Shown here piece by piece: positions 1-64,000 of a DNA stretch of 64,000 bases; the stretch's first letter is position 1, and every line of letters begins with the position of its first letter. A model generated the notes under the pieces. It was not told the origin of the DNA, made no database searches, and saw only the letters and a list, made by a program, of their open reading frames with translations. The translations under genes and the position numbers were made by a program. The DNA comes from Acidobacteriota bacterium (GTDB lineage: Bacteria > Actinomycetota > AC-67), in contig JACQXY010000060.1 in NCBI GenBank assembly GCA_016208485.1, positions 1-64,000 on the forward strand, written 5' to 3'.

Positions 1-83
1 GCCAAGAGCCGCCGCTGACGCTCGTCCAGGTGAGGGGATAGCGCCCTCACCACCTCACCCAGGGTCACCTCGGCTGCCGTCAC
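1..83 (-). CDS. Transposase N-terminus, ISAzo13-like (partial)
   Basis: A GTG start at 81-83 opens a reading frame that leaves the window after 27 codons. The visible end, LSPHLDERQRRLL, resembles the first helix of ISAzo13-family transposases, which start with a similar HLDERQRRL segment; this is recalled family knowledge, not a search result. A TAG lies four codons upstream in the same frame, so the start is bounded. The element would extend left of the window, with its upstream end somewhere in 84-135. It sits directly beside a broken pilin-like reading frame, which suggests it inserted there. The call rests on a very short segment. Confidence 0.4.
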   Translation of the reverse strand, partial: MTAAEVTLGEVVRALSPHLDERQRRLL

Positions 84-114
84 ACCGTCAGGCTACAACG
101 GATCTCCTGAACAA

Positions 115-456
115 TCACGTTATTCTGTTCCGAGCCCTTAGCGCGTCCCGGAGGTTCGCCTTGGCCTGAACGTCGCGGGCGCGCCGGCGCGCGCCGAGCA
201 AGGTCGGCACGGCCACGCCGACGAGGTGCTCCTCGAGCCAACTCGCGGCACGATCGAGCCGGCCCGCGAGCACCTCCACGTTCGCCGCCACAAGCCGGGC
301 ATCGATATCCCAGGGGTGAGCGTCCGCGAACGCGCGCGCGATCTCCCCGGCCCTCTCCCCGAGGCGGGCGTCTCGGCGTCCGTGCGCCTCGAGCGCCGTC
401 CGGAGGGCGAGATGCTCTGCCGCCGAGAGGCGACGGGGGTCCAGTACGAGCGCGAC
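115..456 (-). pseudogene. Relic: TPR module joined to a type IV pilin N-terminal segment
   Basis: An open minus-strand frame holds two recognisable pieces. The part at 217-456 copies the C-terminal TPR-like module of the neighbouring O-antigen-ligase protein: both have (L/R)xSAAExLA, then HPWD(I/V)D(A/V)RL and AA(N/D)V. The part at 133-213 reads AVPTLLGARRRARDVQ then AKANLRDAL, matching AVPTFLGARKKAQDRA then AQANIRNAF of the pilin at 10165-10587. The pilin similarity stops close to the truncated transposase. There is no pilin leader, and the hydrophobic helix is replaced by TPR sequence. The simplest reading is a paralogous polysaccharide gene fused by deletion to a pilin gene and then cut by an insertion sequence. 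Confidence 0.5.
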
Positions 457-569
457 TGTCAACGGCGCCCGGCCCGGCCCGCCGGGATGTGGCGGCGGAG
501 AGCGCGGCCCGCGCGATCGCGGGCCTGAGCCGCCTTCCCCTCCGGGCTGCGGGCCCGGGGTGGGACCCG

Positions 570-2363
570 TCAGCCCGGTCTTGCCCGCGGACTCGCGCGC
601 TGGAGGAGCCGCTTCGCCGGTCCTTCGGGATCGAGCGCGACCGAGCGCCGCGCCCATCGCACGGCCGTCTCGCGGTCCCCCATCCGCAACGCCGCGAATG
701 CGAGCCCGCCCATGGCCCTGGCGTCCTTGGGGAACCGCCGGAGCTGCTCCCCGTACCAGCCCGCGGCGCCCGCTGGGTCGTCTTGCAGAAGCGCCACGTC
801 CGCAGCGAACAGCCGGACGTCCACGTCCCAGGGGTGCAGGCGGACGAGGCGCCGCGCGATCGCGCGCGCCTCGCGCGCGGCCACGAGGTCGCGGCCTCGG
901 GAGTCCACTGCGCGCTCGATGGCGAGTCGCTCGGCAGCCGAGACTCGCAGGGGCTCAAGGCGAAGCGCCAGGCGAAGCGCCGGCTCTGAGCCGTAACGGC
1001 GGCCGTAAGCCTCGAAGGTGGATGCGCCCATCCGCAGGAAGGCAAGGGCGAGGCCCGCGGCCAGCAGGAGTGAGGTGGCCCCGCGCCACCGCCTGCCGAC
1101 CCGGGCGGCCAAGGGGGGGCCGCCCCCACCCGCGGCCACCCCGAGCAACAGGAACGCGAGGGGGGTGAGCGAGACGTGGATGGGCTGCAGCAGATGATGC
1201 ACGCCGAGCGCCGCTGCCCCCGCGGCAGCCCAGCGCCGGGACGACGGTGCGCGGCGCGCGCGAGCGACTCCAAGCCCGATCAGGACCGCGAGGGCGGCCG
1301 TCCCCACGACACCCGTCCCGACCAGCGACTCGACGAAGAGGTTGTGGGCGTCGTGCCAGATCCGCCCCGTCATCCGCATCTCAGCCTGCGTCGCCGAGGA
1401 GACGTTCGCCCCCCAGGTGCTCGCAGGCCCCCACCCGAGCAGCGGCCGCCGAAGGAAACCCCTCGCCGAGGACGTCCAGATGTATCGGCGAGCCAGAGCC
1501 GACCCCTGGCCGATCTCGGCGAAGCGCCGCGTCGCCGCGACCGGCTCCTCGAGCCGCACAGCGAGGTCTACGGCGGTCCACGCCCCCAGCGTCATGAGCA
1601 CGGTCGCAACCAGCGCTGCCATGCGCCGCCTGGGAAGACCCGACTGCGGGAGCGCCACCGCGAGCCCGATGGCCGCCGCCAGCCAGGCTCCCCGCTTGGC
1701 CGTCAGCGAGAGCGACGACGCGAGCACCGCGAGGGCGGCGAGCGCCAGGGTCGGCCGCGAGCGCGCCAGGCGAACGGTCGCAGCGATAGCCGCTGCCAAG
1801 AACGCCCCGAGGAACACTTGATGCCCCAACGTGGATCCGATGAGCGAGCCCCTCGCATCAGGTCCAGCAGCCCCGACGAGCGGCACCGCCGCACCGAGCG
1901 CCCCAAGGATCCCGACCCCGGCGACCGCGACGCCCGTGCCAACAAGCCAGGCTGGCAGGCGCGCCGCCATCCCCTCAGGCATGCCGGCGCCCACGAGAAA
2001 CAGCATGGCCGACGCCGCGATCAGCAGGAGCCCGTTGCCCTGGTCCTCGCTGCCCATGAGGGCCTGCCAGCGGTCGACTCCAAACACAGCGGCGAGCGCG
2101 GCCGCCGCGACCCAGGCCCCCGCTGCCACCGCCAGGCGCCGCTCCGCCCGCGCGGCCGCCCGCCGGGCGAGGAGCGCACCGGCCAGAACCAGGACCAGTT
2201 TGGGGTCCACGATCGAACTCATGGTGAAGGGCGTGAGAGCGAGCGTCGCAGCCACAACCGCCAGGAAGAGCCCACTCTCAAGCCCCCGCCCGGAAAGCTC
2301 GCGGGTGAGTGCGAGCGCGGCGTCGCAGCGTTCGCTCTCTAGGTCCTTCGCCGCCACCGCCAA
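570..2363 (-). CDS. O-antigen-ligase-like membrane protein with C-terminal TPR module
   Basis: The 597-residue protein has many hydrophobic segments from about residue 30 to 440, with a large external loop near residues 310-345 containing DAHNLFVES, the typical Wzy_C/O-antigen-ligase signature. The last 150 or so residues are a soluble TPR-like module (HPWDVDVRLFAADVALL, then a second helical repeat). Such proteins sit in the cytoplasmic membrane and transfer or polymerise undecaprenyl-linked glycans. It is the last gene of the polysaccharide operon, 4 bp after the epimerase. The TTG start at 2363 is the least certain point; a GTG lies two codons further in. A second copy of the TPR module lies just downstream as a relic. 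Confidence 0.75.
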   Translation of the reverse strand: MAVAAKDLESERCDAALALTRELSGRGLESGLFLAVVAATLALTPFTMSSIVDPKLVLVLAGALLARRAAARAERRLAVAAGAWVAAAALAAVFGVDRWQALMGSEDQGNGLLLIAASAMLFLVGAGMPEGMAARLPAWLVGTGVAVAGVGILGALGAAVPLVGAAGPDARGSLIGSTLGHQVFLGAFLAAAIAATVRLARSRPTLALAALAVLASSLSLTAKRGAWLAAAIGLAVALPQSGLPRRRMAALVATVLMTLGAWTAVDLAVRLEEPVAATRRFAEIGQGSALARRYIWTSSARGFLRRPLLGWGPASTWGANVSSATQAEMRMTGRIWHDAHNLFVESLVGTGVVGTAALAVLIGLGVARARRAPSSRRWAAAGAAALGVHHLLQPIHVSLTPLAFLLLGVAAGGGGPPLAARVGRRWRGATSLLLAAGLALAFLRMGASTFEAYGRRYGSEPALRLALRLEPLRVSAAERLAIERAVDSRGRDLVAAREARAIARRLVRLHPWDVDVRLFAADVALLQDDPAGAAGWYGEQLRRFPKDARAMGGLAFAALRMGDRETAVRWARRSVALDPEGPAKRLLQRASPRARPG

Positions 2364-2367
2364 AGGA

Positions 2368-3357
2368 CTACCCGGCGATCGCCAGCCGTCCGCGAGAGCG
2401 GGCGAACTCGGCGATCATCTGCGTGAGACCAGCGTCCAGGTCGGTGTTCGGCGCCCAGCCGGTGACAGCGCGCAGCCGGGTCGTGTCGGCGGCGCGCCGC
2501 GGGTAGCCGTCCGGCCGAGATCGGTCGAACATGACCCGGGGCGATCGGCCGGTGAGGGACAGGATCCGCTCCACCAGCTCCCGGATCGACGTTTCCTGAT
2601 CGTGTCCGATGTTCACCGGCTCGGGGGAGGTGACGCGCTCGGCGATGAGCTTCATCCCGAGCGCCGCGTCGCGCGCGTGGAGGAATGCGCGCGTCTGCTC
2701 GCCGCTGCCCCACACCTCGACCGGATTGTCTCCGTCGAGCACGCGCTTGACGAGGGCGGGGACAACGTGCGAGGTCGCCTCGTCCCAATGATCGCGCGGT
2801 CCGTAGGCGTTGAACGGACGGCAGATGGCGATCTGCATGCTGCTCTCAGTCGAGTAGTAGCGGCCCAGCTCCTCCGCCATGCGCTTTGCCCACCCGTAGC
2901 CCTCGTTCGTCGGCTCCGGAGTCCCACGCGAGCCCTCGGACTCCGGGGTCGGCACCGCAGCGTCGTGCGGGTAGATGCACGCGGTCGAGACGACGAGGAA
3001 GCGCCCGACTCCACCCCGCGCCGCAGCCTCGAGCATCGCCGAGGCGATCCGCATGTTCGATGTGAACATGTCGGCGTGGTGGAAGCGGTTGTACTCGATC
3101 CCCGTGACCTTCGCGGCCAAGTTGAGCACGATCTCCTGCCGGCGCGTCGCGGTCCGGGCCCCCTCGGGATTCCCCACGTCCACCTGCACGAACCGGATGT
3201 CCGCCCAGACGGATGCAAGACGCGAGACCGCGCCTCGGCTCAGGTCGTCGGCCACCGTCACTGCCGCGCCGTCCTCGACGAGAAGCTCCACCAGATGGGA
3301 ACCGACGAAGCCCGCCCCACCCGTCACGCAGACCCGGCGACCCTGCCAGAATCCCAT
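2368..3357 (-). CDS. NAD-dependent epimerase/dehydratase (SDR family)
   Basis: This 329-residue enzyme opens with the Rossmann motif GGAGFVGSH (about residues 12-20). It has the YxxxK catalytic pair in GYGWAKRMAEE and the substrate-side segment CRPFNAYGPRDHWD, as in extended SDR nucleotide-sugar epimerases such as GDP-mannose 3,5-epimerase-like and UDP-glucose 4-epimerase-like enzymes. It probably makes a nucleotide sugar for the surrounding glycosyltransferases; the exact sugar cannot be read. The ATG at 3355-3357 was chosen because GGGAGGAG precedes it closely. It overlaps the upstream wecG-like gene by 34 bp, which indicates translational coupling. Confidence 0.85.
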   Translation of the reverse strand: MGFWQGRRVCVTGGAGFVGSHLVELLVEDGAAVTVADDLSRGAVSRLASVWADIRFVQVDVGNPEGARTATRRQEIVLNLAAKVTGIEYNRFHHADMFTSNMRIASAMLEAAARGGVGRFLVVSTACIYPHDAAVPTPESEGSRGTPEPTNEGYGWAKRMAEELGRYYSTESSMQIAICRPFNAYGPRDHWDEATSHVVPALVKRVLDGDNPVEVWGSGEQTRAFLHARDAALGMKLIAERVTSPEPVNIGHDQETSIRELVERILSLTGRSPRVMFDRSRPDGYPRRAADTTRLRAVTGWAPNTDLDAGLTQMIAEFARSRGRLAIAG

Positions 3358-4160
3358 CGCTCCTCCCTTCGCGCATGCAGAACCTGGCGCGCGAACAGCG
3401 CCACGAACCGCGGGTTGTGAACCAAGTACCGCCGCCAGAGGCGGCGGGGCTCGCTCGCCAGGCGGAACGCCCACTCGAGCCCAAGGGGCATCATCCAGCG
3501 GGGCGCCTGGCGCTTCGCCCCCGAGAGGAAGTCGAACGCGGCGCCGACGGCGACCATCACCGCCGGGAGGCGCCCGCGGTGCGCGGCGGCCCAGCGGTCC
3601 TGCTTCGGAGACCCGAGCCCGACGAAGAGAACGCGCGCGCCGGAGGCCTCGATCGCGGCCATCGCCACCCGGTCCTCCTCCTCGCTCAGTTCGCGGAAGG
3701 GAGGGCTCCACGCGTAGGCGATCGCCAGGCCGGGGAACCGGGCGCGCAGGCGCTCGGCGAGCCGCTCGCGCACGACCGGCGTGCCGCCGTACAGACCGAT
3801 CGGAACGCCTCGCCGGGCGGCCTCGCCGCAGACCGCAAGGGTGAGGTCGGGGCCGTAGACGCGGGTCGCCTCGCGCGCCCCGAGCAGGCGAAGCCCCCAG
3901 ACGAGAGGCATGCCGTCCGGGGTCACGAGATCCGCCGTCTCGAGATCGTCCCGCGCCGAGGGATCGGCGCGTGCCTCCATGACGGTGTGGACGGTGATCG
4001 CCGACACCGCCCGCGACTCGCCCGCGCGCGCCCAGCCGACGATGCGCGCCGTCGCGTCCGCGTAGCTCGTCACGTCAAGCCGCACACCGAGGATTCGACG
4101 GGAAGGCGGGGGGGCGTCCGCCCCCGCCGGGTCCTCCGCAACCCTCACGGCGCTTGTCAC
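3324..4160 (-). CDS. WecG/TagA/CpsF family glycosyltransferase
   Basis: The 278-residue protein shows the GT26 signature: LVTPDGMPLVW, a GPDLTLAVC segment, and GLGSPKQDRW followed by VGAAFDFLSGAKRQAPRWM and GLEWAFRL near the C-terminus. GT26 enzymes add N-acetylmannosamine-type sugars to a lipid-linked acceptor at the inner face of the membrane. Here it would add an early sugar to the repeat unit begun by the sugar transferase at 8613-10052. It overlaps the upstream glycosyltransferase by 4 bp (ATGA type), so the two are almost certainly co-transcribed. Confidence 0.85.
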   Translation of the reverse strand: MTSAVRVAEDPAGADAPPPSRRILGVRLDVTSYADATARIVGWARAGESRAVSAITVHTVMEARADPSARDDLETADLVTPDGMPLVWGLRLLGAREATRVYGPDLTLAVCGEAARRGVPIGLYGGTPVVRERLAERLRARFPGLAIAYAWSPPFRELSEEEDRVAMAAIEASGARVLFVGLGSPKQDRWAAAHRGRLPAVMVAVGAAFDFLSGAKRQAPRWMMPLGLEWAFRLASEPRRLWRRYLVHNPRFVALFARQVLHARREERWDSGRVAGSA

Positions 4161-5434
4161 CTCTTCCCAATCCCCACGGAACCGGCCCGAACCGCTTCCG
4201 GTCGGGCTATCGGCGCGGGACCTCGAACTCTTGAGCGTTGCGTCCCTCTCCCGGCCAGCGACCGAGCCCGCCGGTACAGGTCCAGCAGCATCGCCAGGTT
4301 GCGGTCCGCTGTGTACTTGGTCTCAAAGTCCCGGCGCGCCTCCGCTCCCATGCGGCGCAGCTCCGCCGGGTTGCGCGCCGCCCAGGTGAGCGCCCGCGCG
4401 AGGTCATCTGGGTCGCCCGGGTCGACCACGAGCCCGGTACGACCGTCGTCTACCAGTTCGGCCAGCGCCCCGATGCGCGTGGCCACCACCGGCGTTGCAC
4501 GAGCGAAGGCCTCCACGACCACGCGACCGAATGTCTCGTATGAGATCGACTGGACGACGGCGAGCGTCGCCTCCCCCATGAGCCGAGCGACCTCCTCCCG
4601 TCCCAGCGCTCCCGTCCATCTGACGACCCCACGCTCGGCTGCCCGTGCCACCAGGGGCGCGAGGGGGCCGTCTCCAGCCACGACCATGGGGAGAGTCCCG
4701 CGCAGACGTTCGCACGCCGCGAGCAGGGCCCGCACACCCTTCTCCTCGCCCAGGCGCCCGACGAACAGGGCGAAGCCGCCCCCGTGCCGGCCGGGGCCGG
4801 GGTCGGGGTGCACGAAGTTCGGCTTCACGGCGACCCGCTCCGCCGGAAGCCCGCCCTCGACCAGCTTGGCGGCCGCGAAGGCGCTGGGCGCGATGAAGAG
4901 GTCGACATCGCGCGTCCACGTGGAGCGCGCCCGGTGGACGGCGAGCATCGCGGCGACGGTTCCGCTGGGAGCCAAACCCCCGCGATAGCACCGCCGAGCG
5001 ACCCCCAGCCATGCGACGGGCCGCCCAACGCAGTCCTCGCAGGGCCCTCCGTCGCGAAAGAGTTGTGCGTTGGGGCAGACGACCCGGAAGTTGTGCACGC
5101 TTTGCACGACCGGAACTCCCGCCTCGCGGCAAGCGGCATACGCCGACGGTGAGATCAAGGGGAAGGTGTTCTGGAAGTGGGCCACGTCGGGGAGGCGGCG
5201 GCGCAGCAGCGCGCGCAGATCGCGCAGCGTCCGGCGCGACCACACGGTCTCGACGCCGAGCCTGAGCCGCTCCGCGAAACTTCTGGCCACGATCTCGTCG
5301 TTCGCCCGGGTATACGTCACGACGTGGTGCCCGGCGCGGGCGAGGAGGTCTCGCTCGTCCTCGAAGCAGCGGTTCTCGCCGCTCGGCGAGGCTGAGCGGT
5401 AGTAGTCGTGGACGAGGAGGACCGTGAGGGCCAC
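4157..5434 (-). CDS. GT4-family glycosyltransferase
   Basis: The 425-residue GT-B enzyme has an N-terminal acceptor domain starting VLLVHDYYRSASPSGE and a C-terminal donor domain with ALFVGRLGEEKGV, then the EX7E motif in YETFGRVVVEAF. A cysteine-rich stretch (CPNAQLF...CEDCVG...CYRG, about residues 125-160) is common in one GT4 subgroup and may bind a metal. It should transfer an activated sugar to the growing polysaccharide repeat on the cytoplasmic side. It lies 3 bp after the methyltransferase gene and overlaps wecG by 4 bp. The last 30 residues are basic and low-complexity. Confidence 0.85.
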   Translation of the reverse strand: MALTVLLVHDYYRSASPSGENRCFEDERDLLARAGHHVVTYTRANDEIVARSFAERLRLGVETVWSRRTLRDLRALLRRRLPDVAHFQNTFPLISPSAYAACREAGVPVVQSVHNFRVVCPNAQLFRDGGPCEDCVGRPVAWLGVARRCYRGGLAPSGTVAAMLAVHRARSTWTRDVDLFIAPSAFAAAKLVEGGLPAERVAVKPNFVHPDPGPGRHGGGFALFVGRLGEEKGVRALLAACERLRGTLPMVVAGDGPLAPLVARAAERGVVRWTGALGREEVARLMGEATLAVVQSISYETFGRVVVEAFARATPVVATRIGALAELVDDGRTGLVVDPGDPDDLARALTWAARNPAELRRMGAEARRDFETKYTADRNLAMLLDLYRRARSLAGRGTQRSRVRGPAPIARPEAVRAGSVGIGKR

Positions 5435-5437
5435 CGC

Positions 5438-6163
5438 TCACACCACCGCACCGTCGCGCGCCCGCACCCGGCGACCGCACCGGGCGGCCGGACCCGCGTC
5501 CACGCCCGCACGGTCCGCAGCAGGGTGGTCCACCACCTCGAACACCTGGACGAAGCACTCGCCGAGCACGTAGGGAGGAAGAACCCGAGAGAGGAGCGGC
5601 CGCGCCGCCCGGTACGCGGCAAGCCGGAGCGGCAGCGTCCCGGACGGGCGGGCGTTGCGAACCCACGCGACCCCCCGCACCCGGAGGCCGACTCTCGCCG
5701 CGAGAGTGGCCAGAGTCCTCGGGTCGAACCATGCAACGTGTCCCGGATCCCACCGGGCCTCGGCCCCCCGGCGAGCCATCGCCAGCCACTGGAGGCAGAA
5801 GGGATTCGGCGTCGTCACGATCAGGCGCCCGCCGCCTCGGAGGACCCGACGAGCTTCGTCTAGGAGGCGCTCCGGACACCCGACGTGCTCGATGATCTCG
5901 GCGGCCACGACCGTGTCGAAGGTCCGATCCGCGAAGGGTAGGGCAAGCGCGTTCCCCGCGACGAGGCCGCCCCCGGATCCTGCGCGCGTTCGTACGGCAC
6001 GCAGCCCCGGGGGCGACAGGTCGAGCCCAATCACGCCGGGGTGAGCGCGCAGGAGTGGACCGTGCAGCGCGGCGACCCCCGCAGTCACCGGGTCGCCGGC
6101 GCAGCCGAGGTGCAGGGTCGCGCCGCGCGCCAGGCCGACGACCTCAGGAACGCGGGAACGCAC
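5438..6163 (-). CDS. Class I SAM-dependent methyltransferase
   Basis: The 241-residue protein carries LHLGCAGDP as SAM motif I (GxGxG replaced by GCAGD), VIGLDLSP as motif II and the Methyltransf_11 block TFDTVVAAEIIEHVGCPERLL. It then has VLRGGGRLIVTTPNPFCLQW, typical of glycan methyltransferases. The GTG at 6161-6163 was chosen because GAGGAGG lies 9 bp upstream; longer in-frame extensions read as low-complexity sequence opposite the flippase C-terminus. It overlaps the flippase gene by 20 bp. It probably methylates a sugar in the polysaccharide. Confidence 0.8.
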   Translation of the reverse strand: MRSRVPEVVGLARGATLHLGCAGDPVTAGVAALHGPLLRAHPGVIGLDLSPPGLRAVRTRAGSGGGLVAGNALALPFADRTFDTVVAAEIIEHVGCPERLLDEARRVLRGGGRLIVTTPNPFCLQWLAMARRGAEARWDPGHVAWFDPRTLATLAARVGLRVRGVAWVRNARPSGTLPLRLAAYRAARPLLSRVLPPYVLGECFVQVFEVVDHPAADRAGVDAGPAARCGRRVRARDGAVV

Positions 6164-7556
6164 CGCCGGCGACCTCCTCGGGTGGTGTGATCGAGGCGCT
6201 TTCCCGACCGCATGCGGACAGCCGCAGGCCGCCCGGCCACCCACGTCCATGATCGGCCGAGGGACACGCCGGTCGAGCCCCGGCAATCGCCGGCGCCGGG
6301 GGTCCGAGCCCGGCCGGAGAGCGGGCGTGCCGAGCCAGCGAATCCCACCAGACGACCGTGCCGGTCCACCCGCCTCCGGCGAGCCCCCATGCGGCCCCCA
6401 CCGGACCTGCCGCGACCGCGCCGACCACGGCCCCGGAGACCGTGAACCCGGCCTGAGCGACGCGTGCCTGCAGACCTCGCCTCGCGTCGGCGCCGGCGCG
6501 AAGCCCGATCGCGGCCCCGGTTGTTGCGGCCCATGCCGCCAGCGCGACTCCAAGCGGCACGAATAGGGGGCGCGCCGCTCCCCACCCCGGCACGAGAGTC
6601 GCGCCGAGCGAACGGGGAATCGCGAGGAGCACACCGGTCCAGCACACGGCCGCGAGGGCGAGCAGCGCGCCCGCACCTGCGCAGGCCCGTCCCAGCCGAC
6701 GGGAGTCCCGGCGCGAGAGGGACGCGGCCTCGGGGACCGACCCAATCCCGACTCCCATGATGAGCACGCCCACCGGACCGAGGAGAAGCTGCGCCGTGCG
6801 AATGGTGCCGATGGCGGCGAGGCCGAGCAGCCCGCCGAGCGCGTACAGGGTCGCCTGCTCCGCGCCGAGGGTGGCCCCGAACTCGCCCGCGTACCGGCCG
6901 GCCAGGTCGCCCTGGTCACGCCACCATCGCGGGGCACCGAGCGGACGCGGCAGGACCCGGGTCTGGCCGAGCCCGATGAGTGCAGCCACCGTCCCGGCAG
7001 ATCCCCACGCGAGAACGTAGGGCGCGAGCGAACGCACGCCGCGCACCGCGAGCATGGCGGCGGCGGGTGCGAGAAGACCCGCCCACGCCAGATCGTTCAC
7101 CAGAGCGGCACGCGGCGCGCGCGCCGCGAGGAACACGAACCGCCATGCGTCCTGGAGAAGGACGCCCGGAAGGACGATCCCCATCAGAGACAGCGCCCCT
7201 CCAAGGGTCCCCCCGACGGCGAGCCCAGTCACGACCAGAGCCGCTCCGCCAAGGACGCCGAGTAGGACCGCCGAGCCGGCCGAGCCCGCCACCGCGTCGT
7301 GCCACCGGGCCGGGTCCATGCCCCCGGCGCGCACGACGAGCGGTTCGGATCCGAGCGCTCGCGAGAGACCGAGCACCAGGAGGTAGGCGGCGAACGCGAG
7401 CACGAACCCGCCGAACGCTGCCGGCGGGAGGGCTCGCGCGAGCAGCAGACCGAGGACGAAGTTGGTGGCGCTCGATACCGCCTGGTCGCCGACGGCGTAT
7501 GCCATCCGGCCCGCCGTGGCCCGCCGGACCGACGAGTGCGTCCTCACCTCGCGCAT
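6144..7556 (-). CDS. Polysaccharide flippase-like membrane protein
   Basis: A protein of about 470 residues with roughly 12 hydrophobic segments between residues 15 and 420, starting RRATAGRMAYAVGDQAVSSATNFVLGLLLARAL. That opening is typical of the MATE/Wzx-type oligosaccharide flippases of GT clusters. It would move the lipid-linked repeat unit across the cytoplasmic membrane. The last 50 residues are rich in Pro, Gly and Arg and overlap the methyltransferase start. The ATG at 7556 is preferred because GAGGAGG lies upstream; a GTG at 7589 is also possible. Both overlap the end of the upstream glycosyltransferase gene. Confidence 0.75.
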   Translation of the reverse strand: MREVRTHSSVRRATAGRMAYAVGDQAVSSATNFVLGLLLARALPPAAFGGFVLAFAAYLLVLGLSRALGSEPLVVRAGGMDPARWHDAVAGSAGSAVLLGVLGGAALVVTGLAVGGTLGGALSLMGIVLPGVLLQDAWRFVFLAARAPRAALVNDLAWAGLLAPAAAMLAVRGVRSLAPYVLAWGSAGTVAALIGLGQTRVLPRPLGAPRWWRDQGDLAGRYAGEFGATLGAEQATLYALGGLLGLAAIGTIRTAQLLLGPVGVLIMGVGIGSVPEAASLSRRDSRRLGRACAGAGALLALAAVCWTGVLLAIPRSLGATLVPGWGAARPLFVPLGVALAAWAATTGAAIGLRAGADARRGLQARVAQAGFTVSGAVVGAVAAGPVGAAWGLAGGGWTGTVVWWDSLARHARSPAGLGPPAPAIAGARPACPSADHGRGWPGGLRLSACGRESASITPPEEVAGGAFPRS

Positions 7557-8623
7557 CGTGAGCGGTAGACCTCCTCGATCGTCCTCCACGGCTCCCCCGG
7601 TTCGAGGAGGCGCCGCACGCGCGCTGCGGCGCTACGACCCATCTCGCGGGCCGTCGCCGCATTCGTCAGCGCTTCGAGGGCCCGGGCGGCCTGCTCCTCC
7701 GTGCTCACCAGGCTGCCCGACCCCCCGACGAGCCACTCAAGTCCCGGCAGCCGGGACGCCACGACGGTCCGCCCGGCCCACATGGCTTCCTGGACGGCGA
7801 AGCTCAAAGCCTCGTGGCGGCTGAACAGCACCACTGCCCATGACTCCCCGATGAGGCGTGCCACGTCCCCGTCCCCTCCCACGAACGTCACGGGGGCGCT
7901 CAGCAGCTCGGCGAGGTCGTGCAGGCCCGGCTCGAGCGGTCCGCTCCCGGCGATCACGCCCCGTGAAGGCCGGCGTCGCGCCACGGAGGCGACCGCTCGG
8001 ATGAAGAGGTCCGGGCGCTTCGGCACGTCCAGCCGCCCGAGCCACAGGAACGTCGGGATGTCCTCGCGCGGGAAAGGCATCGCGGTCAGTCCGGACAGGC
8101 GTGGGCTTGCGTGAGGCAGGAACGTCCAGTACCCACCCAACTCCGGCGTGGCGCTGAATGCGCCGAGCGCGCTCCGCGCCGCGAGATCCGCCCCCACCGC
8201 TCGGGCCACTCGGTACCCTGGAGGATCGTCGGCCATAGAGCCGTATCCGTGCACTGTGAGGAACGCGCGGATCCCGGCGAGGCGGGCCGCAGCGAAGCTC
8301 CGGAGACCGTGACAATGCACGACGTCGGGCTGGAACCTGCGGGCAATGCGGTGAAGAGTCACTGTGGCCGCCGACATGCCCCGAAGGTTTCGTGCCGTGC
8401 CCGGAACCGCCACCGGCGCTGACTCCGAGCCCTTTGGATCGCTGCAGGCCCGCGCATCCGGCGCGGCCACAAGTACCCGCCATCCTGCCTCCGACATCCA
8501 TGCTGCCTGCGCGCGCACGGCAGCGCCGAGCCCCCCCGCGAGGCTGTCGGCGACCAGCAGGCAGCGTCCTCGAAGCGCCGCCTCCTCCGCGCGCTCGGCC
8601 ACTGATGCCCCGTTAGGTCGCAC
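7544..8623 (-). CDS. GT4-family glycosyltransferase
   Basis: The 359-residue GT-B protein begins LLVADSLAGGLGAAVRAQAAWM, has DVVHCHGLRSFAA in the acceptor domain, FLWLGRLDVPKRPDL at the start of the donor domain, and the EX7E element in HEALSFAVQEAMW. It belongs to the polysaccharide operon, overlapping both the upstream sugar transferase (11 bp) and the downstream flippase. The sugar specificity cannot be inferred from sequence. Together with the GT4 and GT26 enzymes it implies a repeat unit of at least four sugars including the first one. Confidence 0.82.
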   Translation of the reverse strand: MRPNGASVAERAEEAALRGRCLLVADSLAGGLGAAVRAQAAWMSEAGWRVLVAAPDARACSDPKGSESAPVAVPGTARNLRGMSAATVTLHRIARRFQPDVVHCHGLRSFAAARLAGIRAFLTVHGYGSMADDPPGYRVARAVGADLAARSALGAFSATPELGGYWTFLPHASPRLSGLTAMPFPREDIPTFLWLGRLDVPKRPDLFIRAVASVARRRPSRGVIAGSGPLEPGLHDLAELLSAPVTFVGGDGDVARLIGESWAVVLFSRHEALSFAVQEAMWAGRTVVASRLPGLEWLVGGSGSLVSTEEQAARALEALTNAATAREMGRSAAARVRRLLEPGEPWRTIEEVYRSRCAR

Positions 8624-10052
8624 CTCGGCCTCTCAACACAGCTCCGATGGTGCGGACCAGGATGTACAGGTCGTACGCGAGCGACCAGTTCTCGACGTAG
8701 AAGAGGTCGAGGCGGACGGCCTTCTCCGGGGGCAGGTCGCTCCGCCCGCGGATCTGCCACCAGCCCGTCATGCCCGCGGGAACCTCCAGGCGAGGGCCGA
8801 GTACGTCCGGGTGCGCGCGCACCTGCTCCACGGGAAGCGGTCGTGGCCCCACCAGGCTCATCTCTCCACGCACGACGTTCACGAGCTGTGGGATCTCGTC
8901 CAGGCTCAGACGCCTGAGGACGCGCCCGACGCGCGTGACTCGGGGGTCCCGCCCGAGCTTGAAGAAGGGCACGGAGTCGTCGACGACACCGTTGGCCGCA
9001 ACCCGGTCGGCGTCCACCACCATGGTGCGGAACTTCAGCATCGTGAAGACGCGGCCACCCCTTGTCACTCGCGGCTGGCGGTAGAGCACCGGCCCCACGG
9101 AGGTGAGCCTCACGGCAACGGCGATCGCCCCCCAGAGGGGCGCCGTCATACCCAGGAGGCCGCATGCCAGCACAAGGTCGAAGGCCCGCTTCAGCACCGC
9201 CTGCGCGCGGCTGAGCCTCGGCGGCATCACTGACACGGCCGCCACCGACCCCACCCGGCGCACGGTGAGCCGCGTCGCGAGCACCTCCGGGAGGCGTGAG
9301 GCGATCAGCAACTCCACGCCCTCCTGGCGCGCCACGCGGGCCACCTCGCACACCTCGGCGGGGTCCACCGCGCTTCCAGTGACGAACATGCACTCCGCGC
9401 CGAGGCGCCGAATCTCTCCGCGGAGGCCCGCAAGACCTCCGACCGCGGAGGGACCGCCGGGTCCGGCCGGAAGAGCCGTGGCCACGTACCCGACGGGGAC
9501 AAACCCGAGACCGGGCTCCCGCAGGAGATCGCCCAGCCGCGCGGCCTCGCCGTTGGTCCCCACGACGAGTGTCCGGAGACCAAACAGGCCGCGGTCGGCC
9601 AGCGAGTCCCGGCGCCGGCGCCACGCGCAGCGGATGGCCATCTCGAAGGCGACGGCGAGCGTCCAGGTCAGCGCCACGACCGCGCGCGACAGCTCGGCCT
9701 TCGTCCAGTACGAGGTCATGACCACCAGGCCGACGCCGATGCTCACCGCGGATAGCACGCGCCGGAACTCCTCCTCCGGGGCCATGCGGTGCGCCTCGTA
9801 CAAGCGCAGAGCAGCGAAGACTGCCAGCCACACCGGCGGCCCGAGGCCCGCGAGAAGGAGGTACCCGCCCGTGATGTGGCGGATGCCGAAGCGGAGGTGG
9901 TAGGCGACAAGGAGCGCGCCCACAAGGCTGAGAGCGTCGGTGAGAGCACACCCCAACGCCGCCCGGCGGAGTATGACACGGGCCGGGAGGGATCCGGGCA
10001 CGCCGGCTCTCGCCGAGAGCGACCCAGGACGTTCAAGAACCCGCGTTGACAT
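8613..10052 (-). CDS. Polyisoprenyl-phosphate hexose/hexosamine-1-phosphate transferase (WcaJ/CpsE type)
   Basis: The 479-residue enzyme starts the polysaccharide repeat by moving a sugar-1-phosphate onto undecaprenyl phosphate. Four hydrophobic segments lie in the first 150 residues, followed by a CoA-binding-like Rossmann domain (LVVGTNGEAARLGDLL). The C-terminal bacterial sugar transferase domain begins KRAFDLVLACGLLGMTAPLW and contains KFRTMVVDAD, RRLSLDEIPQLVNVVRGEMSLVG and WWQIRGRSDL. The ATG at 10050-10052 follows GGGGAGAGG at good spacing. It is the first gene of the polysaccharide operon; all following genes overlap or nearly touch. Confidence 0.9.
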   Translation of the reverse strand: MSTRVLERPGSLSARAGVPGSLPARVILRRAALGCALTDALSLVGALLVAYHLRFGIRHITGGYLLLAGLGPPVWLAVFAALRLYEAHRMAPEEEFRRVLSAVSIGVGLVVMTSYWTKAELSRAVVALTWTLAVAFEMAIRCAWRRRRDSLADRGLFGLRTLVVGTNGEAARLGDLLREPGLGFVPVGYVATALPAGPGGPSAVGGLAGLRGEIRRLGAECMFVTGSAVDPAEVCEVARVARQEGVELLIASRLPEVLATRLTVRRVGSVAAVSVMPPRLSRAQAVLKRAFDLVLACGLLGMTAPLWGAIAVAVRLTSVGPVLYRQPRVTRGGRVFTMLKFRTMVVDADRVAANGVVDDSVPFFKLGRDPRVTRVGRVLRRLSLDEIPQLVNVVRGEMSLVGPRPLPVEQVRAHPDVLGPRLEVPAGMTGWWQIRGRSDLPPEKAVRLDLFYVENWSLAYDLYILVRTIGAVLRGRGAT

Positions 10053-10164
10053 CAGGTGCCTCTCCCCACACATCGGCAGCGGCGTGCGTAACGCACCTCT
10101 TCCCACCCCTCGGCCGGCTTGCCCAGGCGCTTGAGCCACCACGCCTTCACACCGTGCCGGCTCC

Positions 10165-10587
10165 TCACGCATCGGGGGCCGATCCTTCTCGGGGAAGCAC
10201 GTGCTTCGCCATCACGACGATGGTGGGGTAGTCGCCGTTCGCATCCACCGTTCCGAGTCCAGCCACCAATACGGTGTTGCCGGTCGTCACCGTCGGCGGT
10301 CCTGTTCCCGCAGCCCACGTCAGCGATGGTTCGATCGAGACGAGGTCACCACCCGTCGCAACGTCGACCGAGTACGCCTCCGTGTCCGTGTAGAACGTCT
10401 TCTCCGCCGTGAACGCGTTGCGGATGTTCGCCTGGGCCGCACGGTCCTGCGCCTTCTTCCGCGCGCCGAGGAACGTCGGGACGGCGATCGCGATCAGAAT
10501 GGCAATGATCAGCACGACCACCATCAACTCGATGAGGGTGAACCCCTCGTCCCGGTTCCGAAGCCGCTTGTGCAGAGCCACGAACAT
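10165..10587 (-). CDS. Type IV major pilin-like prepilin
   Basis: The 140-residue prepilin has the leader MFVALHKRLRNRDEG and a type IV cleavage site EG/FTLIELMVVV. Position 16 would be the methylated Phe and Glu20 is the conserved E5. A hydrophobic helix follows, then ARKKAQDRAAQANIRNAF and a small beta-rich C-terminus. No cysteine pair is visible. It would be processed by PilD, which is not in the window, and polymerised by PilB/PilC at 18-24 kb. A strong RBS (GGAGGAGGTGGGAG) precedes the ATG. Upstream lies a sigma-28/WhiG-like promoter. A broken copy of the same N-terminal segment occurs at 133-213. Confidence 0.88.
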   Translation of the reverse strand: MFVALHKRLRNRDEGFTLIELMVVVLIIAILIAIAVPTFLGARKKAQDRAAQANIRNAFTAEKTFYTDTEAYSVDVATGGDLVSIEPSLTWAAGTGPPTVTTGNTVLVAGLGTVDANGDYPTIVVMAKHVLPREGSAPDA

Positions 10588-10630
10588 ACTCCCACCTCCT
10601 CCTTCTCGAAGGCTCCTCCTTCGCTGCCTT

Positions 10631-10660
10631 GGTATCGGGGAGGCGGTCGCGGAACTTTAG
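10631..10660 (-). promoter_or_regulatory. Candidate sigma-28/WhiG-type promoter of the pilin gene
   Basis: On the minus strand TAAA (in TAAAGTTC) is followed by 16 nt and then CCCGATAC. The FliA/WhiG class consensus is TAAA-N15/16-GCCGATAA. The predicted start would give a leader of roughly 35-40 nt carrying the strong RBS. Related elements occur before pilT and the DUF4388 gene with the same 16-nt spacing. Confidence 0.5.
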
Positions 10661-10888
10661 GGCAGGGGCGAGAGATTCTTCCGGTTCGCACCACGCTGCG
10701 CGTTCGCCGCGCTGAGAACCGCTCTCGCGGGCTATCGGAGGACTACCGGCCGGGCCCTGAGCGCGAGGAGGCGTGACCTTCGGGCGGGGTATGCGGGCCG
10801 GGGCGGCACTCGGTTGCCTCCCTGTCGTGCTGGTGCCACCCGCCTGTAGCGGTGTCGGCTGCCCCTGGCGCGCCTCACGGCGGAGGGA
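10661..10888. other. Intergenic stretch, no gene recognised
   Basis: Between the pilin promoter and the end of the AbiU2-like gene there is no frame with family-like sequence on either strand. The minus-strand frames here are arginine-rich and low-complexity. I see no clear terminator with a T-run. Confidence 0.5.
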
Positions 10889-11485
10889 TCAATCCTCGGC
10901 GCTTCGTCCCTGCCGCCACGCAACGTCGAACACAACTTCCCACGCAGTCATCGCGACGGTTGTAGCCATCGAGCTGCCGACGATGCCGGTGCGGTACTTG
11001 ACGAACACGTCGACGACATCGTCAATTGCCTTATCGAGGTCGCGGATGTTCACGGCAGCCAGCCAATCGGGTGGATCGAGGGTGTTATGGGCGATCGCTG
11101 CGGTTGCGAGTTCGGTTACTCGCTCAAGGTCCCGCTCGAGCTTCTTGCCGTCCGCCTCCGCCTCCTTTGCGAGATGCGCCTGCCCCGAGGGGAGGCCGGC
11201 GGGGTGGGTGGCGATCTCGTCCAGCAGTCGCTTCAAGCTCACGACGTCTCTACCGGGCTCCTGCACGCGCCGGATCGTAACTGCGATCCAGGCCAGGTAG
11301 TTGAAGGTCGCCCACTTGTAGAATGTCGCGTTGGCGCGCGCGCGCGGCGGGGCAGCCTCGACGGTCTTGGTGAACCCCCGAAACACCTGACGACTCATCA
11401 GAAGTCGATCCACGACTTCGATCCAAAGAGGCCCCTTCGCATCTAGCCACTCCCGCCACCGGTTGAGGTACTTGAGATCGGGCAT
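10889..11485 (-). CDS. AbiU2-like HEPN-domain protein
   Basis: The 198-residue, mostly helical protein resembles the HEPN_AbiU2 family. Diagnostic segments are WLDAKGPLWIEVVDRLL, a central FYKWATFNYLAWIAVTIRRV and the following VVSLKRLLDEIA. HEPN proteins are usually RNases or their relatives in abortive-infection and toxin systems. The expected Arg-x4-6-His motif is only partly present: His133 in AAIAHNT remains, but no Arg is at the usual distance, so catalysis is uncertain. It starts 9 bp after the DUF3800 gene on the same strand, so the two form an operon. The family call is from recall of sequence pattern and needs a profile search. Confidence 0.45.
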   Translation of the reverse strand: MPDLKYLNRWREWLDAKGPLWIEVVDRLLMSRQVFRGFTKTVEAAPPRARANATFYKWATFNYLAWIAVTIRRVQEPGRDVVSLKRLLDEIATHPAGLPSGQAHLAKEAEADGKKLERDLERVTELATAAIAHNTLDPPDWLAAVNIRDLDKAIDDVVDVFVKYRTGIVGSSMATTVAMTAWEVVFDVAWRQGRSAED

Positions 11486-11494
11486 ACAAGAACT

Positions 11495-11920
11495 CTACGG
11501 GTCCTGGATCGAGAAGGTGTACATGGCGCTCTCGTCACATGGCGTGCCGACGTTCTTGACCCATACCCGGCCGACCAGTTTGGCCCCATGATTCTCGAGA
11601 AGACGGAGGATCTGATCGATGAACCCAAGCGCTCCCCTTACTTGGTTGCGAGAACCTCGTCGGAGATTGGCCCGCAAGTCCTGTCCCTTGACCTCGCCCA
11701 GCACCCAGTCGAGGGGATGTTCGCTCGAGACCAGCTTCGGGTGGAAGCGCCTCTTCAGAGCCACGAAGTCCCGAGTGACTGCGGCGAGCTTCCGCTGATT
11801 GATGATCACGCCCGCCAAGGCGAGCACGGAAGGCGCATTGGCCGGGGAAGTCGCGAGGAGGGTCTCGCCACTCCCCGATTCAGCCATGTAACAGATCCGG
11901 AGCTCGCATCCCTCCGGCAC
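11495..11920 (-). CDS. DUF3800 family protein
   Basis: A protein of about 141 residues with the DUF3800 opening (RICYMAESGSGE), then SVLALAGVIINQRKLAAVTRDFVALKRRFHP, DWVLGEVKGQDLR, and a C-terminal VKNVGTPCDESAMYTFSIQDP. DUF3800 proteins are thought to have an RNase H-like fold and frequently occur in mobile or defence contexts. The usual Asp of YxDESG is Ala here, so activity may be altered. The start is uncertain: GTG at 11918-11920 or 11930-11932, or ATG at 11885-11887. The protein looks short for the family. It is followed at 9 bp by the HEPN gene. Confidence 0.6.
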   Translation of the reverse strand: MPEGCELRICYMAESGSGETLLATSPANAPSVLALAGVIINQRKLAAVTRDFVALKRRFHPKLVSSEHPLDWVLGEVKGQDLRANLRRGSRNQVRGALGFIDQILRLLENHGAKLVGRVWVKNVGTPCDESAMYTFSIQDP

Positions 11921-11999
11921 AACTTTGGCCACCTCGCGGTGGCCAAAGGACCTGCGGAGACGGCGCAACGACCGAGTTTCTCGCCGCAGCCACCGCTCT

Positions 12000-12136
12000 G
12001 TCGCCACGGGCGGCCGTCGTGGAGGACCCAGTACGCAAGCCTGGTCGCCAGGTCGAGGTCGCTCCGGCCGGAGCGCCCCCGAGGCGGCCGACCCGAACAC
12101 CGGCGCGCAGGCAACCCTCTCCTCGCGCTCGATCAC
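12000..12136 (-). pseudogene. Frameshifted nucleotidyltransferase (MNT-like) remnant
   Basis: One minus-strand frame reads CAPVFGSAASGALRPE. Within a few bases another frame continues RSDLDLATRLAYWVL. Joined, they reproduce the minimal-nucleotidyltransferase core (V)FGSxARGxxRxxSDLDL. The shift lies near the CGGCCGGAGC at about 12064-12073. Nothing downstream of about 12000 resembles the rest of the domain. MNT proteins pair with HEPN toxins; the AbiU2-like HEPN gene follows on the same strand, so this may be a broken antitoxin of the same locus. Confidence 0.45.
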
Positions 12137-12184
12137 GTGCCGATCTGAACGCGGTATCTCATGAGCGTTCGGGCAACGTTCCGT

Positions 12185-12243
12185 TTGACCGTACGTTCTT
12201 ACTTACGCTATTGGTTATTGGAAGGCGTACGTTTGGATGCGCG
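12185..12243 (+). promoter_or_regulatory. Promoter and operator-like repeats of the phd gene
   Basis: TTGACC (12185-12190) lies 18 bp before TATTGG (12209-12214). Two copies of CGTACGTT, at 12190-12197 and 12236-12243, flank the likely start point. The same CGTACGT word occurs twice in the promoter of the other Phd-type antitoxin at 21274, which supports an operator role. Confidence 0.4.
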
Positions 12244-12272
12244 GCTCTCGGTCGTGGAGGAGGAGGATCAAC

Positions 12273-12560
12273 ATGACCCCCGAATACGTTCCCGCCACCG
12301 AAGCGCGAGCGCGCCTCTACGAACTCATCACCAACGTGATCCCCACGCGGCCCGTCATGCTGCTCAGGCACAGCCGGCCGGCCGCTGTGCTCCTGTCTCC
12401 CACCGCCTACGAGGAACTGACCACTCGAATCGAGCAGCTCGAGAACGAGATCGCGCTGCTGGCCGATCGCGCGGGGATTGAGGAGTACGAGCCACTCGAG
12501 AAGATCGCCGCTGAGATCCGCCGGGAACGTCGCCCGCGCGGACGACGCGCCACCGGTTGA
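12273..12560 (+). CDS. Phd/YefM-family antitoxin, no toxin partner seen
   Basis: The 95-residue protein starts MTPEYVPATEARARLYELI and has RPVMLLRHSRPAAVLLSPTAYEELTTRI, the Phd/YefM DNA-binding fold. It is followed by a charged C-terminal helix (LENEIALLADRAGIEEYEPLEKIAAEIRRER) of the kind that wraps around a toxin. The ATG at 12273 follows GGAGGAGGATCAAC. No RelE, Doc or PIN frame is visible in the 160 bp downstream, so the toxin is lost or the gene acts alone. It should repress its own promoter, which carries the CGTACGT repeats. Confidence 0.75.
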   Translation: MTPEYVPATEARARLYELITNVIPTRPVMLLRHSRPAAVLLSPTAYEELTTRIEQLENEIALLADRAGIEEYEPLEKIAAEIRRERRPRGRRATG

Positions 12561-12720
12561 CGCCGCTCTGAGCCCCGCCCCGGCGAGCAGCCCTGCCATC
12601 GTCCACACCTCGGCGGTCACGTCAGCGACCGTAACACGGCGAGCGAAGTGGGCTGGATGCGGTCGACCCGTTCGCGAGAATGTATTCGGCGGGTGGTTCG
12701 CCTGGGCGAGAACCCTCAGG

Positions 12721-13248
12721 TCACCCGACCAGTTGACGCACGAGTGAAGTCCGAGCCCGTCGATCGAGTTGATCTAGCGCCCTACGCGCGGCGAGTACTT
12801 CATTCACCGCGGCAGTGAACGCAGCCGCCTTCCTGTCGACAGCCTGACTCGCGTCGAACGCTTCGAACCATGCGGCGACATCACTCCATCGCCAGAGCGG
12901 GCTGCGTACGTTGCCGGCAACCGGCCGGGGCCAGTTCCCCGGACCCCTCGTCCCGTTGGTGAGTGCGGAGATCGACTGCCGGCTGCGGCCAGTACGCTCG
13001 GCGATGTCTGCCGCGGAGACCAGATCATCGGGTTCGACTCTACGGACCTCGAACCCCGCTTCCTCCACGTTCTTGATGGCCGATAGCACCGCCTCGCGGA
13101 AGGAAGGCGCTTCACGATCGAATCCGATTGAGTGTCCCCGAGGACCGGACTCCGGCACGCCGTCGTCGGCCCCTGCTTCGAACAGGCGGTTCGCCCCCTC
13201 GGTATCAACCTTGTCGTCGACCACGAGTCGGAACACGTACGTGGCCAT
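12721..13248 (-). CDS. Helix-turn-helix protein, probable antitoxin/repressor of the HicA-like gene
   Basis: The 175-residue protein has an N-terminal alpha/beta domain (TYVFRLVVDDKV...FDREAPSFREAVLSAIKNVEEAGFEVRRVEP), then an HTH (VSAADIAERTGRSRQSISALTNGTRGPG) and a C-terminal helical tail. The N-terminal part resembles a widespread family paired with small HicA-like proteins. The ATG at 13246-13248 follows GGGGGGAAGTG. It overlaps the HicA-like gene by 44 bp, so translation is coupled. By analogy with HicAB it would bind the toxin and repress the palindromic operator at 13490-13504. No full-length homologue with known function comes to mind. Confidence 0.6.
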   Translation of the reverse strand: MATYVFRLVVDDKVDTEGANRLFEAGADDGVPESGPRGHSIGFDREAPSFREAVLSAIKNVEEAGFEVRRVEPDDLVSAADIAERTGRSRQSISALTNGTRGPGNWPRPVAGNVRSPLWRWSDVAAWFEAFDASQAVDRKAAAFTAAVNEVLAARRALDQLDRRARTSLVRQLVG

Positions 13249-13468
13249 CACTTCCCCCCTTCGCGTGCTTTCGTATGAACTCTCTGATCCGTCTGGCCAT
13301 CGTCTCTGGAGTCCGCGGCGTGCTCCACACGGTCAGCTCCTGACCGTTGGGGGCGACCACCTTTCCCCACACGTGCCCCGAGCGGATCTCAACTACGTCG
13401 AAGCCAGCATCCTTCGCCTGCCTGAGCGCCTTCGTTATCTCCTTGTGTTGATGGCGCCCCTTCGCCAT
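13205..13468 (-). CDS. Small HicA-like toxin candidate
   Basis: The 87-residue protein begins MAKGRHQHKEITKALRQAKD and continues AGFDVVEIRSGHVWGKVV, then STPRTPETMARRIREFIRKH. The conserved SGHxWG segment has the form of the catalytic His region of HicA-like dsRBD-fold RNases. The ATG at 13466-13468 has no good RBS but sits 6 nt after a -10 hexamer, so the mRNA is probably leaderless. It is the first gene of a two-gene operon with the HTH protein. The toxin role is inferred from fold resemblance and pairing. A decayed copy of its N-terminus lies at 15032-15138. Confidence 0.5.
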   Translation of the reverse strand: MAKGRHQHKEITKALRQAKDAGFDVVEIRSGHVWGKVVAPNGQELTVWSTPRTPETMARRIREFIRKHAKGGSDGHVRVPTRGRRQG

Positions 13469-13474
13469 CAAAGC

Positions 13475-13504
13475 ATCCTACCTGCAAGCGTGGACATTGT
13501 CCAC
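13475..13504 (-). promoter_or_regulatory. Promoter with perfect palindromic operator for the HicA-like/HTH operon
   Basis: On the minus strand TGGACA (13498-13503), 17 bp and TAGGAT (13475-13480) form a promoter. The start codon follows after 6 nt. GTGGACA-T-TGTCCAC (13490-13504) is a perfect 7-bp inverted repeat around one base and overlaps the -35, which is the expected place for an autorepressor site. Confidence 0.6.
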
Positions 13505-13552
13505 ACCCAATCTCGCAGCGCGCTGGTGGAGGGCATCCGAGGCCACCCGGTG

Positions 13553-13655
13553 GGAACCGCGCGAACCGAGATCTCACGGTCGGCGCGCGGCAACCGGCAC
13601 CAGCCTCACCGGTGCGGCGACCGTCGGCACGACGAACCGCATCAACGTGTCAAGG
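13553..13655 (-). pseudogene. Fic 3'-region relic
   Basis: The minus strand encodes DTLMRFVVPTVAAPVRLVPVAA before the frame breaks, matching [22 protein letters not shown] of the Fic protein at 14333-15067. The DNA of 13553-13655 aligns closely with that of the intact gene near 14455-14555. No Fic motif survives. It lies between the truncated doc gene and the HicA-like operon. Confidence 0.65.
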
Positions 13656-13682
13656 GTGTGCCGAGGGTCAGCTCTCTCTGCT

Positions 13683-13853
13683 TCAGGGTCCAACCACCTT
13701 CTCCAACCGCGCGCGCATCCAGCCGGCCGGCGCGTTCAGCGCCGAGTCGGCGAGGGGGAGGTTGGCCATCTTCTCGAGCACCTCGGCCTCGATGCCCAGG
13801 ACCTCCTCCCCGATGAGGAGGAAGTCCGCGATGTCGAGGTAGCGCGGGGCCAC
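13683..13853 (-). pseudogene. Truncated Doc-like toxin
   Basis: From a GTG at 13851-13853 the frame reads VAPRYLDIADFLLIGEEVLGI then EAEVLEKMANLPLADSALNAPAG, the N-terminal helix pair of type II Doc (Fic/DOC fold) toxins. After about 46 residues the similarity ends, and the catalytic HxFxDANKR motif is absent. It starts 4 bp after the stop of the RHH antitoxin gene, the normal arrangement. The loss probably arose by recombination with the neighbouring Fic relic. Confidence 0.65.
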
Positions 13854-13857
13854 CGGA

Positions 13858-14073
13858 TCAGGATTGCGCGAGCTTCTCGAGGATAGTCTTGTTCCGCTCG
13901 ATGGACGCGCGCAGCCGCTCCCGGAAGGCCTCATCCTTGCGGCGGGCTTCGATGTGGGCTGCGATCGCCGCGCGCACCTCCTCGGCCACCGGCATGCCGT
14001 TGACCCGTGCGACGGCCTCGAGTTCTTGCGCCTGCTCGGCCGAAACCCTCACGGTGAGCATCTTGTTCTCCAT
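13858..14073 (-). CDS. Ribbon-helix-helix antitoxin
   Basis: The 71-residue protein MENKMLTVRVSAEQAQELEA then VARVNGMPVAEEVRAAIAAHIEARRKD has the beta-strand plus two helices of Arc/CopG-type DNA-binding antitoxins, followed by a charged helix (FRERLRASIERNKTILEKLA) suited to toxin binding. The RBS GAGGAGGG is well placed. Its partner, the doc gene directly downstream, is truncated, so this antitoxin is probably an orphan. It would bind its own promoter; TATCAT at 14102-14107 and a CTAGCTAG palindrome upstream are candidates. Confidence 0.7.
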   Translation of the reverse strand: MENKMLTVRVSAEQAQELEAVARVNGMPVAEEVRAAIAAHIEARRKDEAFRERLRASIERNKTILEKLAQS

Positions 14074-14095
14074 GGTCCACCCTCCTCATCGTGCA

Positions 14096-14332
14096 TCACC
14101 CGCATGATAGCATCTCCACATCGATCCAGCTAGCTAGATGTATGCGCGGCGTCGTGATGATGCGGCACAGTCGCACGGCGGGGTCATTCACGGTCGTGAT
14201 CGCCCGGTGCTCCCCGATCCTGAGCCGGCAGTAGCCCGCCCAGTGCCCCGTGAGCTTCCTGCACCGCTCCAGCCTGGGATTGTCGGCCAGCTCGCCAAGG
14301 CGGTGGATGATCCTGTCCTGTTGAGCCTGAAC
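14096..14332 (-). pseudogene. RelE/ParE-like toxin C-terminal relic
   Basis: Directly after the fic stop codon, in the same frame, the sequence reads QDRIIHRLGELADNPRLERC then RKLTGHWAGYCRLRIGEHRAITTV, then NDPAVRLCRIITTPR. This is the core of RelE-superfamily toxins (helical pair, KL.G..GxYRxRxGxxRxxxxV). The N-terminal strand and a start codon are missing, and the usual basic end (xIGHRRxVY) is replaced. It ends at a TGA at 14096-14098, inside the promoter region of the RHH gene. Confidence 0.6.
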
Positions 14333-15067
14333 TCAACGCTCGCGCCTGTAGCGGCCCGCCCGGTACTCGTCGGCCCAATTGCGCGTGCTCCGCCACTGAC
14401 CTCGCTCGTCTCGATGCGCGCGCAAGCGCCCACGTTCGGCCGCGGCGCGAAGCGCGCGAACCGAGATCTCACGACCGGCGAGCGCGGCAAGCGGCACGAG
14501 CCTCGTCGGCCCGGCGACCGCCGGCACGATGAACCGCATCAAGGTGTCGATAATGGCCCGGGCCAAGACCTCGCCGAGCGGACCAGGGTCGTCGGCGTCG
14601 GCTCGGCCAAGCGCCTTGAGGTACCGGGTCCGCTGCCCCTTGCGGATGATGGCAGGCGGGTAACCGAGCCGGACGAGGAGGAGGTTCGTGAGGAGACGGC
14701 CCGTCCGGCCGTTGCCGTCCAGGAACGGATGGGTGCGTTCGAACTCCGCATGGACAGCGGCGAGGGCCTCGGGGAGTGGTCCATCAGCGTCGCGCAGTGC
14801 GCAGGCCCGCGCGATCCAATCGGTGGTGAGCGCCTGGACCTCCGGCCAGTCCGGCGGCTGCATACCACCAGGAAAGGGATGGATGTTGTGCCGGCGGAAC
14901 GAGCCGGGACCCTCGTATGGGCCGGCGTTGGGGTGCGGAGCGACCTCCCACACCTTCGACATCGCCAGCGTGTGCACATGACGGACCTCGGTCAGCGTAA
15001 TCAGATCTCCGGTCGTCCACTCGCCTGGCCCCTCGAAGCCAGCCTCCTTGGCATGGGTGAGCGCCAT
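14333..15067 (-). CDS. Fic family protein, probably N-terminally truncated
   Basis: The 244-residue protein carries the Fic motif [12 protein letters not shown] (residues 113-124), which catalyses AMP transfer from ATP to a hydroxyl side chain. It also has the upstream flap region [36 protein letters not shown], and a C-terminal winged-helix-like segment ([26 protein letters not shown]). Full-length relatives usually have a further helical N-terminus with an inhibitory (S/T)xxxE(G/N) helix; none is visible here. Its first dozen residues match a HicA-like gene instead, so the present start is probably secondary. It may be inactive or unregulated. Confidence 0.7.
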
Positions 15068-15138
15068 CTCTTGTAGAGAAGGGCGTGTATGCGATGCAGA
15101 AACGACAAGAGAATCTCCTTGTGTGGATGGCGCCCCTC
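15032..15138 (-). pseudogene. HicA-like 5' relic interrupted by about 44 bp
   Basis: At 15112-15138 the minus strand encodes EGRHPHKEI, and at 15032-15067 it encodes [12 protein letters not shown]. The intact HicA-like protein at 13205-13468 reads KGRHQHKEIT directly followed by KALRQAKDAGFD. The two blocks are separated here by about 44 bp not present in the intact gene. The second block forms the start of the Fic reading frame. Confidence 0.5.
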
Positions 15139-15153
15139 ACGCGGTGCATCTTG

Positions 15154-15573
15154 CTAGCCGGACAAAGAAGAACGGGGCGAGTGGAGTTGGATCGGAAGCA
15201 GCTTGGCGAGACTTTCGAAGTCTCCGTCGGTGGTCAGGATCCCGAACTGACGTCGAACCGCCGCACCGCAGATCAGGAAGTCGGTGTTCGAACCCTGAAC
15301 CCCCTTCGCTCGACATCGATTGAAGAATGAGGCGGCCTCCTCGTAATCCTCCATCCCCAGCCTGATGTCGGGAAAGGCGCGCAGATGATCCCGTAGCGTC
15401 TGGAACTGCTGTTCGCGCCGGATCCCGGAGAGGAGTTCCTGGCGGATCGGACCGAGGATCGTCGCTCGACCTTCCCGGATCAATTCCGCCAACTCTCGTC
15501 CCGCGGGATGCTCCGACGGCCGATGACGCCGTAGTGCCAGAGACCACACGGAGGTATCAACGATAACGTTCAT
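15154..15573 (-). CDS. vapC: VapC-type PIN-domain toxin
   Basis: The 139-residue PIN protein shows the acidic metal-binding set Asp6 (MNVIVDTSVW), Glu46 (IRQELLSG), Asp98 (GSNTDFLI) and Asp116/118 (TTDGDFE). VapC toxins are Mg-dependent RNases, often cleaving tRNA or rRNA. The gene overlaps the vapB stop by 4 bp (ATGA), the usual coupling. All key residues are present, so it should be active. The last ten residues are variable. Confidence 0.85.
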   Translation of the reverse strand: MNVIVDTSVWSLALRRHRPSEHPAGRELAELIREGRATILGPIRQELLSGIRREQQFQTLRDHLRAFPDIRLGMEDYEEAASFFNRCRAKGVQGSNTDFLICGAAVRRQFGILTTDGDFESLAKLLPIQLHSPRSSLSG

Positions 15574-15770
15574 GCCCTGCGGCGCTGCCGCTTGTAGTCA
15601 TATCCGGGATCGAAGTCGATCTTGCCAAACAGCTCCAGGATCCTTGCCTGCCTCCGCCGCTGGATGTACTCCTGCAACGCTTCGGTGACGGTGTCCTTCT
15701 TCGTCCGGTGTCCGCCGACGCGAAGCGCCTCGTTCAACAGCCGCTCGTCTATCGCAAGGTTGGTCGCCAT
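15570..15770 (-). CDS. vapB: VapB-type antitoxin
   Basis: The 66-residue protein reads MATNLAIDERLLNEALRVGG then HRTKKDTVTEALQEYIQRRRQARIL, the VapB/DUF2191 form with a beta-strand, RHH helices and a C-terminal toxin-binding tail (ELFGKIDFDPGYDYK). It would neutralise VapC and repress the operon. The ATG at 15768-15770 was chosen because the VapB motif begins there; it has no RBS and lies 7 nt after TAGACT, suggesting a leaderless transcript. Confidence 0.85.
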   Translation of the reverse strand: MATNLAIDERLLNEALRVGGHRTKKDTVTEALQEYIQRRRQARILELFGKIDFDPGYDYKRQRRRA

Positions 15771-15777
15771 GTGTCGG

Positions 15778-15806
15778 AGTCTACACATCAAGACAGGGTG
15801 GCACAA
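15778..15806 (-). promoter_or_regulatory. vapBC promoter, probably leaderless
   Basis: TTGTGC (15801-15806) and TAGACT (15778-15783) are 17 bp apart on the minus strand, and vapB starts 7 nt after the -10. Transcription would begin at or next to the ATG. Confidence 0.5.
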
Positions 15807-15890
15807 GGACCTCAGCCGGGTCGGGCGGATCGTGCTCGGTCACCTCGCAAGCCCACGGTCCCAGGGACTCGCGTTTCCACATCGTGATGC

Positions 15891-15896
15891 TATGAT
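15891..15896 (+). promoter_or_regulatory. -10 element of the RHH/PIN operon, leaderless spacing
   Basis: TATGAT is followed by 6 nt and then the ATG at 15903. There is no RBS and no convincing -35 (CTCGCG at 17 bp), so activity may depend on an extended or regulated promoter. Confidence 0.4.
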
Positions 15897-15902
15897 GCTG
15901 AT

Positions 15903-16136
15903 ATGGCGAAAGTCCGAACGACGCTCACGATCGACGAGGCCGTTCTGCGCGCGGTGAAGGTCAAGGCCGCGCGCGGCGGCAAGGGAGACAGCGAGATCAT
16001 CGAGGAGGCTCTGCGCCGCGATCTCGGCCTCGACCTGCTCGAGGGGCTCTGGAACCGCAATCAGCTCTCCGAGCAGGAGGCGGTCGCTCTTGCCGTCGAG
16101 GCACAACACGCCACCAGACGGCGCAAGCGACGCTGA
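15903..16136 (+). CDS. CopG-like ribbon-helix-helix antitoxin
   Basis: The 77-residue protein MAKVRTTLTIDEAVLRAVKV then KAARGGKGDSEIIEEALRRDLGLDLLEGLW has the CopG/RHH form, with a basic C-terminus (RRRKRR). It precedes a PIN toxin by 5 bp on the same strand, forming a VapBC-like pair. It probably binds its own promoter and the toxin. The preceding -10 at 6 nt suggests a leaderless mRNA. Confidence 0.78.
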   Translation: MAKVRTTLTIDEAVLRAVKVKAARGGKGDSEIIEEALRRDLGLDLLEGLWNRNQLSEQEAVALAVEAQHATRRRKRR

Positions 16137-16141
16137 GCGCC

Positions 16142-16558
16142 TTGCGCGCCGTTCTGGACCCGAACGTCACCATCTCGGGGTTCCTCTCCCCCTCGGGATC
16201 CCCCGCTCGGTTTCTCCTTGCGTGCCAGCGGGGAGACTTCGATCTCGTTGTCTCTCCGCTCGTTCTTGACGAACTCGTGCGAGCGCTCGGCTATCCGAAG
16301 CTGCGGCGCCGGATCGCCGCTGAGGAAGCCCGGCGCATCATCTGGTGGCTGGCTTCCGCCGGGACGGTCGCGGCCGACCCCGACCGGCCCCCGCGGATTC
16401 GCTCCGTCGATCCGGGAGACAACTACCTCCTTGCTCTCGCCGAGGCCGAGAGCGCGGTACTTGTCTCCGGCGACAACCATCTGCTCCGGCTTGCCGGAGA
16501 ACTCCCAGTCCACTCGCCGACCGGCTTCCTCGCTCTCCTCGATCAGACACAACCGTAG
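16142..16558 (+). CDS. PIN-domain putative toxin (COG1569 type)
   Basis: The 138-residue PIN protein has Asp6 and Asn8 (MRAVLDPNVTISGFLSPSGSP), Glu44 (VLDELVRAL), Asp93 (DPGDNYLLALA) and Asp111 (LVSGDNHLL), the arrangement of the COG1569 PIN subgroup. It should be an Mg-dependent ribonuclease held in check by the RHH protein before it. The start is a TTG at 16142, 5 bp after the antitoxin stop; no better start exists before the first catalytic Asp. Confidence 0.8.
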   Translation: MRAVLDPNVTISGFLSPSGSPARFLLACQRGDFDLVVSPLVLDELVRALGYPKLRRRIAAEEARRIIWWLASAGTVAADPDRPPRIRSVDPGDNYLLALAEAESAVLVSGDNHLLRLAGELPVHSPTGFLALLDQTQP

Positions 16559-16627
16559 GCTGACCCGCCCCCGCTCGGGCGGTGCCACGCCGGAGCGAGA
16601 GCGTGGCGCCCTGTCGCAATGAATCGG

Positions 16628-16657
16628 GTTGCGCAACATATTCCGGTGCGCTAGGCT
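16628..16657 (+). promoter_or_regulatory. Promoter and palindrome of the xre-res operon
   Basis: TTGCGC (16629-16634) and TAGGCT (16652-16657) are spaced by 17 bp. GTTGCGCAAC (16628-16637) is a perfect palindrome covering the -35, a plausible Xre operator. The RBS GGAAGGAGAG precedes the ATG at 16678. Confidence 0.5.
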
Positions 16658-16677
16658 GTCAGCGGAAGGAGAGACCG

Positions 16678-17010
16678 ATGGGTGTTCCCGTTCGCGAGAA
16701 GCTGCGCGCGGTTGCCCGTGACCTGGGAAGCCAGGCCGAGACGGCCCGCACCCTGGGCGTGAGTCCCTCCCGCGTGAGTCGGTGGCTCCGCACGGAGGAG
16801 CCGGACCGGGCCGGACGTCGCAGGGTCGACGGGCTCGAGTTCGTCCTGGCCCGACTCGGTGATCTGTACGAGCGCGAGACCGCGCTGAAGTGGCTTCAAG
16901 GCCTGAACGCCCACCTCGGCCACCGACGGCCTGCCGACCTGATCGCCGCCGGCCGCATCGCCGAGGTGCTTCGGGCGATCGAGGCCGAAGACACCGGCGC
17001 GTACGCCTGA
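16678..17010 (+). CDS. Xre/MbcA/ParS-type antitoxin of a RES toxin
   Basis: The 110-residue protein has an N-terminal helical DNA-binding part (VAETARTLGVS-like: SQAETARTLGVSPSRVSRWL) and the C-terminal toxin-binding domain ending LNAHLGHRRPADLIAAGRIA then EVLRAIEAEDTGAYA. That ending is characteristic of antitoxins of the RES family. It neutralises the RES toxin encoded 3 bp downstream and should repress the operon. The ATG at 16678 has a strong RBS; an in-frame upstream ATG at 16582 lies before the promoter and was not used. Confidence 0.85.
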   Translation: MGVPVREKLRAVARDLGSQAETARTLGVSPSRVSRWLRTEEPDRAGRRRVDGLEFVLARLGDLYERETALKWLQGLNAHLGHRRPADLIAAGRIAEVLRAIEAEDTGAYA

Positions 17011-17013
17011 CCG

Positions 17014-17574
17014 GTGCTCTACCGCGTCTTCCCATTCCGCCGCGGCGCCGCGCCGACCGACGAGGGCGGGGCGCTCCACGTCCCCCGAACCCGCCAGGGG
17101 TCGGGACGCCATGACAATCCCGATCTGTACGGGGCGCTGTACGTCGCGCGAGCCCCGGTGTCGGCCGTTGCCGAGCGCATCCAGGCGTTCCGCGGGCAGC
17201 CTCTCGCCGATGCCGACCTCCGCCGCGCCGATGGGACTCATCTCGCGCTCGCCTCGATCGATGACGCGGGGCTCGGCTTGATCGTCGATCTCGACGATCC
17301 TCAGGTCCTGCTCGAGCGGAGCCTCCGACCGTCGGGCGTCGCGACCCTGGACCGAGGCGTCACGCAGACCATGGCGCGCGCCCTCTTCGCGGAGGGTGTC
17401 GCGGGGTTCGAATGGTGGTCGGTGTTGGAGGCGTCATGGGGCAACCTCACGCTGTTCGCCGAGCGCTCCGTGGGCGTGCTCGGACTCCCGGCCGGTCCCG
17501 AGCCTCTAACGCTCGGGCACCCGGCGCTCCGGGCGGCAGCGCAAGCCCTCGGCATCCGTCTGGCGCGCGGCTAG
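17014..17574 (+). CDS. RES-domain toxin
   Basis: The 186-residue protein starts at GTG with LYRVFPFRRGAAPTDEGGAL, has DLYGALYVARAPVSAVAERIQ, and ends with SWGNLTLFAERSVGVLGLPAGPEPL. RES toxins (e.g. the MbcT family) are NAD+-degrading or ADP-ribosyltransferase-like enzymes related to diphtheria toxin. The conserved Arg (YRV), Tyr/Glu region and WGN...LF segment are present, so it looks intact. It is coupled to the Xre antitoxin at 3 bp spacing. Confidence 0.85.
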   Translation: MLYRVFPFRRGAAPTDEGGALHVPRTRQGSGRHDNPDLYGALYVARAPVSAVAERIQAFRGQPLADADLRRADGTHLALASIDDAGLGLIVDLDDPQVLLERSLRPSGVATLDRGVTQTMARALFAEGVAGFEWWSVLEASWGNLTLFAERSVGVLGLPAGPEPLTLGHPALRAAAQALGIRLARG

Positions 17575-17652
17575 GACGTCCCGGCGCATCGCGCCGCGGT
17601 GGACGCCCATCTCGACCAGACGCTCGGTCCCCGGCGATCCGCGTGCTTGCGT

Positions 17653-17949
17653 TCATCGGCTACGAAGCCATCGATCGAGGTCGCGCCGGTGCACGATTCC
17701 CAGAACGAGAAGGACTCTGTCCTCGGCCAGCACGTCATACATGACTCGATGGTCCCCGACGCGCAGTCGGTGGAACGAATCCGACGATCCCCGAACGGTC
17801 TTGACCCTCTTCCCGCTGATCCGCCCCGGCTGTGCCACGTCGGAGGCAAGCCGTTCGAGCGCTTCGCGAAGCCGAGACCGCCCAAGGGGGGGCAGCTTGC
17901 GGAAGGTCCGCGCGGCGGAGGGAGAGAACTCGACCGCGAACGGGCTCAG
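17653..17949 (-). CDS. RelE-family toxin, probable CTG start
   Basis: The 98-residue frame SPFAVEFSPSAARTFRKLPP then LGRSRLREALERLASDVAQPG has the complete RelE layout: strand, two helices, KTVRGSSDSFHRLRVGDHRVMYDV and the basic end LGIVHRRDLDRW. The frame starts immediately after the phd gene, and the only in-frame codon resembling a start is CTG at 17947-17949, which overlaps the phd stop as CTGA. The next ATG is inside the fold. RelE toxins cleave mRNA on the ribosome; Arg and His residues near the end are preserved. Confidence 0.75.
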   Translation of the reverse strand: MSPFAVEFSPSAARTFRKLPPLGRSRLREALERLASDVAQPGRISGKRVKTVRGSSDSFHRLRVGDHRVMYDVLAEDRVLLVLGIVHRRDLDRWLRSR

Positions 17950-18182
17950 CCCAGCTCCCGAAGGCTCGTGGTCTTTCCGGCACGATATGCCGCCCGCCCC
18001 TCCCGGCGCATGCGGACGAACTCGCTCGCGCTCGCCAGCACGATGTCCTCGGCTTCCTCGACGGGGAGAAGCACAGCCGCGGGGATGCCTCGCTTGGTGA
18101 CCACGTAGGCGACGCCCTGCCCGACCGCATCGACTACCTGCGATGCTCGGGCCTTCAGCTCCTTGATTCCGATCTCAGCCAT
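17946..18182 (-). CDS. Phd/YefM-family antitoxin
   Basis: The 78-residue protein reads MAEIGIKELKARASQVVDAV then GQGVAYVVTKRGIPAAVLLP, the Phd/YefM DNA-binding fold, followed by a helix and a basic toxin-binding tail (FVRMRREGRAAYRAGKTTSLRELG). The ATG follows GGGGGGGAGACCGTTCG. It is paired with the RelE toxin through a CTGA overlap and should autoregulate the operon. Confidence 0.85.
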   Translation of the reverse strand: MAEIGIKELKARASQVVDAVGQGVAYVVTKRGIPAAVLLPVEEAEDIVLASASEFVRMRREGRAAYRAGKTTSLRELG

Positions 18183-18231
18183 CGAACGGTCTCCCCCCCT
18201 GTCGTGACTACCTCGGTGATCACTTTACCAC

Positions 18232-18262
18232 ACGGCCTGCCGACCTGATCACCGCGGGGCGC
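18232..18262 (+). repeat. Short relic matching the xre antitoxin 3' region
   Basis: ACGGCCTGCCGACCTGATC (18232-18250) is identical to 19 bp of the xre gene at 16925-16943 and continues with a similar ACCGCGGGGCGC. It encodes RPADLITAGR against RPADLIAAGR. It is probably the trace of a lost or recombined xre copy between the toxin-antitoxin island and pilC. Confidence 0.35.
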
Positions 18263-18302
18263 GGGCACACCACCCCGCCGGCGCCCGGTCTCCGGCGATC
18301 CG

Positions 18303-19520
18303 CTACTTGATCAGCTTCACGATGTTGAACATCGGCATGTAGAGCGCGACGACCATGCCGCCGACCGCGCCGCCCATGACGACGATCAGGATCGGCTCGA
18401 TGAGCGAGGTGAGGGCCTCGACGGTCGCCTCGACCTCCTGGTCGTAGAAATCGGAGATCTTGGCGAGCATCGTGTCCAGGGCGCCGGTCTCCTCCCCGAC
18501 CGCCATCATCTGGACGACCATGGGAGGGAAGACCGCGTGGCGCTCGAGCGGCTTGGCGATGCTCTCGCCCTCCTTGACGGAGGCCTGGACCTCCTTGACG
18601 GCGCGGGCGATCACGTCGTTGTTCACGGTCTCGGCCACGATGTCGAGGCTCTGCAGGATCGGCACGCCGGAGCGCGCGAGGACCGACAGCGTGCGCGCGA
18701 AGCGGGAGAGCGCGGTCTTGTGCGCAAGCGGCCCGAAGACCGGCGCCTTCAGCTTGAAGGCGTCCAGCATGGCGCGGCCGCGATCGGTCGCCGCGAAACG
18801 CTTCAGACCGAAGGCGGCCCCCCCGGCGATCCCGAAGATCAGGAACCAGACCTTCTTGAACGCGTCGGAGATCCCGAGCAACAGCCGGGTCGGAAGCGGC
18901 AGCGTGCCGCCGAGATCGGCGTAGAGGTTCTTGAACGTCGGCACGATGAAGAGCAGCATGCCGACGAGGATGATCACGACGAGGCCGAAGACGGCGACCG
19001 GGTAGGTCATCGCGCTCTTCACCTTCTGGCGGAGCGCGACCTCCTTCTCGAGCGTCTCCGCCAGGCGCAGCAGCGCGCCGTCGAGCACACCGCCGGTCTC
19101 GCCGGCCTTCACCATCGCCACGTACAGCCGGCTGAACACCTTCGGGTGCTTCGCCAGGCCTTGCGAGAGCGACTGGCCTCGCTCGATGTCCTGGCGCACC
19201 TCGTCGATCACCTTCGCAAGCTTGCGGTTCTCCGTCTGCTCCGCCAGGATGTTCAGCGCGCGCAGGAGGCTCAGCCCGGAGTTGATCATCGTCGCGAACT
19301 GCCGCGACATGACCGCGACCTCCTTGGCCTTCACCGCGCGCTTCCACGGCATCGAGAACTCCTTCTTGCCGATCCCGGCGCGCTGTTCCTGGATCAGGAT
19401 CGGGGCGAAGCCCATCTCGCGGAGCTTCCCCGCCACGAGCGACGGCGATTCCGCCTCCAGGGAGCCTGAGACGAGCTTCCCCGAGCGGTCCCGGACCTTG
19501 TACGCGAATGTGGTGGCCAT
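18303..19520 (-). CDS. pilC: Type IV pilus platform protein PilC
   Basis: The 405-residue protein has two T2SSF domains (about residues 70-195 and 275-397), each ending in hydrophobic segments: PVAVFGLVVIILVGMLLFIV and LTSLIEPILIVVMGGAVGGM. The start TTFAYKVRDRSGKLVSGSLEAESP is typical of PilC. It is the inner-membrane platform on which PilB and PilT act. It follows pilT by 13 bp on the same strand. Confidence 0.93.
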   Translation of the reverse strand: MATTFAYKVRDRSGKLVSGSLEAESPSLVAGKLREMGFAPILIQEQRAGIGKKEFSMPWKRAVKAKEVAVMSRQFATMINSGLSLLRALNILAEQTENRKLAKVIDEVRQDIERGQSLSQGLAKHPKVFSRLYVAMVKAGETGGVLDGALLRLAETLEKEVALRQKVKSAMTYPVAVFGLVVIILVGMLLFIVPTFKNLYADLGGTLPLPTRLLLGISDAFKKVWFLIFGIAGGAAFGLKRFAATDRGRAMLDAFKLKAPVFGPLAHKTALSRFARTLSVLARSGVPILQSLDIVAETVNNDVIARAVKEVQASVKEGESIAKPLERHAVFPPMVVQMMAVGEETGALDTMLAKISDFYDQEVEATVEALTSLIEPILIVVMGGAVGGMVVALYMPMFNIVKLIK

Positions 19521-19533
19521 GCTCCCCTACCCC

Positions 19534-21117
19534 CTACCCCCTGCCCGCGAGCCGGTTGAAGTCCTCGGGGTTCTGGCAGCGCTCGAGCGCCATGTCGTAG
19601 GCCAACCGGCCCCGCAGGACCAAGTCGGCGAGCGCCTGGTCCATGGTCTGCATCCCGTACTTCCCTCCGGCCTGCATCGCCGAGTAGATCATGTGGGTCT
19701 TCCCCTCGCGGATCAGGTTCCGGATCGCCGGCGTCGCCACCATGACCTCGCAGGCGACAACCCGGCCCCCGGCGTCCAGCGTCGGCAGGAGCTGCTGGCA
19801 CACAATGCCCTGGATGGTCGAGGCGAGCTGGACGCGCACCTGCTGTTGCTGGTGCGGCGGGAACACGTCGATCACCCGGTCGATGGTCTGGGGCGCGGAC
19901 TGTGTGTGCAGGGTCGCGAGCACCAAGTGGCCGGTTTCGGCCGCGGTGATGGCCGTGGAGATGGTCTCGAGGTCCCGCATCTCCCCAACCAGAATCACGT
20001 CGGGATCCTGGCGGAGCGCGTATTTCAGGGCGGAGGAGAACGACTTCGTGTCCGAGCCGACCTCGCGCTGGTTCACCACGGAGTTCTTGTGGAAGTGCAG
20101 GAACTCGATCGGGTCCTCCACCGTGATGATGTGATCGCTCCGCTCGCGGTTCACGATGTCCACGATGGCCGCGAGCGTCGTCGACTTCCCCGACCCCGTC
20201 GGCCCCGTCACGAGCACCAGCCCGCGCGGCAGGTGGGCGAACTCCCCGACCTGCGGGGGCACCCCAAGCTCCTCGACCGAGCGGATCTCGAAGGGGATCC
20301 GCCGGAACGCCGCGCCGATCGAGTCGCGCTGGAAGTACACGTTCACCCGGAAGCGGGCCTTCGAGGGCAGCGAGTACGAGAGGTCCAGCTCCAGCTCCGA
20401 TTCGAGCTTCTCCCGCTGGCGCTGGGTGAGGATGCTGTAGATGGTCCGCCGGAGCTCCGCAGGCTGCAAGAGCGGGTAGTCGAGCAGGCGCACGAGCTTG
20501 CCCTGAACCCGGAGCACCGGTTGCGCTCCCACCGTCAGATGGAGGTCGGAGGCGCCGTCCCGCACGGCCCGCTCGAGCAGGTCGTGCATGGACAGCTCCT
20601 TCACCTCCTCCTCCAAGCGCGGGCGCGCCGGACCCACCACCTCCCGCAGAGGGTCTGCGCGCATCCCGTCCTCGGCATCGCCCTCGGCGTCCGGCGCGTA
20701 CGCCGCCGCGATGCTCGCCATGATCTGGCGCCTGAGCGAGAGCGCGGGCCGCACCTCGTAGTGGGTCGCGAGGGCGACCTCGTGGAGCGCCGCTTGATTC
20801 GTCGGCTCCGCCATCGCGACCGTCATGACCCCGTCGGACAGCTCGATGGCAATCACGCCGAGGCGTCTTGCGAGCTCCTCCGGCACGATTCGCGCGACGG
20901 TCGCGGGAGGCGGCACCGCCGCGAGGTCCACGAACGGGACCCCGAGCTGACGGGCGACCGCTTCCACCAGCGTGCGCTCGTCCACCAGGCCCATCTCGAG
21001 CAGGATCCGCCCGAGCGGGCGGCCGCTCTCGCGCTGCCGCTCCAGGGCCGAGAGCAGCTGGTCGCGCGAGATGAGGCGCTCCTCGACGAGCACCTCTCCG
21101 AGCGGCTTCCCGGTCAT
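19534..21117 (-). CDS. pilT: PilT-like twitching ATPase with N-terminal MshEN-like domain
   Basis: The 527-residue protein is far longer than a standard PilT (about 350). Residues 1-150 form a GspE_N/MshEN-like domain with two 24-residue repeats (5-28 and 34-57) separated by five residues. The PilT core begins near residue 170 with LHDLLERAVRDGASDLHLT (MHDLL). It includes Walker A GPTGSGKST, the Asp box (HIITVEDPIEF), Walker B DVILVGEMRDLET and the PilT-specific MQTMDQAL near the end. It would power pilus retraction. MshEN domains bind cyclic di-GMP, but the leading Arg of each repeat is Pro here. A TCAA-N16-GCCGACAC promoter lies upstream. Confidence 0.88.
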   Translation of the reverse strand: MTGKPLGEVLVEERLISRDQLLSALERQRESGRPLGRILLEMGLVDERTLVEAVARQLGVPFVDLAAVPPPATVARIVPEELARRLGVIAIELSDGVMTVAMAEPTNQAALHEVALATHYEVRPALSLRRQIMASIAAAYAPDAEGDAEDGMRADPLREVVGPARPRLEEEVKELSMHDLLERAVRDGASDLHLTVGAQPVLRVQGKLVRLLDYPLLQPAELRRTIYSILTQRQREKLESELELDLSYSLPSKARFRVNVYFQRDSIGAAFRRIPFEIRSVEELGVPPQVGEFAHLPRGLVLVTGPTGSGKSTTLAAIVDIVNRERSDHIITVEDPIEFLHFHKNSVVNQREVGSDTKSFSSALKYALRQDPDVILVGEMRDLETISTAITAAETGHLVLATLHTQSAPQTIDRVIDVFPPHQQQQVRVQLASTIQGIVCQQLLPTLDAGGRVVACEVMVATPAIRNLIREGKTHMIYSAMQAGGKYGMQTMDQALADLVLRGRLAYDMALERCQNPEDFNRLAGRG

Positions 21118-21177
21118 CTTCCCCCCCAGGTTGTGCGCGGCTCAGGCGGCGCGCCCTCCGCGCCGGCCTCGTCTTCT

Positions 21178-21205
21178 GTGTCGGCCGGAGAACCGGCGGG
21201 CTTGA
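21178..21205 (-). promoter_or_regulatory. Candidate sigma-28/WhiG-type promoter of pilT
   Basis: On the minus strand TCAA (21202-21205) is followed by 16 nt and GCCGACAC (21178-21185). It matches GCCGA of the FliA/WhiG -10 and three of four bases of TAAA, with the same 16-nt spacing as the pilin and DUF4388 elements. It would give a leader of about 55 nt. Confidence 0.4.
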
Positions 21206-21227
21206 AGAGAGTCCCGGTTCCTGGTGG

Positions 21228-21267
21228 CGTACGTACGTTTGCTTATGGCTCGTACGTATGTTATCCT
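21228..21267 (+). promoter_or_regulatory. Promoter/operator of the Phd-PIN module
   Basis: TTGCTT (21239-21244) and TATCCT (21262-21267) are 17 bp apart, and the GTG start follows after 6 nt. CGTACGTACGTT (21228-21239) abuts the -35 and CGTACGTA (21251-21258) lies in the spacer. The same CGTACGT word marks the phd promoter at 12185-12243. Confidence 0.55.
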
Positions 21268-21273
21268 CGGGGC

Positions 21274-21510
21274 GTGGAGAAGCGGCTCACGGCATCGAAG
21301 CTGCGGGAGAACGTCTACCGCATTCTCGATCACGTCCTCCGGACGGGCCGGCCCGTCGAGATCGAGCGTCGCGGCCACGTGCTCCATATCGTCCCCGCCC
21401 GCACACATCAGCCGAGTCGCCTTGAGGGCCTCGCGACCCACGCCCGCGCCCTGGAGGGGGATCCCGAGGATCTCGTCCACCTCGACTGGTCGAGCGAGTG
21501 GCGCCCCTAG
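21274..21510 (+). CDS. Phd/YefM-type antitoxin
   Basis: The 78-residue protein begins at GTG with EKRLTASKLRENVYRILDHV then LRTGRPVEIERRGHVLHIVP, the Phd-like DNA-binding fold. The C-terminal tail LEGDPEDLVHLDWSSEWRP fits VapB/Phd partners of PIN toxins. It overlaps the PIN gene by 13 bp. The module points opposite to the pil genes on both sides and lies between pilT and pilB. The start codon has no RBS and follows a -10 at 6 nt. Confidence 0.75.
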   Translation: MEKRLTASKLRENVYRILDHVLRTGRPVEIERRGHVLHIVPARTHQPSRLEGLATHARALEGDPEDLVHLDWSSEWRP

Positions 21511-21914
21511 CCGACCGCGGCGCGCGGACCCCTTCTCCCCCGTTGTTCGTGGATACCCACGTGGCGGTCTGGCTCTACCTTCCGCGCCTCGATCTCTTCA
21601 GCGACCGCGCCCGCGCGCTGCTCGAAGAGCGTGAGCCGGTCATCTCCCCTATGGCGCTCCTCGAGCTTGAGCACCTGCGGGAAGTCGGCAGGCTGCGCGC
21701 GAGTTCCGCCGAGATCCTCGAGAGCCTGCACATCCAGCTCGGCCTGCGGGTCCTCGACCTGGAGTTCGGCCGCGTCATCCACTCGGCGCTCGCCCAGACC
21801 TGGACGCGCGACCCCTTCGATCGCCTGATCGTCGGTCACGCGGCCGCGGCACGCGGAGAGCTGCTCACCCGGGACGAGGTCATTCACGCCCACTTCCGGG
21901 GCGCCGCCTGGTAG
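21498..21914 (+). CDS. PIN-domain toxin (VapC-like)
   Basis: The 138-residue protein has PIN residues Asp19 (LFVDTHVAVWLY), Glu56 (ALLELEHL), Asp105 (TRDPFDRLIVGHA) and Asp126 (LTRDEVIHA), typical of the PIN proteins paired with Phd-type antitoxins. The GTG at 21498 overlaps the antitoxin end; starts nearer residue 15 are possible. All acidic residues are present, so ribonuclease activity is expected. Confidence 0.8.
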   Translation: MAPLADRGARTPSPPLFVDTHVAVWLYLPRLDLFSDRARALLEEREPVISPMALLELEHLREVGRLRASSAEILESLHIQLGLRVLDLEFGRVIHSALAQTWTRDPFDRLIVGHAAAARGELLTRDEVIHAHFRGAAW

Positions 21915-22055
21915 AGGGCGGCCCCACCAGGCCGGCCACCGACCGTCTGACACGGCAGACACGTCTGACGGCTCGGCGCGACCTTCCGCTCCCCTACGGC
22001 GCTCGGCCGTAGGCCTCCAGGGACGCGACCGCCCCGTCCGCCGTCGAGGCGACGG

Positions 22056-23777
22056 TCAGACGATGACCCGCATGATCTCCTCGATCGAGGTGTCCCCGGC
22101 CAGCACCTTCTCGATGCCGTCCTCCCGGAGGCCGCGCATCCCCTGCTGGCGCGCCGTCCTGCCGATCTCCTCGGAAGGGCGGCGCTCGACGGTCAGGCGC
22201 TCGATCTCCTCGCTCATGAGCATCACCTCGTGAACCGACATGCGCCCGTGGTAGCCGGTCTTGCCGCAGTGCTGGCACCCGACCGCTCGGTAGATCGTCG
22301 GGACCTCGCCCCCGGGGCCCAGCGGGATCCCGGCCTCGCGGGCCGCATCGGGAGTCGGCTGGTGCGGCTCCCTGCAACGATCGCACAGACGGCGGATCAG
22401 CCGCTGAGCAAGAACACAGTCGAGCGCCGAGCCGACGAGGAAGGTCTCTATGCCCATCTCGGTGAGGCGGGTCACGGCCGACGGCGCGTCGTTCGTGTGG
22501 AGCGTGGAGAGGACGAGGTGACCGGTGAGGGCGGCCTCCACCGCAATCTGCGCGGTCTCGCGGTCGCGGATCTCCCCGATCAGCACGATGTCCGGGTCGC
22601 TTCGAAGGATCGAGCGCAGCGCCGACGCGAACGTCAGCCCCGCCCTCGTGTTGATCTGGATCTGGTTCACTCCACCCAACCGGTACTCGACCGGGTCCTC
22701 GACGGTGATGATGTTCCGGTCGGGGAGGTTGAGGATGTTGAGCGTCGCGTAGAGCGTCGTGGACTTCCCCGACCCGGTCGGCCCGGTGACGAGGATCATC
22801 CCGTACGGCTTGCGGTACGCCGTCTCGAAGCGCTGAAAGTTGCCCGCGCTGAACCCGAGGTCCTGGAGCTTCAGCAGCACCGAGGACTTGTCCAGGATCC
22901 GGATGACCACCTTCTCGCCGTAAACGGTCGGGAGCGTCGCCACTCGCAGGTCGATCGCCCGCCCCCCGACGACCAGCCCCACGCGCCCGTCTTGGGGAAT
23001 CCGCCGTTCCGCGATGTTGATGTCGCTCATGATCTTGAGCCGGGAGATGACTCCGGACTGAATGGACTTCGGTGAGCGCATGACCTCGTGGAGGACCCCG
23101 TCCACGCGGTAGCGGACGCGGACGTCGCGCTCCTGCGGCTCCACGTGGATGTCGGACGCGCGGTCGTTCACCGCCTGGGTAATGAGCAGGTTCACGAGCT
23201 TGACGATCGGAGCGTCCTCGACGAGCTCCTGGACCCGCGCGAGGTCCTCGGCCTCCGACTCCTCGGCCGCCGCGGCCGCCGCGATGTTCTCCACCGAGGT
23301 GTCCATCCGGTTGAAGCGGCCGATCGCCGACAGGATGTCGGACCGCGTCGCGATGACCGGCTTCACCTCGAGCCCGGTGAGAGTCCGGATGTCGTCGCGC
23401 GCGAAGACATTCTGTGGATCGCTCATCGCCACGAGCAGCGCGACGCCGTCGTAGGCGATCGGGAGGGCGCAGTGCCGGCGCGCGAGGCTCTCCGGCACGA
23501 GGGCGGCCGCCGACGGGTCGATCGGGTACTCGCCGAGGTCGACGAACTCGAGGCCGATCTCCTGGGCCAGCAGGGCCACGAGCACCGGCTCGCTCACCAT
23601 CTTGAGATCCACGAGAACCCGCGTGAAGCTCTTCCCGAGCCGGCCCTGCTGGGCGCGCGCCTCCTCGACCTGCTCCCTGGTGACGAGCCCCCGCTCCACC
23701 AGGACGTCGGCGAACTGCCGGGGGCGCTTCGCGTCGTCCCGGCTCACGGGGCGGCTCGCGGCTCGGTCGGCTTCCAC
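22056..23777 (-). CDS. pilB: PilB/GspE-type pilus assembly ATPase
   Basis: The 573-residue ATPase has an N-terminal MshEN-type domain (residues 20-160, FADVLVERGLVTREQVEEA), then the core with SDIHVEPQERDVRVRYRVDG and Walker A GPTGSGKSTTL. The Asp box (ITVEDPVEYRL), Walker B DIVLIGEIRDRET and the tetracysteine zinc site CDRC...CQHCGKTGYHGR complete it. It drives pilin polymerisation through PilC. The start at 23777 is a GTG without a strong RBS. It is separated from pilT by the inserted Phd-PIN module and lies downstream of the DUF4388 gene. Confidence 0.92.
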   Translation of the reverse strand: MEADRAASRPVSRDDAKRPRQFADVLVERGLVTREQVEEARAQQGRLGKSFTRVLVDLKMVSEPVLVALLAQEIGLEFVDLGEYPIDPSAAALVPESLARRHCALPIAYDGVALLVAMSDPQNVFARDDIRTLTGLEVKPVIATRSDILSAIGRFNRMDTSVENIAAAAAAEESEAEDLARVQELVEDAPIVKLVNLLITQAVNDRASDIHVEPQERDVRVRYRVDGVLHEVMRSPKSIQSGVISRLKIMSDINIAERRIPQDGRVGLVVGGRAIDLRVATLPTVYGEKVVIRILDKSSVLLKLQDLGFSAGNFQRFETAYRKPYGMILVTGPTGSGKSTTLYATLNILNLPDRNIITVEDPVEYRLGGVNQIQINTRAGLTFASALRSILRSDPDIVLIGEIRDRETAQIAVEAALTGHLVLSTLHTNDAPSAVTRLTEMGIETFLVGSALDCVLAQRLIRRLCDRCREPHQPTPDAAREAGIPLGPGGEVPTIYRAVGCQHCGKTGYHGRMSVHEVMLMSEEIERLTVERRPSEEIGRTARQQGMRGLREDGIEKVLAGDTSIEEIMRVIV

Positions 23778-23828
23778 GCTCTGGACCCGGACGCCTCGAT
23801 CGGCTCCGGCTTCACATTATCCGAGGCC

Positions 23829-23846
23829 GGCCCCGGCGTGGGGGCC
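23829..23846 (-). terminator. GC-rich hairpin between the DUF4388 gene and pilB
   Basis: GGCCCC and GGGGCC flank a 6-nt loop. There is no T-run, so it may only be an attenuating hairpin. It sits 10 bp after the DUF4388 stop. Confidence 0.25.
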
Positions 23847-23855
23847 TCCGCACGC

Positions 23856-24644
23856 CTAGCGGCGGAGCCTCATGCGCTGCTCCTCCCGGGTCGGGATTCG
23901 CAGCGGACGGCGCGGCGGCGCGCCGGCGTCCTCGGTGAGGTCGCGTAGCAGGCGCGCCGGGTCGCCGTCGGCCTCGTCCCCGGGGAGGGGGTCGCCTCGG
24001 CTGCCCCTGTCGGGGTGAGCGGGCGCGACCTTCCCCGGAGCCGGCGCTCCGACCCTGCCGAGCGCCGGAGCGGCTTGCGGCGCCGCGGCCGGCGGCGCGT
24101 CCGGGTCCGACTCCACGAGGCCCTTGCGCGCGAGCGCGGCAAGCCCGCAAGCGGTCTCGTAGGCCTTCGTCCCCCGCGTGCGCGCCACTTCTCTCGCCGA
24201 TCGCCCGGCGGCCACGGCCGCGAGGAGCCTCCACTCTTCCGCCGAGACCGTGACGACATCCGAGCCGATCGCCGAGGCCAGGCGCAGCGCTCGATCGAGC
24301 GACCCGATCGCCTCCGAAACCTCTTTCCACTCGCCCCGGCGCGCGGAGACGCGCTCGAGAAGCTCGTCCACCCCGAGGTGCACCGGGCCGGAGCCGGGCG
24401 GGCCCGGCTCCACGGCGAAGGTGCCCCCGCTTCCATCCAGGATTTCGAGCGCCAGATCGATGGAGCCGTCCTCATCGAGGACCCCGCCACCTTCCGGAGC
24501 CACGCCGAGCACCACCCCGCCCTGGAGCATGAAGCTCGCCGCCCGGCCGCTTCGCCGGACGTCGAGGCGACCGGACACCTTGCTCGCCGACATGAGGTGC
24601 AGGACATCGGTGAGCGCGAACGGCTCGAGGCTGCCGTTGAGCAT
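23856..24644 (-). CDS. DUF4388 (PATAN-like) domain protein
   Basis: The 262-residue protein begins MLNGSLEPFALTDVLHLMSA then SKVSGRLDVRRSGRAASFML, the DUF4388/PATAN opening. A middle helical part (ALRLASAIGSDVVTVSAEEWRLLAAVAAG) and a disordered Pro/Ala/Gly-rich tail from about residue 185 follow. DUF4388 proteins are often linked to two-component, GTPase and surface-motility systems. It sits directly upstream of pilB and has a sigma-28-like promoter, so a role in pilus control is plausible but not shown. The ATG at 24642-24644 follows GGGAGAGGGCA. Confidence 0.7.
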   Translation of the reverse strand: MLNGSLEPFALTDVLHLMSASKVSGRLDVRRSGRAASFMLQGGVVLGVAPEGGGVLDEDGSIDLALEILDGSGGTFAVEPGPPGSGPVHLGVDELLERVSARRGEWKEVSEAIGSLDRALRLASAIGSDVVTVSAEEWRLLAAVAAGRSAREVARTRGTKAYETACGLAALARKGLVESDPDAPPAAAPQAAPALGRVGAPAPGKVAPAHPDRGSRGDPLPGDEADGDPARLLRDLTEDAGAPPRRPLRIPTREEQRMRLRR

Positions 24645-24678
24645 TGCCCTCTCCCTGCCGAGAAATCTCCTGTCTCGT

Positions 24679-24706
24679 TCTTCGGCAGGGCGGGCTCTCT
24701 CCTTTA
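24679..24706 (-). promoter_or_regulatory. Candidate sigma-28/WhiG-type promoter of the DUF4388 gene
   Basis: On the minus strand TAAA (24703-24706) is followed by 16 nt and GCCGAAGA (24679-24686). The TAAA includes the aroE stop codon. The leader would be about 30 nt. Spacing equals that of the pilin promoter. Confidence 0.45.
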
Positions 24707-25609
24707 TCCGGGGGATCTCCCCTGGTCCGAAGGGACCCCGCCTGGACCGCCGGCGGTCGCCGGATCCCCTCCGCGCCGGCCGAGGGCGCGAACGAGCGCG
24801 GCCGACATCGCCTCCAGCGGGGCCGGAACCCCGGTCCAGATCTCGAACGAGAGAGCGGCCTGCTGCAGGAGCATCCCGACCCCATTGAAGGCCCGCGCGC
24901 CGGCGGCGCGGGCCGACTCGAGCAGCGGGGTCGCGGGCGGCGCGTAGATCAGGTCCACCACCACGATGCCTGCGGGAATCGCCGACTCCGGCACCGGAAG
25001 GTCCGACCCGCTGCCGGGGGTGGCGTTGACCAGCAGGTCCGACCGGGAAAGCGCCGCGCCAATCTCCGCCGGCGTCCAGGAGGGTGCTTCCCACCCGGCC
25101 TCCCGCGCGAGGTCTTGCGCCATCCCGGGGCGGCGCGCGGAGATCGCGATCTCGGAACCGGCCGCGGCGAGCGCGACGGCGACGGCTCGCGCCGCCCCTC
25201 CCGCCCCAAGCACCAGCGCGCGCCGCCCGCCCGGATCGAATCCGGCGTCCCGGTGCAGGAATCGGAGAAACCCGGGGCCATCGGTGTTTGCCCCCACAAG
25301 CCGGTCGCCGATGCGGGTGATCGTGTTCACCGCGCCGACGCGCGCCGCTTCCTCGGACGTCTCGTCCAGGTGCCGCATCACCGCGCGCTTGTGCGGCATG
25401 GTCACGTTGAGCCCGCGGATTCCGAGACCCCGCATCCCGGCCATCGCGTCGCCGACCCGCTCGGCCGTGACCTCGAACGGCACGTAGACCCAGTCGAGCC
25501 CGACCGCGCGGTACGCGGCATTGTGAATCACCGGGGAGAGAGAATGCTCGACCGGCCGGCCGATGATGCCGGCGACGACCGCCGAACCGGCTCTTGCGGC
25601 GGCACTCAT
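24704..25609 (-). CDS. aroE: Shikimate dehydrogenase
   Basis: The 301-residue enzyme reduces 3-dehydroshikimate with NADPH in chorismate synthesis. It shows the substrate motif GRPVEHSLSPVIHN, the catalytic Lys/Asp pair in GLNVTMPHKRAV and GANTDGPGF, and the NADP-binding ALVLGAGGAARAVAVAL. The end GMLLQQAALSFEIWTG is the usual AroE C-terminal helix. About 25 extra disordered residues follow. The ATG overlaps the mltG stop by 4 bp (ATGA), as in many actinobacteria. Confidence 0.93.
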   Translation of the reverse strand: MSAAARAGSAVVAGIIGRPVEHSLSPVIHNAAYRAVGLDWVYVPFEVTAERVGDAMAGMRGLGIRGLNVTMPHKRAVMRHLDETSEEAARVGAVNTITRIGDRLVGANTDGPGFLRFLHRDAGFDPGGRRALVLGAGGAARAVAVALAAAGSEIAISARRPGMAQDLAREAGWEAPSWTPAEIGAALSRSDLLVNATPGSGSDLPVPESAIPAGIVVVDLIYAPPATPLLESARAAGARAFNGVGMLLQQAALSFEIWTGVPAPLEAMSAALVRALGRRGGDPATAGGPGGVPSDQGRSPG

Positions 25610-26652
25610 CGCATGGCGCGGCTCTTCAGCCGCGCGAACTCCCGCGCCGTCGTCGCGAACCCGTGCTCCCCGCGCTCGTTCATGAGCACGTAGTAGAGAT
25701 ACGGCACGCGCGCGGGGTCGAGCGCGGCCCGCAACGAGTCGATCCCGGGGGAGGCGATCGGCGACGGCGGCAGGCCGTCGTGCAAGTAGGTGTTGTACGG
25801 CGAGGCGATCTCGAGATCGCGGTACAGCAGGCGGGGCTTGTAGGCGCCCGTCCGCAGGAAGATCGCGTACTGCACGGTCGCGTCGATCTGGAGCCGCATA
25901 CGAGCGCGGAGGCGGTTGTAGACGACCGCCGAGATGAGCGGCCGGTCCTTGGCGACCTTCGCCTCGCGCTCGATCATGCTCGCGATCACGACCGCCTGGT
26001 ACGGGGTCACCCCGAGCCCCTTCGCCCGGGACCAGTCCAGAGACGCCGTCTCCCGGTCGAACTGCCGGAGAAGGAGCGCGACCACATCGGTGGCGGTCGC
26101 GTCTTCGAGCACGTCGTAGGTCTTCGGGAACAGGAACCCCTCAGGGTTGCTCGTCCCGGCCGGCAGGCGAGCCGGCCGCGCGCTCGCGAGCGCCGCCAGG
26201 AACTCCCGCGCCGATACGCGTGTCCGCGCGCCGATGATCGCCGCCACCTCCGCCACCGTCTTCCCCTCCGGGATGGTCACCCGGGTGAACCGGATCGCCG
26301 GCCCCTTGCGAAGCGCCGCGATCACCGCCGCGTAGGACAGTCCGGTGCGAAGGTCGTACTTGCCCGCGCGCAAGTCCCTCGACACGCCCCGGAAGCGTGC
26401 CACGACTCGGAAGAGCCAGGGCGCGCGGATGACACCCCGCTCGGCCAAGAGCCCGGCGATCTCCCCCGCCGAGGCGCCCTGCGGGATCACGACATGGACC
26501 GGGTCCCCCGACGCGCTCCCCCGCGTCGCCCAGATCCCGTACGCCCCCGCCGCGCTCGCCCCGAAAACCGGCAGGACGAGCAGGCCCACGAGCAGCAGCC
26601 GGGCCCGGGGACGCCTGCCTCCCCTCGGCCCGACCGTCTCCTCCGGGATCAC
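25606..26652 (-). CDS. mltG: Endolytic murein transglycosylase MltG (YceG)
   Basis: The 348-residue membrane protein has a basic N-terminus, a TM helix (RARLLLVGLLVLPVFGASAAG, about 15-37), a LysM-like region and the catalytic YceG domain. The catalytic Glu is in VVIASMIEREAKV; further landmarks are YNRL...LQIDATVQYA and SPYNTYLHDGLPPSPIASPG. It cleaves nascent glycan strands and sets their length. The GTG at 26650-26652 overlaps the ruvX stop as GTGA. Confidence 0.92.
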   Translation of the reverse strand: MIPEETVGPRGGRRPRARLLLVGLLVLPVFGASAAGAYGIWATRGSASGDPVHVVIPQGASAGEIAGLLAERGVIRAPWLFRVVARFRGVSRDLRAGKYDLRTGLSYAAVIAALRKGPAIRFTRVTIPEGKTVAEVAAIIGARTRVSAREFLAALASARPARLPAGTSNPEGFLFPKTYDVLEDATATDVVALLLRQFDRETASLDWSRAKGLGVTPYQAVVIASMIEREAKVAKDRPLISAVVYNRLRARMRLQIDATVQYAIFLRTGAYKPRLLYRDLEIASPYNTYLHDGLPPSPIASPGIDSLRAALDPARVPYLYYVLMNERGEHGFATTAREFARLKSRAMR

Positions 26653-27089
26653 GACCGGGAATCCAGGTAGCCCTGCAGGATGATGGCCGCGGCGACCTTG
26701 TCCACAACCGCCCGCCGCGCGCGCGGCTTCGTTCCCCCGGCCCGCAGGCAGCGCCCGGCCTCCACCGTGCTGAAGCGCTCGTCCCACAACCGGACGCGAA
26801 GCCCCTCGGACTTCAGGCGCGCCGCGAACCCCTCCACCACGAGGGCCGCATCCCCCTTCGTCCCGTCCAGCCTGAGCGGCAGGCCTACGACGACCTCGCG
26901 AGCCTCCTCCGCGCGGTAGAGCTCCGCGACGGCGCGGGCATCGCGATCGTCGCTCGACCTGGCCAGAACCGCGTATGGCGTGGCCGTCGTCCCGCGCGCA
27001 TCCGACACCGCGATCCCGATGCGCCTCGACCCGAGGTCGATTCCGAGCGCGCGTCCCTGGCGCCTCCGGGCACCGGCGGCCGGCGTCAC
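26649..27089 (-). CDS. ruvX: RuvX/YqgF family Holliday-junction-resolvase-like RNase
   Basis: The 146-residue RNase H-fold protein has GRALGIDLGSRRIGIAVSD, VVVGLPLRLDGTKG, LWDERFSTVEA and VDKVAAAIILQGYLD, the full YqgF layout with the metal-binding Asp and Glu residues. It acts in rRNA processing and is usually found between alaS and mltG. Both junctions here are 4-bp GTGA overlaps, which fixes the GTG start at 27087-27089. Confidence 0.92.
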   Translation of the reverse strand: MTPAAGARRRQGRALGIDLGSRRIGIAVSDARGTTATPYAVLARSSDDRDARAVAELYRAEEAREVVVGLPLRLDGTKGDAALVVEGFAARLKSEGLRVRLWDERFSTVEAGRCLRAGGTKPRARRAVVDKVAAAIILQGYLDSRS

Positions 27090-29713
27090 GTGAACATCTC
27101 CGCCGCCGCGACCTCCGCCGCGGCCAGGGCCGCGGGGATTCCGTCGGCTCGGTTGCCTCCGCCGGTCGCCATGTCGTCCCGACCTCCCGCCCCCCCGCCG
27201 ATCGCCCGGGCCGCCTCGGCTATGAGGCGCTTGGCCGAACCCCCGGCCTTCACAAGGTCCTTCCCGAGCGCGGCGACGATCCCGGCTCGGCCGTCCACGG
27301 CGGAGCCGAGCACCACGGCCGCCGCCCCTCCGATCGCCTCCCGCATGGACCCGGCGAGCTGCTGCAGGTCCCCCACCGAGAGGCCCGGAACCTCCGCCGC
27401 CACGAGCGACGCCCGCCCCACCGGCCGGGCCGAGGCGGCCATCTCCTTCGCGCGCTCTCGCCGGCCGCGCGCGCGGATCGCTCGCAGCTCTTCCTCGTAC
27501 CCCTTCAGCCGATCGACCAATCGCCGGACCCGCTCCGGCACCTCCTCCGTGCCAACCTTCAGCAGGGCGGCCACAGCCTCGAGCAGGAAACGCTCGCGGC
27601 GGAAACCCTCGAGGGCCTCGGGACCGGTGAGCGCCTCGACCCGGCGAAGCCCGGATCCGATCGACCCTTCTCCAAGCAGCTTCACCAACCCCACCTGAGC
27701 CGTCCGGCCGACGTGCGTGCCCCCGCACAGCTCGATGGAGTAGTCGCCGATCTCGACCACCCGCACGATGTCCCCGTACTTCTCGCCGAAGAGAGCCGTC
27801 GCCCCGCGCCTTCGGGCCTCATCCATCGACGTCTCGTACGCGCGCACGGGATCGTCGGCGGCGAGGTGGGCGTTGACCATCCCCTCGATCCGCGCGAGCG
27901 CCTCGGCCGGGACGGGCTCGAAGTGGTTGAAGTCGAAGCGGAGCCGCCCGGCGGCCACGAGCGAGCCGGCCTGTCGAGCGTGAGCGCCCACCTGATCGCG
28001 CAGTGCCCAGTGAAGGAGGTGAGTGGCGGTGTGGCTTCGCTCGGTCGCCGCGCGCCGCGCGGGATCCACCATGGCACGCGCCGGCGCGCCGGCGGTCGCC
28101 TCTCCGCTTGCGACCCGTGCCCGGTGGACGATCAGGTCCTCGAGCACCCTCCGGGTGTTGATCACCTCCAGATCGGCCCCGGCGCACCGGATGAGCCCGG
28201 CGTCCCCGAGCTGACCGCCCCCCTCCGCATAGAAGGGCGTCGCCTCGAGAACCAGGTCGATCTCGTCGCCCGGCCCCGCCGACGCCACCCGCTCCCCGTC
28301 CCGGACGATCCCGACCACCGGCGCCTCAGCCTCGAGGCGCTCGTAGCCGAGGAACTTCGTTCCTCCCCGCTCCGCCAGGATCTCCCGGAAGGCGTCCTCC
28401 GCCGTGCCGCCGTCGCCCTCCCTCCGTCCTTCGCGTGACCGGCGCTGCTGCTCCTCCATGAGGCGGGCGAACTCACCGCGGTCCACCTCGAGCCCCGCCT
28501 CTCCCGCGATCTCGACCGTGAGGTCGAGCGGGAACCCATAGGTGTCGTGCAGCCGGAACGCGACGTCCCCGGGCAGACCGGAGCGGCCTCCGCGCCGCGC
28601 GCCGCCGACCTCTTCCTCCAGCAGCACGAGCCCCTGGCGCAGCGTCCGCCGGAAGTGCTCCTCCTCCTGGAACGCGACCTGGTCGATCAGCGCCCTGTTC
28701 TGGACGAGTTCGGGATACGCCTCGCCCATCGTGTCGGCGGCCGCGCCGGCGAGGTCCGCCATGACGGGACGGTCGACCCCCAGGATCCGCGCGTGCCGCA
28801 CGGCGCGCCGGATGATCCGCCGGAGCACGTACCCGCGATCCTCGTTCGACGGGAACACACCGTCCCCGATGAGGAACGCCGCCGTGCGGCCGTGCTCGGC
28901 CATGATCCGCAGGGACACGTCGGCATCCGGATCCGTCCCGTATCTGCGGCCGGCGACCGCCTCGGCCCGCGAAAGAACGGGGCGAAGGACATCGGTGTCG
29001 TAGGCCGTCGGCACGTCCTGCAGGATCTGCGCCATCCGTTCCAGCCCCATGCCGGTGTCGATATTGCGGGCCTCGAGCGCCCCGACGATCGTCCCCCGCA
29101 GGTCGCACACGCTCTCGGTGAAGACCAGGTTCCAGATCTCCATGATCCGGTCCCCGTCCACGAAGCCTTGCACGTCGCCGAAGGCGGGCCCGCGATCGTA
29201 GAAGATCTCCGAGCACGGCCCGCAGGGGCCGGCGACTCCCATCCACCAGAAGTTGTCCTCGGGCCCCCGGCGAACGATCCGGTCGGCCGGCACGCCGACG
29301 GCGTCCCGCCAGACGCCCGCGGCCTCATCGTCGGTCTCCAGAACGGTTACCCAGAGCCGCTGCGGGTCGAGCCCGAACGGTCCGGTGACCAGCTCCCACG
29401 CCCACGCGCACGCCTCGCGCTTGAAGTAGTCGCCGAACGAGAAGTTGCCGAGCATCTCGAACACGGTCTGATGCCTCGCCGTCCGCCCCACCCGCTCGAT
29501 GTCGGTCGTGCGGGCGCACTTCTGGCAGCTCGCCGCGCGACGGAACTCCGGCGCGCGCTTGCCGAGCAGGAACGGCTTGAACTGGACCATGCCGGCCGTC
29601 GTGAGCAGCGGGTCGGTCGGGTCGGTCGGCACGAGCGACGAGGACCGCACGACGCGATGCCCTCGCTCGCGGAAGAACTCGAGGTAGGTACGCCGGATGT
29701 CGGCGGCTCTCAT
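27086..29713 (-). CDS. alaS: Alanyl-tRNA synthetase
   Basis: The 875-residue class II synthetase has the N-terminal catalytic core (RRTYLEFFRERGHRVVRSSS, FEMLGNFSFGDYFK). It also has the editing domain zinc motif HTATHLLHWALRD with a later CGGTHVGRTAQVG, and the C-terminal DHHA1 region ending near GGGAGGRDDMATGGG. Length and order match standard AlaRS. The ATG at 29713 is the conserved MRAADIRRTYLEFF start. The stop overlaps ruvX. Confidence 0.96.
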   Translation of the reverse strand: MRAADIRRTYLEFFRERGHRVVRSSSLVPTDPTDPLLTTAGMVQFKPFLLGKRAPEFRRAASCQKCARTTDIERVGRTARHQTVFEMLGNFSFGDYFKREACAWAWELVTGPFGLDPQRLWVTVLETDDEAAGVWRDAVGVPADRIVRRGPEDNFWWMGVAGPCGPCSEIFYDRGPAFGDVQGFVDGDRIMEIWNLVFTESVCDLRGTIVGALEARNIDTGMGLERMAQILQDVPTAYDTDVLRPVLSRAEAVAGRRYGTDPDADVSLRIMAEHGRTAAFLIGDGVFPSNEDRGYVLRRIIRRAVRHARILGVDRPVMADLAGAAADTMGEAYPELVQNRALIDQVAFQEEEHFRRTLRQGLVLLEEEVGGARRGGRSGLPGDVAFRLHDTYGFPLDLTVEIAGEAGLEVDRGEFARLMEEQQRRSREGRREGDGGTAEDAFREILAERGGTKFLGYERLEAEAPVVGIVRDGERVASAGPGDEIDLVLEATPFYAEGGGQLGDAGLIRCAGADLEVINTRRVLEDLIVHRARVASGEATAGAPARAMVDPARRAATERSHTATHLLHWALRDQVGAHARQAGSLVAAGRLRFDFNHFEPVPAEALARIEGMVNAHLAADDPVRAYETSMDEARRRGATALFGEKYGDIVRVVEIGDYSIELCGGTHVGRTAQVGLVKLLGEGSIGSGLRRVEALTGPEALEGFRRERFLLEAVAALLKVGTEEVPERVRRLVDRLKGYEEELRAIRARGRRERAKEMAASARPVGRASLVAAEVPGLSVGDLQQLAGSMREAIGGAAAVVLGSAVDGRAGIVAALGKDLVKAGGSAKRLIAEAARAIGGGAGGRDDMATGGGNRADGIPAALAAAEVAAAEMFT

Positions 29714-29745
29714 CGCGCCATTGTAGTGCGCAGCCCGACCCCGGC

Positions 29746-29985
29746 TCAGACCGGGGGCAACCCGAGCTGGGCGCGCAGCTCGGCCTCACGCTCCGCCATC
29801 GCCCGCCGCCCTTCCGCCGCCGCCGCCCGGAGGCGCGCCCCCAGCTCCCCGGCCCGGGCGCCGGCCCGGCGACCGACGGCCCGCGGGGCGTAGCGCTCCT
29901 TCGCGCGGCCGGCCGAGCGCGCCGCGGCGATCCCGAGAGCCGCGCCGAGCCCGATCCCGAGCGTCGCCCAGAACAGCCGGCGCAC
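29746..29985 (-). CDS. Small membrane-anchored protein of unknown function
   Basis: The 79-residue protein has one N-terminal hydrophobic segment (MRRLFWATLGIGLGAALGIA) and a basic helical remainder (RAGARAGELGARLRAAAAEGRRAMAEREAELRAQL). Small proteins of this form lie between alaS and the DUF948 gene in many actinobacteria; their role is not known. It begins directly after the DUF948 stop codon. Confidence 0.65.
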   Translation of the reverse strand: MRRLFWATLGIGLGAALGIAAARSAGRAKERYAPRAVGRRAGARAGELGARLRAAAAEGRRAMAEREAELRAQLGLPPV

Positions 29986-30363
29986 CTAGGAGTCCTTCCG
30001 CATCTTCCGCCCAGCCCGCCGCACGCCGAAGGCGAACGCGACCGCCTTCACGAGCGGGTTCGTCACCGCCACTTTGACCGTCTCGGAGATGGTCGCCACG
30101 TTCGCCGCGGTCGTCTCGACCGACCCGGCGATGGAGTCGATCCGCTCGATCTCCTTGTTGACGCCGCGGACCGTGCCGGTCACCTCCGAGATCAATGGCA
30201 CGGTCTCATCCCGGATCCCGTCCCCGAGCGACTTCAGGCTCGAGACGACGCGGAACAAGTTCGCGATCACGAACGCGAGGACGAGGAGAACGACCGCCCC
30301 CGCCGCCGCGACGGCGAAGACCGCCCAGTCGGTCCAGCTCCGCACCACGAGCGCCAGCGTCAC
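29986..30363 (-). CDS. DUF948 domain membrane protein
   Basis: The 125-residue protein has a TM helix (WAVFAVAAAGAVVLLVLAFV, about 12-34) and a heptad-rich segment (SLKSLGDGIRDETVPLISEVTGTV, then VETTAANVATISETVKVAV) that suits a coiled coil. It fits DUF948, a family of general-stress-like membrane proteins found next to alaS in Gram-positive bacteria. Function is unknown. Confidence 0.8.
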   Translation of the reverse strand: MTLALVVRSWTDWAVFAVAAAGAVVLLVLAFVIANLFRVVSSLKSLGDGIRDETVPLISEVTGTVRGVNKEIERIDSIAGSVETTAANVATISETVKVAVTNPLVKAVAFAFGVRRAGRKMRKDS

Positions 30364-30375
30364 CGCATCCCCTCC

Positions 30376-31794
30376 TTACGTCCCGTTCTCGTCGTGGTCC
30401 CCGGCCCCGGCCGGACGTGCCGCCGAGCCCCGCGCGCGCCGCTCGGCCAGGTCCTCTTCCGGCCACCAATACCTGCGGCGCTCGACGCCCTCCGGCCCGT
30501 GCTCCTGCTCGACGACGCCTCCGGGGTAGTCGTGAGGGTATTTATACCCTGCCCCGTGGCCGAGCGCGCCGGCGCCGGGTCCCGCTCCGCTGCGCAGGTG
30601 AACCGGCACCTCTCCGCCACCACGCCGCTCGACGTCCTCGGCCGCCCGATCGATGGCTCGGATCACGGCGTTCGATTTCGGCGCGAGCGCGAGGTAGATC
30701 GCCGCGTGAGCCAGGCTGATCCGCGCTTCCGGCAGCCCCACCTCCTCGACCGCCCGCGACGTGGCCGCCGCCACGGAAAGCGCGCTCGGATCGGCCATGC
30801 CGATGTCCTCCGACGCGAAGATCAGCATCCGGCGGGCGATGAAGCGGGGGTCCTCGCCCCCGTGGATCATGCGCGCGAGCCAGGCCACGGCGGCGTCCGG
30901 ATCCGAGCCCCGCATGGACTTGATGAAGGCGCTCGCGGCGTCGTAGTGGCGGTCTCCCGCACGGTCGTACCGGGCGAACCGACTCCGGAGCGCGTCGGCG
31001 GCGTCGGCTTCCGTCACTTCCGCGGAGCCGCGCGCCGCCGCGCGGTCGGCGGCAGCCTCGAGGGCGTTCAGCGCGACGCGCGCGTCGCCCTCGGCGCGCG
31101 AGGCCAGCTCCGCGCGCGCTCCGGCCCCCACGCGCGCGCGCCCGGCGAGCCCCCGCGCGTCGGCGATCGCGCGATCGAGGATCGAGCCGACTTCCTCGTC
31201 GGAGAGACGCTCCAGCCGGAAGAGCAGGCTGCGAGAGAGCAGCGGTGAGGTCACGCTCGAGTACGGGTTCTCGGTCGTCGCCCCGGCGAAGACCACCGAC
31301 CCGTCCTCGACGCCGGGCAGGAGGGCGTCCTGCTGCGTGCGGCTGAACCGGTGCACCTCGTCGATGAAGAGCACCGTGCGCCGGCCGGTCGCCCGGAGCC
31401 GCGCCCGTCCCTCCTCGACGGCCCGCCTCACGTCGGCCACCCCGGCGGTCACCGCCGAGAGCTGCAGGAACTCCGCGCGAGTCCTGCCGGCGAGAAGACG
31501 GGCGAGTGTCGTCTTCCCGGTTCCGGCAGGCCCCCAGAGGACGATCGACCGGAGCCGGTCCCCCTCGACCAGCGAGCGCAGGACTCCCCCCTGAGCCAGG
31601 ATGTCGCGCTGCCCGACGAACTCGTCGAGGGACCTCGGGCGCATCCGCGCCGCGAGGGGAGCGCCGGCCACCGGGGCTGCCCCGGGGCCTTGCCCAGGGT
31701 CCCCTCCTGGGCCCGCACCGGCGACCGTCGGGGCGGCGGGGTCCAGCGGAAGGGGCTCCTCCCCGCCCGATCCGGGCCGGGCGCGCCGTGTCAC
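30376..31794 (-). CDS. rarA: Replication-associated recombination protein A (RarA/MgsA)
   Basis: The 472-residue AAA+ ATPase has a short disordered N-terminus, then MRPRSLDEFVGQRDILAQGG, Walker A GPAGTGKTT, Walker B LFIDEVHRFSRTQQDALL, the ATTENPYSS sensor region and the C-terminal SFIKSMRGSDPDAAVAWLAR with KYPHDYPGG, which identifies RarA. It acts at stalled replication forks. The GTG at 31792-31794 overlaps the aspS stop as GTGA; the long upstream frame extension was rejected as out-of-frame aspS sequence. Confidence 0.93.
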   Translation of the reverse strand: MTRRARPGSGGEEPLPLDPAAPTVAGAGPGGDPGQGPGAAPVAGAPLAARMRPRSLDEFVGQRDILAQGGVLRSLVEGDRLRSIVLWGPAGTGKTTLARLLAGRTRAEFLQLSAVTAGVADVRRAVEEGRARLRATGRRTVLFIDEVHRFSRTQQDALLPGVEDGSVVFAGATTENPYSSVTSPLLSRSLLFRLERLSDEEVGSILDRAIADARGLAGRARVGAGARAELASRAEGDARVALNALEAAADRAAARGSAEVTEADAADALRSRFARYDRAGDRHYDAASAFIKSMRGSDPDAAVAWLARMIHGGEDPRFIARRMLIFASEDIGMADPSALSVAAATSRAVEEVGLPEARISLAHAAIYLALAPKSNAVIRAIDRAAEDVERRGGGEVPVHLRSGAGPGAGALGHGAGYKYPHDYPGGVVEQEHGPEGVERRRYWWPEEDLAERRARGSAARPAGAGDHDENGT

Positions 31795-33548
31795 GGCCGG
31801 CTCAGCCTCAACCCAAGCTCCTCGAGCTGGGCCGCGTCGACCCGGCCCGGCGCGCCGGACAGCGGATCGACGCCCGACTGGATCTTCGGGAAGGCGATCA
31901 CGTCCCGGATCGAGTCCGCGCCGACCATGAGCGCGGCCATCCGGTCCAGGCCGGGGGCGATGCCGCCGTGCGGGGGTGGGCCGTAGCGGAACGCCTCGAG
32001 CAGGAACCCGAACCTCTCCTGCGCTCGCTCGCCGCTGATCCCGAGCGCGTCGAAGACGCGCCGTTGAAGATCGGCCCGGTGGATCCGGATGCTCCCACTG
32101 CCGAGCTCGACCCCGTTCAGCACGATGTCGTAGGCGAGCGCCGTCACCGATCCCGGGTCGGACTCGAGCGCGCCGGGATCCCCGGCGGGCATGGTGAACG
32201 GATGGTGCATCGGCTCCCAGCGGTCCTCGGCGGAGTTCCACCCGAAGAACGGGTAGTCGACGACCCAGCAGAAGCGCCAGTCCCCCTCCCGGGCCAGGCC
32301 GCGCTCCCGCGCGAGCTGCATGCGCAGCGCGCCGAGCACTTCGTTCGCCACTGCCGGCCGGTCGGCCACCATCAGGACCGCGTCGCCGGGTCCCGCGCCG
32401 AGCGCCCGCGCCAGGCGAGCGCGCTCGGAGGGCGAGAGATGCTTCTCGAGCGGGGACTCCACCTCCCCGCGCTCTCTCAGCAACACCCACGCGAGCCCAT
32501 TCGCCCCTCGCTCCATCGCCTGCTGCTCCAGGCGCTTCAGGTGCGAGTGATGAAGATCACCGCCCCGGGGAACGGCGATCCCGCGAATCGCCCCCCCGTC
32601 CCCCAGCACCTTCCGGAAGATCCCGAGGCCGGTCCCGGCGAACACCTCCTCCAGGTCGGTGAGCTCCATGCCGTAGCGCAGGTCGACGTGGTCGGTTCCG
32701 AACCTCCGGATGCACTCCGCGTAGGGGAGGCGCGGGAACGGCGCCGCGACCTCGACTCCCAGGCATTCGCGCCACAGGTGCGCGAGCAGCTCCTCGGTGA
32801 GCGCGAGGACGTCCTCCCGCTCGACGAACGACATCTCGAGGTCGAGCTGGGTGAACTCGAGCTGGCGATCGGCGCGCAGGTCCTCGTCGCGGAAGCAGCG
32901 TGCGATCTGGTAGTAGCGCTCGAAGCCGGCCACCATCAGAAGCTGCTTCAAGATCTGCGGTGACTGGGGCAGGGCGTAGAAGCTCCCCGGCTGCAGCCGC
33001 GACGGAACGAGGAAGTCCCGCGCGCCCTCCGGCGTGGACTTGAAGAGGATGGGCGTCTCCATCTCGACGAATCCGCGCGCGTCGAGGAAGCCGCGGATCT
33101 CCCGGATCATCTTGTGGCGCAGGCGCAGCGCCCTCTGCATCACCGGACGCCGCAGGTCGAGGTACCGGTGGCGCAGCCGCAGCTCCTCGTCGGCCTCGAT
33201 CTCGTCCTCGATCAGGAACGGAGGGGTCTCCGCCACGGAGAGGACCTCGAGTTCGCGCGCGCGGACCTCGACCTCGCCGGTCGGCAGCCGCGCGTTCTAC
33301 GATCCCGCGGGGCGCCTCGCGACCTCGCCCCGCACCCGCACGCAGTACTCCCGCTGCAGCTCGCGCGCCGCCGCGGCCACGGCCGGCACCTCGTCGGGGT
33401 GGAACACGACCTGCACCTCGCCGGAGGCGTCCCTCAGGTCGGCGAAGGTCACGCCCTTGTGGTCGCGCAGGTGGTGGACCCACCCGGCGAGGGCGACCTC
33501 GCGCGCGGCGTCTTGCGCGCGGAGATCCCCGCACCCACGGGTGCGCAT
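31791..33548 (-). CDS. aspS: Aspartyl-tRNA synthetase, with an in-frame TAG codon
   Basis: The gene encodes a full bacterial-type AspRS of about 585 residues. The OB-fold anticodon domain is MRTRGCGDLRAQDAAREVAL then AGWVHHLRDHKGVTFADLRD; the class II core has RYLDLRRPVMQRALRLRH, FRDEDLRADRQLEFTQLDLE and a GAD insert; the end is GGIAPGLDRMAALMVGADSI. Codon 84 is TAG (33297-33299), in the hinge between the OB fold and the core, where relatives read RPEG(S/T)xNxxLPTGE; here it is RPAGS-TAG-NARLPTGE. The frame is the same on both sides. TAG ends other genes here (yajC, nrdJ), so general recoding is unlikely. A base error or real mutation is possible. ATG 33546-33548 is the family start. Confidence 0.85.
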
Positions 33549-33559
33549 CGCGACCGGCG

Positions 33560-34813
33560 TCACCGCTCCGAAAGCCACCGGGCCACCTCCTCGATCGCCA
33601 CCTGGTCCTGCTCGCCCGAGTCCATGTTCCGCAGCGTCGCCGCTCCGGCCTCTCGCTCGGCGGCGCCGACGATCGCCGCGTACCGCGCGCCGAGCCGGGA
33701 CGCGTGACGCAGCGCGGCCTTGAGGGACCGCTCCCCATAGGCGAGATCCGCGGAGAAGCCCGCCGCGCGGACGCTTCGCACCAGGCGCACGGCCGCCACC
33801 AGCTCCCCCAGCGGAATCGCGAAGCAATCGAGCCTCGGCGCCTGGGGGGCTCCTCCGGCAGCCTCTGCCGCGAGAAGGATCCGCTCCACCCCGAGCCCGA
33901 ACCCGATCCCCCCGAGCGCCGGCCCGCCGAGCCGCTCCACGAGACCGTCGTACCGGCCTCCCCCGCCGAGCGCGTTCTGGGCCCAGTCGAGGGCGCCCGA
34001 CCGGTACTCGAAGGTCGTCCTCGTGTAGTAGTCGAAGCCCCGCACGAGTCTCGGCGCGACCTCGAAGGGGATCCCCGCGTCCCCGAGGAAACCCCGTACC
34101 GCGGCGAAGTGCTCCCGGCACTCACTGCACAGAAACGCATCGAGAGCCGGCGCGCCCGCGAGGATCGCCTGATCCTGCGGCACCTTGCAGTCGAACACCC
34201 GCAGCGGGTTCTCATCCGCCCGCCGCCGGCAATCGGGGTCGAGACGATCGCGCTGCCCGGCGAGGAACTCGCGAAGAGCCGGCAGGTAGCTCCCCCGGCA
34301 CTCCTCTCCCAGGTGTCCCATGCTGTTCAGGAGGAGGGTCACCGGACCCACTCCCGCGCGACGCAGAACCTCCCAGCCGACCTCAACGACCTCGGCGTCG
34401 AGCGCTGGGTCGTCGCAGCCGATCGCCTCGATCCCGAGCTGATGGTGCTGGCGGTAGCGCCCCTTCTGAGCCCGCTCGTAGCGGAACATCGGCGCCGAGT
34501 AGTAGAGCTTCACCGGCACTCCACGCTTGTCGAGCGAATGGGTGACGAGCGCCCTCACCACAGGCGCCGTCCCCTCCGGTCTCAGCGTGAGCGAGTTCCC
34601 GCTCCGATCGGGGAACGTGTACATCTCCTTGCGCACGACGTCGGTCGACTCGCCGACCCCCCGGACGAACAGCTCGGTCGCCTCGAAGACCGGGGTGACC
34701 ACCCTGAGGTAGCCGGCCCCCTCGAAGGCGTCGGCGGCGAGCCGCTCGAGAGCGGCGAACCGCGCCGACTCCGGCGGCAACAGGTCGCGCGTGCCGCGAG
34801 GAGGTGCCGTCAT
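33560..34813 (-). CDS. hisS: Histidyl-tRNA synthetase
   Basis: The 417-residue class II synthetase has PPRGTRDLLPPESARFAALE, the motif 2 region YSAPMFRYERAQKGRYRQHH, the histidine signatures LVRGFDYYTRTTFEY and GGGRYDGLVERLGG, and the C-terminal anticodon-binding domain (AVRLVRSVRAAGFSADLAYG). A cysteine pair lies in VFDC and LCSEC. The ATG overlaps the upstream hydrolase stop by 4 bp. aspS starts 11 bp after its stop. Confidence 0.96.
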   Translation of the reverse strand: MTAPPRGTRDLLPPESARFAALERLAADAFEGAGYLRVVTPVFEATELFVRGVGESTDVVRKEMYTFPDRSGNSLTLRPEGTAPVVRALVTHSLDKRGVPVKLYYSAPMFRYERAQKGRYRQHHQLGIEAIGCDDPALDAEVVEVGWEVLRRAGVGPVTLLLNSMGHLGEECRGSYLPALREFLAGQRDRLDPDCRRRADENPLRVFDCKVPQDQAILAGAPALDAFLCSECREHFAAVRGFLGDAGIPFEVAPRLVRGFDYYTRTTFEYRSGALDWAQNALGGGGRYDGLVERLGGPALGGIGFGLGVERILLAAEAAGGAPQAPRLDCFAIPLGELVAAVRLVRSVRAAGFSADLAYGERSLKAALRHASRLGARYAAIVGAAEREAGAATLRNMDSGEQDQVAIEEVARWLSER

Positions 34814-35478
34814 AGCCCGAGCAGCCGCAGCCGGTCGGGCCGCCCATCGGCGAGGACGAACGGATTCGAGCGCCTCTCGGCCCCGACGGTCGTCTCCGGC
34901 CCGTGGCCCGACAGGATCGCCGTCTCGTCGTCGAGGGACAGGACCGCGCGCCGGATCGACTCGAGGAGCTGCTCGAGCGACCCCCCGGGGAAGTCCGTAC
35001 GGCCGATCGATCCCTGGAAGATGAGGTCGCCGGAGAAGACGATCCCGTCGGTGAGGAACACGCAGTGCCCGGGCGTGTGCCCCGGAGTGTGACGAACCTC
35101 GACCTGGAGCCCACCGAAGGAGAGGCGGTCCCCACCCGCCAGGTCCCGCAGATCGGCGGGGACCTCGATCTCGAACCCCCCGAGTCCCATCGCCCCGAGC
35201 GCCGCGCCGGGATCGTCGAGAAACGGCCGGTCGCCGGGATGGATGTAGGCGGGGACTCCGGCTTCCTCGCAGACCTTGCCCGCCGACCAGACGTGGTCGA
35301 CGTGGCCGTGCGTGAGGAGAACCGCCTCCAGCGTGAGCCCACTTGCCGCCAGGCGATCCGCCACGAGCCCCTCGGCGTCCTGGCCGGGGTCGATCACGAC
35401 CGCTCCCCCGCCCTCGCGCGCGCCGGCGATGTAGGTGTTCGAGGCGAATACCCCCACCGCGTGGCCCTCGACGATCAT
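34810..35478 (-). CDS. MBL-fold metal hydrolase (glyoxalase II-like)
   Basis: The 222-residue protein has the metal-binding THGHVDHVWSAG, then HTPGHTPGHCVFL, SGDLIFQGSIGR and the final GHGPETT, the set of the glyoxalase-II-like metallo-beta-lactamase family. The substrate is not known for this subgroup; it commonly lies between relA and hisS in actinobacteria. The ATG has no RBS, and TAGGAT lies 7 nt before it, so a leaderless mRNA is likely. Confidence 0.85.
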   Translation of the reverse strand: MIVEGHAVGVFASNTYIAGAREGGGAVVIDPGQDAEGLVADRLAASGLTLEAVLLTHGHVDHVWSAGKVCEEAGVPAYIHPGDRPFLDDPGAALGAMGLGGFEIEVPADLRDLAGGDRLSFGGLQVEVRHTPGHTPGHCVFLTDGIVFSGDLIFQGSIGRTDFPGGSLEQLLESIRRAVLSLDDETAILSGHGPETTVGAERRSNPFVLADGRPDRLRLLGL

Positions 35479-35578
35479 CGGGGGAATCCTACCAGCGGCG
35501 CCCCGCGGCGCCGTCAGAACCCGCGCGCGGTGTCGAGCAGCATGCCCACGGGGCCGTCGCCCTCGAGTTCCAGCTCCA

Positions 35579-37825
35579 TCATCGCCTGGAGTGACCTGGG
35601 ATCAGCCGGTAGGCGTCGTAGACGGACTCCACGCGCCGCACGGCGGAGAGGATGTGGTCGAGGTGCCCGGCCTCGGCCAGCTCCACGGTGAAGCGCAGCA
35701 TCGCGGTCCGTGTCCGGGGGTTGGTGGTGCTCGACGCCGAGAGGATGTTCACCCCCAGCTCGGAGATCGCGGTCGCCGTGTCCCGCAGCAGCTTCGTCCG
35801 GTCGATCGCCTCGACGAGGATCGTGACGAGGAACGAGGCTTGCCGCTCGCTGTCCCACTCGACCTCGATGCTCCGCTCGGACTCCTTCGCCAGCGCCCGG
35901 CCGTTCGGGCAGTCGACCCGGTGCACCGACACCCCCCGGCCGCGGGTCACGAACCCCACGATCGAGTCCCTCGGCACCGGCGTGCAGCAGCGGGCGAGCC
36001 GCACGAGCAGGTCGTCGGCTCCTCGCACGCGGACTCCCTGCTCCGAAGGAGGCCGCAGGCGGACCGGCTTCTCCGGGGGAGCGGGCTCCTCCTCTTCCTC
36101 CTCGGCCCCCCCGTGGCGGAGGTGCAGCACCACGGTGTGGCAAGACAGGTGCCCGTCCCCTACCGCCGCCTCCATCGCATCGACCGACGGGAACTTGAGC
36201 TCGGAGGCGACCTCGGACAACGCGGCCGAGCCCATCAGACGCTGGCTCGGAAGACCCGCCCTGCGCAGCTCCCGGATCAGATCCTCCCGCCCCTTCTCGA
36301 TCGCGTCCTCGCGGCGCTCCCGGCTGAACCACTGTCGCACCTTGTTCCGCGCGCGCGGCGTCCTCACGATCGCCAGCCAATCCCGTGACGGCCCGGCCCC
36401 CTTCGCCTTCGAGGTGAGGACTTCGACCGTGTCGCCGCTCTGAAGTCCGCAATCGAGCGGGACCAGCCGTCCGTTCACCCGAGCGCCGACGCACCGGTGG
36501 CCGACCTCGGTGTGAATCGCGTACGCGAAGTCGATCGGGGTCGCGCCGCGCGCCAGCGCGTGGACGTCGCCCTTGGGCGTGAAGACGAAGACCTCGTCCT
36601 GGTAGAGGTCGATCTTCAGGCTCTCCATGAACTCGCGGGGGTCGGCCAGCTCCCGCTGCCAGTCGAGGATCTGCCTGAGCCACCCGAGGTCGGCGTCGGC
36701 GCGCTCCCCCTTCCGGCCCTCCTTGTACTTCCAGTGAGCCGCGATGCCGTACTCGGCCGTCCGGTGCATGGTCTGCGTCCGGATCTGGATCTCGAGGGCC
36801 TTGCCATCCGGCCCGGCGACCCCGGTGTGCAGCGAGCGATACATGTTGAACTTGGGGATGGCGATGTAGTCCTTGAACCGGCCTGGGATCGGCTTCCAGA
36901 GCGCGTGCACGACCCCGAGCGCCCCGTAGCAGTCCCGAACCGTGTCCACGGTGACCCGGACCCCGATGAGGTCGTAGATGTCGTCGAACTCCCGGTCGCG
37001 CTTCACCATCTTCTGGTAGATCGACCAGTAGTGCTTCGGCCGCCCGCTGACCTCCGCCCTGATCTTCGCATCGCGCAGCGCACCCTCGAGCTGACCGATG
37101 ACCTTCTGGATGAAGCCGGCCCGCTCTGGCTGGCGCTCCTCGACCATCCGGATGATCTCCTCGAAGCGCTTCGGGTACAGCGTCGCGAAGGCCAGGTCCT
37201 CGAGTTGCCACTTGATCTGGTGGATCCCGAGCCGGTGGGCCAGCGGAGAGTAGATGTCCAAGGTCTCGCGGGCCTTCATCTCCTGCTTGTCGCGCGGCAG
37301 GTGGCCCACGGTGCGCATGTTGTGCAGCCGGTCTGCCAGTTTGATCATCAGGACGCGGATGTCCCTTGCCATCGCGACGATCATCTTCCGGAGGTTCTCG
37401 GCCTGGTGCTGTTCTCTCGAATGGAAGGTGATGCGGTCGAGCTTCGTCACCCCATCGATGATCAGCGCCGTCTGCGCCCCGAACTCTCGCTCGATCTCTT
37501 CCAGCGTGAGGGGTGTGTCCTCGACCACATCGTGAAGGAGCGCCGCCACGATCGTCGTCGTGTCGAGCCCGAGCTCCGCGAGAATCTCCGCCACCCCGAG
37601 TGGATGCTCGATGAACCGCTCGCCGGACGCGCGGAACTGGTCCCGGTGGGACGCCGCCGCGAACTCGTAGGCGCGCTGGATCAGCTTCAGGTCGGCCTTG
37701 GCGTTCGTGGCGCGAAGGATCCGAGCGAGATTGTCGAGCCCTTGGACGACCGGCGGATCGACGGTCCGGAGCCGCGCGAGAACCCCGCGCCGGCGGGACC
37801 CTTCCTCGTCTCGCCGCTCCTCCAT
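35579..37825 (-). CDS. relA: RelA/SpoT bifunctional (p)ppGpp synthetase/hydrolase
   Basis: The 748-residue protein has the HD hydrolase domain (HPLGVAEILAELGLDTTTIV, HDVVEDTPLT, DRLHNMRTVG), the synthetase domain (YQKMVKRDREFDDIYDLIGVR, SLHTGVAGPDGK), a TGS domain (FVFTPKGDVHALARGATPID), a helical part with CCTPVPRDSIVGF and a C-terminal ACT domain. Both active sites look intact, so it should make and degrade (p)ppGpp. It is separated from the hydrolase gene by 100 bp that hold no gene. Confidence 0.95.
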   Translation of the reverse strand: MEERRDEEGSRRRGVLARLRTVDPPVVQGLDNLARILRATNAKADLKLIQRAYEFAAASHRDQFRASGERFIEHPLGVAEILAELGLDTTTIVAALLHDVVEDTPLTLEEIEREFGAQTALIIDGVTKLDRITFHSREQHQAENLRKMIVAMARDIRVLMIKLADRLHNMRTVGHLPRDKQEMKARETLDIYSPLAHRLGIHQIKWQLEDLAFATLYPKRFEEIIRMVEERQPERAGFIQKVIGQLEGALRDAKIRAEVSGRPKHYWSIYQKMVKRDREFDDIYDLIGVRVTVDTVRDCYGALGVVHALWKPIPGRFKDYIAIPKFNMYRSLHTGVAGPDGKALEIQIRTQTMHRTAEYGIAAHWKYKEGRKGERADADLGWLRQILDWQRELADPREFMESLKIDLYQDEVFVFTPKGDVHALARGATPIDFAYAIHTEVGHRCVGARVNGRLVPLDCGLQSGDTVEVLTSKAKGAGPSRDWLAIVRTPRARNKVRQWFSRERREDAIEKGREDLIRELRRAGLPSQRLMGSAALSEVASELKFPSVDAMEAAVGDGHLSCHTVVLHLRHGGAEEEEEEPAPPEKPVRLRPPSEQGVRVRGADDLLVRLARCCTPVPRDSIVGFVTRGRGVSVHRVDCPNGRALAKESERSIEVEWDSERQASFLVTILVEAIDRTKLLRDTATAISELGVNILSASSTTNPRTRTAMLRFTVELAEAGHLDHILSAVRRVESVYDAYRLIPGHSRR

Positions 37826-37918
37826 CCAGTCATTGTAGACGCCGCCCGACGGCCGGCGGGCCCCCAGGCTCCTCCACGGCAGCCCGGCCCCGCGTCGCGG
37901 AGGCTCCCGCCGGATCTC

Positions 37919-38437
37919 TCAGTCGTACCGGAGCAGCGAGAGCACGGCGTGGCCGGCCAGCCGCTGGCGGCCTCCGAGGGGCGCCAGCTCGATGATGAAG
38001 GCCATCCCTTGCACCAGGCCGCCGAGCCGCTCCACGAGATGAGCCGTGGCCGCGGCCGTGCCTCCGGTCGCAAGCACGTCGTCCACGATCGCCACCCGCT
38101 CCCCCGGCGCGATCGCGTCGCGATGAACCTCGAGCGTCTCGGAGCCGTACTCGAGCGAGTAGCTCTCTCGCTCGACCTCCCAGGGGAGCTTCCCCCGCTT
38201 GCGGACCGGCACGAACCCCGCCCCGAAGTGGTAGGCGACCGGCGAGGCGACGATGAACCCGCGCGCCTCGATCCCGACGACCTTGTCTATGTTCCCCCGC
38301 CCGAAGTGCGCGACGATCTCGTCGATCACCGTCGAGAACGCCGCGGGATCCCCGAGAAGCGGCGTGATGTCCTTGAACATGATCCCCGGCTGCGGGAAGT
38401 CCGCGATGTCGCGAACCGCGCGGCGCAGCCGCTCCAC
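37919..38437 (-). CDS. apt: Adenine phosphoribosyltransferase
   Basis: The 172-residue enzyme converts adenine and PRPP to AMP. It has RDIADFPQPGIMFKDITPLL, the substrate motif GIEARGFIVASPVAY, and the PRPP-binding VAIVDDVLATGGTAAA. The GTG at 38435-38437 was chosen because GGAGG lies 9 bp upstream and the length matches Apt. It lies between secF and relA, the usual actinobacterial position. Confidence 0.93.
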   Translation of the reverse strand: MERLRRAVRDIADFPQPGIMFKDITPLLGDPAAFSTVIDEIVAHFGRGNIDKVVGIEARGFIVASPVAYHFGAGFVPVRKRGKLPWEVERESYSLEYGSETLEVHRDAIAPGERVAIVDDVLATGGTAAATAHLVERLGGLVQGMAFIIELAPLGGRQRLAGHAVLSLLRYD

Positions 38438-38468
38438 GTGCTGGTGCCTCCGGCCGGGCACGGCCCTC

Positions 38469-39623
38469 CTAGCGGCGGCGCTTGCCGCCGCGCTTGCCGC
38501 CCCGCTTGCCGCCCCGCTGGCGCGCCGGGCGGGCCGGCGGGCGGTGAACCCGGATGGGATGGCGAGCGGTGGCGCTAGTTGCGGCCGCCAACCCCGCAAG
38601 CCCCGCGCCCTCTCCCGCAAGCCCCGCGCCCTCTCCCCAAGCACCCACCGGGGCGACCGGACGCGCGGCGCGCGCGCGGAGCTGCCGGTAGCGCGGTTCG
38701 CGCTCCTTCCACAAGGAGAGGATCGGCGAGGCGATGAAGATGCTCGAGTAGGTGCCGGTGAGGATGCCGATGAACAGGGCGAGCGCGAGGTCCTTCAGCG
38801 TCTCCGCCCCGAGCAGGAACGCCCCGACGAACAGCAGCGCCCCGACAGGCAGGAGCGACGTGAGCGACGTGTTGATCGAGCGCATGAGCACCTGGTTGAC
38901 CGAGCGGTTGACCATGTCCCCGTAGGTGGTGGCGGTCCTCCCCGTGAGCCCCTCGGCGTTCTCGCGGATCTTGTCGAACACAACGACCGTGTCGTACAGC
39001 GAGTACCCGAGAAGGGTGAGCAGAGCCACGACCGTGGCCGGAGTCACCTCGAATCCGACGAGCGCGTAGATGCCGGCCGTCGCGAGGAGGTCGTGCGCGA
39101 GGGCGACCAGCGCCGCGACGGCCATCTTCGGCTCGAACCGGAAGCTGATGTACACGACCACGAGAACGAGGAAGACGATGAGCCCCCGCAGGGCCTTGGC
39201 CGAGATCTGCTTGCCCCAGGTCGGCCCCACGTCGGTGAGGTTCACCCGGTCGGCCGAGGTCGCGCCGGCCACCCTCGCGAGAAACTCCTGGGCTCGGGCG
39301 AGCGTGTCCCGATCGCTGATGTGAGGCGTGCGCACGATCGCCTGCCGGTGCCCCCCCTCGCTCGCGATCTGGATGGTGGCCCCTTGAAGCTTCAGCGGGC
39401 TCAGCGCGGCGCGGATGTCGCCGACGCTCGCGGAACTCTCGAGCGGAACCGAGAAGGAGGTTCCGCCCTTGAACTCGAGCCCGAGGTTGAACCCTCGGAA
39501 AAGAAGGCCGCCGGCACTGGCGAGCAGCACCGCCCCGGAGATGGCGAACCAAAGCTTCGTGCGTCCGACGAAATCAATGCGCGCGTCGCCCCGCGCGATC
39601 CGGCGGATCCCCGAGAAGGCCAT
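38469..39623 (-). CDS. secF: Protein translocase subunit SecF
   Basis: The 384-residue membrane protein has six TM segments and the SecF motifs FNLGLEFKGGTSF, FEVTPATVVALLTLLGYSLYDTVVVFDKIREN and LMRSINTSLTSLLPVGALL. With SecD and YajC it assists protein export through SecYEG. The C-terminus has unusual tandem repeats: GEGAGLA twice and RGGK three times before a final RRR. The ATG overlaps the secD stop by one base (TGATG). Confidence 0.93.
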   Translation of the reverse strand: MAFSGIRRIARGDARIDFVGRTKLWFAISGAVLLASAGGLLFRGFNLGLEFKGGTSFSVPLESSASVGDIRAALSPLKLQGATIQIASEGGHRQAIVRTPHISDRDTLARAQEFLARVAGATSADRVNLTDVGPTWGKQISAKALRGLIVFLVLVVVYISFRFEPKMAVAALVALAHDLLATAGIYALVGFEVTPATVVALLTLLGYSLYDTVVVFDKIRENAEGLTGRTATTYGDMVNRSVNQVLMRSINTSLTSLLPVGALLFVGAFLLGAETLKDLALALFIGILTGTYSSIFIASPILSLWKEREPRYRQLRARAARPVAPVGAWGEGAGLAGEGAGLAGLAAATSATARHPIRVHRPPARPARQRGGKRGGKRGGKRRR

Positions 39624-41089
39624 CAGCGCCCGCCTCCGGCCACCGCGGGAGATTCGCCGACGACCCGCCGGATGCCGAGGCGCCGGCTCTCGTTGAACGC
39701 CCGCGTCTGAGCGAGGAGCCACACGAACGGATGCATGAACAGGTAGGACACGAGCAGGTCGAGGCCGGTCGCCAGCCCCAGCATCAAGGCGAATCCGCGC
39801 ACTCCCCCGACGGCGAGCAGGTACAACACAGCCGCCGCGAGGGCGGTCACCAGGTCGGCGGCGACGATGGTGCGCCGCGCGCTCGACCACGCCCGGTCGA
39901 CCGAGCCCCGGACGCTCCGCCCCTGGTGAACCTCATCCTTGATGCGCTCGAAGTAGACGATGAAGGAGTCGGCGGCGATCCCGACCGACACGATGAGCCC
40001 GGCGATCCCGGCGAGCGTGAGGGCAAACCCGGCAGTCTGCCCGAGGATCGTCACGATCCCCACGGTGATCCCTCCGTGGAGCGCGAGGCCGAGCCACACG
40101 ACCAGTCCGAGCATCCGGTAGAACAGCACCACGTACACGAAGACGATCGCGAGCCCGATGACCCCGGCCGTGAGGCCCGCCCGCAACGAGTCCCGCCCGA
40201 GTGTCGGACTCACCGTCGTGGTCGCCGAAGGGACCAGCTCCACCGGCAGCGCGCCGTAGCGGAGCACCAGCCCGAGGTCCTTCGCGTCGCTCTCTGTGAA
40301 GCCCCCGGTGATCTGGGCGCTCCCTCCGGAGATCCCCTGGTTGCACTGGACCTCGTCGCCCATCTGCGGGTTCGACTCGACCACCCGGTCGAGCACGATC
40401 GCGAGTTCCCTCTTCGGGTCTCCCCGCGGATTGCAGGCGAGGCGTCCCGTCACTTGCTCGAACTTCTTCGCACCGGCCCCTGTGAGCGTCAAGGACACGT
40501 ACCACCCTTGGGCCCCCTGCGCGTCCAGCACGGCTTGCGCCGTCGACACGTCCTGGCCCTCGAGCGCCGCCGGTCCTAGACGGAGCTTCACGGACTCGGC
40601 GCTCAGCCCCGAGGAACCCGCGCCGGTCCTCTCCCGGATGCAGAGGACGACCTCCTTCTTCGGATCCTCGGACGGGTAGGTCGTCGGGTCGGCGCAGTCG
40701 GCAGGACCGACCTTCGCGTAGTTCGCCGCAGACGGGGGGATGCGCTCGAGCACGGGCCGGAAGCGGAGCTGGGCGGTCGTGCCGATGAGCTGAAGCGCGT
40801 GCTTCGGCTCCTTGATGCCGGGGAGCTGCACGAGGACGTTGTCTCCCTGGCGCACGATCTCCGGCTCCGCCACGCCGAGCGCGTCGACCCGGTTCCGAAT
40901 GATGTCGACGGCCTTGTCGAGCGTGGCGGTGCTGGTGCCCCCCTTCGGCGTCAGCACAACCGAGATGCCGCCCTGAAGATCGAGACCCAGCCGCGGCGAC
41001 CATCCGGCCGCGACGATCCCGCCCCAGATCCCACCGAGGAGCAAGACCATCGCGACGATCGTCCAGCGGTACCTGCGGGCGGCCGTCAT
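39623..41089 (-). CDS. secD: Protein translocase subunit SecD
   Basis: The 488-residue protein has an N-terminal TM segment followed by LGLDLQGGISVVLTPKGG, a periplasmic P1 domain (residues 60-290) and the C-terminal five-TM bundle with AGIAGLIVSVGIAADSFIVY, ERIKDEVHQGRSVRGSVDRA and LATGLDLLVSYLFMHPFV. It uses the proton gradient to pull preproteins out of SecYEG. It is coupled to secF and lies downstream of yajC. Confidence 0.94.
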   Translation of the reverse strand: MTAARRYRWTIVAMVLLLGGIWGGIVAAGWSPRLGLDLQGGISVVLTPKGGTSTATLDKAVDIIRNRVDALGVAEPEIVRQGDNVLVQLPGIKEPKHALQLIGTTAQLRFRPVLERIPPSAANYAKVGPADCADPTTYPSEDPKKEVVLCIRERTGAGSSGLSAESVKLRLGPAALEGQDVSTAQAVLDAQGAQGWYVSLTLTGAGAKKFEQVTGRLACNPRGDPKRELAIVLDRVVESNPQMGDEVQCNQGISGGSAQITGGFTESDAKDLGLVLRYGALPVELVPSATTTVSPTLGRDSLRAGLTAGVIGLAIVFVYVVLFYRMLGLVVWLGLALHGGITVGIVTILGQTAGFALTLAGIAGLIVSVGIAADSFIVYFERIKDEVHQGRSVRGSVDRAWSSARRTIVAADLVTALAAAVLYLLAVGGVRGFALMLGLATGLDLLVSYLFMHPFVWLLAQTRAFNESRRLGIRRVVGESPAVAGGGR

Positions 41090-41174
41090 CGCGCCGGCTC
41101 TCGGCTCGGCGGGAGGAACTCACTCAAGCGGTCGCGCATCTTCGGAAGGCGCTTCAGCCTACCAGCACCCGACC

Positions 41175-41501
41175 CTACGAGCCGGAGTCCCCGCCGGATG
41201 AGGCCTCGACGATCTTGCGCCGGACCGCGCCGCGGGTCACCTTGATCGTCGTGCCGGCGGCGACCTCGAGCCAGATCACATCGGGTTCGAGCCGCCGGAC
41301 CATGCCGAAGATGCCCCCCACGGTCTCGACCTCGTCTCCAAGCTCGATGCTCCGGACCAGATTCATCTGCTGCTGGCGCATCCGCCGCTGGGGCCGGATG
41401 AGGACGAACCAGAAGAGCGCCACGAGCACAAGGATCGGCAACAGCGACGCGAGGGGGCTCGTCTGGCGCGCCGCCTCCGCCGCGATCAGGACTGGTGTCA
41501 T
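41175..41501 (-). CDS. yajC: YajC, Sec translocase accessory subunit
   Basis: The 108-residue protein has one TM helix (LASLLPILVLVALFWFVLIR) followed by PQRRMRQQQMNLVRSIELGDEV and ETVGGIFGMVRRLEPDVIWLEVA, the standard YajC sequence. The ATG follows GAGAGGAACT. It ends with TAG. It lies between ruvB and secD, the typical order. Confidence 0.93.
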   Translation of the reverse strand: MTPVLIAAEAARQTSPLASLLPILVLVALFWFVLIRPQRRMRQQQMNLVRSIELGDEVETVGGIFGMVRRLEPDVIWLEVAAGTTIKVTRGAVRRKIVEASSGGDSGS

Positions 41502-41582
41502 AGTTCCTCTCGGTCAGAAGTGATGGACTCCGGGCATGATAGGAGCGCGCGTGCGGAAGCGTCAAAGCCGCTCCGGGGAGCG

Positions 41583-42638
41583 TCAGAGCAGGGTCGCCGG
41601 GCCACCGCGCGCCATCCCGAGGTGCCGGTAGGCGAGATCGGTCGCCACCCGGCCTCGGGGGGTGCGCTTCAGGAACCCGGCCTGCATGAGGTACGGCTCG
41701 GAGACGTCCTCGATCGTGTCCGTTTCCTCGCTGAGCGAAGCCGCGAGCGTCCCGAGGCCCACCGGGCCCCCGGCGAACTTCTCGACCACCGCGCGCAGCA
41801 CGGCGAGGTCGAGCTTATCGAGTCCCAGCTCGTCGACCTCGAACAGCTCGAGCGCGCGACGCGCGACGGCCTCGTCCACGCGTCCGTCCCCGTGGACCTC
41901 CGCGTAGTCCCGAACGCGCCGCAGGAGGCGGTTCGCGACTCGCGGAGTGCCCCGAGACCGCCCGGCGATCTCCTCCGCGCCCGCCTCGTCGAGGGCGATC
42001 TCGAGAACCCCGGCGCTCCGCCTCAGGATCGCCGTCAGCTCGCCGGCGCCGTAGTAGTCCAAGCGCGCGCTGAACCCGAACCGGTCCCGAAGAGGGCTCG
42101 TGAGCAGGCCGGTGCGCGTCGTCGCCCCGACGAGCGTGAAGCGAGGCAGATCGATCCGGATCGAGCGCGCGCTCGGCCCCTTCCCGATCACGACGTCGAG
42201 CTTGTAGTCCTCCATCGCCTGATAGAGGATCTCCTCCACCGGTCGCGCGAGCCGGTGGATCTCGTCTATGAAGAGGACGTCACCCTCCTCGAGGTTGGTG
42301 ATGATCGCGGCGAGGTCCCCGGCCCGCTCGAGCGCCGGTCCGCTCGTCGGGCGGAGAGCGACCCCGATCTCGTTCGCGACGATGTGCGCGAGCGAGGTCT
42401 TGCCGAGCCCCGGAGGCCCGCTGAAGAGCAGGTGATCGGGGGCGCTCCCCCGGTTCCCGGCCGCCCGGATGATCAGCCCGACCTGCCGCTTCACGGCCTC
42501 CTGGCCGACGAACTCGCCGAGCGTGCGCGGGCGGAGGGTCGCCTCGAACTCGCGCTCCTCGGGGACGGCCTCGCGCGCGAGCACGTCGTCACCCACGGGT
42601 CCGGGCTCTCTCCCCGGGTCCTCTTGCTTCCGCCCCAT
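41583..42638 (-). CDS. ruvB: Holliday junction branch-migration helicase RuvB
   Basis: The 351-residue AAA+ motor has [20 protein letters not shown], Walker [18 protein letters not shown], Walker [12 protein letters not shown], and the C-terminal winged helix ([20 protein letters not shown]). It drives branch migration with RuvA, encoded 8 bp upstream. All motor motifs are intact. Confidence 0.96.
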
Positions 42639-42646
42639 CGCCCCCC

Positions 42647-43243
42647 CTACGCCTTCGCCAGCCGGCGCAACGCGACCTTCAGCAGACCTTCCGCCGTTTC
42701 CCCGTCCGGTCCGGCCAGGCCGTCGAGCGCCGAGCGCACCTCGGCCGGGGAGTACCCGAGCGCCTCCAGGGCCCCGTGAACCTCCGCGAGCGTCGTCCGG
42801 CTACCGCCCCGCCCCCGCACCGCGAGCCCATCGTCCTCCAGCGCTCCGAGCCGGCCGGTCAGCTCGAGGATCATCCGCGCGGCGGTCTTCTTGCCGATCC
42901 CGGGAACGAGGGTGAGCGCTTCGGTGTCCTCGGTGGCCACCACCCGCCGCAGCTCGGCCGCCGGATAGACGCCGAGCACCGCGAGCGCCGCCTTGGGACC
43001 GATCCCGTTCACCCCGAGCAGCACCTCGAACAGGTCGCGCTCCTCGGCGCTCGAGAACCCGTACAGGGTCATCGAGTCCTCCCTCACCTGGAGGGAGGTG
43101 TGCAGCGACGCGCGCTTGCCGGCAGCCGGGAGCCGCGCGAGCGCCGAGACCGGCATCAGCACTCGATACCCGACGCCGTTCACGTCCACGAGCACGCCGT
43201 CGCGAAGCACCCCCACGAGCGTTCCTTCGATCCGGGCGATCAC
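42647..43243 (-). CDS. ruvA: Holliday junction DNA-binding protein RuvA
   Basis: The 198-residue protein has the OB-fold N-terminus ([21 protein letters not shown]), the tandem helix-hairpin-helix ([20 protein letters not shown] and [19 protein letters not shown]), and the flexible linker plus RuvB-binding domain III at the end. The GTG at 43241-43243 overlaps the ruvC stop as GTGA. Confidence 0.95.
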
Positions 43244-43755
43244 CGGCGCCCTCCTCCGCGCAGGGCCGCCGCGATCGCGGCCCGGGGGCGCGCGCCGTGC
43301 AAATGGCAGATGGCCAAGGCGAGCGCGTCCGCGGCGTCTGGAGAGTCGGGTCGCTCGGCCAGACCCAGGATCGCCGACACCATGTACCCGACCTGCTTCT
43401 TCGTGGCCGCGCCGGCGCCGACCACGGCTCGCTTCACCTCGCTCGGCGTGTACTCGAAGACCGGAACTCGGCCTTCGGCCGCTGCGAGCAGGGCCGCCCC
43501 GCTCGCCTGTCCGGCCCGGAGCGCCGTGCGCACGTTCGCGTTGAAGAACAACCGCTCCAGGGCCACCGCCTCCGGCCGGTGCTCGGCGATCACCCCGGAG
43601 AGCGCGCCCTTCAGGGCCAGGAGCTGGCCGGCGACGTCGTGGTCCTCTCGCGCGCGAACCGTCCCGGAAGCGAGCGCCCGCGCCCGTCCTCCCTCGTCCT
43701 CGACGATCCCCCAACCGGTCCTTGCGAGACCCGGGTCGATCCCCATCACCCGCAC
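43240..43755 (-). CDS. ruvC: Crossover junction endodeoxyribonuclease RuvC
   Basis: The 171-residue RNase H-fold nuclease has VMGIDPGLARTGWGIV, a central VALERLFFNANVRTALRAGQA with the catalytic Glu, and DAADALALAICHLH with the last acidic pair. It resolves Holliday junctions. The GTG at 43753-43755 fits the family start (xRVxGIDPGL) and has GGAGG 6 bp upstream; an in-frame ATG ten codons earlier is less likely. Confidence 0.95.
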   Translation of the reverse strand: MRVMGIDPGLARTGWGIVEDEGGRARALASGTVRAREDHDVAGQLLALKGALSGVIAEHRPEAVALERLFFNANVRTALRAGQASGAALLAAAEGRVPVFEYTPSEVKRAVVGAGAATKKQVGYMVSAILGLAERPDSPDAADALALAICHLHGARPRAAIAAALRGGGRR

Positions 43756-43842
43756 CGCAAACCTCCGAACGTGTGTACGAGCCAAGGCTAGCGGAGCGCC
43801 CCACCGCCTTCAAGGACCGGGGAGCACCCCCCCGCGCGCAGC

Positions 43843-44595
43843 TCAGCCGACCTCGGCGAGGACCGCCTCGGGGATGTCGAAGTTCGCGTACACGGCCTGG
43901 ACGTCGTCGTGGTCCTCGAGCGCCTCGACCATCCGAAGGACCGACCGCGCCTCCCCTCCGTCGACCGGGACGGTGTTCTGCGGCACCATGGTTATCTCGG
44001 CCGAGGCGAGCGGGACGCCGGCCGACTCCAGGGCGGAGCGCACCTCGCGCAGCGCGGCCGGCTGGCACACCACCTCCCACTGGGTCCCCTCGTCCCGCAC
44101 GTCGTCGGCTCCCCAGTCCAGGGCGAGCCCGATGAGATCGTCCTCGAGGGCGCCGGATGCCTTGTCCACCAGGATCACCCCGCGCTTGTCGAAGAGCCAC
44201 CGCACGCTTCCCGGCTCCCCCATGCTCCCCCCGTGCTTGGTGAAGATCGACCGGAGGTCCTGCGAGGTCCTGTTCCGGTTGTCGGTCAGGGTCTCGGCGA
44301 GCAGGGCGACTCCCCCCGGCGCGTAGCCCTCATAGAGGACCCGCTCGAAGTTCGCCCCGCCGCCCTCCGCGCCTCCTCCCCGCTTCACCGCCCGGTCGAT
44401 GTTGTCGCGGGGCACGCTCGCGTCGCGGGCGCGCTGGATCGCGTCGGCGAGCGTCGGGTTGTTGTCCGGGTTGGGATCTCCCGCGCGCGCGGCGATCTCG
44501 ATCGCGCGCAGGAGCTTCGCGAAGAGCTTGCCGCGCCTCGCGTCGACCTTGCCCTTCTTCTCCTTGATGCCTTTCCAGTGACTGTGGCCGCCCAC
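43843..44595 (-). CDS. YebC/PmpR family protein
   Basis: The 250-residue protein starts GGHSHWKGIKEKKGKVDARR and has DAIQRARDASVPRDNIDRAVKR, the classic YebC layout. Members were described as DNA-binding regulators and, more recently, as factors that help ribosomes through proline-rich stretches. Its place beside ruvC and the pdx genes is usual for actinobacteria. Confidence 0.93.
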   Translation of the reverse strand: MGGHSHWKGIKEKKGKVDARRGKLFAKLLRAIEIAARAGDPNPDNNPTLADAIQRARDASVPRDNIDRAVKRGGGAEGGGANFERVLYEGYAPGGVALLAETLTDNRNRTSQDLRSIFTKHGGSMGEPGSVRWLFDKRGVILVDKASGALEDDLIGLALDWGADDVRDEGTQWEVVCQPAALREVRSALESAGVPLASAEITMVPQNTVPVDGGEARSVLRMVEALEDHDDVQAVYANFDIPEAVLAEVG

Positions 44596-44607
44596 CGGGA
44601 CCTCCGC

Positions 44608-45162
44608 CTAGACGCCGAGAAACGCGGCGTGGACTCCCGTGTCCTCCGTCAGCTCCGGATGGAACGCGGTGACGAGCACGCGACCTTGACGGGCCGCGAC
44701 CGGACGCCCATCCCGCTCGGCGAGCACCTCCACGCCTTCGCCGACCGATTCCACCCACGGCGCGCGGATGAACACCGCGCGAACCCGTCCGACGCCCCCA
44801 ACATCAAGATCGCACTCGAAGGAGTCCACCTGCCGCCCGAACGCGTTCCGGCGCACGGTGATGTCGACCAACCCGAGCACCGGCTGATCGGAGTCCACGA
44901 CGCGCCGGGCGCACAGGATCATCCCCGCGCAGGTCCCGAGGACCGGCATCCCCGAGGCCGCGCGCGCCCGGATCGGCTCGATCAGCCCGCGGCGGACGGC
45001 GAGCTTCCCGATGGTCGTGGACTCGCCGCCGGGGATGACGAGGCCGTCCACCCCGCCGAGATCGTCGGGGGTCCGCACCAGGACCGGATCGGTCCCGAGG
45101 CGCCCGAGCGCGACCCGGTGGTCCTCGAAATCCCCCTGAAGAGCGAGCACGCCGATCTTCAC
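44608..45162 (-). CDS. pdxT: Pyridoxal 5'-phosphate synthase glutaminase subunit
   Basis: The 184-residue glutaminase has [32 protein letters not shown], the nucleophile Cys in [10 protein letters not shown] and the His-x-Glu pair in [11 protein letters not shown]. It feeds ammonia from glutamine to PdxS. The GTG at 45160-45162 has GGGAG at 8 bp. It lies 38 bp after pdxS. Confidence 0.94.
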
Positions 45163-45200
45163 CGGCCGGTCTCCCGCCGCGCGAGGACTCGAGCCACGGC

Positions 45201-46088
45201 CTACCAGCCCCTCTGGGCCAGCCGCTCCTCGTCGGGCATGGTCCGCACGTCGAGCCCCCGCATCGCCTCGCCGAGCCCCCGGGTCACCTTCGCGAGCACG
45301 TCGGGGTCGGAGTGGAAGGTGGTCGCCTCCACGATGGCTTTGGCGCGCACGGCGGGATCCTCGCTCTTGAAGATCCCCGAGCCGACGAACACCCCTTCTG
45401 CTCCGAGCTGCATCACCAGCGCGGCGTCGGCCGGGGTCGCCACTCCTCCGGCGCAGAAAAGCACCACGGGCAAGCGCCCGGATCCGGCGACGTCGCGGAC
45501 GATCTCCTGCGGCGCGCGCAGGTCCTTGGCCGCCCCGGCCAGCTCCTCGGGAGCGAGCCCGTGGAGACGCCGGATCTCTCCGAGGATCGCGCGCAGGTGC
45601 CGGACGGCCTCCACGATGTTGCCCGTGCCGGCCTCGCCCTTCGAGCGGATCATCGCCGCGCCCTCGCCGATGCGGCGCAGGGCTTCTCCGAGGTTGGTCC
45701 CCCCGCAGACGAACGGAACGGTGAAGTCCCACTTGTTCACGTGGTGCTCCTCGTCGGCCGGCGTGAGCACCTCGCTCTCGTCCACGTAATCCACTCCGAG
45801 CGACTGCAAGATCTGGGCCTCCACGAAGTGGCCGATGCGGCACTTCGCCATCACCGGGATGGTGACCGAGCGCATGATCTCGTCGATCTTGGTGAGGTCG
45901 GCCATCCGCGCGACGCCCCCCTCGCGCCGGATGTCGGCCGGGACCCGCTCGAGCGCCATGACGGCGCAGGCGCCGGCATCCTCGGCGATCTTCGCCTGCT
46001 CGGCGGTCGTGACGTCCATGATCACGCCGCCCTTGAGCATCTCGGCGAGCCCGCGCTTCACCCTGAGCGTGCCCCGCTCCTCCGTCAC
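45201..46088 (-). CDS. pdxS: Pyridoxal 5'-phosphate synthase lyase subunit
   Basis: The 295-residue TIM-barrel enzyme has [20 protein letters not shown], the catalytic Lys in [17 protein letters not shown] (and [22 protein letters not shown]), [17 protein letters not shown] and [19 protein letters not shown]. It forms pyridoxal phosphate from ribose 5-phosphate, glyceraldehyde 3-phosphate and ammonia. It is the first gene of the pdxS-pdxT pair. The 184 bp upstream hold no gene; TAAGAT near 46172-46177 is a possible -10. Confidence 0.96.
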
Positions 46089-46272
46089 GGTCCCCCTCCT
46101 CGATCAACTCGTCGGCGCAAAGAGTCCCTCGCGCGCGCGAAAATGGCCTCTGACCTGCGCTTTTGTCATTCGATCTTACACCCGGCCGGCGCGCGGGGCC
46201 ACCGGGTTCCCTTCCCGCCCAGAAGGAGGATCGATAGCACTCGCGCCGTGGGCCCGCGGCGCCGCCTGAGCC

Positions 46273-47175
46273 TCAGAGTTCCCGCAGCACCTTGATGCGG
46301 TCTGCCAGCGGAGGGTGGGTATCGAACAGCCGGTTCAGCCTGGACAGCCGCCCCTCCGACCGGTCGAGCGGCGACTCGATCCAGAGGTGGGCCGTCGCGC
46401 GGCTGGCGGTGCGCACCACGGTCTTGTCGTCCCGGAGCTTCTCGAGCGCGGCGATCAGCCCCGGCGGGTACCGGGTCATCCGCACCCCCGAGACGTCCGC
46501 GTAGTACTCGCGCCGGCGGCTGACCGCGAGCTGCATGACGCGGGCGAACACCGGCATCAGCAGCGCGAACAGCAGCCCGACCAGGACGAAGACTCCGGCC
46601 GCCCCTCCGCCCTGGGAACTCCCGCGTCTCCGTCCTCCGGTCCCCCACCAAAACGACCGGAGGGTCCAGTCGGAGATCAGGACGACGACCCCGAGGAGAG
46701 TGGCGGCGAGAGCCATCACCAGCGTGTCCCGGTTCTGAACGTGGGACAGCTCGTGCGCGACAACTCCCTCCAGCTCGACCCGGTTCATCTTGTCGAGCAG
46801 CCCCCGGGTCACCGCGATCGAGGCGTGCGCGGGATCCCGCCCGGTGGCGAAGGCGTTCGGGGCCGGGTCCGGGATCAGGTACACGCGCGGCTTCGGCAGC
46901 CCGGCCGCGATGCAGAGCCCCTCCACGAGATTGTGCAGGCGCGGCTCCCCCTGCGCGGAAACCTCGCGCGCGCGGCTCGCGGCGAGCACGATGCGGTCTC
47001 CGGAGTAGTAGCTCACCCAGGACATCGCGACCGCGACCGCAACCGCCAGGGCGAGCGCGATCGGTCCGGCGCCGATCGCCAGGCCCATGCCGTAGCCCGC
47101 GATCGCCACCACCATCACGAACGACGCGATCAGAAACCAGGATCGGCGCCGGTTCGACGCGAGCTGCTCGTACAC
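46273..47175 (-). CDS. htpX: HtpX-type membrane metalloprotease
   Basis: The 300-residue protein has two N-terminal TM helices, PRVYLIPDPAPNAFATGRDP, the zinc motif VVAHELSHVQNRD, two more TM segments and the third ligand in RRREYYADVSG. It ends DTHPPLADRIKVLREL. HtpX degrades damaged membrane proteins. The GTG at 47173-47175 follows GGAGAGAC. It lies 97 bp after lemA on the same strand, a common lemA-htpX pair. Confidence 0.93.
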   Translation of the reverse strand: MYEQLASNRRRSWFLIASFVMVVAIAGYGMGLAIGAGPIALALAVAVAVAMSWVSYYSGDRIVLAASRAREVSAQGEPRLHNLVEGLCIAAGLPKPRVYLIPDPAPNAFATGRDPAHASIAVTRGLLDKMNRVELEGVVAHELSHVQNRDTLVMALAATLLGVVVLISDWTLRSFWWGTGGRRRGSSQGGGAAGVFVLVGLLFALLMPVFARVMQLAVSRRREYYADVSGVRMTRYPPGLIAALEKLRDDKTVVRTASRATAHLWIESPLDRSEGRLSRLNRLFDTHPPLADRIKVLREL

Positions 47176-47272
47176 GTCTCTCCTTCCCGACCGCCGCCAC
47201 GAGGCCGGCGCCGGACCTTGCGTCATGAAAGCGGGCACCCGCTCGCGGGCGCCCGGCCGGTCCCAGGTGATC

Positions 47273-47827
47273 CTAGAACTGTACCCGAACCGGCCCCGCG
47301 GCCTCTCCCTCCACCTGGAAGTACTCGCGCGCGCCGAATCCACCGACCTGCGCCACGAACCGCGACGGGACCTGCTGGACCAGGTTGTTGGACCTGAGCA
47401 CCTGGTCGTTGTAGAACTGCCGGGCGAACGAGATCCGTCCCTCGGTGGCCGTCAGCTCTTCCTGGAGGGCGAGGAAGTTCTGGTTCGCCTTCAGGTCGGG
47501 GTAGGCCTCCGCGACGGCCAACAGCTGCCGCAGGGCCTGGGTGATCTGGTTCTCGGCCTTCGCCTGGTCGGCCACGGTCCCGGCCTGGATGCCCGCGCTG
47601 CGGGCCTGCGTGACCCGCTCGAACACCCCGCGCTCGTGCGCGGCGTACCCCTTCACCGTCTCCACGAGGTTCGGGATCAGGTCGTAGCGCCGCCGGAGCT
47701 GCACATCGATCTGCGACCAGGCGTTGTCGATGCGGTTCCGCAGCGCCACCAGCCGGTTGTAGGTCGCGACCACGTACAGCACGAGGACGCCGACGACCCC
47801 GATCGCGACCCACGCGCTCACGCTCAC
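47273..47827 (-). CDS. lemA: LemA family protein
   Basis: The 184-residue protein has an N-terminal TM helix (VAIGVVGVLVLYVVATYNRL) followed by RNRIDNAWSQIDVQLRRRYD, LIPNLVETVKGYAAHERGVF and ARQFYNDQVLRSNNLVQQVP, the four-helix LemA domain facing outward. The function is unclear; it often accompanies HtpX. The start is GTG at 47825-47827 (or 47819), 7 nt after a -10 hexamer, so a leaderless transcript is likely. Confidence 0.92.
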   Translation of the reverse strand: MSVSAWVAIGVVGVLVLYVVATYNRLVALRNRIDNAWSQIDVQLRRRYDLIPNLVETVKGYAAHERGVFERVTQARSAGIQAGTVADQAKAENQITQALRQLLAVAEAYPDLKANQNFLALQEELTATEGRISFARQFYNDQVLRSNNLVQQVPSRFVAQVGGFGAREYFQVEGEAAGPVRVQF

Positions 47828-47834
47828 GGCCGCA

Positions 47835-47863
47835 ATCGTAGGCGCCGGGCCGCGGAGCGTCAA
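47835..47863 (-). promoter_or_regulatory. lemA promoter, leaderless
   Basis: TTGACG (47858-47863), 17 bp and TACGAT (47835-47840) on the minus strand form a near-consensus promoter, and the GTG follows 7 nt after the -10. The -35 overlaps the pimA stop codon. Confidence 0.6.
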
Positions 47864-48960
47864 CGACGCCCCCGCGCGCCCGAGGCTCGGGCCATGGCCG
47901 CGCGATACACGTCCTCGACACGTCCGGCGAGCGCCTCCCAGTCGAACGAAGCCGCCCGCGCCCGCCCCCGTTCGCCCATCGCGCGCGCGCGCTCTGGGTC
48001 GCCCAGAACGGCTCCCAGCGCCGTGGCGAGCGCCTCGGGGTCCCCGGGCGGCACCAGGATGCCCTCGACGCCGTCGCGCAGCACCCCCGCGTACCCGGGG
48101 ATGCGGCTCGCGACGACCGGCCGCCCCGCGGCCATCGCCTCGAGCAGCACGACCCCGAAGCTCTCCCCCCCGAGCGACGGGAAGCAGAGCACCGAGGCGC
48201 GCTCGGCGAGGCGCGCCAGCTCGCCGCTCGGGACCGCCCCGAGGAGCTCCACGCAGCTCGTCGCGACCGCCTCGAGCGCGCGGCGCTCCGGCCCGTCCCC
48301 TCCGATCAAGACGCGCACGCCCGGGTGAGCCGCAGCGAGTCCCGGCACGGCCGCAACCAGGACGTGGGCCCCTTTCCGGCGCTCCAGACGCCCGAGGAAC
48401 ACCACCGTCGCCGACTCCGGATCCGGAGGCCCCACCCCGGCGAAGCGCGCGACCGAGACGCCGTTCGGAATGATCACCGGCGACTCGCCGAGCACGCGCG
48501 CGACCGTCGCGGCCGCGGCCGGCGACACCGCGATGCACCCCGCGAGCCGCGCGCGGATCGCGCGCAACGCGGGACGCGCCGCGCGGTACAGCCTGCTCGC
48601 CGGCGCGTCGGCGTGGAACGTCGCGACGACCGGCACCCGCGCGCCGAGCACCGCGAGCAGCCCGACGCTCGGCGCGAACGGCTCATGGACGTGGACCAGG
48701 TCGGGATCCAGAGCGAGGAGGTGCCGCCGCACTCGGGCCGCCACGCGCGGCCCGAAGGCGAGGCGGGCGACCGAGCCGTTGAACGGCACCCCGATGGGGC
48801 GGCCGACCGGCACCACTCCACGGGGGACAGGACCATCTGCCGGAGCGAGGATCCGAACCTGGCTCCCGCGCCTCCGAAGAGCCCCTGCCAGCCCCTCGAC
48901 GTGCGAGTTGACTCCCCCCGGGGTGGTCCAGGAGTACGGGGTCACGATGACGACCTTCAC
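47860..48960 (-). CDS. pimA: PimA-like phosphatidylinositol mannosyltransferase (GT4)
   Basis: The 366-residue GT-B enzyme has VVIVTPYSWTTPGGVNSHVE (the GGV acceptor loop of PimA), VHVHEPFAPSVGLLAVL, VVFLGRLERRKGAHVLVAAV and the EX7E motif GGESFGVVLLEAMAAG. PimA adds the first mannose to phosphatidylinositol. The gene order pgsA-like, patA-like, pimA matches the mycobacterial PIM operon, which supports the call. The GTG at 48958-48960 overlaps patA as GTGA. The acceptor lipid here is inferred. Confidence 0.85.
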   Translation of the reverse strand: MKVVIVTPYSWTTPGGVNSHVEGLAGALRRRGSQVRILAPADGPVPRGVVPVGRPIGVPFNGSVARLAFGPRVAARVRRHLLALDPDLVHVHEPFAPSVGLLAVLGARVPVVATFHADAPASRLYRAARPALRAIRARLAGCIAVSPAAAATVARVLGESPVIIPNGVSVARFAGVGPPDPESATVVFLGRLERRKGAHVLVAAVPGLAAAHPGVRVLIGGDGPERRALEAVATSCVELLGAVPSGELARLAERASVLCFPSLGGESFGVVLLEAMAAGRPVVASRIPGYAGVLRDGVEGILVPPGDPEALATALGAVLGDPERARAMGERGRARAASFDWEALAGRVEDVYRAAMARASGARGRR

Positions 48961-49841
48961 GAGAGCCAGTATGGCTGAAACGCGTGCCACTGCTCCGGAC
49001 GGCGCCCGATCATGCCCTCGAAGGTCGTGGCGAGTCGCTGCGTGAGGGCGGCTACCCCGCCGGGGTCGGCGGGATCGACGCCCGCGTCGATCCGGTCGGC
49101 GACCTGCGCCAGCCACCGCCCCCCCGGCTCCATGTAGATGCAGGCGGGGAGGAGCGGCGCGCCCGCTCGCAGCGCGAGGACGGCGGGCCCCGCCGGCATG
49201 GTCGTCCGCTTCCCGAACATTCTGACCTCCACTCCGCGCCCGCTCAGATCGCGGTCGGCGACCAGCCCGACCACCTCCCCGCGCGCAAGATGCTCCAGGC
49301 AGCGGCCGGTGACATCCTCCCCGCGGACAAGCGGGATGATCCTCATCCCCATGCTCCGCCGATGCGCCACGAAGCGGTAGAAGAGCGCTCGGGGCCGCAC
49401 CACCTCCGCCACCACGGTGAAAGGCCAGCGCGCGGCCACCCACCGCCCGCCCGCGTCCCAGTTGCCGAGATGCGGGACCGCGAGCACCACTCCCCGCCCC
49501 CCAGCGAACGCGGACTCGACGACCTCATACCCCTCGCAGCGGAACCGCCGGTCCAGGTCCTCCGGACGGAGGTCCTCCAGCCGGAAGGTCTCCGACCAGT
49601 AGCGGCCGTACGAGCGGAACGCCTCGCGCACAACCTCCTCCAGATCGTGCGCGGGCACGACCGGTCTCAGGTTCTCCCGAACGACGGCCCTCCGCCGGGC
49701 GTTTCGTTTCCAGGACCGTTCGCCGAACCGCTCGAAGGTGCGGCGCGCCACGTCCTCGGGAAGCATCCGCGCCATGCGCCAGGCCGCGAGCCATCCCGCC
49801 CCGGTGAAGCGCAGCCGAAGGCTGTCGCGCCCCCCGCTCAT
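48957..49841 (-). CDS. PatA-like phosphatidylinositol mannoside acyltransferase
   Basis: The 294-residue protein is of the LpxL/HtrB lauroyl-acyltransferase family, with LAVPHLGNWDAGGRW as the H-x4-(D/E) motif (HLGNWD), VRGEDVTGRCLEHLARGEVVGLVADRD and MFGKRTTMPAGPAVLALRAGAP. In actinobacteria this family acylates the mannose of PIM. It overlaps the phosphatidyltransferase-like gene upstream (ATGA) and pimA downstream (GTGA). Confidence 0.85.
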   Translation of the reverse strand: MSGGRDSLRLRFTGAGWLAAWRMARMLPEDVARRTFERFGERSWKRNARRRAVVRENLRPVVPAHDLEEVVREAFRSYGRYWSETFRLEDLRPEDLDRRFRCEGYEVVESAFAGGRGVVLAVPHLGNWDAGGRWVAARWPFTVVAEVVRPRALFYRFVAHRRSMGMRIIPLVRGEDVTGRCLEHLARGEVVGLVADRDLSGRGVEVRMFGKRTTMPAGPAVLALRAGAPLLPACIYMEPGGRWLAQVADRIDAGVDPADPGGVAALTQRLATTFEGMIGRRPEQWHAFQPYWLS

Positions 49842-50365
49842 CGCGCCGGCCCGCCGCGCCACATCAGACCCGCCCTGCGGCTGGTGGACGCCAGCGCGAG
49901 CGCGGCCAGCGCCCAGGCGCCCGCCTCGGGCCGGCCGGCGAGGAGCGCGATCCCGAGGAGCAGCCACCGCTCGGGCAGATCGGCGACGCCGTCCCCGCAC
50001 TCAAGCCCGAGGCTGCCCGCGCGCACCTTCGCGTAGGAAGCGACGGCGCCCGCCGAGAGCGCCACGACCGCCGCCAGCGCGGCGCGCGGCTCCTCGCGAA
50101 GGACCCAGGCGAGCGAGACCGGCACCGACGCCTCGACGACGAGATCTCCGATCGCTCCGGCGAGCCGGACCCATGCCACCGGCCTCGATTGCGGCCACCC
50201 AAGAGACAGCCGCCGCAGGAGAGCGGCGGCGATCAGCAGCCACGCTCCTCCCCACAGGCTTCCCGACGCGATCACCCCCGCGCCGGCTCCGAGCAACCCC
50301 TGAGATGCGCCGCGCAGCGCCGGCGACACGAGGCGCCGCCGCGAGGTCGGTCCCGCCGATGACAT
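49838..50365 (-). CDS. Degenerate CDP-alcohol phosphatidyltransferase (PgsA-like)
   Basis: The 175-residue membrane protein sits where the phosphatidylinositol(-phosphate) synthase gene lies in the PIM operon. The C-terminal half keeps family traits: AGAIGDLVVEASVPVSL, and ASYAKVRAGSLGLECGDGVADLPERWLLLG resembles the Y(V)KARAEGLG...ER(L) region. The hallmark D-G-x2-A-R...G-x3-D-x3-D motif is not present; only a Gly-Asp and a Glu remain. The protein is also short at the N-terminal side. It may be inactive, an assembly partner, or a divergent enzyme. ATG at 50363-50365. Confidence 0.65.
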   Translation of the reverse strand: MSSAGPTSRRRLVSPALRGASQGLLGAGAGVIASGSLWGGAWLLIAAALLRRLSLGWPQSRPVAWVRLAGAIGDLVVEASVPVSLAWVLREEPRAALAAVVALSAGAVASYAKVRAGSLGLECGDGVADLPERWLLLGIALLAGRPEAGAWALAALALASTSRRAGLMWRGGPAR

Positions 50366-50426
50366 CACCGCCCGCAGGTTATTAGACTGTGGCCGTTCGC
50401 ATCCACCCGAGTTCGGAGGGGAGCCT

Positions 50427-52508
50427 GTGAAGACCTTTTCCATCGGCCGGATCCGCAACATCGCACTCGTCGGCCACGGCGGGTCGGGCAAGACCTCGCT
50501 CGCCGAGGCCTTGCTCTTCCTCTCCGGGGCCATCAACCGCATCGGAAGCGTCACCGAAGGCACGACCACGAGCGACTTCGACCCCGAGGAGACCCGGCGC
50601 CAGATCTCGATCTCCCTCGCGCTCGCCCCGCTCGAGTGGAAGGAGCACAAGATCAACCTGCTCGACGCGCCGGGCTACGGTGACTTCGTGGCCGACGCCG
50701 AGGCGGCCCTCCGCGCCGCCGATGCCGCCGTCATCGTCGTCAGCGCGGTTGAGGGCGTCGAGGTCCAAGCGCGCGCGATGTGGGAGGAGGCGGAGCGGCT
50801 CGGGCTCCCGCGGGTGATCGTCATCAACAAGCTCGACCGCGAGCGCGCCAGCTTCGAGCGCACCCTTCAGCAGCTCGTGGACGCCTTCGGCCCGCGGGTT
50901 TCACCGCTCCACCTGCCGATCGGCGAGGAGCACGCCTTCGAGGGAGCGATCGACCTCCTGGCCGGCAAGGCCGTGCGGTATTCCCCGACCCGGAGCGAGG
51001 CCCCAATCCCGGACGCGCTGGCGGCGCAAGCCGCATCCCTCCGCGAGCGCCTCGTCGAGTCCGTGGTCGAGTCCGACGAGGCACTGATGGAACGGTACCT
51101 CGAAGGCGGCGAGATCGACCCAAAGGAGATCATCGCCGCGCTCGGCAAGGCCGTCTCCTCGGGCACGACCGTTCCCGTCCTTTGCACCGCCGCCACCAAG
51201 GGGATCGGCGCCGACCTGCTCGCCGACCTGATCGTCGATGCAGCGCCCTCTCCGGCCGACCGCCCGCCGGTGCCGGCAACTCGGGGGGGCACGCAGATCG
51301 ATCTCGCCGCCGATCCGGCCGGTCCGCTGGGCGCCGCCGTCTTCAAGACCCTCTCCGACCCCTACGTCGGCCGCATCACGTTCTTCCGGGTCTTCAGCGG
51401 CACGCTTCGCCCCGACGCCTCGCTCCTCAACTCCACCAGGGGCGAGGAGGAGCGCGTCGGCCAGATCTTCACCATGCGCGGCAAGCACCAGGAGAGCGTC
51501 TCGGAGGTGCCGGCCGGCGACATCGGCGCCGTCGCCAAGCTCGCGCACACGGTCACCGGCGACACCCTCACCACCAAGACCGATGCTGTGCTCTTCCCCT
51601 CCGTCGCCCCGCCGGAGCCGATCTTCGCGCTCGCGATCGCGCCGAAGACGAAGGGCGACGAGGACAAGCTCTCGACGGCCCTGCAGAAGATCGCCGCGGA
51701 GGATCCCTCGTTCCGCTGGGAGCGCAACTCCGAGACCCACCAGACGCTGATCAAGGGCATGGGCGACGTTCACCTCGAGGTCGTCGTCGAACGCCTGCAC
51801 CGTCACCACGTCGAGGTCGAGACCTTCACCCCGCGCATCCCCTACCGGGAGACCGTCCGCAAGAGCGGGAGCGCCACCGGGCGCCACGTGAAGCAGTCGG
51901 GGGGACGCGGCCAGTACGCCGTGGCCACCGTGGAGATCTCGCCGCTCCCGCGGGGATCCGGATTCGAGTACCAGGACGGCATCGTCGGAGGCGCCGTCCC
52001 CAACCAGTTCATCCCCTCCGTCGAGAAGGGAATCCGCAAGGCGCTGGAGGAGGGAGTGCTCGCCGGATACCAGGTCGTCGACTTCAAGGCGCGCCTCTTC
52101 GACGGCAAGTTCCACAGCGTGGACTCGTCGGACATCGCTTTCCAGCTCGCGGGCGCGCTCGCGTTCCGCGAGGCGGCGAGGGAGGCCGGAGTCGTGCTCC
52201 TCGAGCCCATCATGGACCTCGAGGTGCTCGTGCCCGACGAGTCCACCGGCGACATCATGGGCGACCTGTCGTCCAAGCGCGCGCGGATCGAGGGCACCGA
52301 GGGCGTCGGCCGAGGCTGGAACCAGATCAGGGCCAAGGTCCCACAGGCCGAGCTGCTCCGCTACGCGATCGACCTCCGCTCCAAGACCGGCGGGCGCGGG
52401 ACTTTCCGCGTCTCCTTCAGCCACTACGAGGAGGCCCCGTCCCACGTGACCGAGAAGGTCGTCGCCGAGGCGCGCAAGGCCAAGGAAGAGGAGCACGCGA
52501 AGAAGTAG
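50427..52508 (+). CDS. EF-G-like translational GTPase (EF-G2 type)
   Basis: The 693-residue protein has the five EF-G domains: G1 is GHGGSGKTS instead of GHIDAGKTT, G3 is DAPGYGDF and G4 is NKLD. Domain II runs about residues 300-385, domain IV has PRIPYRETVRKSGSATGRHV, and the C-terminal domain EPIMDLEVLVPDESTGDIMG. The altered G1 marks the EF-G-like/FusA2 group, whose role is uncertain; most act outside canonical translocation. It is on the plus strand inside the otherwise minus-strand thrS-HIT-pgsA-patA-pimA order. The GTG at 50427 follows GGAGGGGAGCCT; an ATGACA/TAGACT promoter at 50359-50388 is possible. Confidence 0.88.
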   Translation: MKTFSIGRIRNIALVGHGGSGKTSLAEALLFLSGAINRIGSVTEGTTTSDFDPEETRRQISISLALAPLEWKEHKINLLDAPGYGDFVADAEAALRAADAAVIVVSAVEGVEVQARAMWEEAERLGLPRVIVINKLDRERASFERTLQQLVDAFGPRVSPLHLPIGEEHAFEGAIDLLAGKAVRYSPTRSEAPIPDALAAQAASLRERLVESVVESDEALMERYLEGGEIDPKEIIAALGKAVSSGTTVPVLCTAATKGIGADLLADLIVDAAPSPADRPPVPATRGGTQIDLAADPAGPLGAAVFKTLSDPYVGRITFFRVFSGTLRPDASLLNSTRGEEERVGQIFTMRGKHQESVSEVPAGDIGAVAKLAHTVTGDTLTTKTDAVLFPSVAPPEPIFALAIAPKTKGDEDKLSTALQKIAAEDPSFRWERNSETHQTLIKGMGDVHLEVVVERLHRHHVEVETFTPRIPYRETVRKSGSATGRHVKQSGGRGQYAVATVEISPLPRGSGFEYQDGIVGGAVPNQFIPSVEKGIRKALEEGVLAGYQVVDFKARLFDGKFHSVDSSDIAFQLAGALAFREAAREAGVVLLEPIMDLEVLVPDESTGDIMGDLSSKRARIEGTEGVGRGWNQIRAKVPQAELLRYAIDLRSKTGGRGTFRVSFSHYEEAPSHVTEKVVAEARKAKEEEHAKK

Positions 52509-52516
52509 AGGCGGCG

Positions 52517-53002
52517 CTACTTCAGGTACGGCGCGAGGCCGGCCCACGTCTCGTCGAGCGCCTGGGGCAGGACCTTCACCTCTCCCACCGTCGTCATGAA
52601 GTTGGTGTCCCCGCTCCATCTGGGAACGACGTGAACGTGGACGTGGTCGGCGATCCCGGCGCCGGCCGCGGCCCCCATGTTCACCCCGATGTTGAAGCCG
52701 TGCGGCGCCATGGTCGCGCGCAGCCCTTCGATGCACCGCGCGACGAGCGAGTCGACCTGCCCGTGCTCCTCGGCGGTCAGGTCCGCGTAGTCCGCGGTGT
52801 GCCGGAACGGGGCGACCATCACGTGCCCGGAGTTGTACGGGAACTTGTTCATGATCACGAAGGCGAGCTTCCGGCGCGCAAGGATCAAGCTCGCCCGATC
52901 CTCGGCCTCGGCGCGCGCGGGAAGATCGCAAAAGATGCAGCCTTCCAGGCGCTCCACTCGCTTGATGTACTCCATGCGCCAGGGGGTCCAGAGCCGCTCC
53001 AT
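52517..53002 (-). CDS. HIT family nucleotide-binding protein
   Basis: The 161-residue protein has LWTPWRMEYIKRVERLEGCI then FCDLP, and the HIT triad HVHVHVVPRW. Members hydrolyse adenosine-nucleotide conjugates; the actinobacterial form next to thrS is related to Ap4A phosphorylase/hydrolase-like proteins. It begins 8 bp after thrS stops. It converges with the EF-G-like gene with 8 bp between stops; no terminator is visible. Confidence 0.9.
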   Translation of the reverse strand: MERLWTPWRMEYIKRVERLEGCIFCDLPARAEAEDRASLILARRKLAFVIMNKFPYNSGHVMVAPFRHTADYADLTAEEHGQVDSLVARCIEGLRATMAPHGFNIGVNMGAAAGAGIADHVHVHVVPRWSGDTNFMTTVGEVKVLPQALDETWAGLAPYLK

Positions 53003-53010
53003 CGGCGCCG

Positions 53011-54804
53011 TCAGAACCGGTGCTCTCGCTCGCGGCCGGCAATCTCCGCCGCGACCTCGCCGGCGAACTCCTCGAACCCCACCCCGAACTTCGGTTTCGG
53101 CGTGCCGTGCGCGCGCACGGCCACGGTCCCCGCCTCGATCTCGCGGTCGCCCACGACGAGGATGTAGGGAACCCTCTGCAGCTCGTGCTCCCGCACCTTG
53201 GCGTTCACCGTCTCGCGCGAGCCGTTCACCTCGACCCGCGCGCCTTGGGCGCGCAGCCTCGCCGCGAGCCCCTCGGCGTGCGCGGCGTGCCGGTCGGCGA
53301 TCGGCACGATCGCCACCTGCACCGGCGCGAGCCACGTCGGGAACGCGCCGGCGTAGTGCTCGATCAGCACGGCCGCCATCCGCTCGACCGAGCCGTAGAG
53401 CGCGCGGTGGATCATCACCGGCCGGTGTCGCGCGTTATCGTCTCCCGTGTACTCGAGGTCGAACCGCTCGGGAAGCGCGAAGTCGACCTGGATGGTGGTC
53501 ACCTGCCAGAGCCGCCCGATCGCGTCGGCGAAGTGGACGTCCACCTTCGGCCCGTAGAATGCCCCCTCGCCTTCCGCGACCTCGTAGGGTTTCCCCCACG
53601 CATCGAGGGCGTCCCGGAGCGCGGCGGTCCCCTCCGCCCACATCTCCTCGGTCCCGATCGTGTCCGCCGGCTTCGTCGACAGGTGGATGACCGGCTCGCC
53701 CAGCCCGAGCGCCGAGAGGACCTCGACCGTCAGGTCCATGACCCCCACAATCTCGCCCACGAGCTGGTCGGGGCGGCAGAAGATGTGCGAGTCGTCCTGA
53801 GTCAGCCCCCGCACGCGCGTGAGCCCGTGCAGGACGCCCGAGCGCTCGTACCGGTAGACGGTCCCGAGCTCGAACATCCGGATCGGCAGCTCTCGGTACG
53901 AGCGCGTCCGCGACCGGAAAATGAGCACGTGGAACGGGCAGTTCATCGGCTTCACGAAGTACTCGGCCCCCTCCAGCTCCATGGCCGGGTACATGTTCTC
54001 GCGGTACACCCGAAGATGGCCGCTCTTCTCCCAGAGCACGCTGCGCGCCACGTGTGGCGAGTACACCGGCTCGTAGCCGTGGGCGAGGTGGACCTCGCGC
54101 GAGTAATCCTCGAGCTGCTTCCGAAAAGCGCCGCCCTTGGGGTGCCAGACGAGCAAGCCCCCGCCCAGCTCCTCCGGGAAGCCGAACAGATCCAGCTCGC
54201 GCCCGAGCCGGCGGTGGTCCCTCTTCGCCGCCTCCTCAAGGCGCCGCAGGTGCTCCTCGAGCGCCTCCTCGGACTCCCACGCGGTCCCGTAGATGCGTTG
54301 GAGCATCGGCCGGCGCTCGTCCCCTCTCCAGTACGCGCCGGCGATCCGTTGCAGACGGAAGGCCGGGATGCGTCCGGTCGAAGCCAGATGCGGCCCCCGG
54401 CAGAGGTCGACCCACCCCCCGTTGCCGTACACCGAGACGACCGCGCCGGCGCCCTCGGCCTCATCCACCCCCTCGATGATCTCGCGCTTGAAGGGCTGGC
54501 CGGCGAACCGCGCGAGAGCGTCGGCCGGAGACATCTCCTCGCGAACGAAGGGCTGGTCCTCCCGCACGATCTCCCGCATCCGCGCGTCGATCCGATCGAG
54601 GTCTTCCGGAGTGAACGGGCGCCCGATGTCGAAGTCGTAGTAGAAGCCGTCGTCGATCGAGGGGCCGATCGCATACTTCGTCCCCGGGAAGAGGTCGCAC
54701 ACCGCCTGGGCCATCACGTGCGCCGCGGAGTGCCGGATCGTGTCCCGTCCTACGCCCGAGTCGGCGGCGACCACGCGTCCATCGCTCAGATCGATCTGCA
54801 CCAC
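53011..54804 (-). CDS. thrS: Threonyl-tRNA synthetase without TGS domain
   Basis: The 597-residue class II synthetase begins almost directly with the editing domain (RHSAAHVMAQAVCDLFPGTK, later FKREIIEGVDEAEGAGAVVS and VDLCRGPHLASTGRI), then the catalytic core (MNCPFHVLIFRSRTRSYREL with the zinc Cys and His, RVRGLTQDDSHIFCRPDQL) and the anticodon domain. The usual N-terminal TGS domain of about 60 residues is absent. The GTG at 54802-54804 (or the next GTG) follows TTAGGAGG. Confidence 0.94.
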   Translation of the reverse strand: MVQIDLSDGRVVAADSGVGRDTIRHSAAHVMAQAVCDLFPGTKYAIGPSIDDGFYYDFDIGRPFTPEDLDRIDARMREIVREDQPFVREEMSPADALARFAGQPFKREIIEGVDEAEGAGAVVSVYGNGGWVDLCRGPHLASTGRIPAFRLQRIAGAYWRGDERRPMLQRIYGTAWESEEALEEHLRRLEEAAKRDHRRLGRELDLFGFPEELGGGLLVWHPKGGAFRKQLEDYSREVHLAHGYEPVYSPHVARSVLWEKSGHLRVYRENMYPAMELEGAEYFVKPMNCPFHVLIFRSRTRSYRELPIRMFELGTVYRYERSGVLHGLTRVRGLTQDDSHIFCRPDQLVGEIVGVMDLTVEVLSALGLGEPVIHLSTKPADTIGTEEMWAEGTAALRDALDAWGKPYEVAEGEGAFYGPKVDVHFADAIGRLWQVTTIQVDFALPERFDLEYTGDDNARHRPVMIHRALYGSVERMAAVLIEHYAGAFPTWLAPVQVAIVPIADRHAAHAEGLAARLRAQGARVEVNGSRETVNAKVREHELQRVPYILVVGDREIEAGTVAVRAHGTPKPKFGVGFEEFAGEVAAEIAGREREHRF

Positions 54805-54809
54805 GCCTC

Positions 54810-56096
54810 CTAACCGGCCCGACGCCGCACGTCCGCCGCCCAGGACCGCTCGAGCGAGGTGAAGTCCGCCCCGAACGCGGTCCGCGCGGCCCGGCGCAGA
54901 TGATACCGCCGGGTTCCGGCCCCCACCGAGTCTTCGGCGCCCGCGGAACGCAGCAGGCGCGCTCCGGCGTCGTGTCCGAGACGCCGGCCCAGCCACGCGA
55001 CGAAATCGTAGCTCGCGTCGTACGAGGCCCCGATCGTCGGCGAATCGACGAACTCGAAGTCCTCCGGCAGCCTCCCCGGGAAGCGGCCGGCCCGCACCTG
55101 CGCGCGCAGCCGCGCGCCGGACGGCGCGCGGCTCTCCCCATACATCTGCGCGGCTCCCTCGTCGAGCCATGACGGGACGGCAGGCCCCGACACGCTCCTG
55201 GTCGCCACGTGAAGCACCTCGTGGGCGAGGGTCTCGGCGCGGAACGCGGAACCGTACCGGAAGAAGGTCTCCGGCTGGATGTAGATCCGGTGCCCACCGA
55301 AGCGCCATCCGTTCGACCGGTCCACGCTCGACGCCGCGAACGCGACGAAGGGCCCCACGTCGAAGGTCGTCTGGAGGATCCTCTCCAGCTCCGGTGCGGC
55401 GCTCGGAACGGCGACGACGACCCGGCCGGGCCATGGATACGGCCACCGCTCCCGGACTCTCCTCACCGCCACGGCGGCTTCCCGGGCGATCCGGAGCGCC
55501 GCCGCTCGACCACCTTGGTGGAAGAGCACGAGGGCCCCGCCGCGCTCCACGGCGTCGACCGGCCCGAAGTCCCACAGGTTGCGGGACGACCGGAGATCCA
55601 GGTCGTCGAGGCCGTCATCCGCGACGACGCTCCACCTCCCCGCGCGCCGCGCCACGGTGAGGAAAACGTCGTCGGCGCTCGGCACGGAGTCGTAGCCGCG
55701 CAGCGCGATCCGCTCCACCGCTTGCACCAGGTGCACCTCGTCCGCATCCACCCTCTCGAGCAGCCCTGCCGCGAGGTCGCCGAACCCCTCCGCGGCAAGC
55801 TCCAGCCGGTAGGAGCCGAGCGGCAACCCCCGAAGCGCCCGCAACCAGCGCCGCTTGTCCTCAACGAACCGCCGCGGGGCCTCGGTCATGGTGGCGACCA
55901 AGGCGGCCTCGTCCCCTCGCTCCACCGCCCCCGCCCGGCGGGCGAGCAAGGAGGCAACCGATGCCTCCCAGCCGGGGCGCTCGGTTGCCCCCGCCCCGAG
56001 TGCTCCGGAGGCGGGGAGAGCCCCCACGGCAAGGGCCACGGCGGCGCTCAGGGTTGCCGCCCGAAGGAGGGCCGGCCGGCCGGCGCGCGGTCTCAC
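54810..56096 (-). CDS. Secreted peptidase MA-family metallohydrolase
   Basis: The 428-residue protein has a probable signal peptide (RPALLRAATLSAAVALAVGA) and a region similar to NTF2-like/lipoprotein folds (residues 60-190). The zinc protease motif is LAHEVLHVATRS, with the downstream Glu in WLDEGAAQMYGE, as in gluzincin peptidase-MA proteins. It probably works outside the membrane on unknown substrates. It ends 5 bp before thrS. The GTG at 56094-56096 best fits the signal peptide; a longer start would run into a tRNA-proximal region. Confidence 0.7.
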   Translation of the reverse strand: MRPRAGRPALLRAATLSAAVALAVGALPASGALGAGATERPGWEASVASLLARRAGAVERGDEAALVATMTEAPRRFVEDKRRWLRALRGLPLGSYRLELAAEGFGDLAAGLLERVDADEVHLVQAVERIALRGYDSVPSADDVFLTVARRAGRWSVVADDGLDDLDLRSSRNLWDFGPVDAVERGGALVLFHQGGRAAALRIAREAAVAVRRVRERWPYPWPGRVVVAVPSAAPELERILQTTFDVGPFVAFAASSVDRSNGWRFGGHRIYIQPETFFRYGSAFRAETLAHEVLHVATRSVSGPAVPSWLDEGAAQMYGESRAPSGARLRAQVRAGRFPGRLPEDFEFVDSPTIGASYDASYDFVAWLGRRLGHDAGARLLRSAGAEDSVGAGTRRYHLRRAARTAFGADFTSLERSWAADVRRRAG

Positions 56097-56198
56097 CGCG
56101 CGCGGAGACAGACAGGGGCCCGAACGATGTGGCCTGCGCACCCGTTGCCTGGTCGCCAACACCTTCCGTTCCCGGCCGGCGCGCTCCGCGCTCACGAG

Positions 56199-56270
56199 TG
56201 GGCGCGAGAGGTTTCGAACCTCCGACCTCCACGGTGTGAACGTGGCGCTCTCCCGCTGAGCTACGCGCCC
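56199..56270 (-). tRNA. tRNA-Val (anticodon CAC)
   Basis: Minus strand: acceptor GGGCGCG pairs with CGCGCCC, D-arm GCTCAGCGGGAGAGC, anticodon arm CCACG-TTCACAC-CGTGG, and T-arm GGAGG-TTCGAAA-CCTCT with one G-U pair. Discriminator A. The CCA end is not encoded. Confidence 0.93.
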
Positions 56271-56339
56271 GGGAGCCATCGTGAGTATACCCGCCACCGG
56301 CTCCGCCGAAACCCGCCGCAACGGCCGCGCGACCGGGCG

Positions 56340-56416
56340 TGGTGGGCGCGACAGGACTTGAACCTGTGACCTCCAGCGTGTCGAGCTGGCGCTCTAACCA
56401 ACTGAGCTACGCGCCC
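56340..56416 (-). tRNA. tRNA-Val (anticodon GAC)
   Basis: Minus strand: the same acceptor as the neighbouring tRNA-Val, anticodon arm CCAGC-TCGACAC-GCTGG and T-arm ACAGG-TTCAAGT-CCTGT. CCA is encoded. The loop has C at position 33 in place of the near-universal U. Confidence 0.9.
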
Positions 56417-56537
56417 AAGGCCGCACCCGGGGACCCCTCGGCGCAGCGGCCACATGATACCCCGTCGCCGGCCGGGAGCACGCGCTTGTTCCTGCCCGAC
56501 CGGCGGCCCGCCACCGAGACGCACCAGGCGCGGGAAA

Positions 56538-56611
56538 TGGAGGCGGCGCCCGGAATTGAACCGGGGTGCAGGGATTTGCAGTCCCTTGCCTAGCCACTCG
56601 GCCACACCGCC
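56538..56611 (-). tRNA. tRNA-Cys (anticodon GCA)
   Basis: Minus strand: acceptor GGCGGTG with CGCCGCC (one U-G pair), anticodon arm AGGGA-CTGCAAA-TCCCT, discriminator U as expected for Cys, CCA encoded. Confidence 0.94.
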
Positions 56612-56642
56612 AAGGCCGGCACCTGGGATCGGCGCCGGTGCG

Positions 56643-56715
<73 letters not shown>

Positions 56716-56808
56716 GTGTGCTTCCAGGGATCTTACCCGAGCGCGCAAGAGCCCTTCAAGGTTTGCCGGGGGCCCGCGCGGAGAGGCTCCGGCCCACCCC
56801 GCGACACC

Positions 56809-57252
56809 TCAACGCCCCGTGGATCCGAAACCGCCCACCCCCCGCGACGAGTCGGGCAGCTCGTCGGTCTCGACGAGGACCGCCGGCGGGACTGCCATGA
56901 TCACGAGCTGCGCGATCCGGTCTCCCCGGTGGATCTTGAAGGGATCGCGAGGATCGAGATTCACGAGCAGGACTCGGACTTCCCCCCGGTAGCCCGAGTC
57001 GATCAACCCGGGAGAGTTGACGACCGCGATCCCACGGCGCGCCGCGAGCCCGGACCGAGGCAGGACGAACCCGGCCTTGCCCTCGGGGATGGCCAGCGCG
57101 ATCCCGGTCCGGAGCGAGACCCGATCCCCCGGCTCGATGACCGCGTCCTCGGCGGCATACAGGTCGAGCCCCGCGTCGCCGGGACGGGCCGGCCCCGGAA
57201 CGGGAAGGTCGGGGTCGAGCCGCCGAACCCATATCTCGTTTCCCCGCGTCAT
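56809..57252 (-). CDS. dut: dUTP diphosphatase (trimeric dUTPase)
   Basis: The 147-residue enzyme has the five dUTPase motifs: AGLDLYAAEDAVI, PRSGLAARRG, VVNSPGLIDSGYRGEVRVLLV, RIAQLVI and the C-terminal arm RGVGGFGSTGR. It hydrolyses dUTP to dUMP, limiting uracil in DNA. It lies about 100 bp after nrdJ, which makes other dNTP precursors; the two may be coordinated. Confidence 0.95.
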   Translation of the reverse strand: MTRGNEIWVRRLDPDLPVPGPARPGDAGLDLYAAEDAVIEPGDRVSLRTGIALAIPEGKAGFVLPRSGLAARRGIAVVNSPGLIDSGYRGEVRVLLVNLDPRDPFKIHRGDRIAQLVIMAVPPAVLVETDELPDSSRGVGGFGSTGR

Positions 57253-57350
57253 CCCCCACCTCCCCGACGAATTCCGAACGGTTGGGCGCGTCCCCGGCCC
57301 GAGAAGCCCCTCCTCGAACCGGGGACGCGCAAGCTACCGGTCCGGCCTCC

Positions 57351-60300
57351 CTACGAGCACCCGCTGGTAGAGCCGCAGGAGCCGCACACGAAGCACGACC
57401 CCGCCGGCTGCATCTTCATCCCGCAGTTGAAGCAGTACGGCGCGTCGGCGTACCTCACCGTCGCCAGCTCCTCCTGGGACGGCGCGACCCGAACGGTCCC
57501 CGCCGCGGTCTCCTCCGCTTGCTCCGCGGGCCCGTTGACGGCGTCCCGCCGCTCCCCCGTGCTCATGATGCCGAGCCGCCGCCGAGTCACCTCGTCCAGG
57601 TGGTCGAGAGCGAGCCGGCGGAACACGTAGTCCACGATGCTCGTGGCGAACCGCACGTCCGGGTCATCGGTCATGCCCGACGGCTCGAAACGCACGTTCA
57701 TGAACTTCGCGACGTAGGCCTCCAGGGGCACCCCGTACTGCAGCCCCAACGACACGCTGATCGCCAGCGCGTCCATCACGCCGGCGATCGTCGACCCCTG
57801 CTTCGAGACCTTCAAGAAGATCTCCCCGATGCCGTCGTCGGGGTACAGGCCCGCGTTGATGTAGCCCTCCGCGTCCCCGACCCGGAACGAGGTCGTCTGC
57901 GCCGGCCGGCTCTTCGGGAGGCGGCGGCGCTGCGGCTGCCCGGTCGCGATGACCGCCGCCTCCGCCCTGGCCCGCTGCCGCTTGCCGTCGGCCGACAGCG
58001 GTTGGGCCACCTTGCAGTTGTCTCGATAGAGCGCCAGCGCCTTGAGCCCCAGCCGCCACCCCTCGACGAGGAGCTGCTCGACCTCCTCGACCGTCGCGGA
58101 CTCGGGCATGTTCACGGTCTTGGAGATCGCCCCCGAGATGAACGGCTGCACCGCCGCCATCATCCTCACGTGCCCCATGTAGTGAATCGTGCGGTCTCCC
58201 ATGGCACAGTCGAAGACCGGGTAGTGGTCTTCCTTGAGGAACGGCGCGCCCTCCACGGTATTGTGCTCGTGGATGTGGGCGAGGATCCCGTCCAGCTCGT
58301 CGAGCGAGTACCCCAGCCGCCGCAGGGCCCGCGGCACGGTCTGGTTCACGATCTTCATGGTCCCGCCGCCGACGAGCTTCTTCGTCTTCACCAGGGCAAG
58401 GTCCGGCTCGATCCCGGTCGTGTCACAATCCATCATCAACCCGATCGTTCCGGTCGGAGCGATGACGCTCGCCTGGGAGTTCCGGTATCCGTGCCGCTCC
58501 CCGAGCGCCAAGGCCTCGTCCCACGCGGTCCGCGCGGCTTGCAGGAGGCCCTCCGGCACCAGATCGGGGTCGATCTGATCGATCGCCGCGCGGTGCTTGC
58601 GGACGACGCCGAGCATCGCCTCGCTGTTCTCCGCGTATCCGGGGAACGGCCCCAGCCGCTCCGCGAAGCGGCCGCTCGCGCGGTAGGCCCACCCGGTCAT
58701 GAGCGAGCTGATCGCGCCGGCCCACGCGCGCCCGCCGTCGGAGTCGTACGGGACCCCTCGAGCCATCAGGAGCGCCCCGAGGTTGGCGAACCCGATCCCG
58801 AGCTCGCGGAAGTCGATCGCGTTCCGCTCGATCTTCGGCGTCGGGTAGCTCGAGTTCCCGACCAGGATCTCCTGGGCGAGGAACACGATGTCGATCGCCT
58901 GACGGAACCCGGCGATGTCGAAGTTCCCGTCGTCCAGCAGGAACTTCATGAGGTTCAGGGAGGCGAGATTGCAGGCCGAGTTGTCCAGGTGCATATACTC
59001 AGAACAATTGCGAACAACCACTCCCTCGACAAGGTACGAGTGGTTCAGGGGTTCCGTGAGATTGTAGGTCAGATCGAACCCATCGGAGTCCCGCGCGGAC
59101 AGCCTCGCGGATCGCTGAGCGCGATACGTCGCGTGCTCCCCGAGCATCGCCGTCAAGGCATGTCGCTTCCGCGGCAGATCGAACCCGACTGCGCTTGCGA
59201 ACCGAAGCTTGTCCCTCCCCGAAATCCGAAGGTCGTACGACCTGCCGGCACTCCGATACTCGACTTCCATTCCGTCCTTCCGCGCGTACCGGAACGAACG
59301 GCCTGCGTTGTCACCGGTCACGTCGTAGATCCTCGCGTGGATCCCTTCGGCCGCGAGCAGCATCTGGACCCCCCGCAAGAGGTCCCCGGACTTGCTACTC
59401 AACCCCACGTAGCGCGTTCCGTTCGCGAGGTTCGCCGCGCACCCGTCGGCATCGAAGAGCCCCCGCAAGAAGGCACGTGCGATCTCCGGCGGAGCCTCGA
59501 AGATGCTCCACGGCACCTCCTTCGCCGCGGCACGCCCGGTCTTCACACCCAGCACCTCGAAGAAGCGCGCGAGCGGGCGGCGGGAGAGCCGGAGCTGCAC
59601 CGTGCCGTTCTCCTGCACGCTCGGCTTCGGCTCGCGCCCGCCGTTCAGCAAGGTGACGAGCCCGAGGTGCCTCGGCAGGATCTCCCTCTGGTCCTCCGGA
59701 GACCCGTACACCGTGGCCACGAGGTTGCCGGAAATGCAACCGTCCCCCACGAGCCAGCCGATGAAGTGCGCGAGGTCCTCGTCCCACTTCTCCGGCAGGC
59801 ACAGCTCCGCGGACCGGTCTCCCTTGCTTGCGAACGACTGCCACTCGCTCGGCACGGGAATCCGGTGGTCGGCCATCACCGCCGGGGTGGCCTGCTCCAG
59901 CGCCGGGATCTCGTCCCGAGCGGTCAGCTCGTCGGCGCGCACCCAGCCCCGATTCCCCGTCCAGATCCGGTGGCCCGGCGTGCACCGCAGCTCCCGGCCG
60001 TCGCTGAACCGCAGCTTCAGGATCTCGTTCACGCCCGTCACCATGAACTGAGTCGGCTTCGACAGGCGGATCGCGTTCCCCGGCGTCTCGGGGTTCGTCG
60101 CGTCGTGCGTGTAGACCTCGAAGGTGTCCCCCTCCATCACGCGGCGCACGAGGTCGTCGAAGCGGATGAGCCCCTTGTCCGTGTGCACGCGCATGTCCCC
60201 GGTGAAGCAGGGATTGGACGCGTTGATTCGGCCGGCCTTCGGCGCCGTGTGCCACGCGTTGATCGTGGTGTCGTACTGCATGCCGGGGTCGGCGCACTCC

Positions 60301-62549
60301 CAGGCGGCCTGCGCGATCTGGCGCATCAGATCGCGCGCGCGCACGACCTTCAGCACGTCCCCCGTCGTCACCGCGCGCAGCCCCCAGTCGCGATCCTCGA
60401 CGTAGGCCATCATGAAGTCGTCGGTGACCCGCACCGAGTTGTTCGCGTTCTGGTACTGGATCGAGTGGGAGTCCCGCCCGTCGAGGTCCATGTCGAACCC
60501 GCCGTCGCGCAGCACGCGCGCCTTCCGCTCCTCGATGGCCTTGCACCAGACGAAGTCCTCGACGTCCGGGTGGTCGACGTTCAGGATCACCATCTTTGCC
60601 GCGCGCCTCGTGTTCGAGGCGTACAGGCCATTTGCGCAGAGCACGTGGGCCTCTGCAACCTCGATGTCGTAGGTATCGTCGACCTCGGTGGGCTCGACCG
60701 ATTCCAGCGTGACTTGAACACAGCGCCCCAGGGTCGCGGCGTACTCCGAAACCTCAGGGTCGGGGTGGCTCGCGACGCGCGCCAGTGCCCCGTACCCCGT
60801 CGTCTCGTTCATGCCCACCGTGCGCTCTATGAGCCTCTTGCCACCACGGCGTCGCGCCCGGGAAGCAAGCTCGCCGTAAAGCGTCGGTCGGTAGCCCCAC
60901 CCCTTGTCGGCTCCATCGGAAGCCACGTAGTTCCTCGCCGCCTTTGCCGAGTGCGGACGAATGCGCGTCACAAGGCGATCCACGAACGTGAAGCCCGCAA
61001 CAGACAGACGGTACAGCGGGCGCCATGTCCCCTGCCGGGACCGGCTCAGCTTGAGCTTGGATGGGATCCCCAGGCTGAGGAGCAACCGCTGGAGGTCGAC
61101 GAGGAATGCCCGATCCACGGACGACACACACCATCCACCCCGTGGCTGGTAACACCCATCCGCGTCGATGACCCCCGCGACGAACGCCGCCCGCACTGCC
61201 GGCTCGGCCCGGAACAGCGCTTGGGGGAAGCCAAGGCAGTCGGATTTGCCCTTCGCGATGTCGTTGGCGACGAGGAACTCGACCAGGCGTTTCCGCGTGT
61301 AGCCGAGAACCTCGAAGCCGCGATAGCTCCCGAGGGTCAGCGGCTCCTCCCCGAACAGCTGCAGGCAGTACTTCCGGAAGCGATCGGCCGCCTCGTATCC
61401 CGCCTCGTCCTTCGCGAAGGGGATCCGCACTTGGTAGGGGGACCTGCGTCGCACGTAGCCGTCCCCCCAGAGCAGGCCGAGGACGTACGCGAACTCCTCA
61501 CTCAGTTCGGAAGGGAAGGTCATCTCCTCGATGGTCGTCGCGTGCGGCGGGTCGTCCACCTCGGGCACCTGCAGGCGCACCTCCGTCCCAGTGTCGCTGG
61601 GCTCCAGCAGCACGTACAGCGCGTCACCCGGCGCGAACAGCTCGATGGCCTTGGTGTCGAAGACCCCCAGCTCAGGATCCCAGAAGGCGAACCTGTGCCC
61701 CTGCGTGACCTCGACCTCGTACCCCTCCTTCGTACGCACTCGGTAGCACAGCTTCCTTCCGTTCGGCATGAAGTCCTTCACCGGCATGGGACCCAGATGA
61801 GTAAGGACGAGATCTCCCACACGGAGAGCCTCGATGGCTCGCCACCCCCCCGGCGTGGCCACCAGGGTCCCTCGCCGGAAGCACTTCCCGCCCGACTTGA
61901 TCGTGCCGGCGCTCGAGTCGGCGCCGCGCATGAACGACACCGGCCCGCTCGCCTCGCCGCCGGAGGCGAGCTTCTCCTTCGACGAGCGGATCGTGGACAG
62001 GTTGATCCCCGATCCGCTCCCGCCCTTGAAGATGGTCCCTTCCTCGACGTACCAGTTGAGGATCGACGGCATCCGGTCCTCGACCGCCAGGATGAAGCAT
62101 GCGCTGCACTGTGGGCGAGGCTCGACCCCGACGTTGAACCAGACCGGCGAGTTGAAGGATGCCTTCTGCGTGACCAGCACATGCTTCAGCTCATGGGTGA
62201 ATGCGTCGCGATCCTCCTCGGTCGCGAAGTACCCGTCCTTCCATCCCCATCCGCTCACCGCATCGGCGACCCGGTCGATGAGCTGCCGCACCGACCGCTC
62301 CCGCTGCGGCGTGCCAAGCGGTCCCCGGAAGTACTTCTGCGCGACGATGTTGGTCGCGTTCTGGGACCAGGAGCTCGGGAACTCCACCCCACGCTGCTCG
62401 AACGCGTTCCCCCCCTGCTTGTAGTTCGGGATCACCGCGTCGCGGATCTCCCACTCCACCTCGTCGTAAGGGTTAGCGTCCGCGCGCGTGAAGAACCGCT
62501 TGATCGACAGCCCGGACTTGCCCTTCATCGACCGCTCGGTCGTGCTCAT
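57351..62549 (-). CDS. nrdJ: B12-dependent (class II) ribonucleotide reductase with two inteins
   Basis: The 1,732-residue reading frame contains a host enzyme of about 907 residues after splicing. Host landmarks are RPQCSACFILAVED, KSGGK/TRRAAKMVILNVDHPD, INASNP/CSEYMHLDNSACNL, VIAPTGTIGLMMDCDTTGIEP and a C-terminal cysteine tail (CFNCG...CFVCGSCGSTSGCS). It reduces ribonucleotides using adenosylcobalamin and works with or without oxygen. Slashes mark the two intein sites, at residues 223-646 and 781-1181. The ATG at 62547-62549 gives the family start (MSTTERS...) and has GGGAGGGAGC upstream; an ATG eight codons earlier is possible. nrdR lies 66 bp upstream. It ends with TAG. Confidence 0.92.
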   Translation of the reverse strand: MSTTERSMKGKSGLSIKRFFTRADANPYDEVEWEIRDAVIPNYKQGGNAFEQRGVEFPSSWSQNATNIVAQKYFRGPLGTPQRERSVRQLIDRVADAVSGWGWKDGYFATEEDRDAFTHELKHVLVTQKASFNSPVWFNVGVEPRPQCSACFILAVEDRMPSILNWYVEEGTIFKGGSGSGINLSTIRSSKEKLASGGEASGPVSFMRGADSSAGTIKSGGKCFRRGTLVATPGGWRAIEALRVGDLVLTHLGPMPVKDFMPNGRKLCYRVRTKEGYEVEVTQGHRFAFWDPELGVFDTKAIELFAPGDALYVLLEPSDTGTEVRLQVPEVDDPPHATTIEEMTFPSELSEEFAYVLGLLWGDGYVRRRSPYQVRIPFAKDEAGYEAADRFRKYCLQLFGEEPLTLGSYRGFEVLGYTRKRLVEFLVANDIAKGKSDCLGFPQALFRAEPAVRAAFVAGVIDADGCYQPRGGWCVSSVDRAFLVDLQRLLLSLGIPSKLKLSRSRQGTWRPLYRLSVAGFTFVDRLVTRIRPHSAKAARNYVASDGADKGWGYRPTLYGELASRARRRGGKRLIERTVGMNETTGYGALARVASHPDPEVSEYAATLGRCVQVTLESVEPTEVDDTYDIEVAEAHVLCANGLYASNTRRAAKMVILNVDHPDVEDFVWCKAIEERKARVLRDGGFDMDLDGRDSHSIQYQNANNSVRVTDDFMMAYVEDRDWGLRAVTTGDVLKVVRARDLMRQIAQAAWECADPGMQYDTTINAWHTAPKAGRINASNPCFTGDMRVHTDKGLIRFDDLVRRVMEGDTFEVYTHDATNPETPGNAIRLSKPTQFMVTGVNEILKLRFSDGRELRCTPGHRIWTGNRGWVRADELTARDEIPALEQATPAVMADHRIPVPSEWQSFASKGDRSAELCLPEKWDEDLAHFIGWLVGDGCISGNLVATVYGSPEDQREILPRHLGLVTLLNGGREPKPSVQENGTVQLRLSRRPLARFFEVLGVKTGRAAAKEVPWSIFEAPPEIARAFLRGLFDADGCAANLANGTRYVGLSSKSGDLLRGVQMLLAAEGIHARIYDVTGDNAGRSFRYARKDGMEVEYRSAGRSYDLRISGRDKLRFASAVGFDLPRKRHALTAMLGEHATYRAQRSARLSARDSDGFDLTYNLTEPLNHSYLVEGVVVRNCSEYMHLDNSACNLASLNLMKFLLDDGNFDIAGFRQAIDIVFLAQEILVGNSSYPTPKIERNAIDFRELGIGFANLGALLMARGVPYDSDGGRAWAGAISSLMTGWAYRASGRFAERLGPFPGYAENSEAMLGVVRKHRAAIDQIDPDLVPEGLLQAARTAWDEALALGERHGYRNSQASVIAPTGTIGLMMDCDTTGIEPDLALVKTKKLVGGGTMKIVNQTVPRALRRLGYSLDELDGILAHIHEHNTVEGAPFLKEDHYPVFDCAMGDRTIHYMGHVRMMAAVQPFISGAISKTVNMPESATVEEVEQLLVEGWRLGLKALALYRDNCKVAQPLSADGKRQRARAEAAVIATGQPQRRRLPKSRPAQTTSFRVGDAEGYINAGLYPDDGIGEIFLKVSKQGSTIAGVMDALAISVSLGLQYGVPLEAYVAKFMNVRFEPSGMTDDPDVRFATSIVDYVFRRLALDHLDEVTRRRLGIMSTGERRDAVNGPAEQAEETAAGTVRVAPSQEELATVRYADAPYCFNCGMKMQPAGSCFVCGSCGSTSGCS
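59007..60209 (-). other. Intein 2 of NrdJ (401 residues)
   Basis: The intein starts with Cys (CFTGDMRVHTDKG) after INASNP and ends LVEGVVVRN before the host Cys of CSEYMH, a catalytic-site motif of the reductase. Block B is CTPGHRIWTG; the LAGLIDADG motifs are FIGWLVGDGCIS and FLRGLFDADGCA. Residues 1 and +1 are both Cys. The penultimate residue is Arg instead of His. Confidence 0.9.
60612..61883 (-). other. Intein 1 of NrdJ (424 residues)
   Basis: The intein begins with Cys (CFRRGTLVATPGGW) after GGK and ends HVLCANGLYASN before Thr of the host TRRAAK. Splicing block A (CFRRGTLVATPGG), block B (VTQGHRF) and the LAGLIDADG homing motifs YVLGLLWGDGYV and FVAGVIDADGCY are visible. The residue before the final Asn is Ser in place of the common His, and the +1 residue is Thr. 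The homing endonuclease looks intact. Confidence 0.9.
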
Positions 62550-62615
62550 CGCCCCTGCTCCCTCCCCATGCATCCGCCGTCTCCCCCGAAGCCCCCCGCG
62601 CTCCGGCTCCCCTCG

Positions 62616-63104
62616 TCAATCCCCCCCACCGCGCGCGCCCGTCTTCGGGGGGGTCTTCTTCCGCAGAAGCTGCCCGATCTCACGCTCGAAGTCGCTCGCC
62701 TCCTGGAACTCCCGGTACACGGAGGCAAACCGCACGTACGCGACCTCATCCAGCTCCCGCAGCCGGTCGAGCGCGGCGATTCCAATGTCCTCGCTGGATA
62801 CCTCCAGACCTTCCGCCCGCAAGACCTCCTCGATCTCCCCGGCCACTCTCTCGATGTCGGCCTCGGTCACCGGTCGGTTCTTGCACGCCTTCCGGATGCC
62901 GGCTGCCACCTTTCCCGGGTCGAACGCCTCGAACTCCCCGGAGCGCTTCCGCACTCGCAGGCCCATCGCCTCCGGTCGCTCGAACGTTGTGAAGCGCCTC
63001 CCGCAGCCGAGGCACTCCCTCCGCCGGCGGATGGCATCGCCGTCGCCGGCGAGCCGGGAGTCCACGACCTTGTCTTCCAGGCTCTTACAGAACGGACAGC
63101 GCAT
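62616..63104 (-). CDS. nrdR: Transcriptional repressor NrdR
   Basis: The 162-residue protein has the zinc ribbon CPFCKSLEDKVVDSRLAGDG then CLGCGRRFTTFER, followed by the ATP-cone (RKRSGEFEAFDPGKVAAGIR). It senses ATP/dATP and represses ribonucleotide reductase genes. It is 66 bp upstream of nrdJ on the same strand, so the pair is probably one operon under the NrdR boxes upstream. Confidence 0.96.
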   Translation of the reverse strand: MRCPFCKSLEDKVVDSRLAGDGDAIRRRRECLGCGRRFTTFERPEAMGLRVRKRSGEFEAFDPGKVAAGIRKACKNRPVTEADIERVAGEIEEVLRAEGLEVSSEDIGIAALDRLRELDEVAYVRFASVYREFQEASDFEREIGQLLRKKTPPKTGARGGGD

Positions 63105-63150
63105 CCGCGCCTCTTCTCACGCAGTCGAGAAGCCCTACTCCCCGCAAGTA

Positions 63151-63197
63151 CCACAACATCTTGTGTTGCTCTGAACCTAGCACACAAGATGGACGGG
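63151..63197 (-). promoter_or_regulatory. Two NrdR boxes upstream of nrdR-nrdJ
   Basis: Box 1 (63151-63166, CCACAACATCTTGTGT) matches the consensus acaCwAtATaTwGtgt at nearly all conserved positions. Box 2 (63182-63197) keeps one half, ACACAAGAT, on the opposite face. Their centres are 31 bp apart, three helical turns, the usual NrdR spacing. Confidence 0.7.
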
Positions 63198-63221
63198 ATC
63201 AAGGATGGGAGGAGGCGAGTT

Positions 63222-63479
63222 CTATGGAGCCGGGAGATTCAGCCGCTGACCTGGGAAGATGGACGCCGAGCGCAGCCGGTTGACCCGCATTATGGCATCC
63301 ACGACCGCCCGGGGGTCCTGAGCCGGGCGCCAGCCTCGGGCGATCCCCCAGAGGGTCTCCCCCGCTTCCACGACGTGCACCGCTCGTGGCGCGGGCACGA
63401 CGCTCGACACCCAGAGGGACCTCGCAGCCGGAGCGAGGAGGGCCCCCACGACGCATGTCCCGATGACCAGTCTTCTCAT
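63222..63479 (-). CDS. LysM protein, probable SOS cell-division inhibitor (ChiZ/YneA-like)
   Basis: The 85-residue protein has an N-terminal TM or signal helix (MRRLVIGTCVVGALLAPAAR) and a LysM domain (VHVVEAGETLWGIARGW...AIMRVNRLRSASIFPGQRLN). A LysM gene divergent from lexA and upstream of nrdR has the order of Mycobacterium chiZ (Rv2719c) and the same idea as Bacillus yneA, which halt division during the SOS response. The ATG at 63477-63479 is preferred since an upstream GTG falls inside the first SOS box. Function is inferred from context. Confidence 0.78.
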   Translation of the reverse strand: MRRLVIGTCVVGALLAPAARSLWVSSVVPAPRAVHVVEAGETLWGIARGWRPAQDPRAVVDAIMRVNRLRSASIFPGQRLNLPAP

Positions 63480-63481
63480 AA

Positions 63482-63542
63482 CGAACACCCGTTCGAATCC
63501 TACCGTACACCTGTTCGTCCGTCAAGGCCGAACAGGTGTTTG
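63482..63542. promoter_or_regulatory. Three SOS (LexA) boxes between the LysM gene and lexA
   Basis: CGAAC-ACCC-GTTCG (63482-63495) is a perfect actinobacterial/Bacillus-type box. CGTAC-ACCT-GTTCG (63504-63517) and CGAAC-AGGT-GTTTG (63529-63542) each have one mismatch to CGAAC-N4-GTTCG. They are 22-25 bp apart and should control both divergent genes. Confidence 0.88.
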
Positions 63543-63600
63543 ATTCCGAGCGCGCGCGATGCTACCGTCCCCTGCGACAGTCCGGGCGAAGGGAGGACAC

Positions 63601-64000
63601 GTGACCAGGACCGAGCGAACGGACCTGACGGCTCGCCAGCGGGCGATCCTCGAGTTCATCGAGCGTACACGCGACGAGCGCGGCTATCCCCCCTCGGTCC
63701 GCGAGATCGGCGAAGCCGTCGGCCTCCGGTCGCCGTCGAGCGTGCACTCGCAGCTCGCGACCCTCCAGGCGCGCGGCCACCTTCGCAAGGACCCGACTCG
63801 TCCGCGCGCCATCCGGCTCACACCGGAGTCGCCCGAGGAGCCGCGCCGCCCCTTCCGCAACGTGCCGCTGCTCGGCCGGATCGCCGCCGGGCAGCCGATC
63901 CTCGCGCAGGAGGATCTCGAGGACGTCTTGCCGATCGCCGAGGACCTCGTCGGGTCGGGCACCCTCTTCGCCCTCCGGGTCAAGGGCGATTCGATGATCG
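63601..64000 (+). CDS. lexA: LexA repressor (3' end outside the window)
   Basis: The GTG at 63601 follows GGGAGGAC. The 133 visible codons encode the winged-helix DNA-binding domain (TARQRAILEFIERTRDERGY, PPSVREIGEAVGLRSPSSVH) and the beginning of the peptidase domain: the cleavage site Ala-Gly in GRIAAGQPI, and the catalytic Ser in RVKGDSM at the very end. The catalytic Lys is beyond the window. It represses the SOS genes and itself through the three boxes upstream. Confidence 0.95.
   Translation, partial: MTRTERTDLTARQRAILEFIERTRDERGYPPSVREIGEAVGLRSPSSVHSQLATLQARGHLRKDPTRPRAIRLTPESPEEPRRPFRNVPLLGRIAAGQPILAQEDLEDVLPIAEDLVGSGTLFALRVKGDSMI

Follow-up and report, generated by a model that had tools for sequence, protein, structure and literature searches.

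Probable replacement of an operon-encoded PIP synthase by an unlinked paralogue in actinobacteria that retain its predecessor without the catalytic signature

In PMC4634129 and PMC6506517, PIP synthase is described as the start of the PI and PIM pathway and the Mycobacterium tuberculosis enzyme, PgsA1 (MtPgsA1), as a proposed drug target; the following account of these enzymes draws on the same papers. CDP-alcohol phosphotransferases carry a signature, D1xxD2GxxAR...GxxxD3xxxD4, in which D1 to D3 are the metal ligands and D4 acts as base, and MtPgsA1 binds inositol phosphate through R155, R195, S132 and K135, and only with CDP-DAG (PMC4634129). The enzyme is a homodimer with its contact mostly via TM3 and TM4; R94, R152, R155, R195 and K135 from one chain line the pocket together with R137 and Y133 from the second (PMC6506517). 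Mutation of the two second-chain (trans) residues leaves about half the activity in R137Q and none in Y133E, and R137K and Y133F are near wild type (PMC6506517). The archaeal archaetidylinositol phosphate synthase uses CDP-archaeol (PMC4634129). Below, unlabelled residue numbers are those of MtPgsA1, numbers of the window protein P0001 are labelled as such, and ‘dead’ denotes a protein without the signature. Activation of a catalytic paralogue by a pseudoenzyme subunit is a general concept. We know of no CDP-alcohol phosphotransferase that is a heteromer and includes a pseudoenzyme, and a literature search that covered few subscription journals found no pseudoenzyme subunit for these enzymes.

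The window analyzed here is a stretch of 64,000 nucleotides from an actinobacterial assembly (GCA_016208485.1, contig JACQXY010000060.1), whose genome (G000) is included in every genome total; f and L denote families and loci. The P0001 gene (49838..50365, minus strand, ATG at 50365) encodes a dead PIP synthase paralogue of 175 aa with six predicted helices. A Pfam search of this protein, PF01066 included, gave no match even at E 10, and residues 72-161 of P0001 match the NCBIfam PIP synthase model NF045883 (E 2.9e-7, 30 bits, cut-off 170). Aligned with intact enzymes, P0001 lacks D68, D71, G85 and D89 together with the G..A-R part of the signature, and the metal ligands are absent. The sole signature Asp left is D74 of P0001 (50144..50146, minus strand), which aligns with D4, or D93 of MtPgsA1. 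The deleted TM2 stretch aligns unstably, with position 76 differing between two alignments. Among the pocket positions, S110-Y111-A-K113-V-R115 of P0001 (50021..50038, minus strand) corresponds to S132, Y133, K135 and R137, R94 and R152 are replaced by Leu, and R133 and R164 of P0001 (49967..49969 and 49874..49876, both minus strand) correspond to R155 and R195 of the inositol-phosphate pocket as described in PMC4634129. Codon-position G+C of the gene resembles that of its neighbors. A six-frame scan of the P0001 gene and 1.5 kb on each side found no D..DG..AR...G...D...D signature in any frame, which rules out a frameshifted intact gene in the window. The initial annotation had claimed that a CDP-alcohol phosphatidyltransferase in a PIM operon lacks its catalytic motif, and both the alignment and the six-frame scan bear this out except for D4, which remains; an alignment showing all four Asp residues, named beforehand as the result that would speak against the claim, was not obtained, as only D4 aligned. 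The NCBIfam match and a conserved gene cluster also agree with its view of P0001 as a homologue of PIP synthase at the usual operon place. The gene is thus a real PIP synthase homologue that has lost its signature.

Using 29 operon homologues (23 intact and 6 dead) as input, the structure of P0001 was predicted with a pLDDT of 89.1 and a pTM of 0.81. In the PDB, this model matches PIP synthases best (Foldseek E 6.1e-5, TM 0.72, probability 1.00; against a PIP synthase Z 17.8, rmsd 3.4, 168 aligned), and each of the top 19 Foldseek rows is either a PIP synthase or an archaeal CDP-AP, with lower, unrelated rows ignored. The dead protein of a relative (L171), modeled from seven dead sequences only, reached a pLDDT of 87.6 and again matched PIP synthases best (Foldseek E 7.5e-4, TM 0.75). 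Both models indicate that the dead protein keeps the six-helix CDP-AP fold. P0001 would share this fold with the PgsA1/PIPS enzymes of M. tuberculosis, M. kansasii and R. salmoninarum (PDB 6h53, 6wmv, 5d91), and it also has their Y133, K135, R137, R155, R195 and D4, but differs from them in the absence of D1, D2, D3, the G..AR part and T34 and in a shortened JM1/TM1 segment.

The last bases of the P0001 gene overlap the start of the next gene as ATGA. This gene (48957..49841, minus strand) encodes a PatA-like acyltransferase (PF03279 E 2.1e-51), ‘PatA’ being a name that we assume, and beyond it lies a GT4 glycosyltransferase gene (47860..48960, minus strand) that we take from synteny to be PimA-like. 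On the other side are an EF-G-like GTPase gene (50427..52508, plus strand), a divergent neighbor found at the same place in relatives, and two genes of the conserved cluster placed through synteny by tblastn, presumably of the HIT family (52517..53002, minus strand) and for ThrRS (53011..54804, minus strand). The cluster common to relatives reads ThrRS, HIT, EF-G-like GTPase on the opposite strand, PIP synthase, acyltransferase, PimA, LemA, HtpX, PdxS, PdxT and YebC, where several gene names are presumptive. The opposite-strand GTPase gene is within the cluster in loci read from f1, f8, f47, f13 and f2 and was not found in the stretch from G096 (f10). In two genomes (G044, L157; G099, L159), the PIP synthase gene lies, by coordinates, at most about 1 kb from the gene for the inositol-1-phosphate synthase Ino1; G044 has no acyltransferase match at E 1e-12, pointing to a different pathway arrangement. 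Mycolicibacterium agri (L235) has an intact PIP synthase copy upstream of the acyltransferase, and we assume that the mycobacterial PIP synthase occupies the same operon place as P0001.

By profile search, we found four PF01066 proteins elsewhere in G000. One is PgsA, above its NCBIfam cut-off, and for a second the best NCBIfam score, under the cut-off, is that of ClsA. A signature-bearing PF01066 protein on contig C54 (L004, 1165-2109) is flanked by ORFs that look by eye like glycosyltransferases, and a protein similar to it is present on contig C106 of G002. The protein that we call PIPS-2, encoded on contig C58 and unlinked to the operon, has 230 aa and the full signature. Its best NCBIfam score is that of the archaetidylinositol phosphate synthase model NF040950, yet at 109 bits this stays under the cut-off of 180; with 95.7 bits against the PIP synthase model (cut-off 170), PIPS-2 of G000 is above no NCBIfam equivalog cut-off. 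By eye, the surroundings of PIPS-2 genes are variable and gave no functional hint: those of f8 (L149, L150, L152) are near GreA-like or glucose-6-phosphate dehydrogenase-like ORFs and that of G000 (L050) is near a glutamine synthetase-like ORF. A binning error for C58 is not supported, as the PIPS-2 proteins of G000 and G002, two genomes from the same family, are sisters (100/99). The composition of C58 (0.117) falls within the window's own spread of 0.09-0.18, a weak test because the related G001 also falls inside that spread. Ino1 is encoded on contig C72 of G000 (PF01658 E 2.5e-36); in the window's family, f1, five of five genomes have it, as do 15 of 15 PIPS-2 carriers among the 149 genomes of the relatives set. 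An absence of Ino1, suggested by PF07994, was overturned by the PF01658 match. At E 1e-5, PF07994 misses even the Ino1 of C. glutamicum, and it detects so few Ino1 proteins that absence calls made from it alone mislead; across the 149 genomes, Ino1 was found at this threshold in 29 with PF07994 and in 107 with PF01658.

To score the relatives we used a model, A2, built from eight PIPS-2 sequences, and the resulting distribution was bimodal, with 15 of the 149 genomes scoring from 271 bits upwards and the best of the others at 155. These 15 carriers, eight of them in the model and seven outside it, are 12 f8 genomes, a single f47 genome and, from f1, G000 and G002. Window apart, the operon place was read in 71 loci of 70 genomes; of the 85 genomes with the acyltransferase, 69 surveyed genomes and the window's are among these, the other 15 being outside the survey. 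The operon copy is intact in 56 of the 70 genomes, counting L013, L014, L024 and others with Lys for Arg in ‘AR’ as intact under a widened pattern, dead in 13, and not located in G126. PIPS-2 is absent from all 56 genomes with an intact copy and present in all 13 with a dead copy and in that of the window. The same division runs through f1: PIPS-2 and a dead copy occur together in G000 and G002, and the operon copies of G001, G003 and G004, which lack PIPS-2, are intact. When 396 genomes were drawn from the phylum, 28 had PIPS-2, the 15 included; the matches in G083, G105 and G159 have one internal stop each, and their stop-free, signature-bearing part was used. For the 13 new carriers and G126, the operon was found in 11 of 14 and its copy is dead in 11 of 11; these 11 genomes, of f8, f47 and f58, had been picked for examination by their PIPS-2. 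A second model, A4, built from 12 dead sequences, was run over the same 396 genomes, and its top 26 genomes are all PIPS-2 carriers at a dead/intact cut (113.8 versus 104.5 bits) chosen after viewing the list; the 11 PIPS-2-free genomes that were read below the cut all have intact copies. The dead copy of G202 lies on a short contig that shows none of the operon, and in G126 and G169, both fragmented, no dead copy was located. The 28 carriers thus comprise 25 with a dead copy at the operon place, one with a dead copy lacking context and two with none located; none of them showed an intact operon copy. In a set of 80 named loci, the copy is intact in 73, truncated by a contig end in one and dead in six, the latter from genomes already counted and all uncultured actinobacteria such as UBA5182.

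We compared 26 dead proteins and 28 PIPS-2 proteins at the signature and pocket positions. Aligned to intact enzymes, the dead proteins keep D68 in 0, D71 in 1, D89 in 10 and D93 in 24 of 26, and at the CDP-binding T34 none has Thr and two have Ser. Their pocket has Arg or Lys at 135 in all 26, S132 in 14, R94 in 24, R152 in 23, R155 in 24 and R195 in 25, and the trans residues, Y133 and R/K137, are found in 26 of 26. In PIPS-2, the signature residues D68, D71, G72, A75, R76, G85, D89 and D93 and the pocket residues R94, S132, R135, R152 and R155 are present in 28 of 28, and R195 in 27 (one sequence is truncated). None of the 28 has Tyr at position 133 (His in 21, Gln in five, Phe in two) or Arg or Lys at position 137 (Glu in 27, Gln in one), PIPS-2 of G000 having F133 and Q137. 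Intact operon copies have Y133 and R/K137 in 50 of 50 cases, as do all 24 intact proteins from a first search that partly overlap those 50.

The dead gene has dN/dS ratios of 0.089, 0.106, 0.175, 0.196, 0.204 and 0.153 (Nei-Gojobori) in six within-genus pairs, for which PIPS-2 gives 0.03-0.09; the pairs span four genera, three pairs being from one, and the window's genus, with one genome, is outside the test. The dead gene in relatives is under purifying selection. In the tree, a single clade at 100/100 contains the 15 PIPS-2 proteins used, and in it those of G000 and G002 are sisters. Families f8, f47 and the MAG ERR671918 (G212, f58) make up one clade and f1 another, within which the order was not recovered. 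Dead copies of f1 join those of f8 and f47 at 83/86 or 68/76 support on very long branches, and a grouping of P0001 with the intact copies of f1 was not rejected by AU tests (p 0.14-0.21). These results are compatible with one or with several origins of the dead state, so there may have been only two independent events, and the association of PIPS-2 with the dead gene perhaps rests on two or three. Across 24 genomes, the correlation of tree distances is r 0.79 (partial 0.56) between the dead gene and PIPS-2, r 0.68 (partial 0.12) between the dead gene and the adjacent acyltransferase, and r 0.80 (partial 0.60) between PIPS-2 and the acyltransferase. With pairs that are not independent and one control gene, these values are a weak hint at most of coupling between the dead gene and PIPS-2.

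Taken as a whole, we find these observations best explained by replacement of the operon's PIP synthase and retention of the dead protein as a partner of PIPS-2, a reading to which we assign a probability of about 0.45. The replacement itself, with the dead paralogue retained, is very likely. P0001 would be a pseudoenzyme, the operon's former PIP synthase, in which the CDP-DAG and metal site is gone and the six-helix fold and most of the basic inositol-phosphate pocket appear to be kept, and PIP synthesis would have been transferred to the unlinked, intact PIPS-2. We infer that PIPS-2 makes PIP, probably with inositol-1-phosphate from the genome's own Ino1 as substrate. Of the two explanations offered by the initial annotation, PI made by another enzyme is supported, since the genome search that it proposed for an intact PI synthase and an inositol-phosphate synthase led to PIPS-2 on C58 and Ino1 on C72; a differing lipid anchor is without positive evidence and is countered by the phosphate-pocket residues R94, S132, R152, R155 and R195 kept in PIPS-2. 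The dead protein would most likely have been retained as a non-catalytic partner whose Y133 and R137 complete the PIPS-2 pocket in trans. PIPS-2, which retains the pocket residues of its own chain, has lost both trans residues and the dead proteins always keep them, which is what a heterodimer would need; we put forward such a heterodimer tentatively, and with a little more reserve a split PIP synthase, in which PIPS-2 is the enzyme minus its two trans residues and a dead, operon-encoded subunit supplies them. The trans residues would then matter to function. The division of labor is not clean, since the dead proteins also keep R94, R155 and R195 of their own chain, and the presence of D89 in 10 of 26 dead proteins likewise argues against a split enzyme. 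Moreover, going by the mutants in PMC6506517, F133 and Q137 of PIPS-2 in G000 are mild changes, so this PIPS-2 could work alone.

That mildness would also suit an ordinary PIPS-2 homodimer beside a dead protein that acts as a free-standing membrane binder of PI, PIP or inositol phosphate, handing it to the acyltransferase and PimA or anchoring them. The place in the operon, the ATGA overlap with the acyltransferase gene and the presence of R155, R195, R152 and R94 in most dead proteins are in keeping with such a role, which we nevertheless regard as rather unlikely: it leaves unexplained why both trans residues, present in all 50 intact operon copies, are gone from PIPS-2, and the distances of the dead gene fit the unlinked PIPS-2 better than the adjacent acyltransferase, if weakly. 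P0001 itself has moreover lost R94 and R152, and the need of MtPgsA1 for CDP-DAG in binding inositol phosphate, as reported in PMC4634129, argues against binding by a free-standing dead pocket.

In G000 alone, the P0001 gene might instead be a remnant that has acquired no stop codon since PIPS-2 took over, G+C-rich frames staying open by chance. Open frames arise readily when G+C is about 71%, P0001 forms a very long branch without R94 and R152, and the dN/dS pairs come from genera other than the window's. We consider this improbable, given purifying selection on the gene in relatives, the retention of S132, Y133, K135, R137, R155 and R195, the neighbor-like codon-position G+C and preserved ATGA overlap, and an open dead copy in G002 of the same family. 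More improbable still is that the PIPS-2 acceptor is another phosphorylated compound, which would place the PimA product on a different lipid anchor. This idea keeps a small probability because PIPS-2 scores below all equivalog cut-offs, and slightly higher as archaetidylinositol phosphate synthase (109 bits) than as PIP synthase (96), and is altered at positions 133 and 137; against it stand R94, S132, R152 and R155 in every PIPS-2 and R195 in all but one, Ino1 in every one of the 15 PIPS-2 carriers among the relatives, and the conservation of PimA and the acyltransferase in relatives.

As in the pseudoenzyme-subunit concept, the genome combines a catalytic paralogue with a dead one that is under selection in relatives. 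If PIPS-2 and the dead protein do form one enzyme, it would be, to our knowledge, the first CDP-alcohol phosphotransferase shown to be a heteromer that includes a pseudoenzyme. A lineage with a replaced enzyme and a selected dead predecessor would offer a natural experiment on the trans residues in the dimer, and the locus illustrates that operon position is no proof of which gene makes PI.
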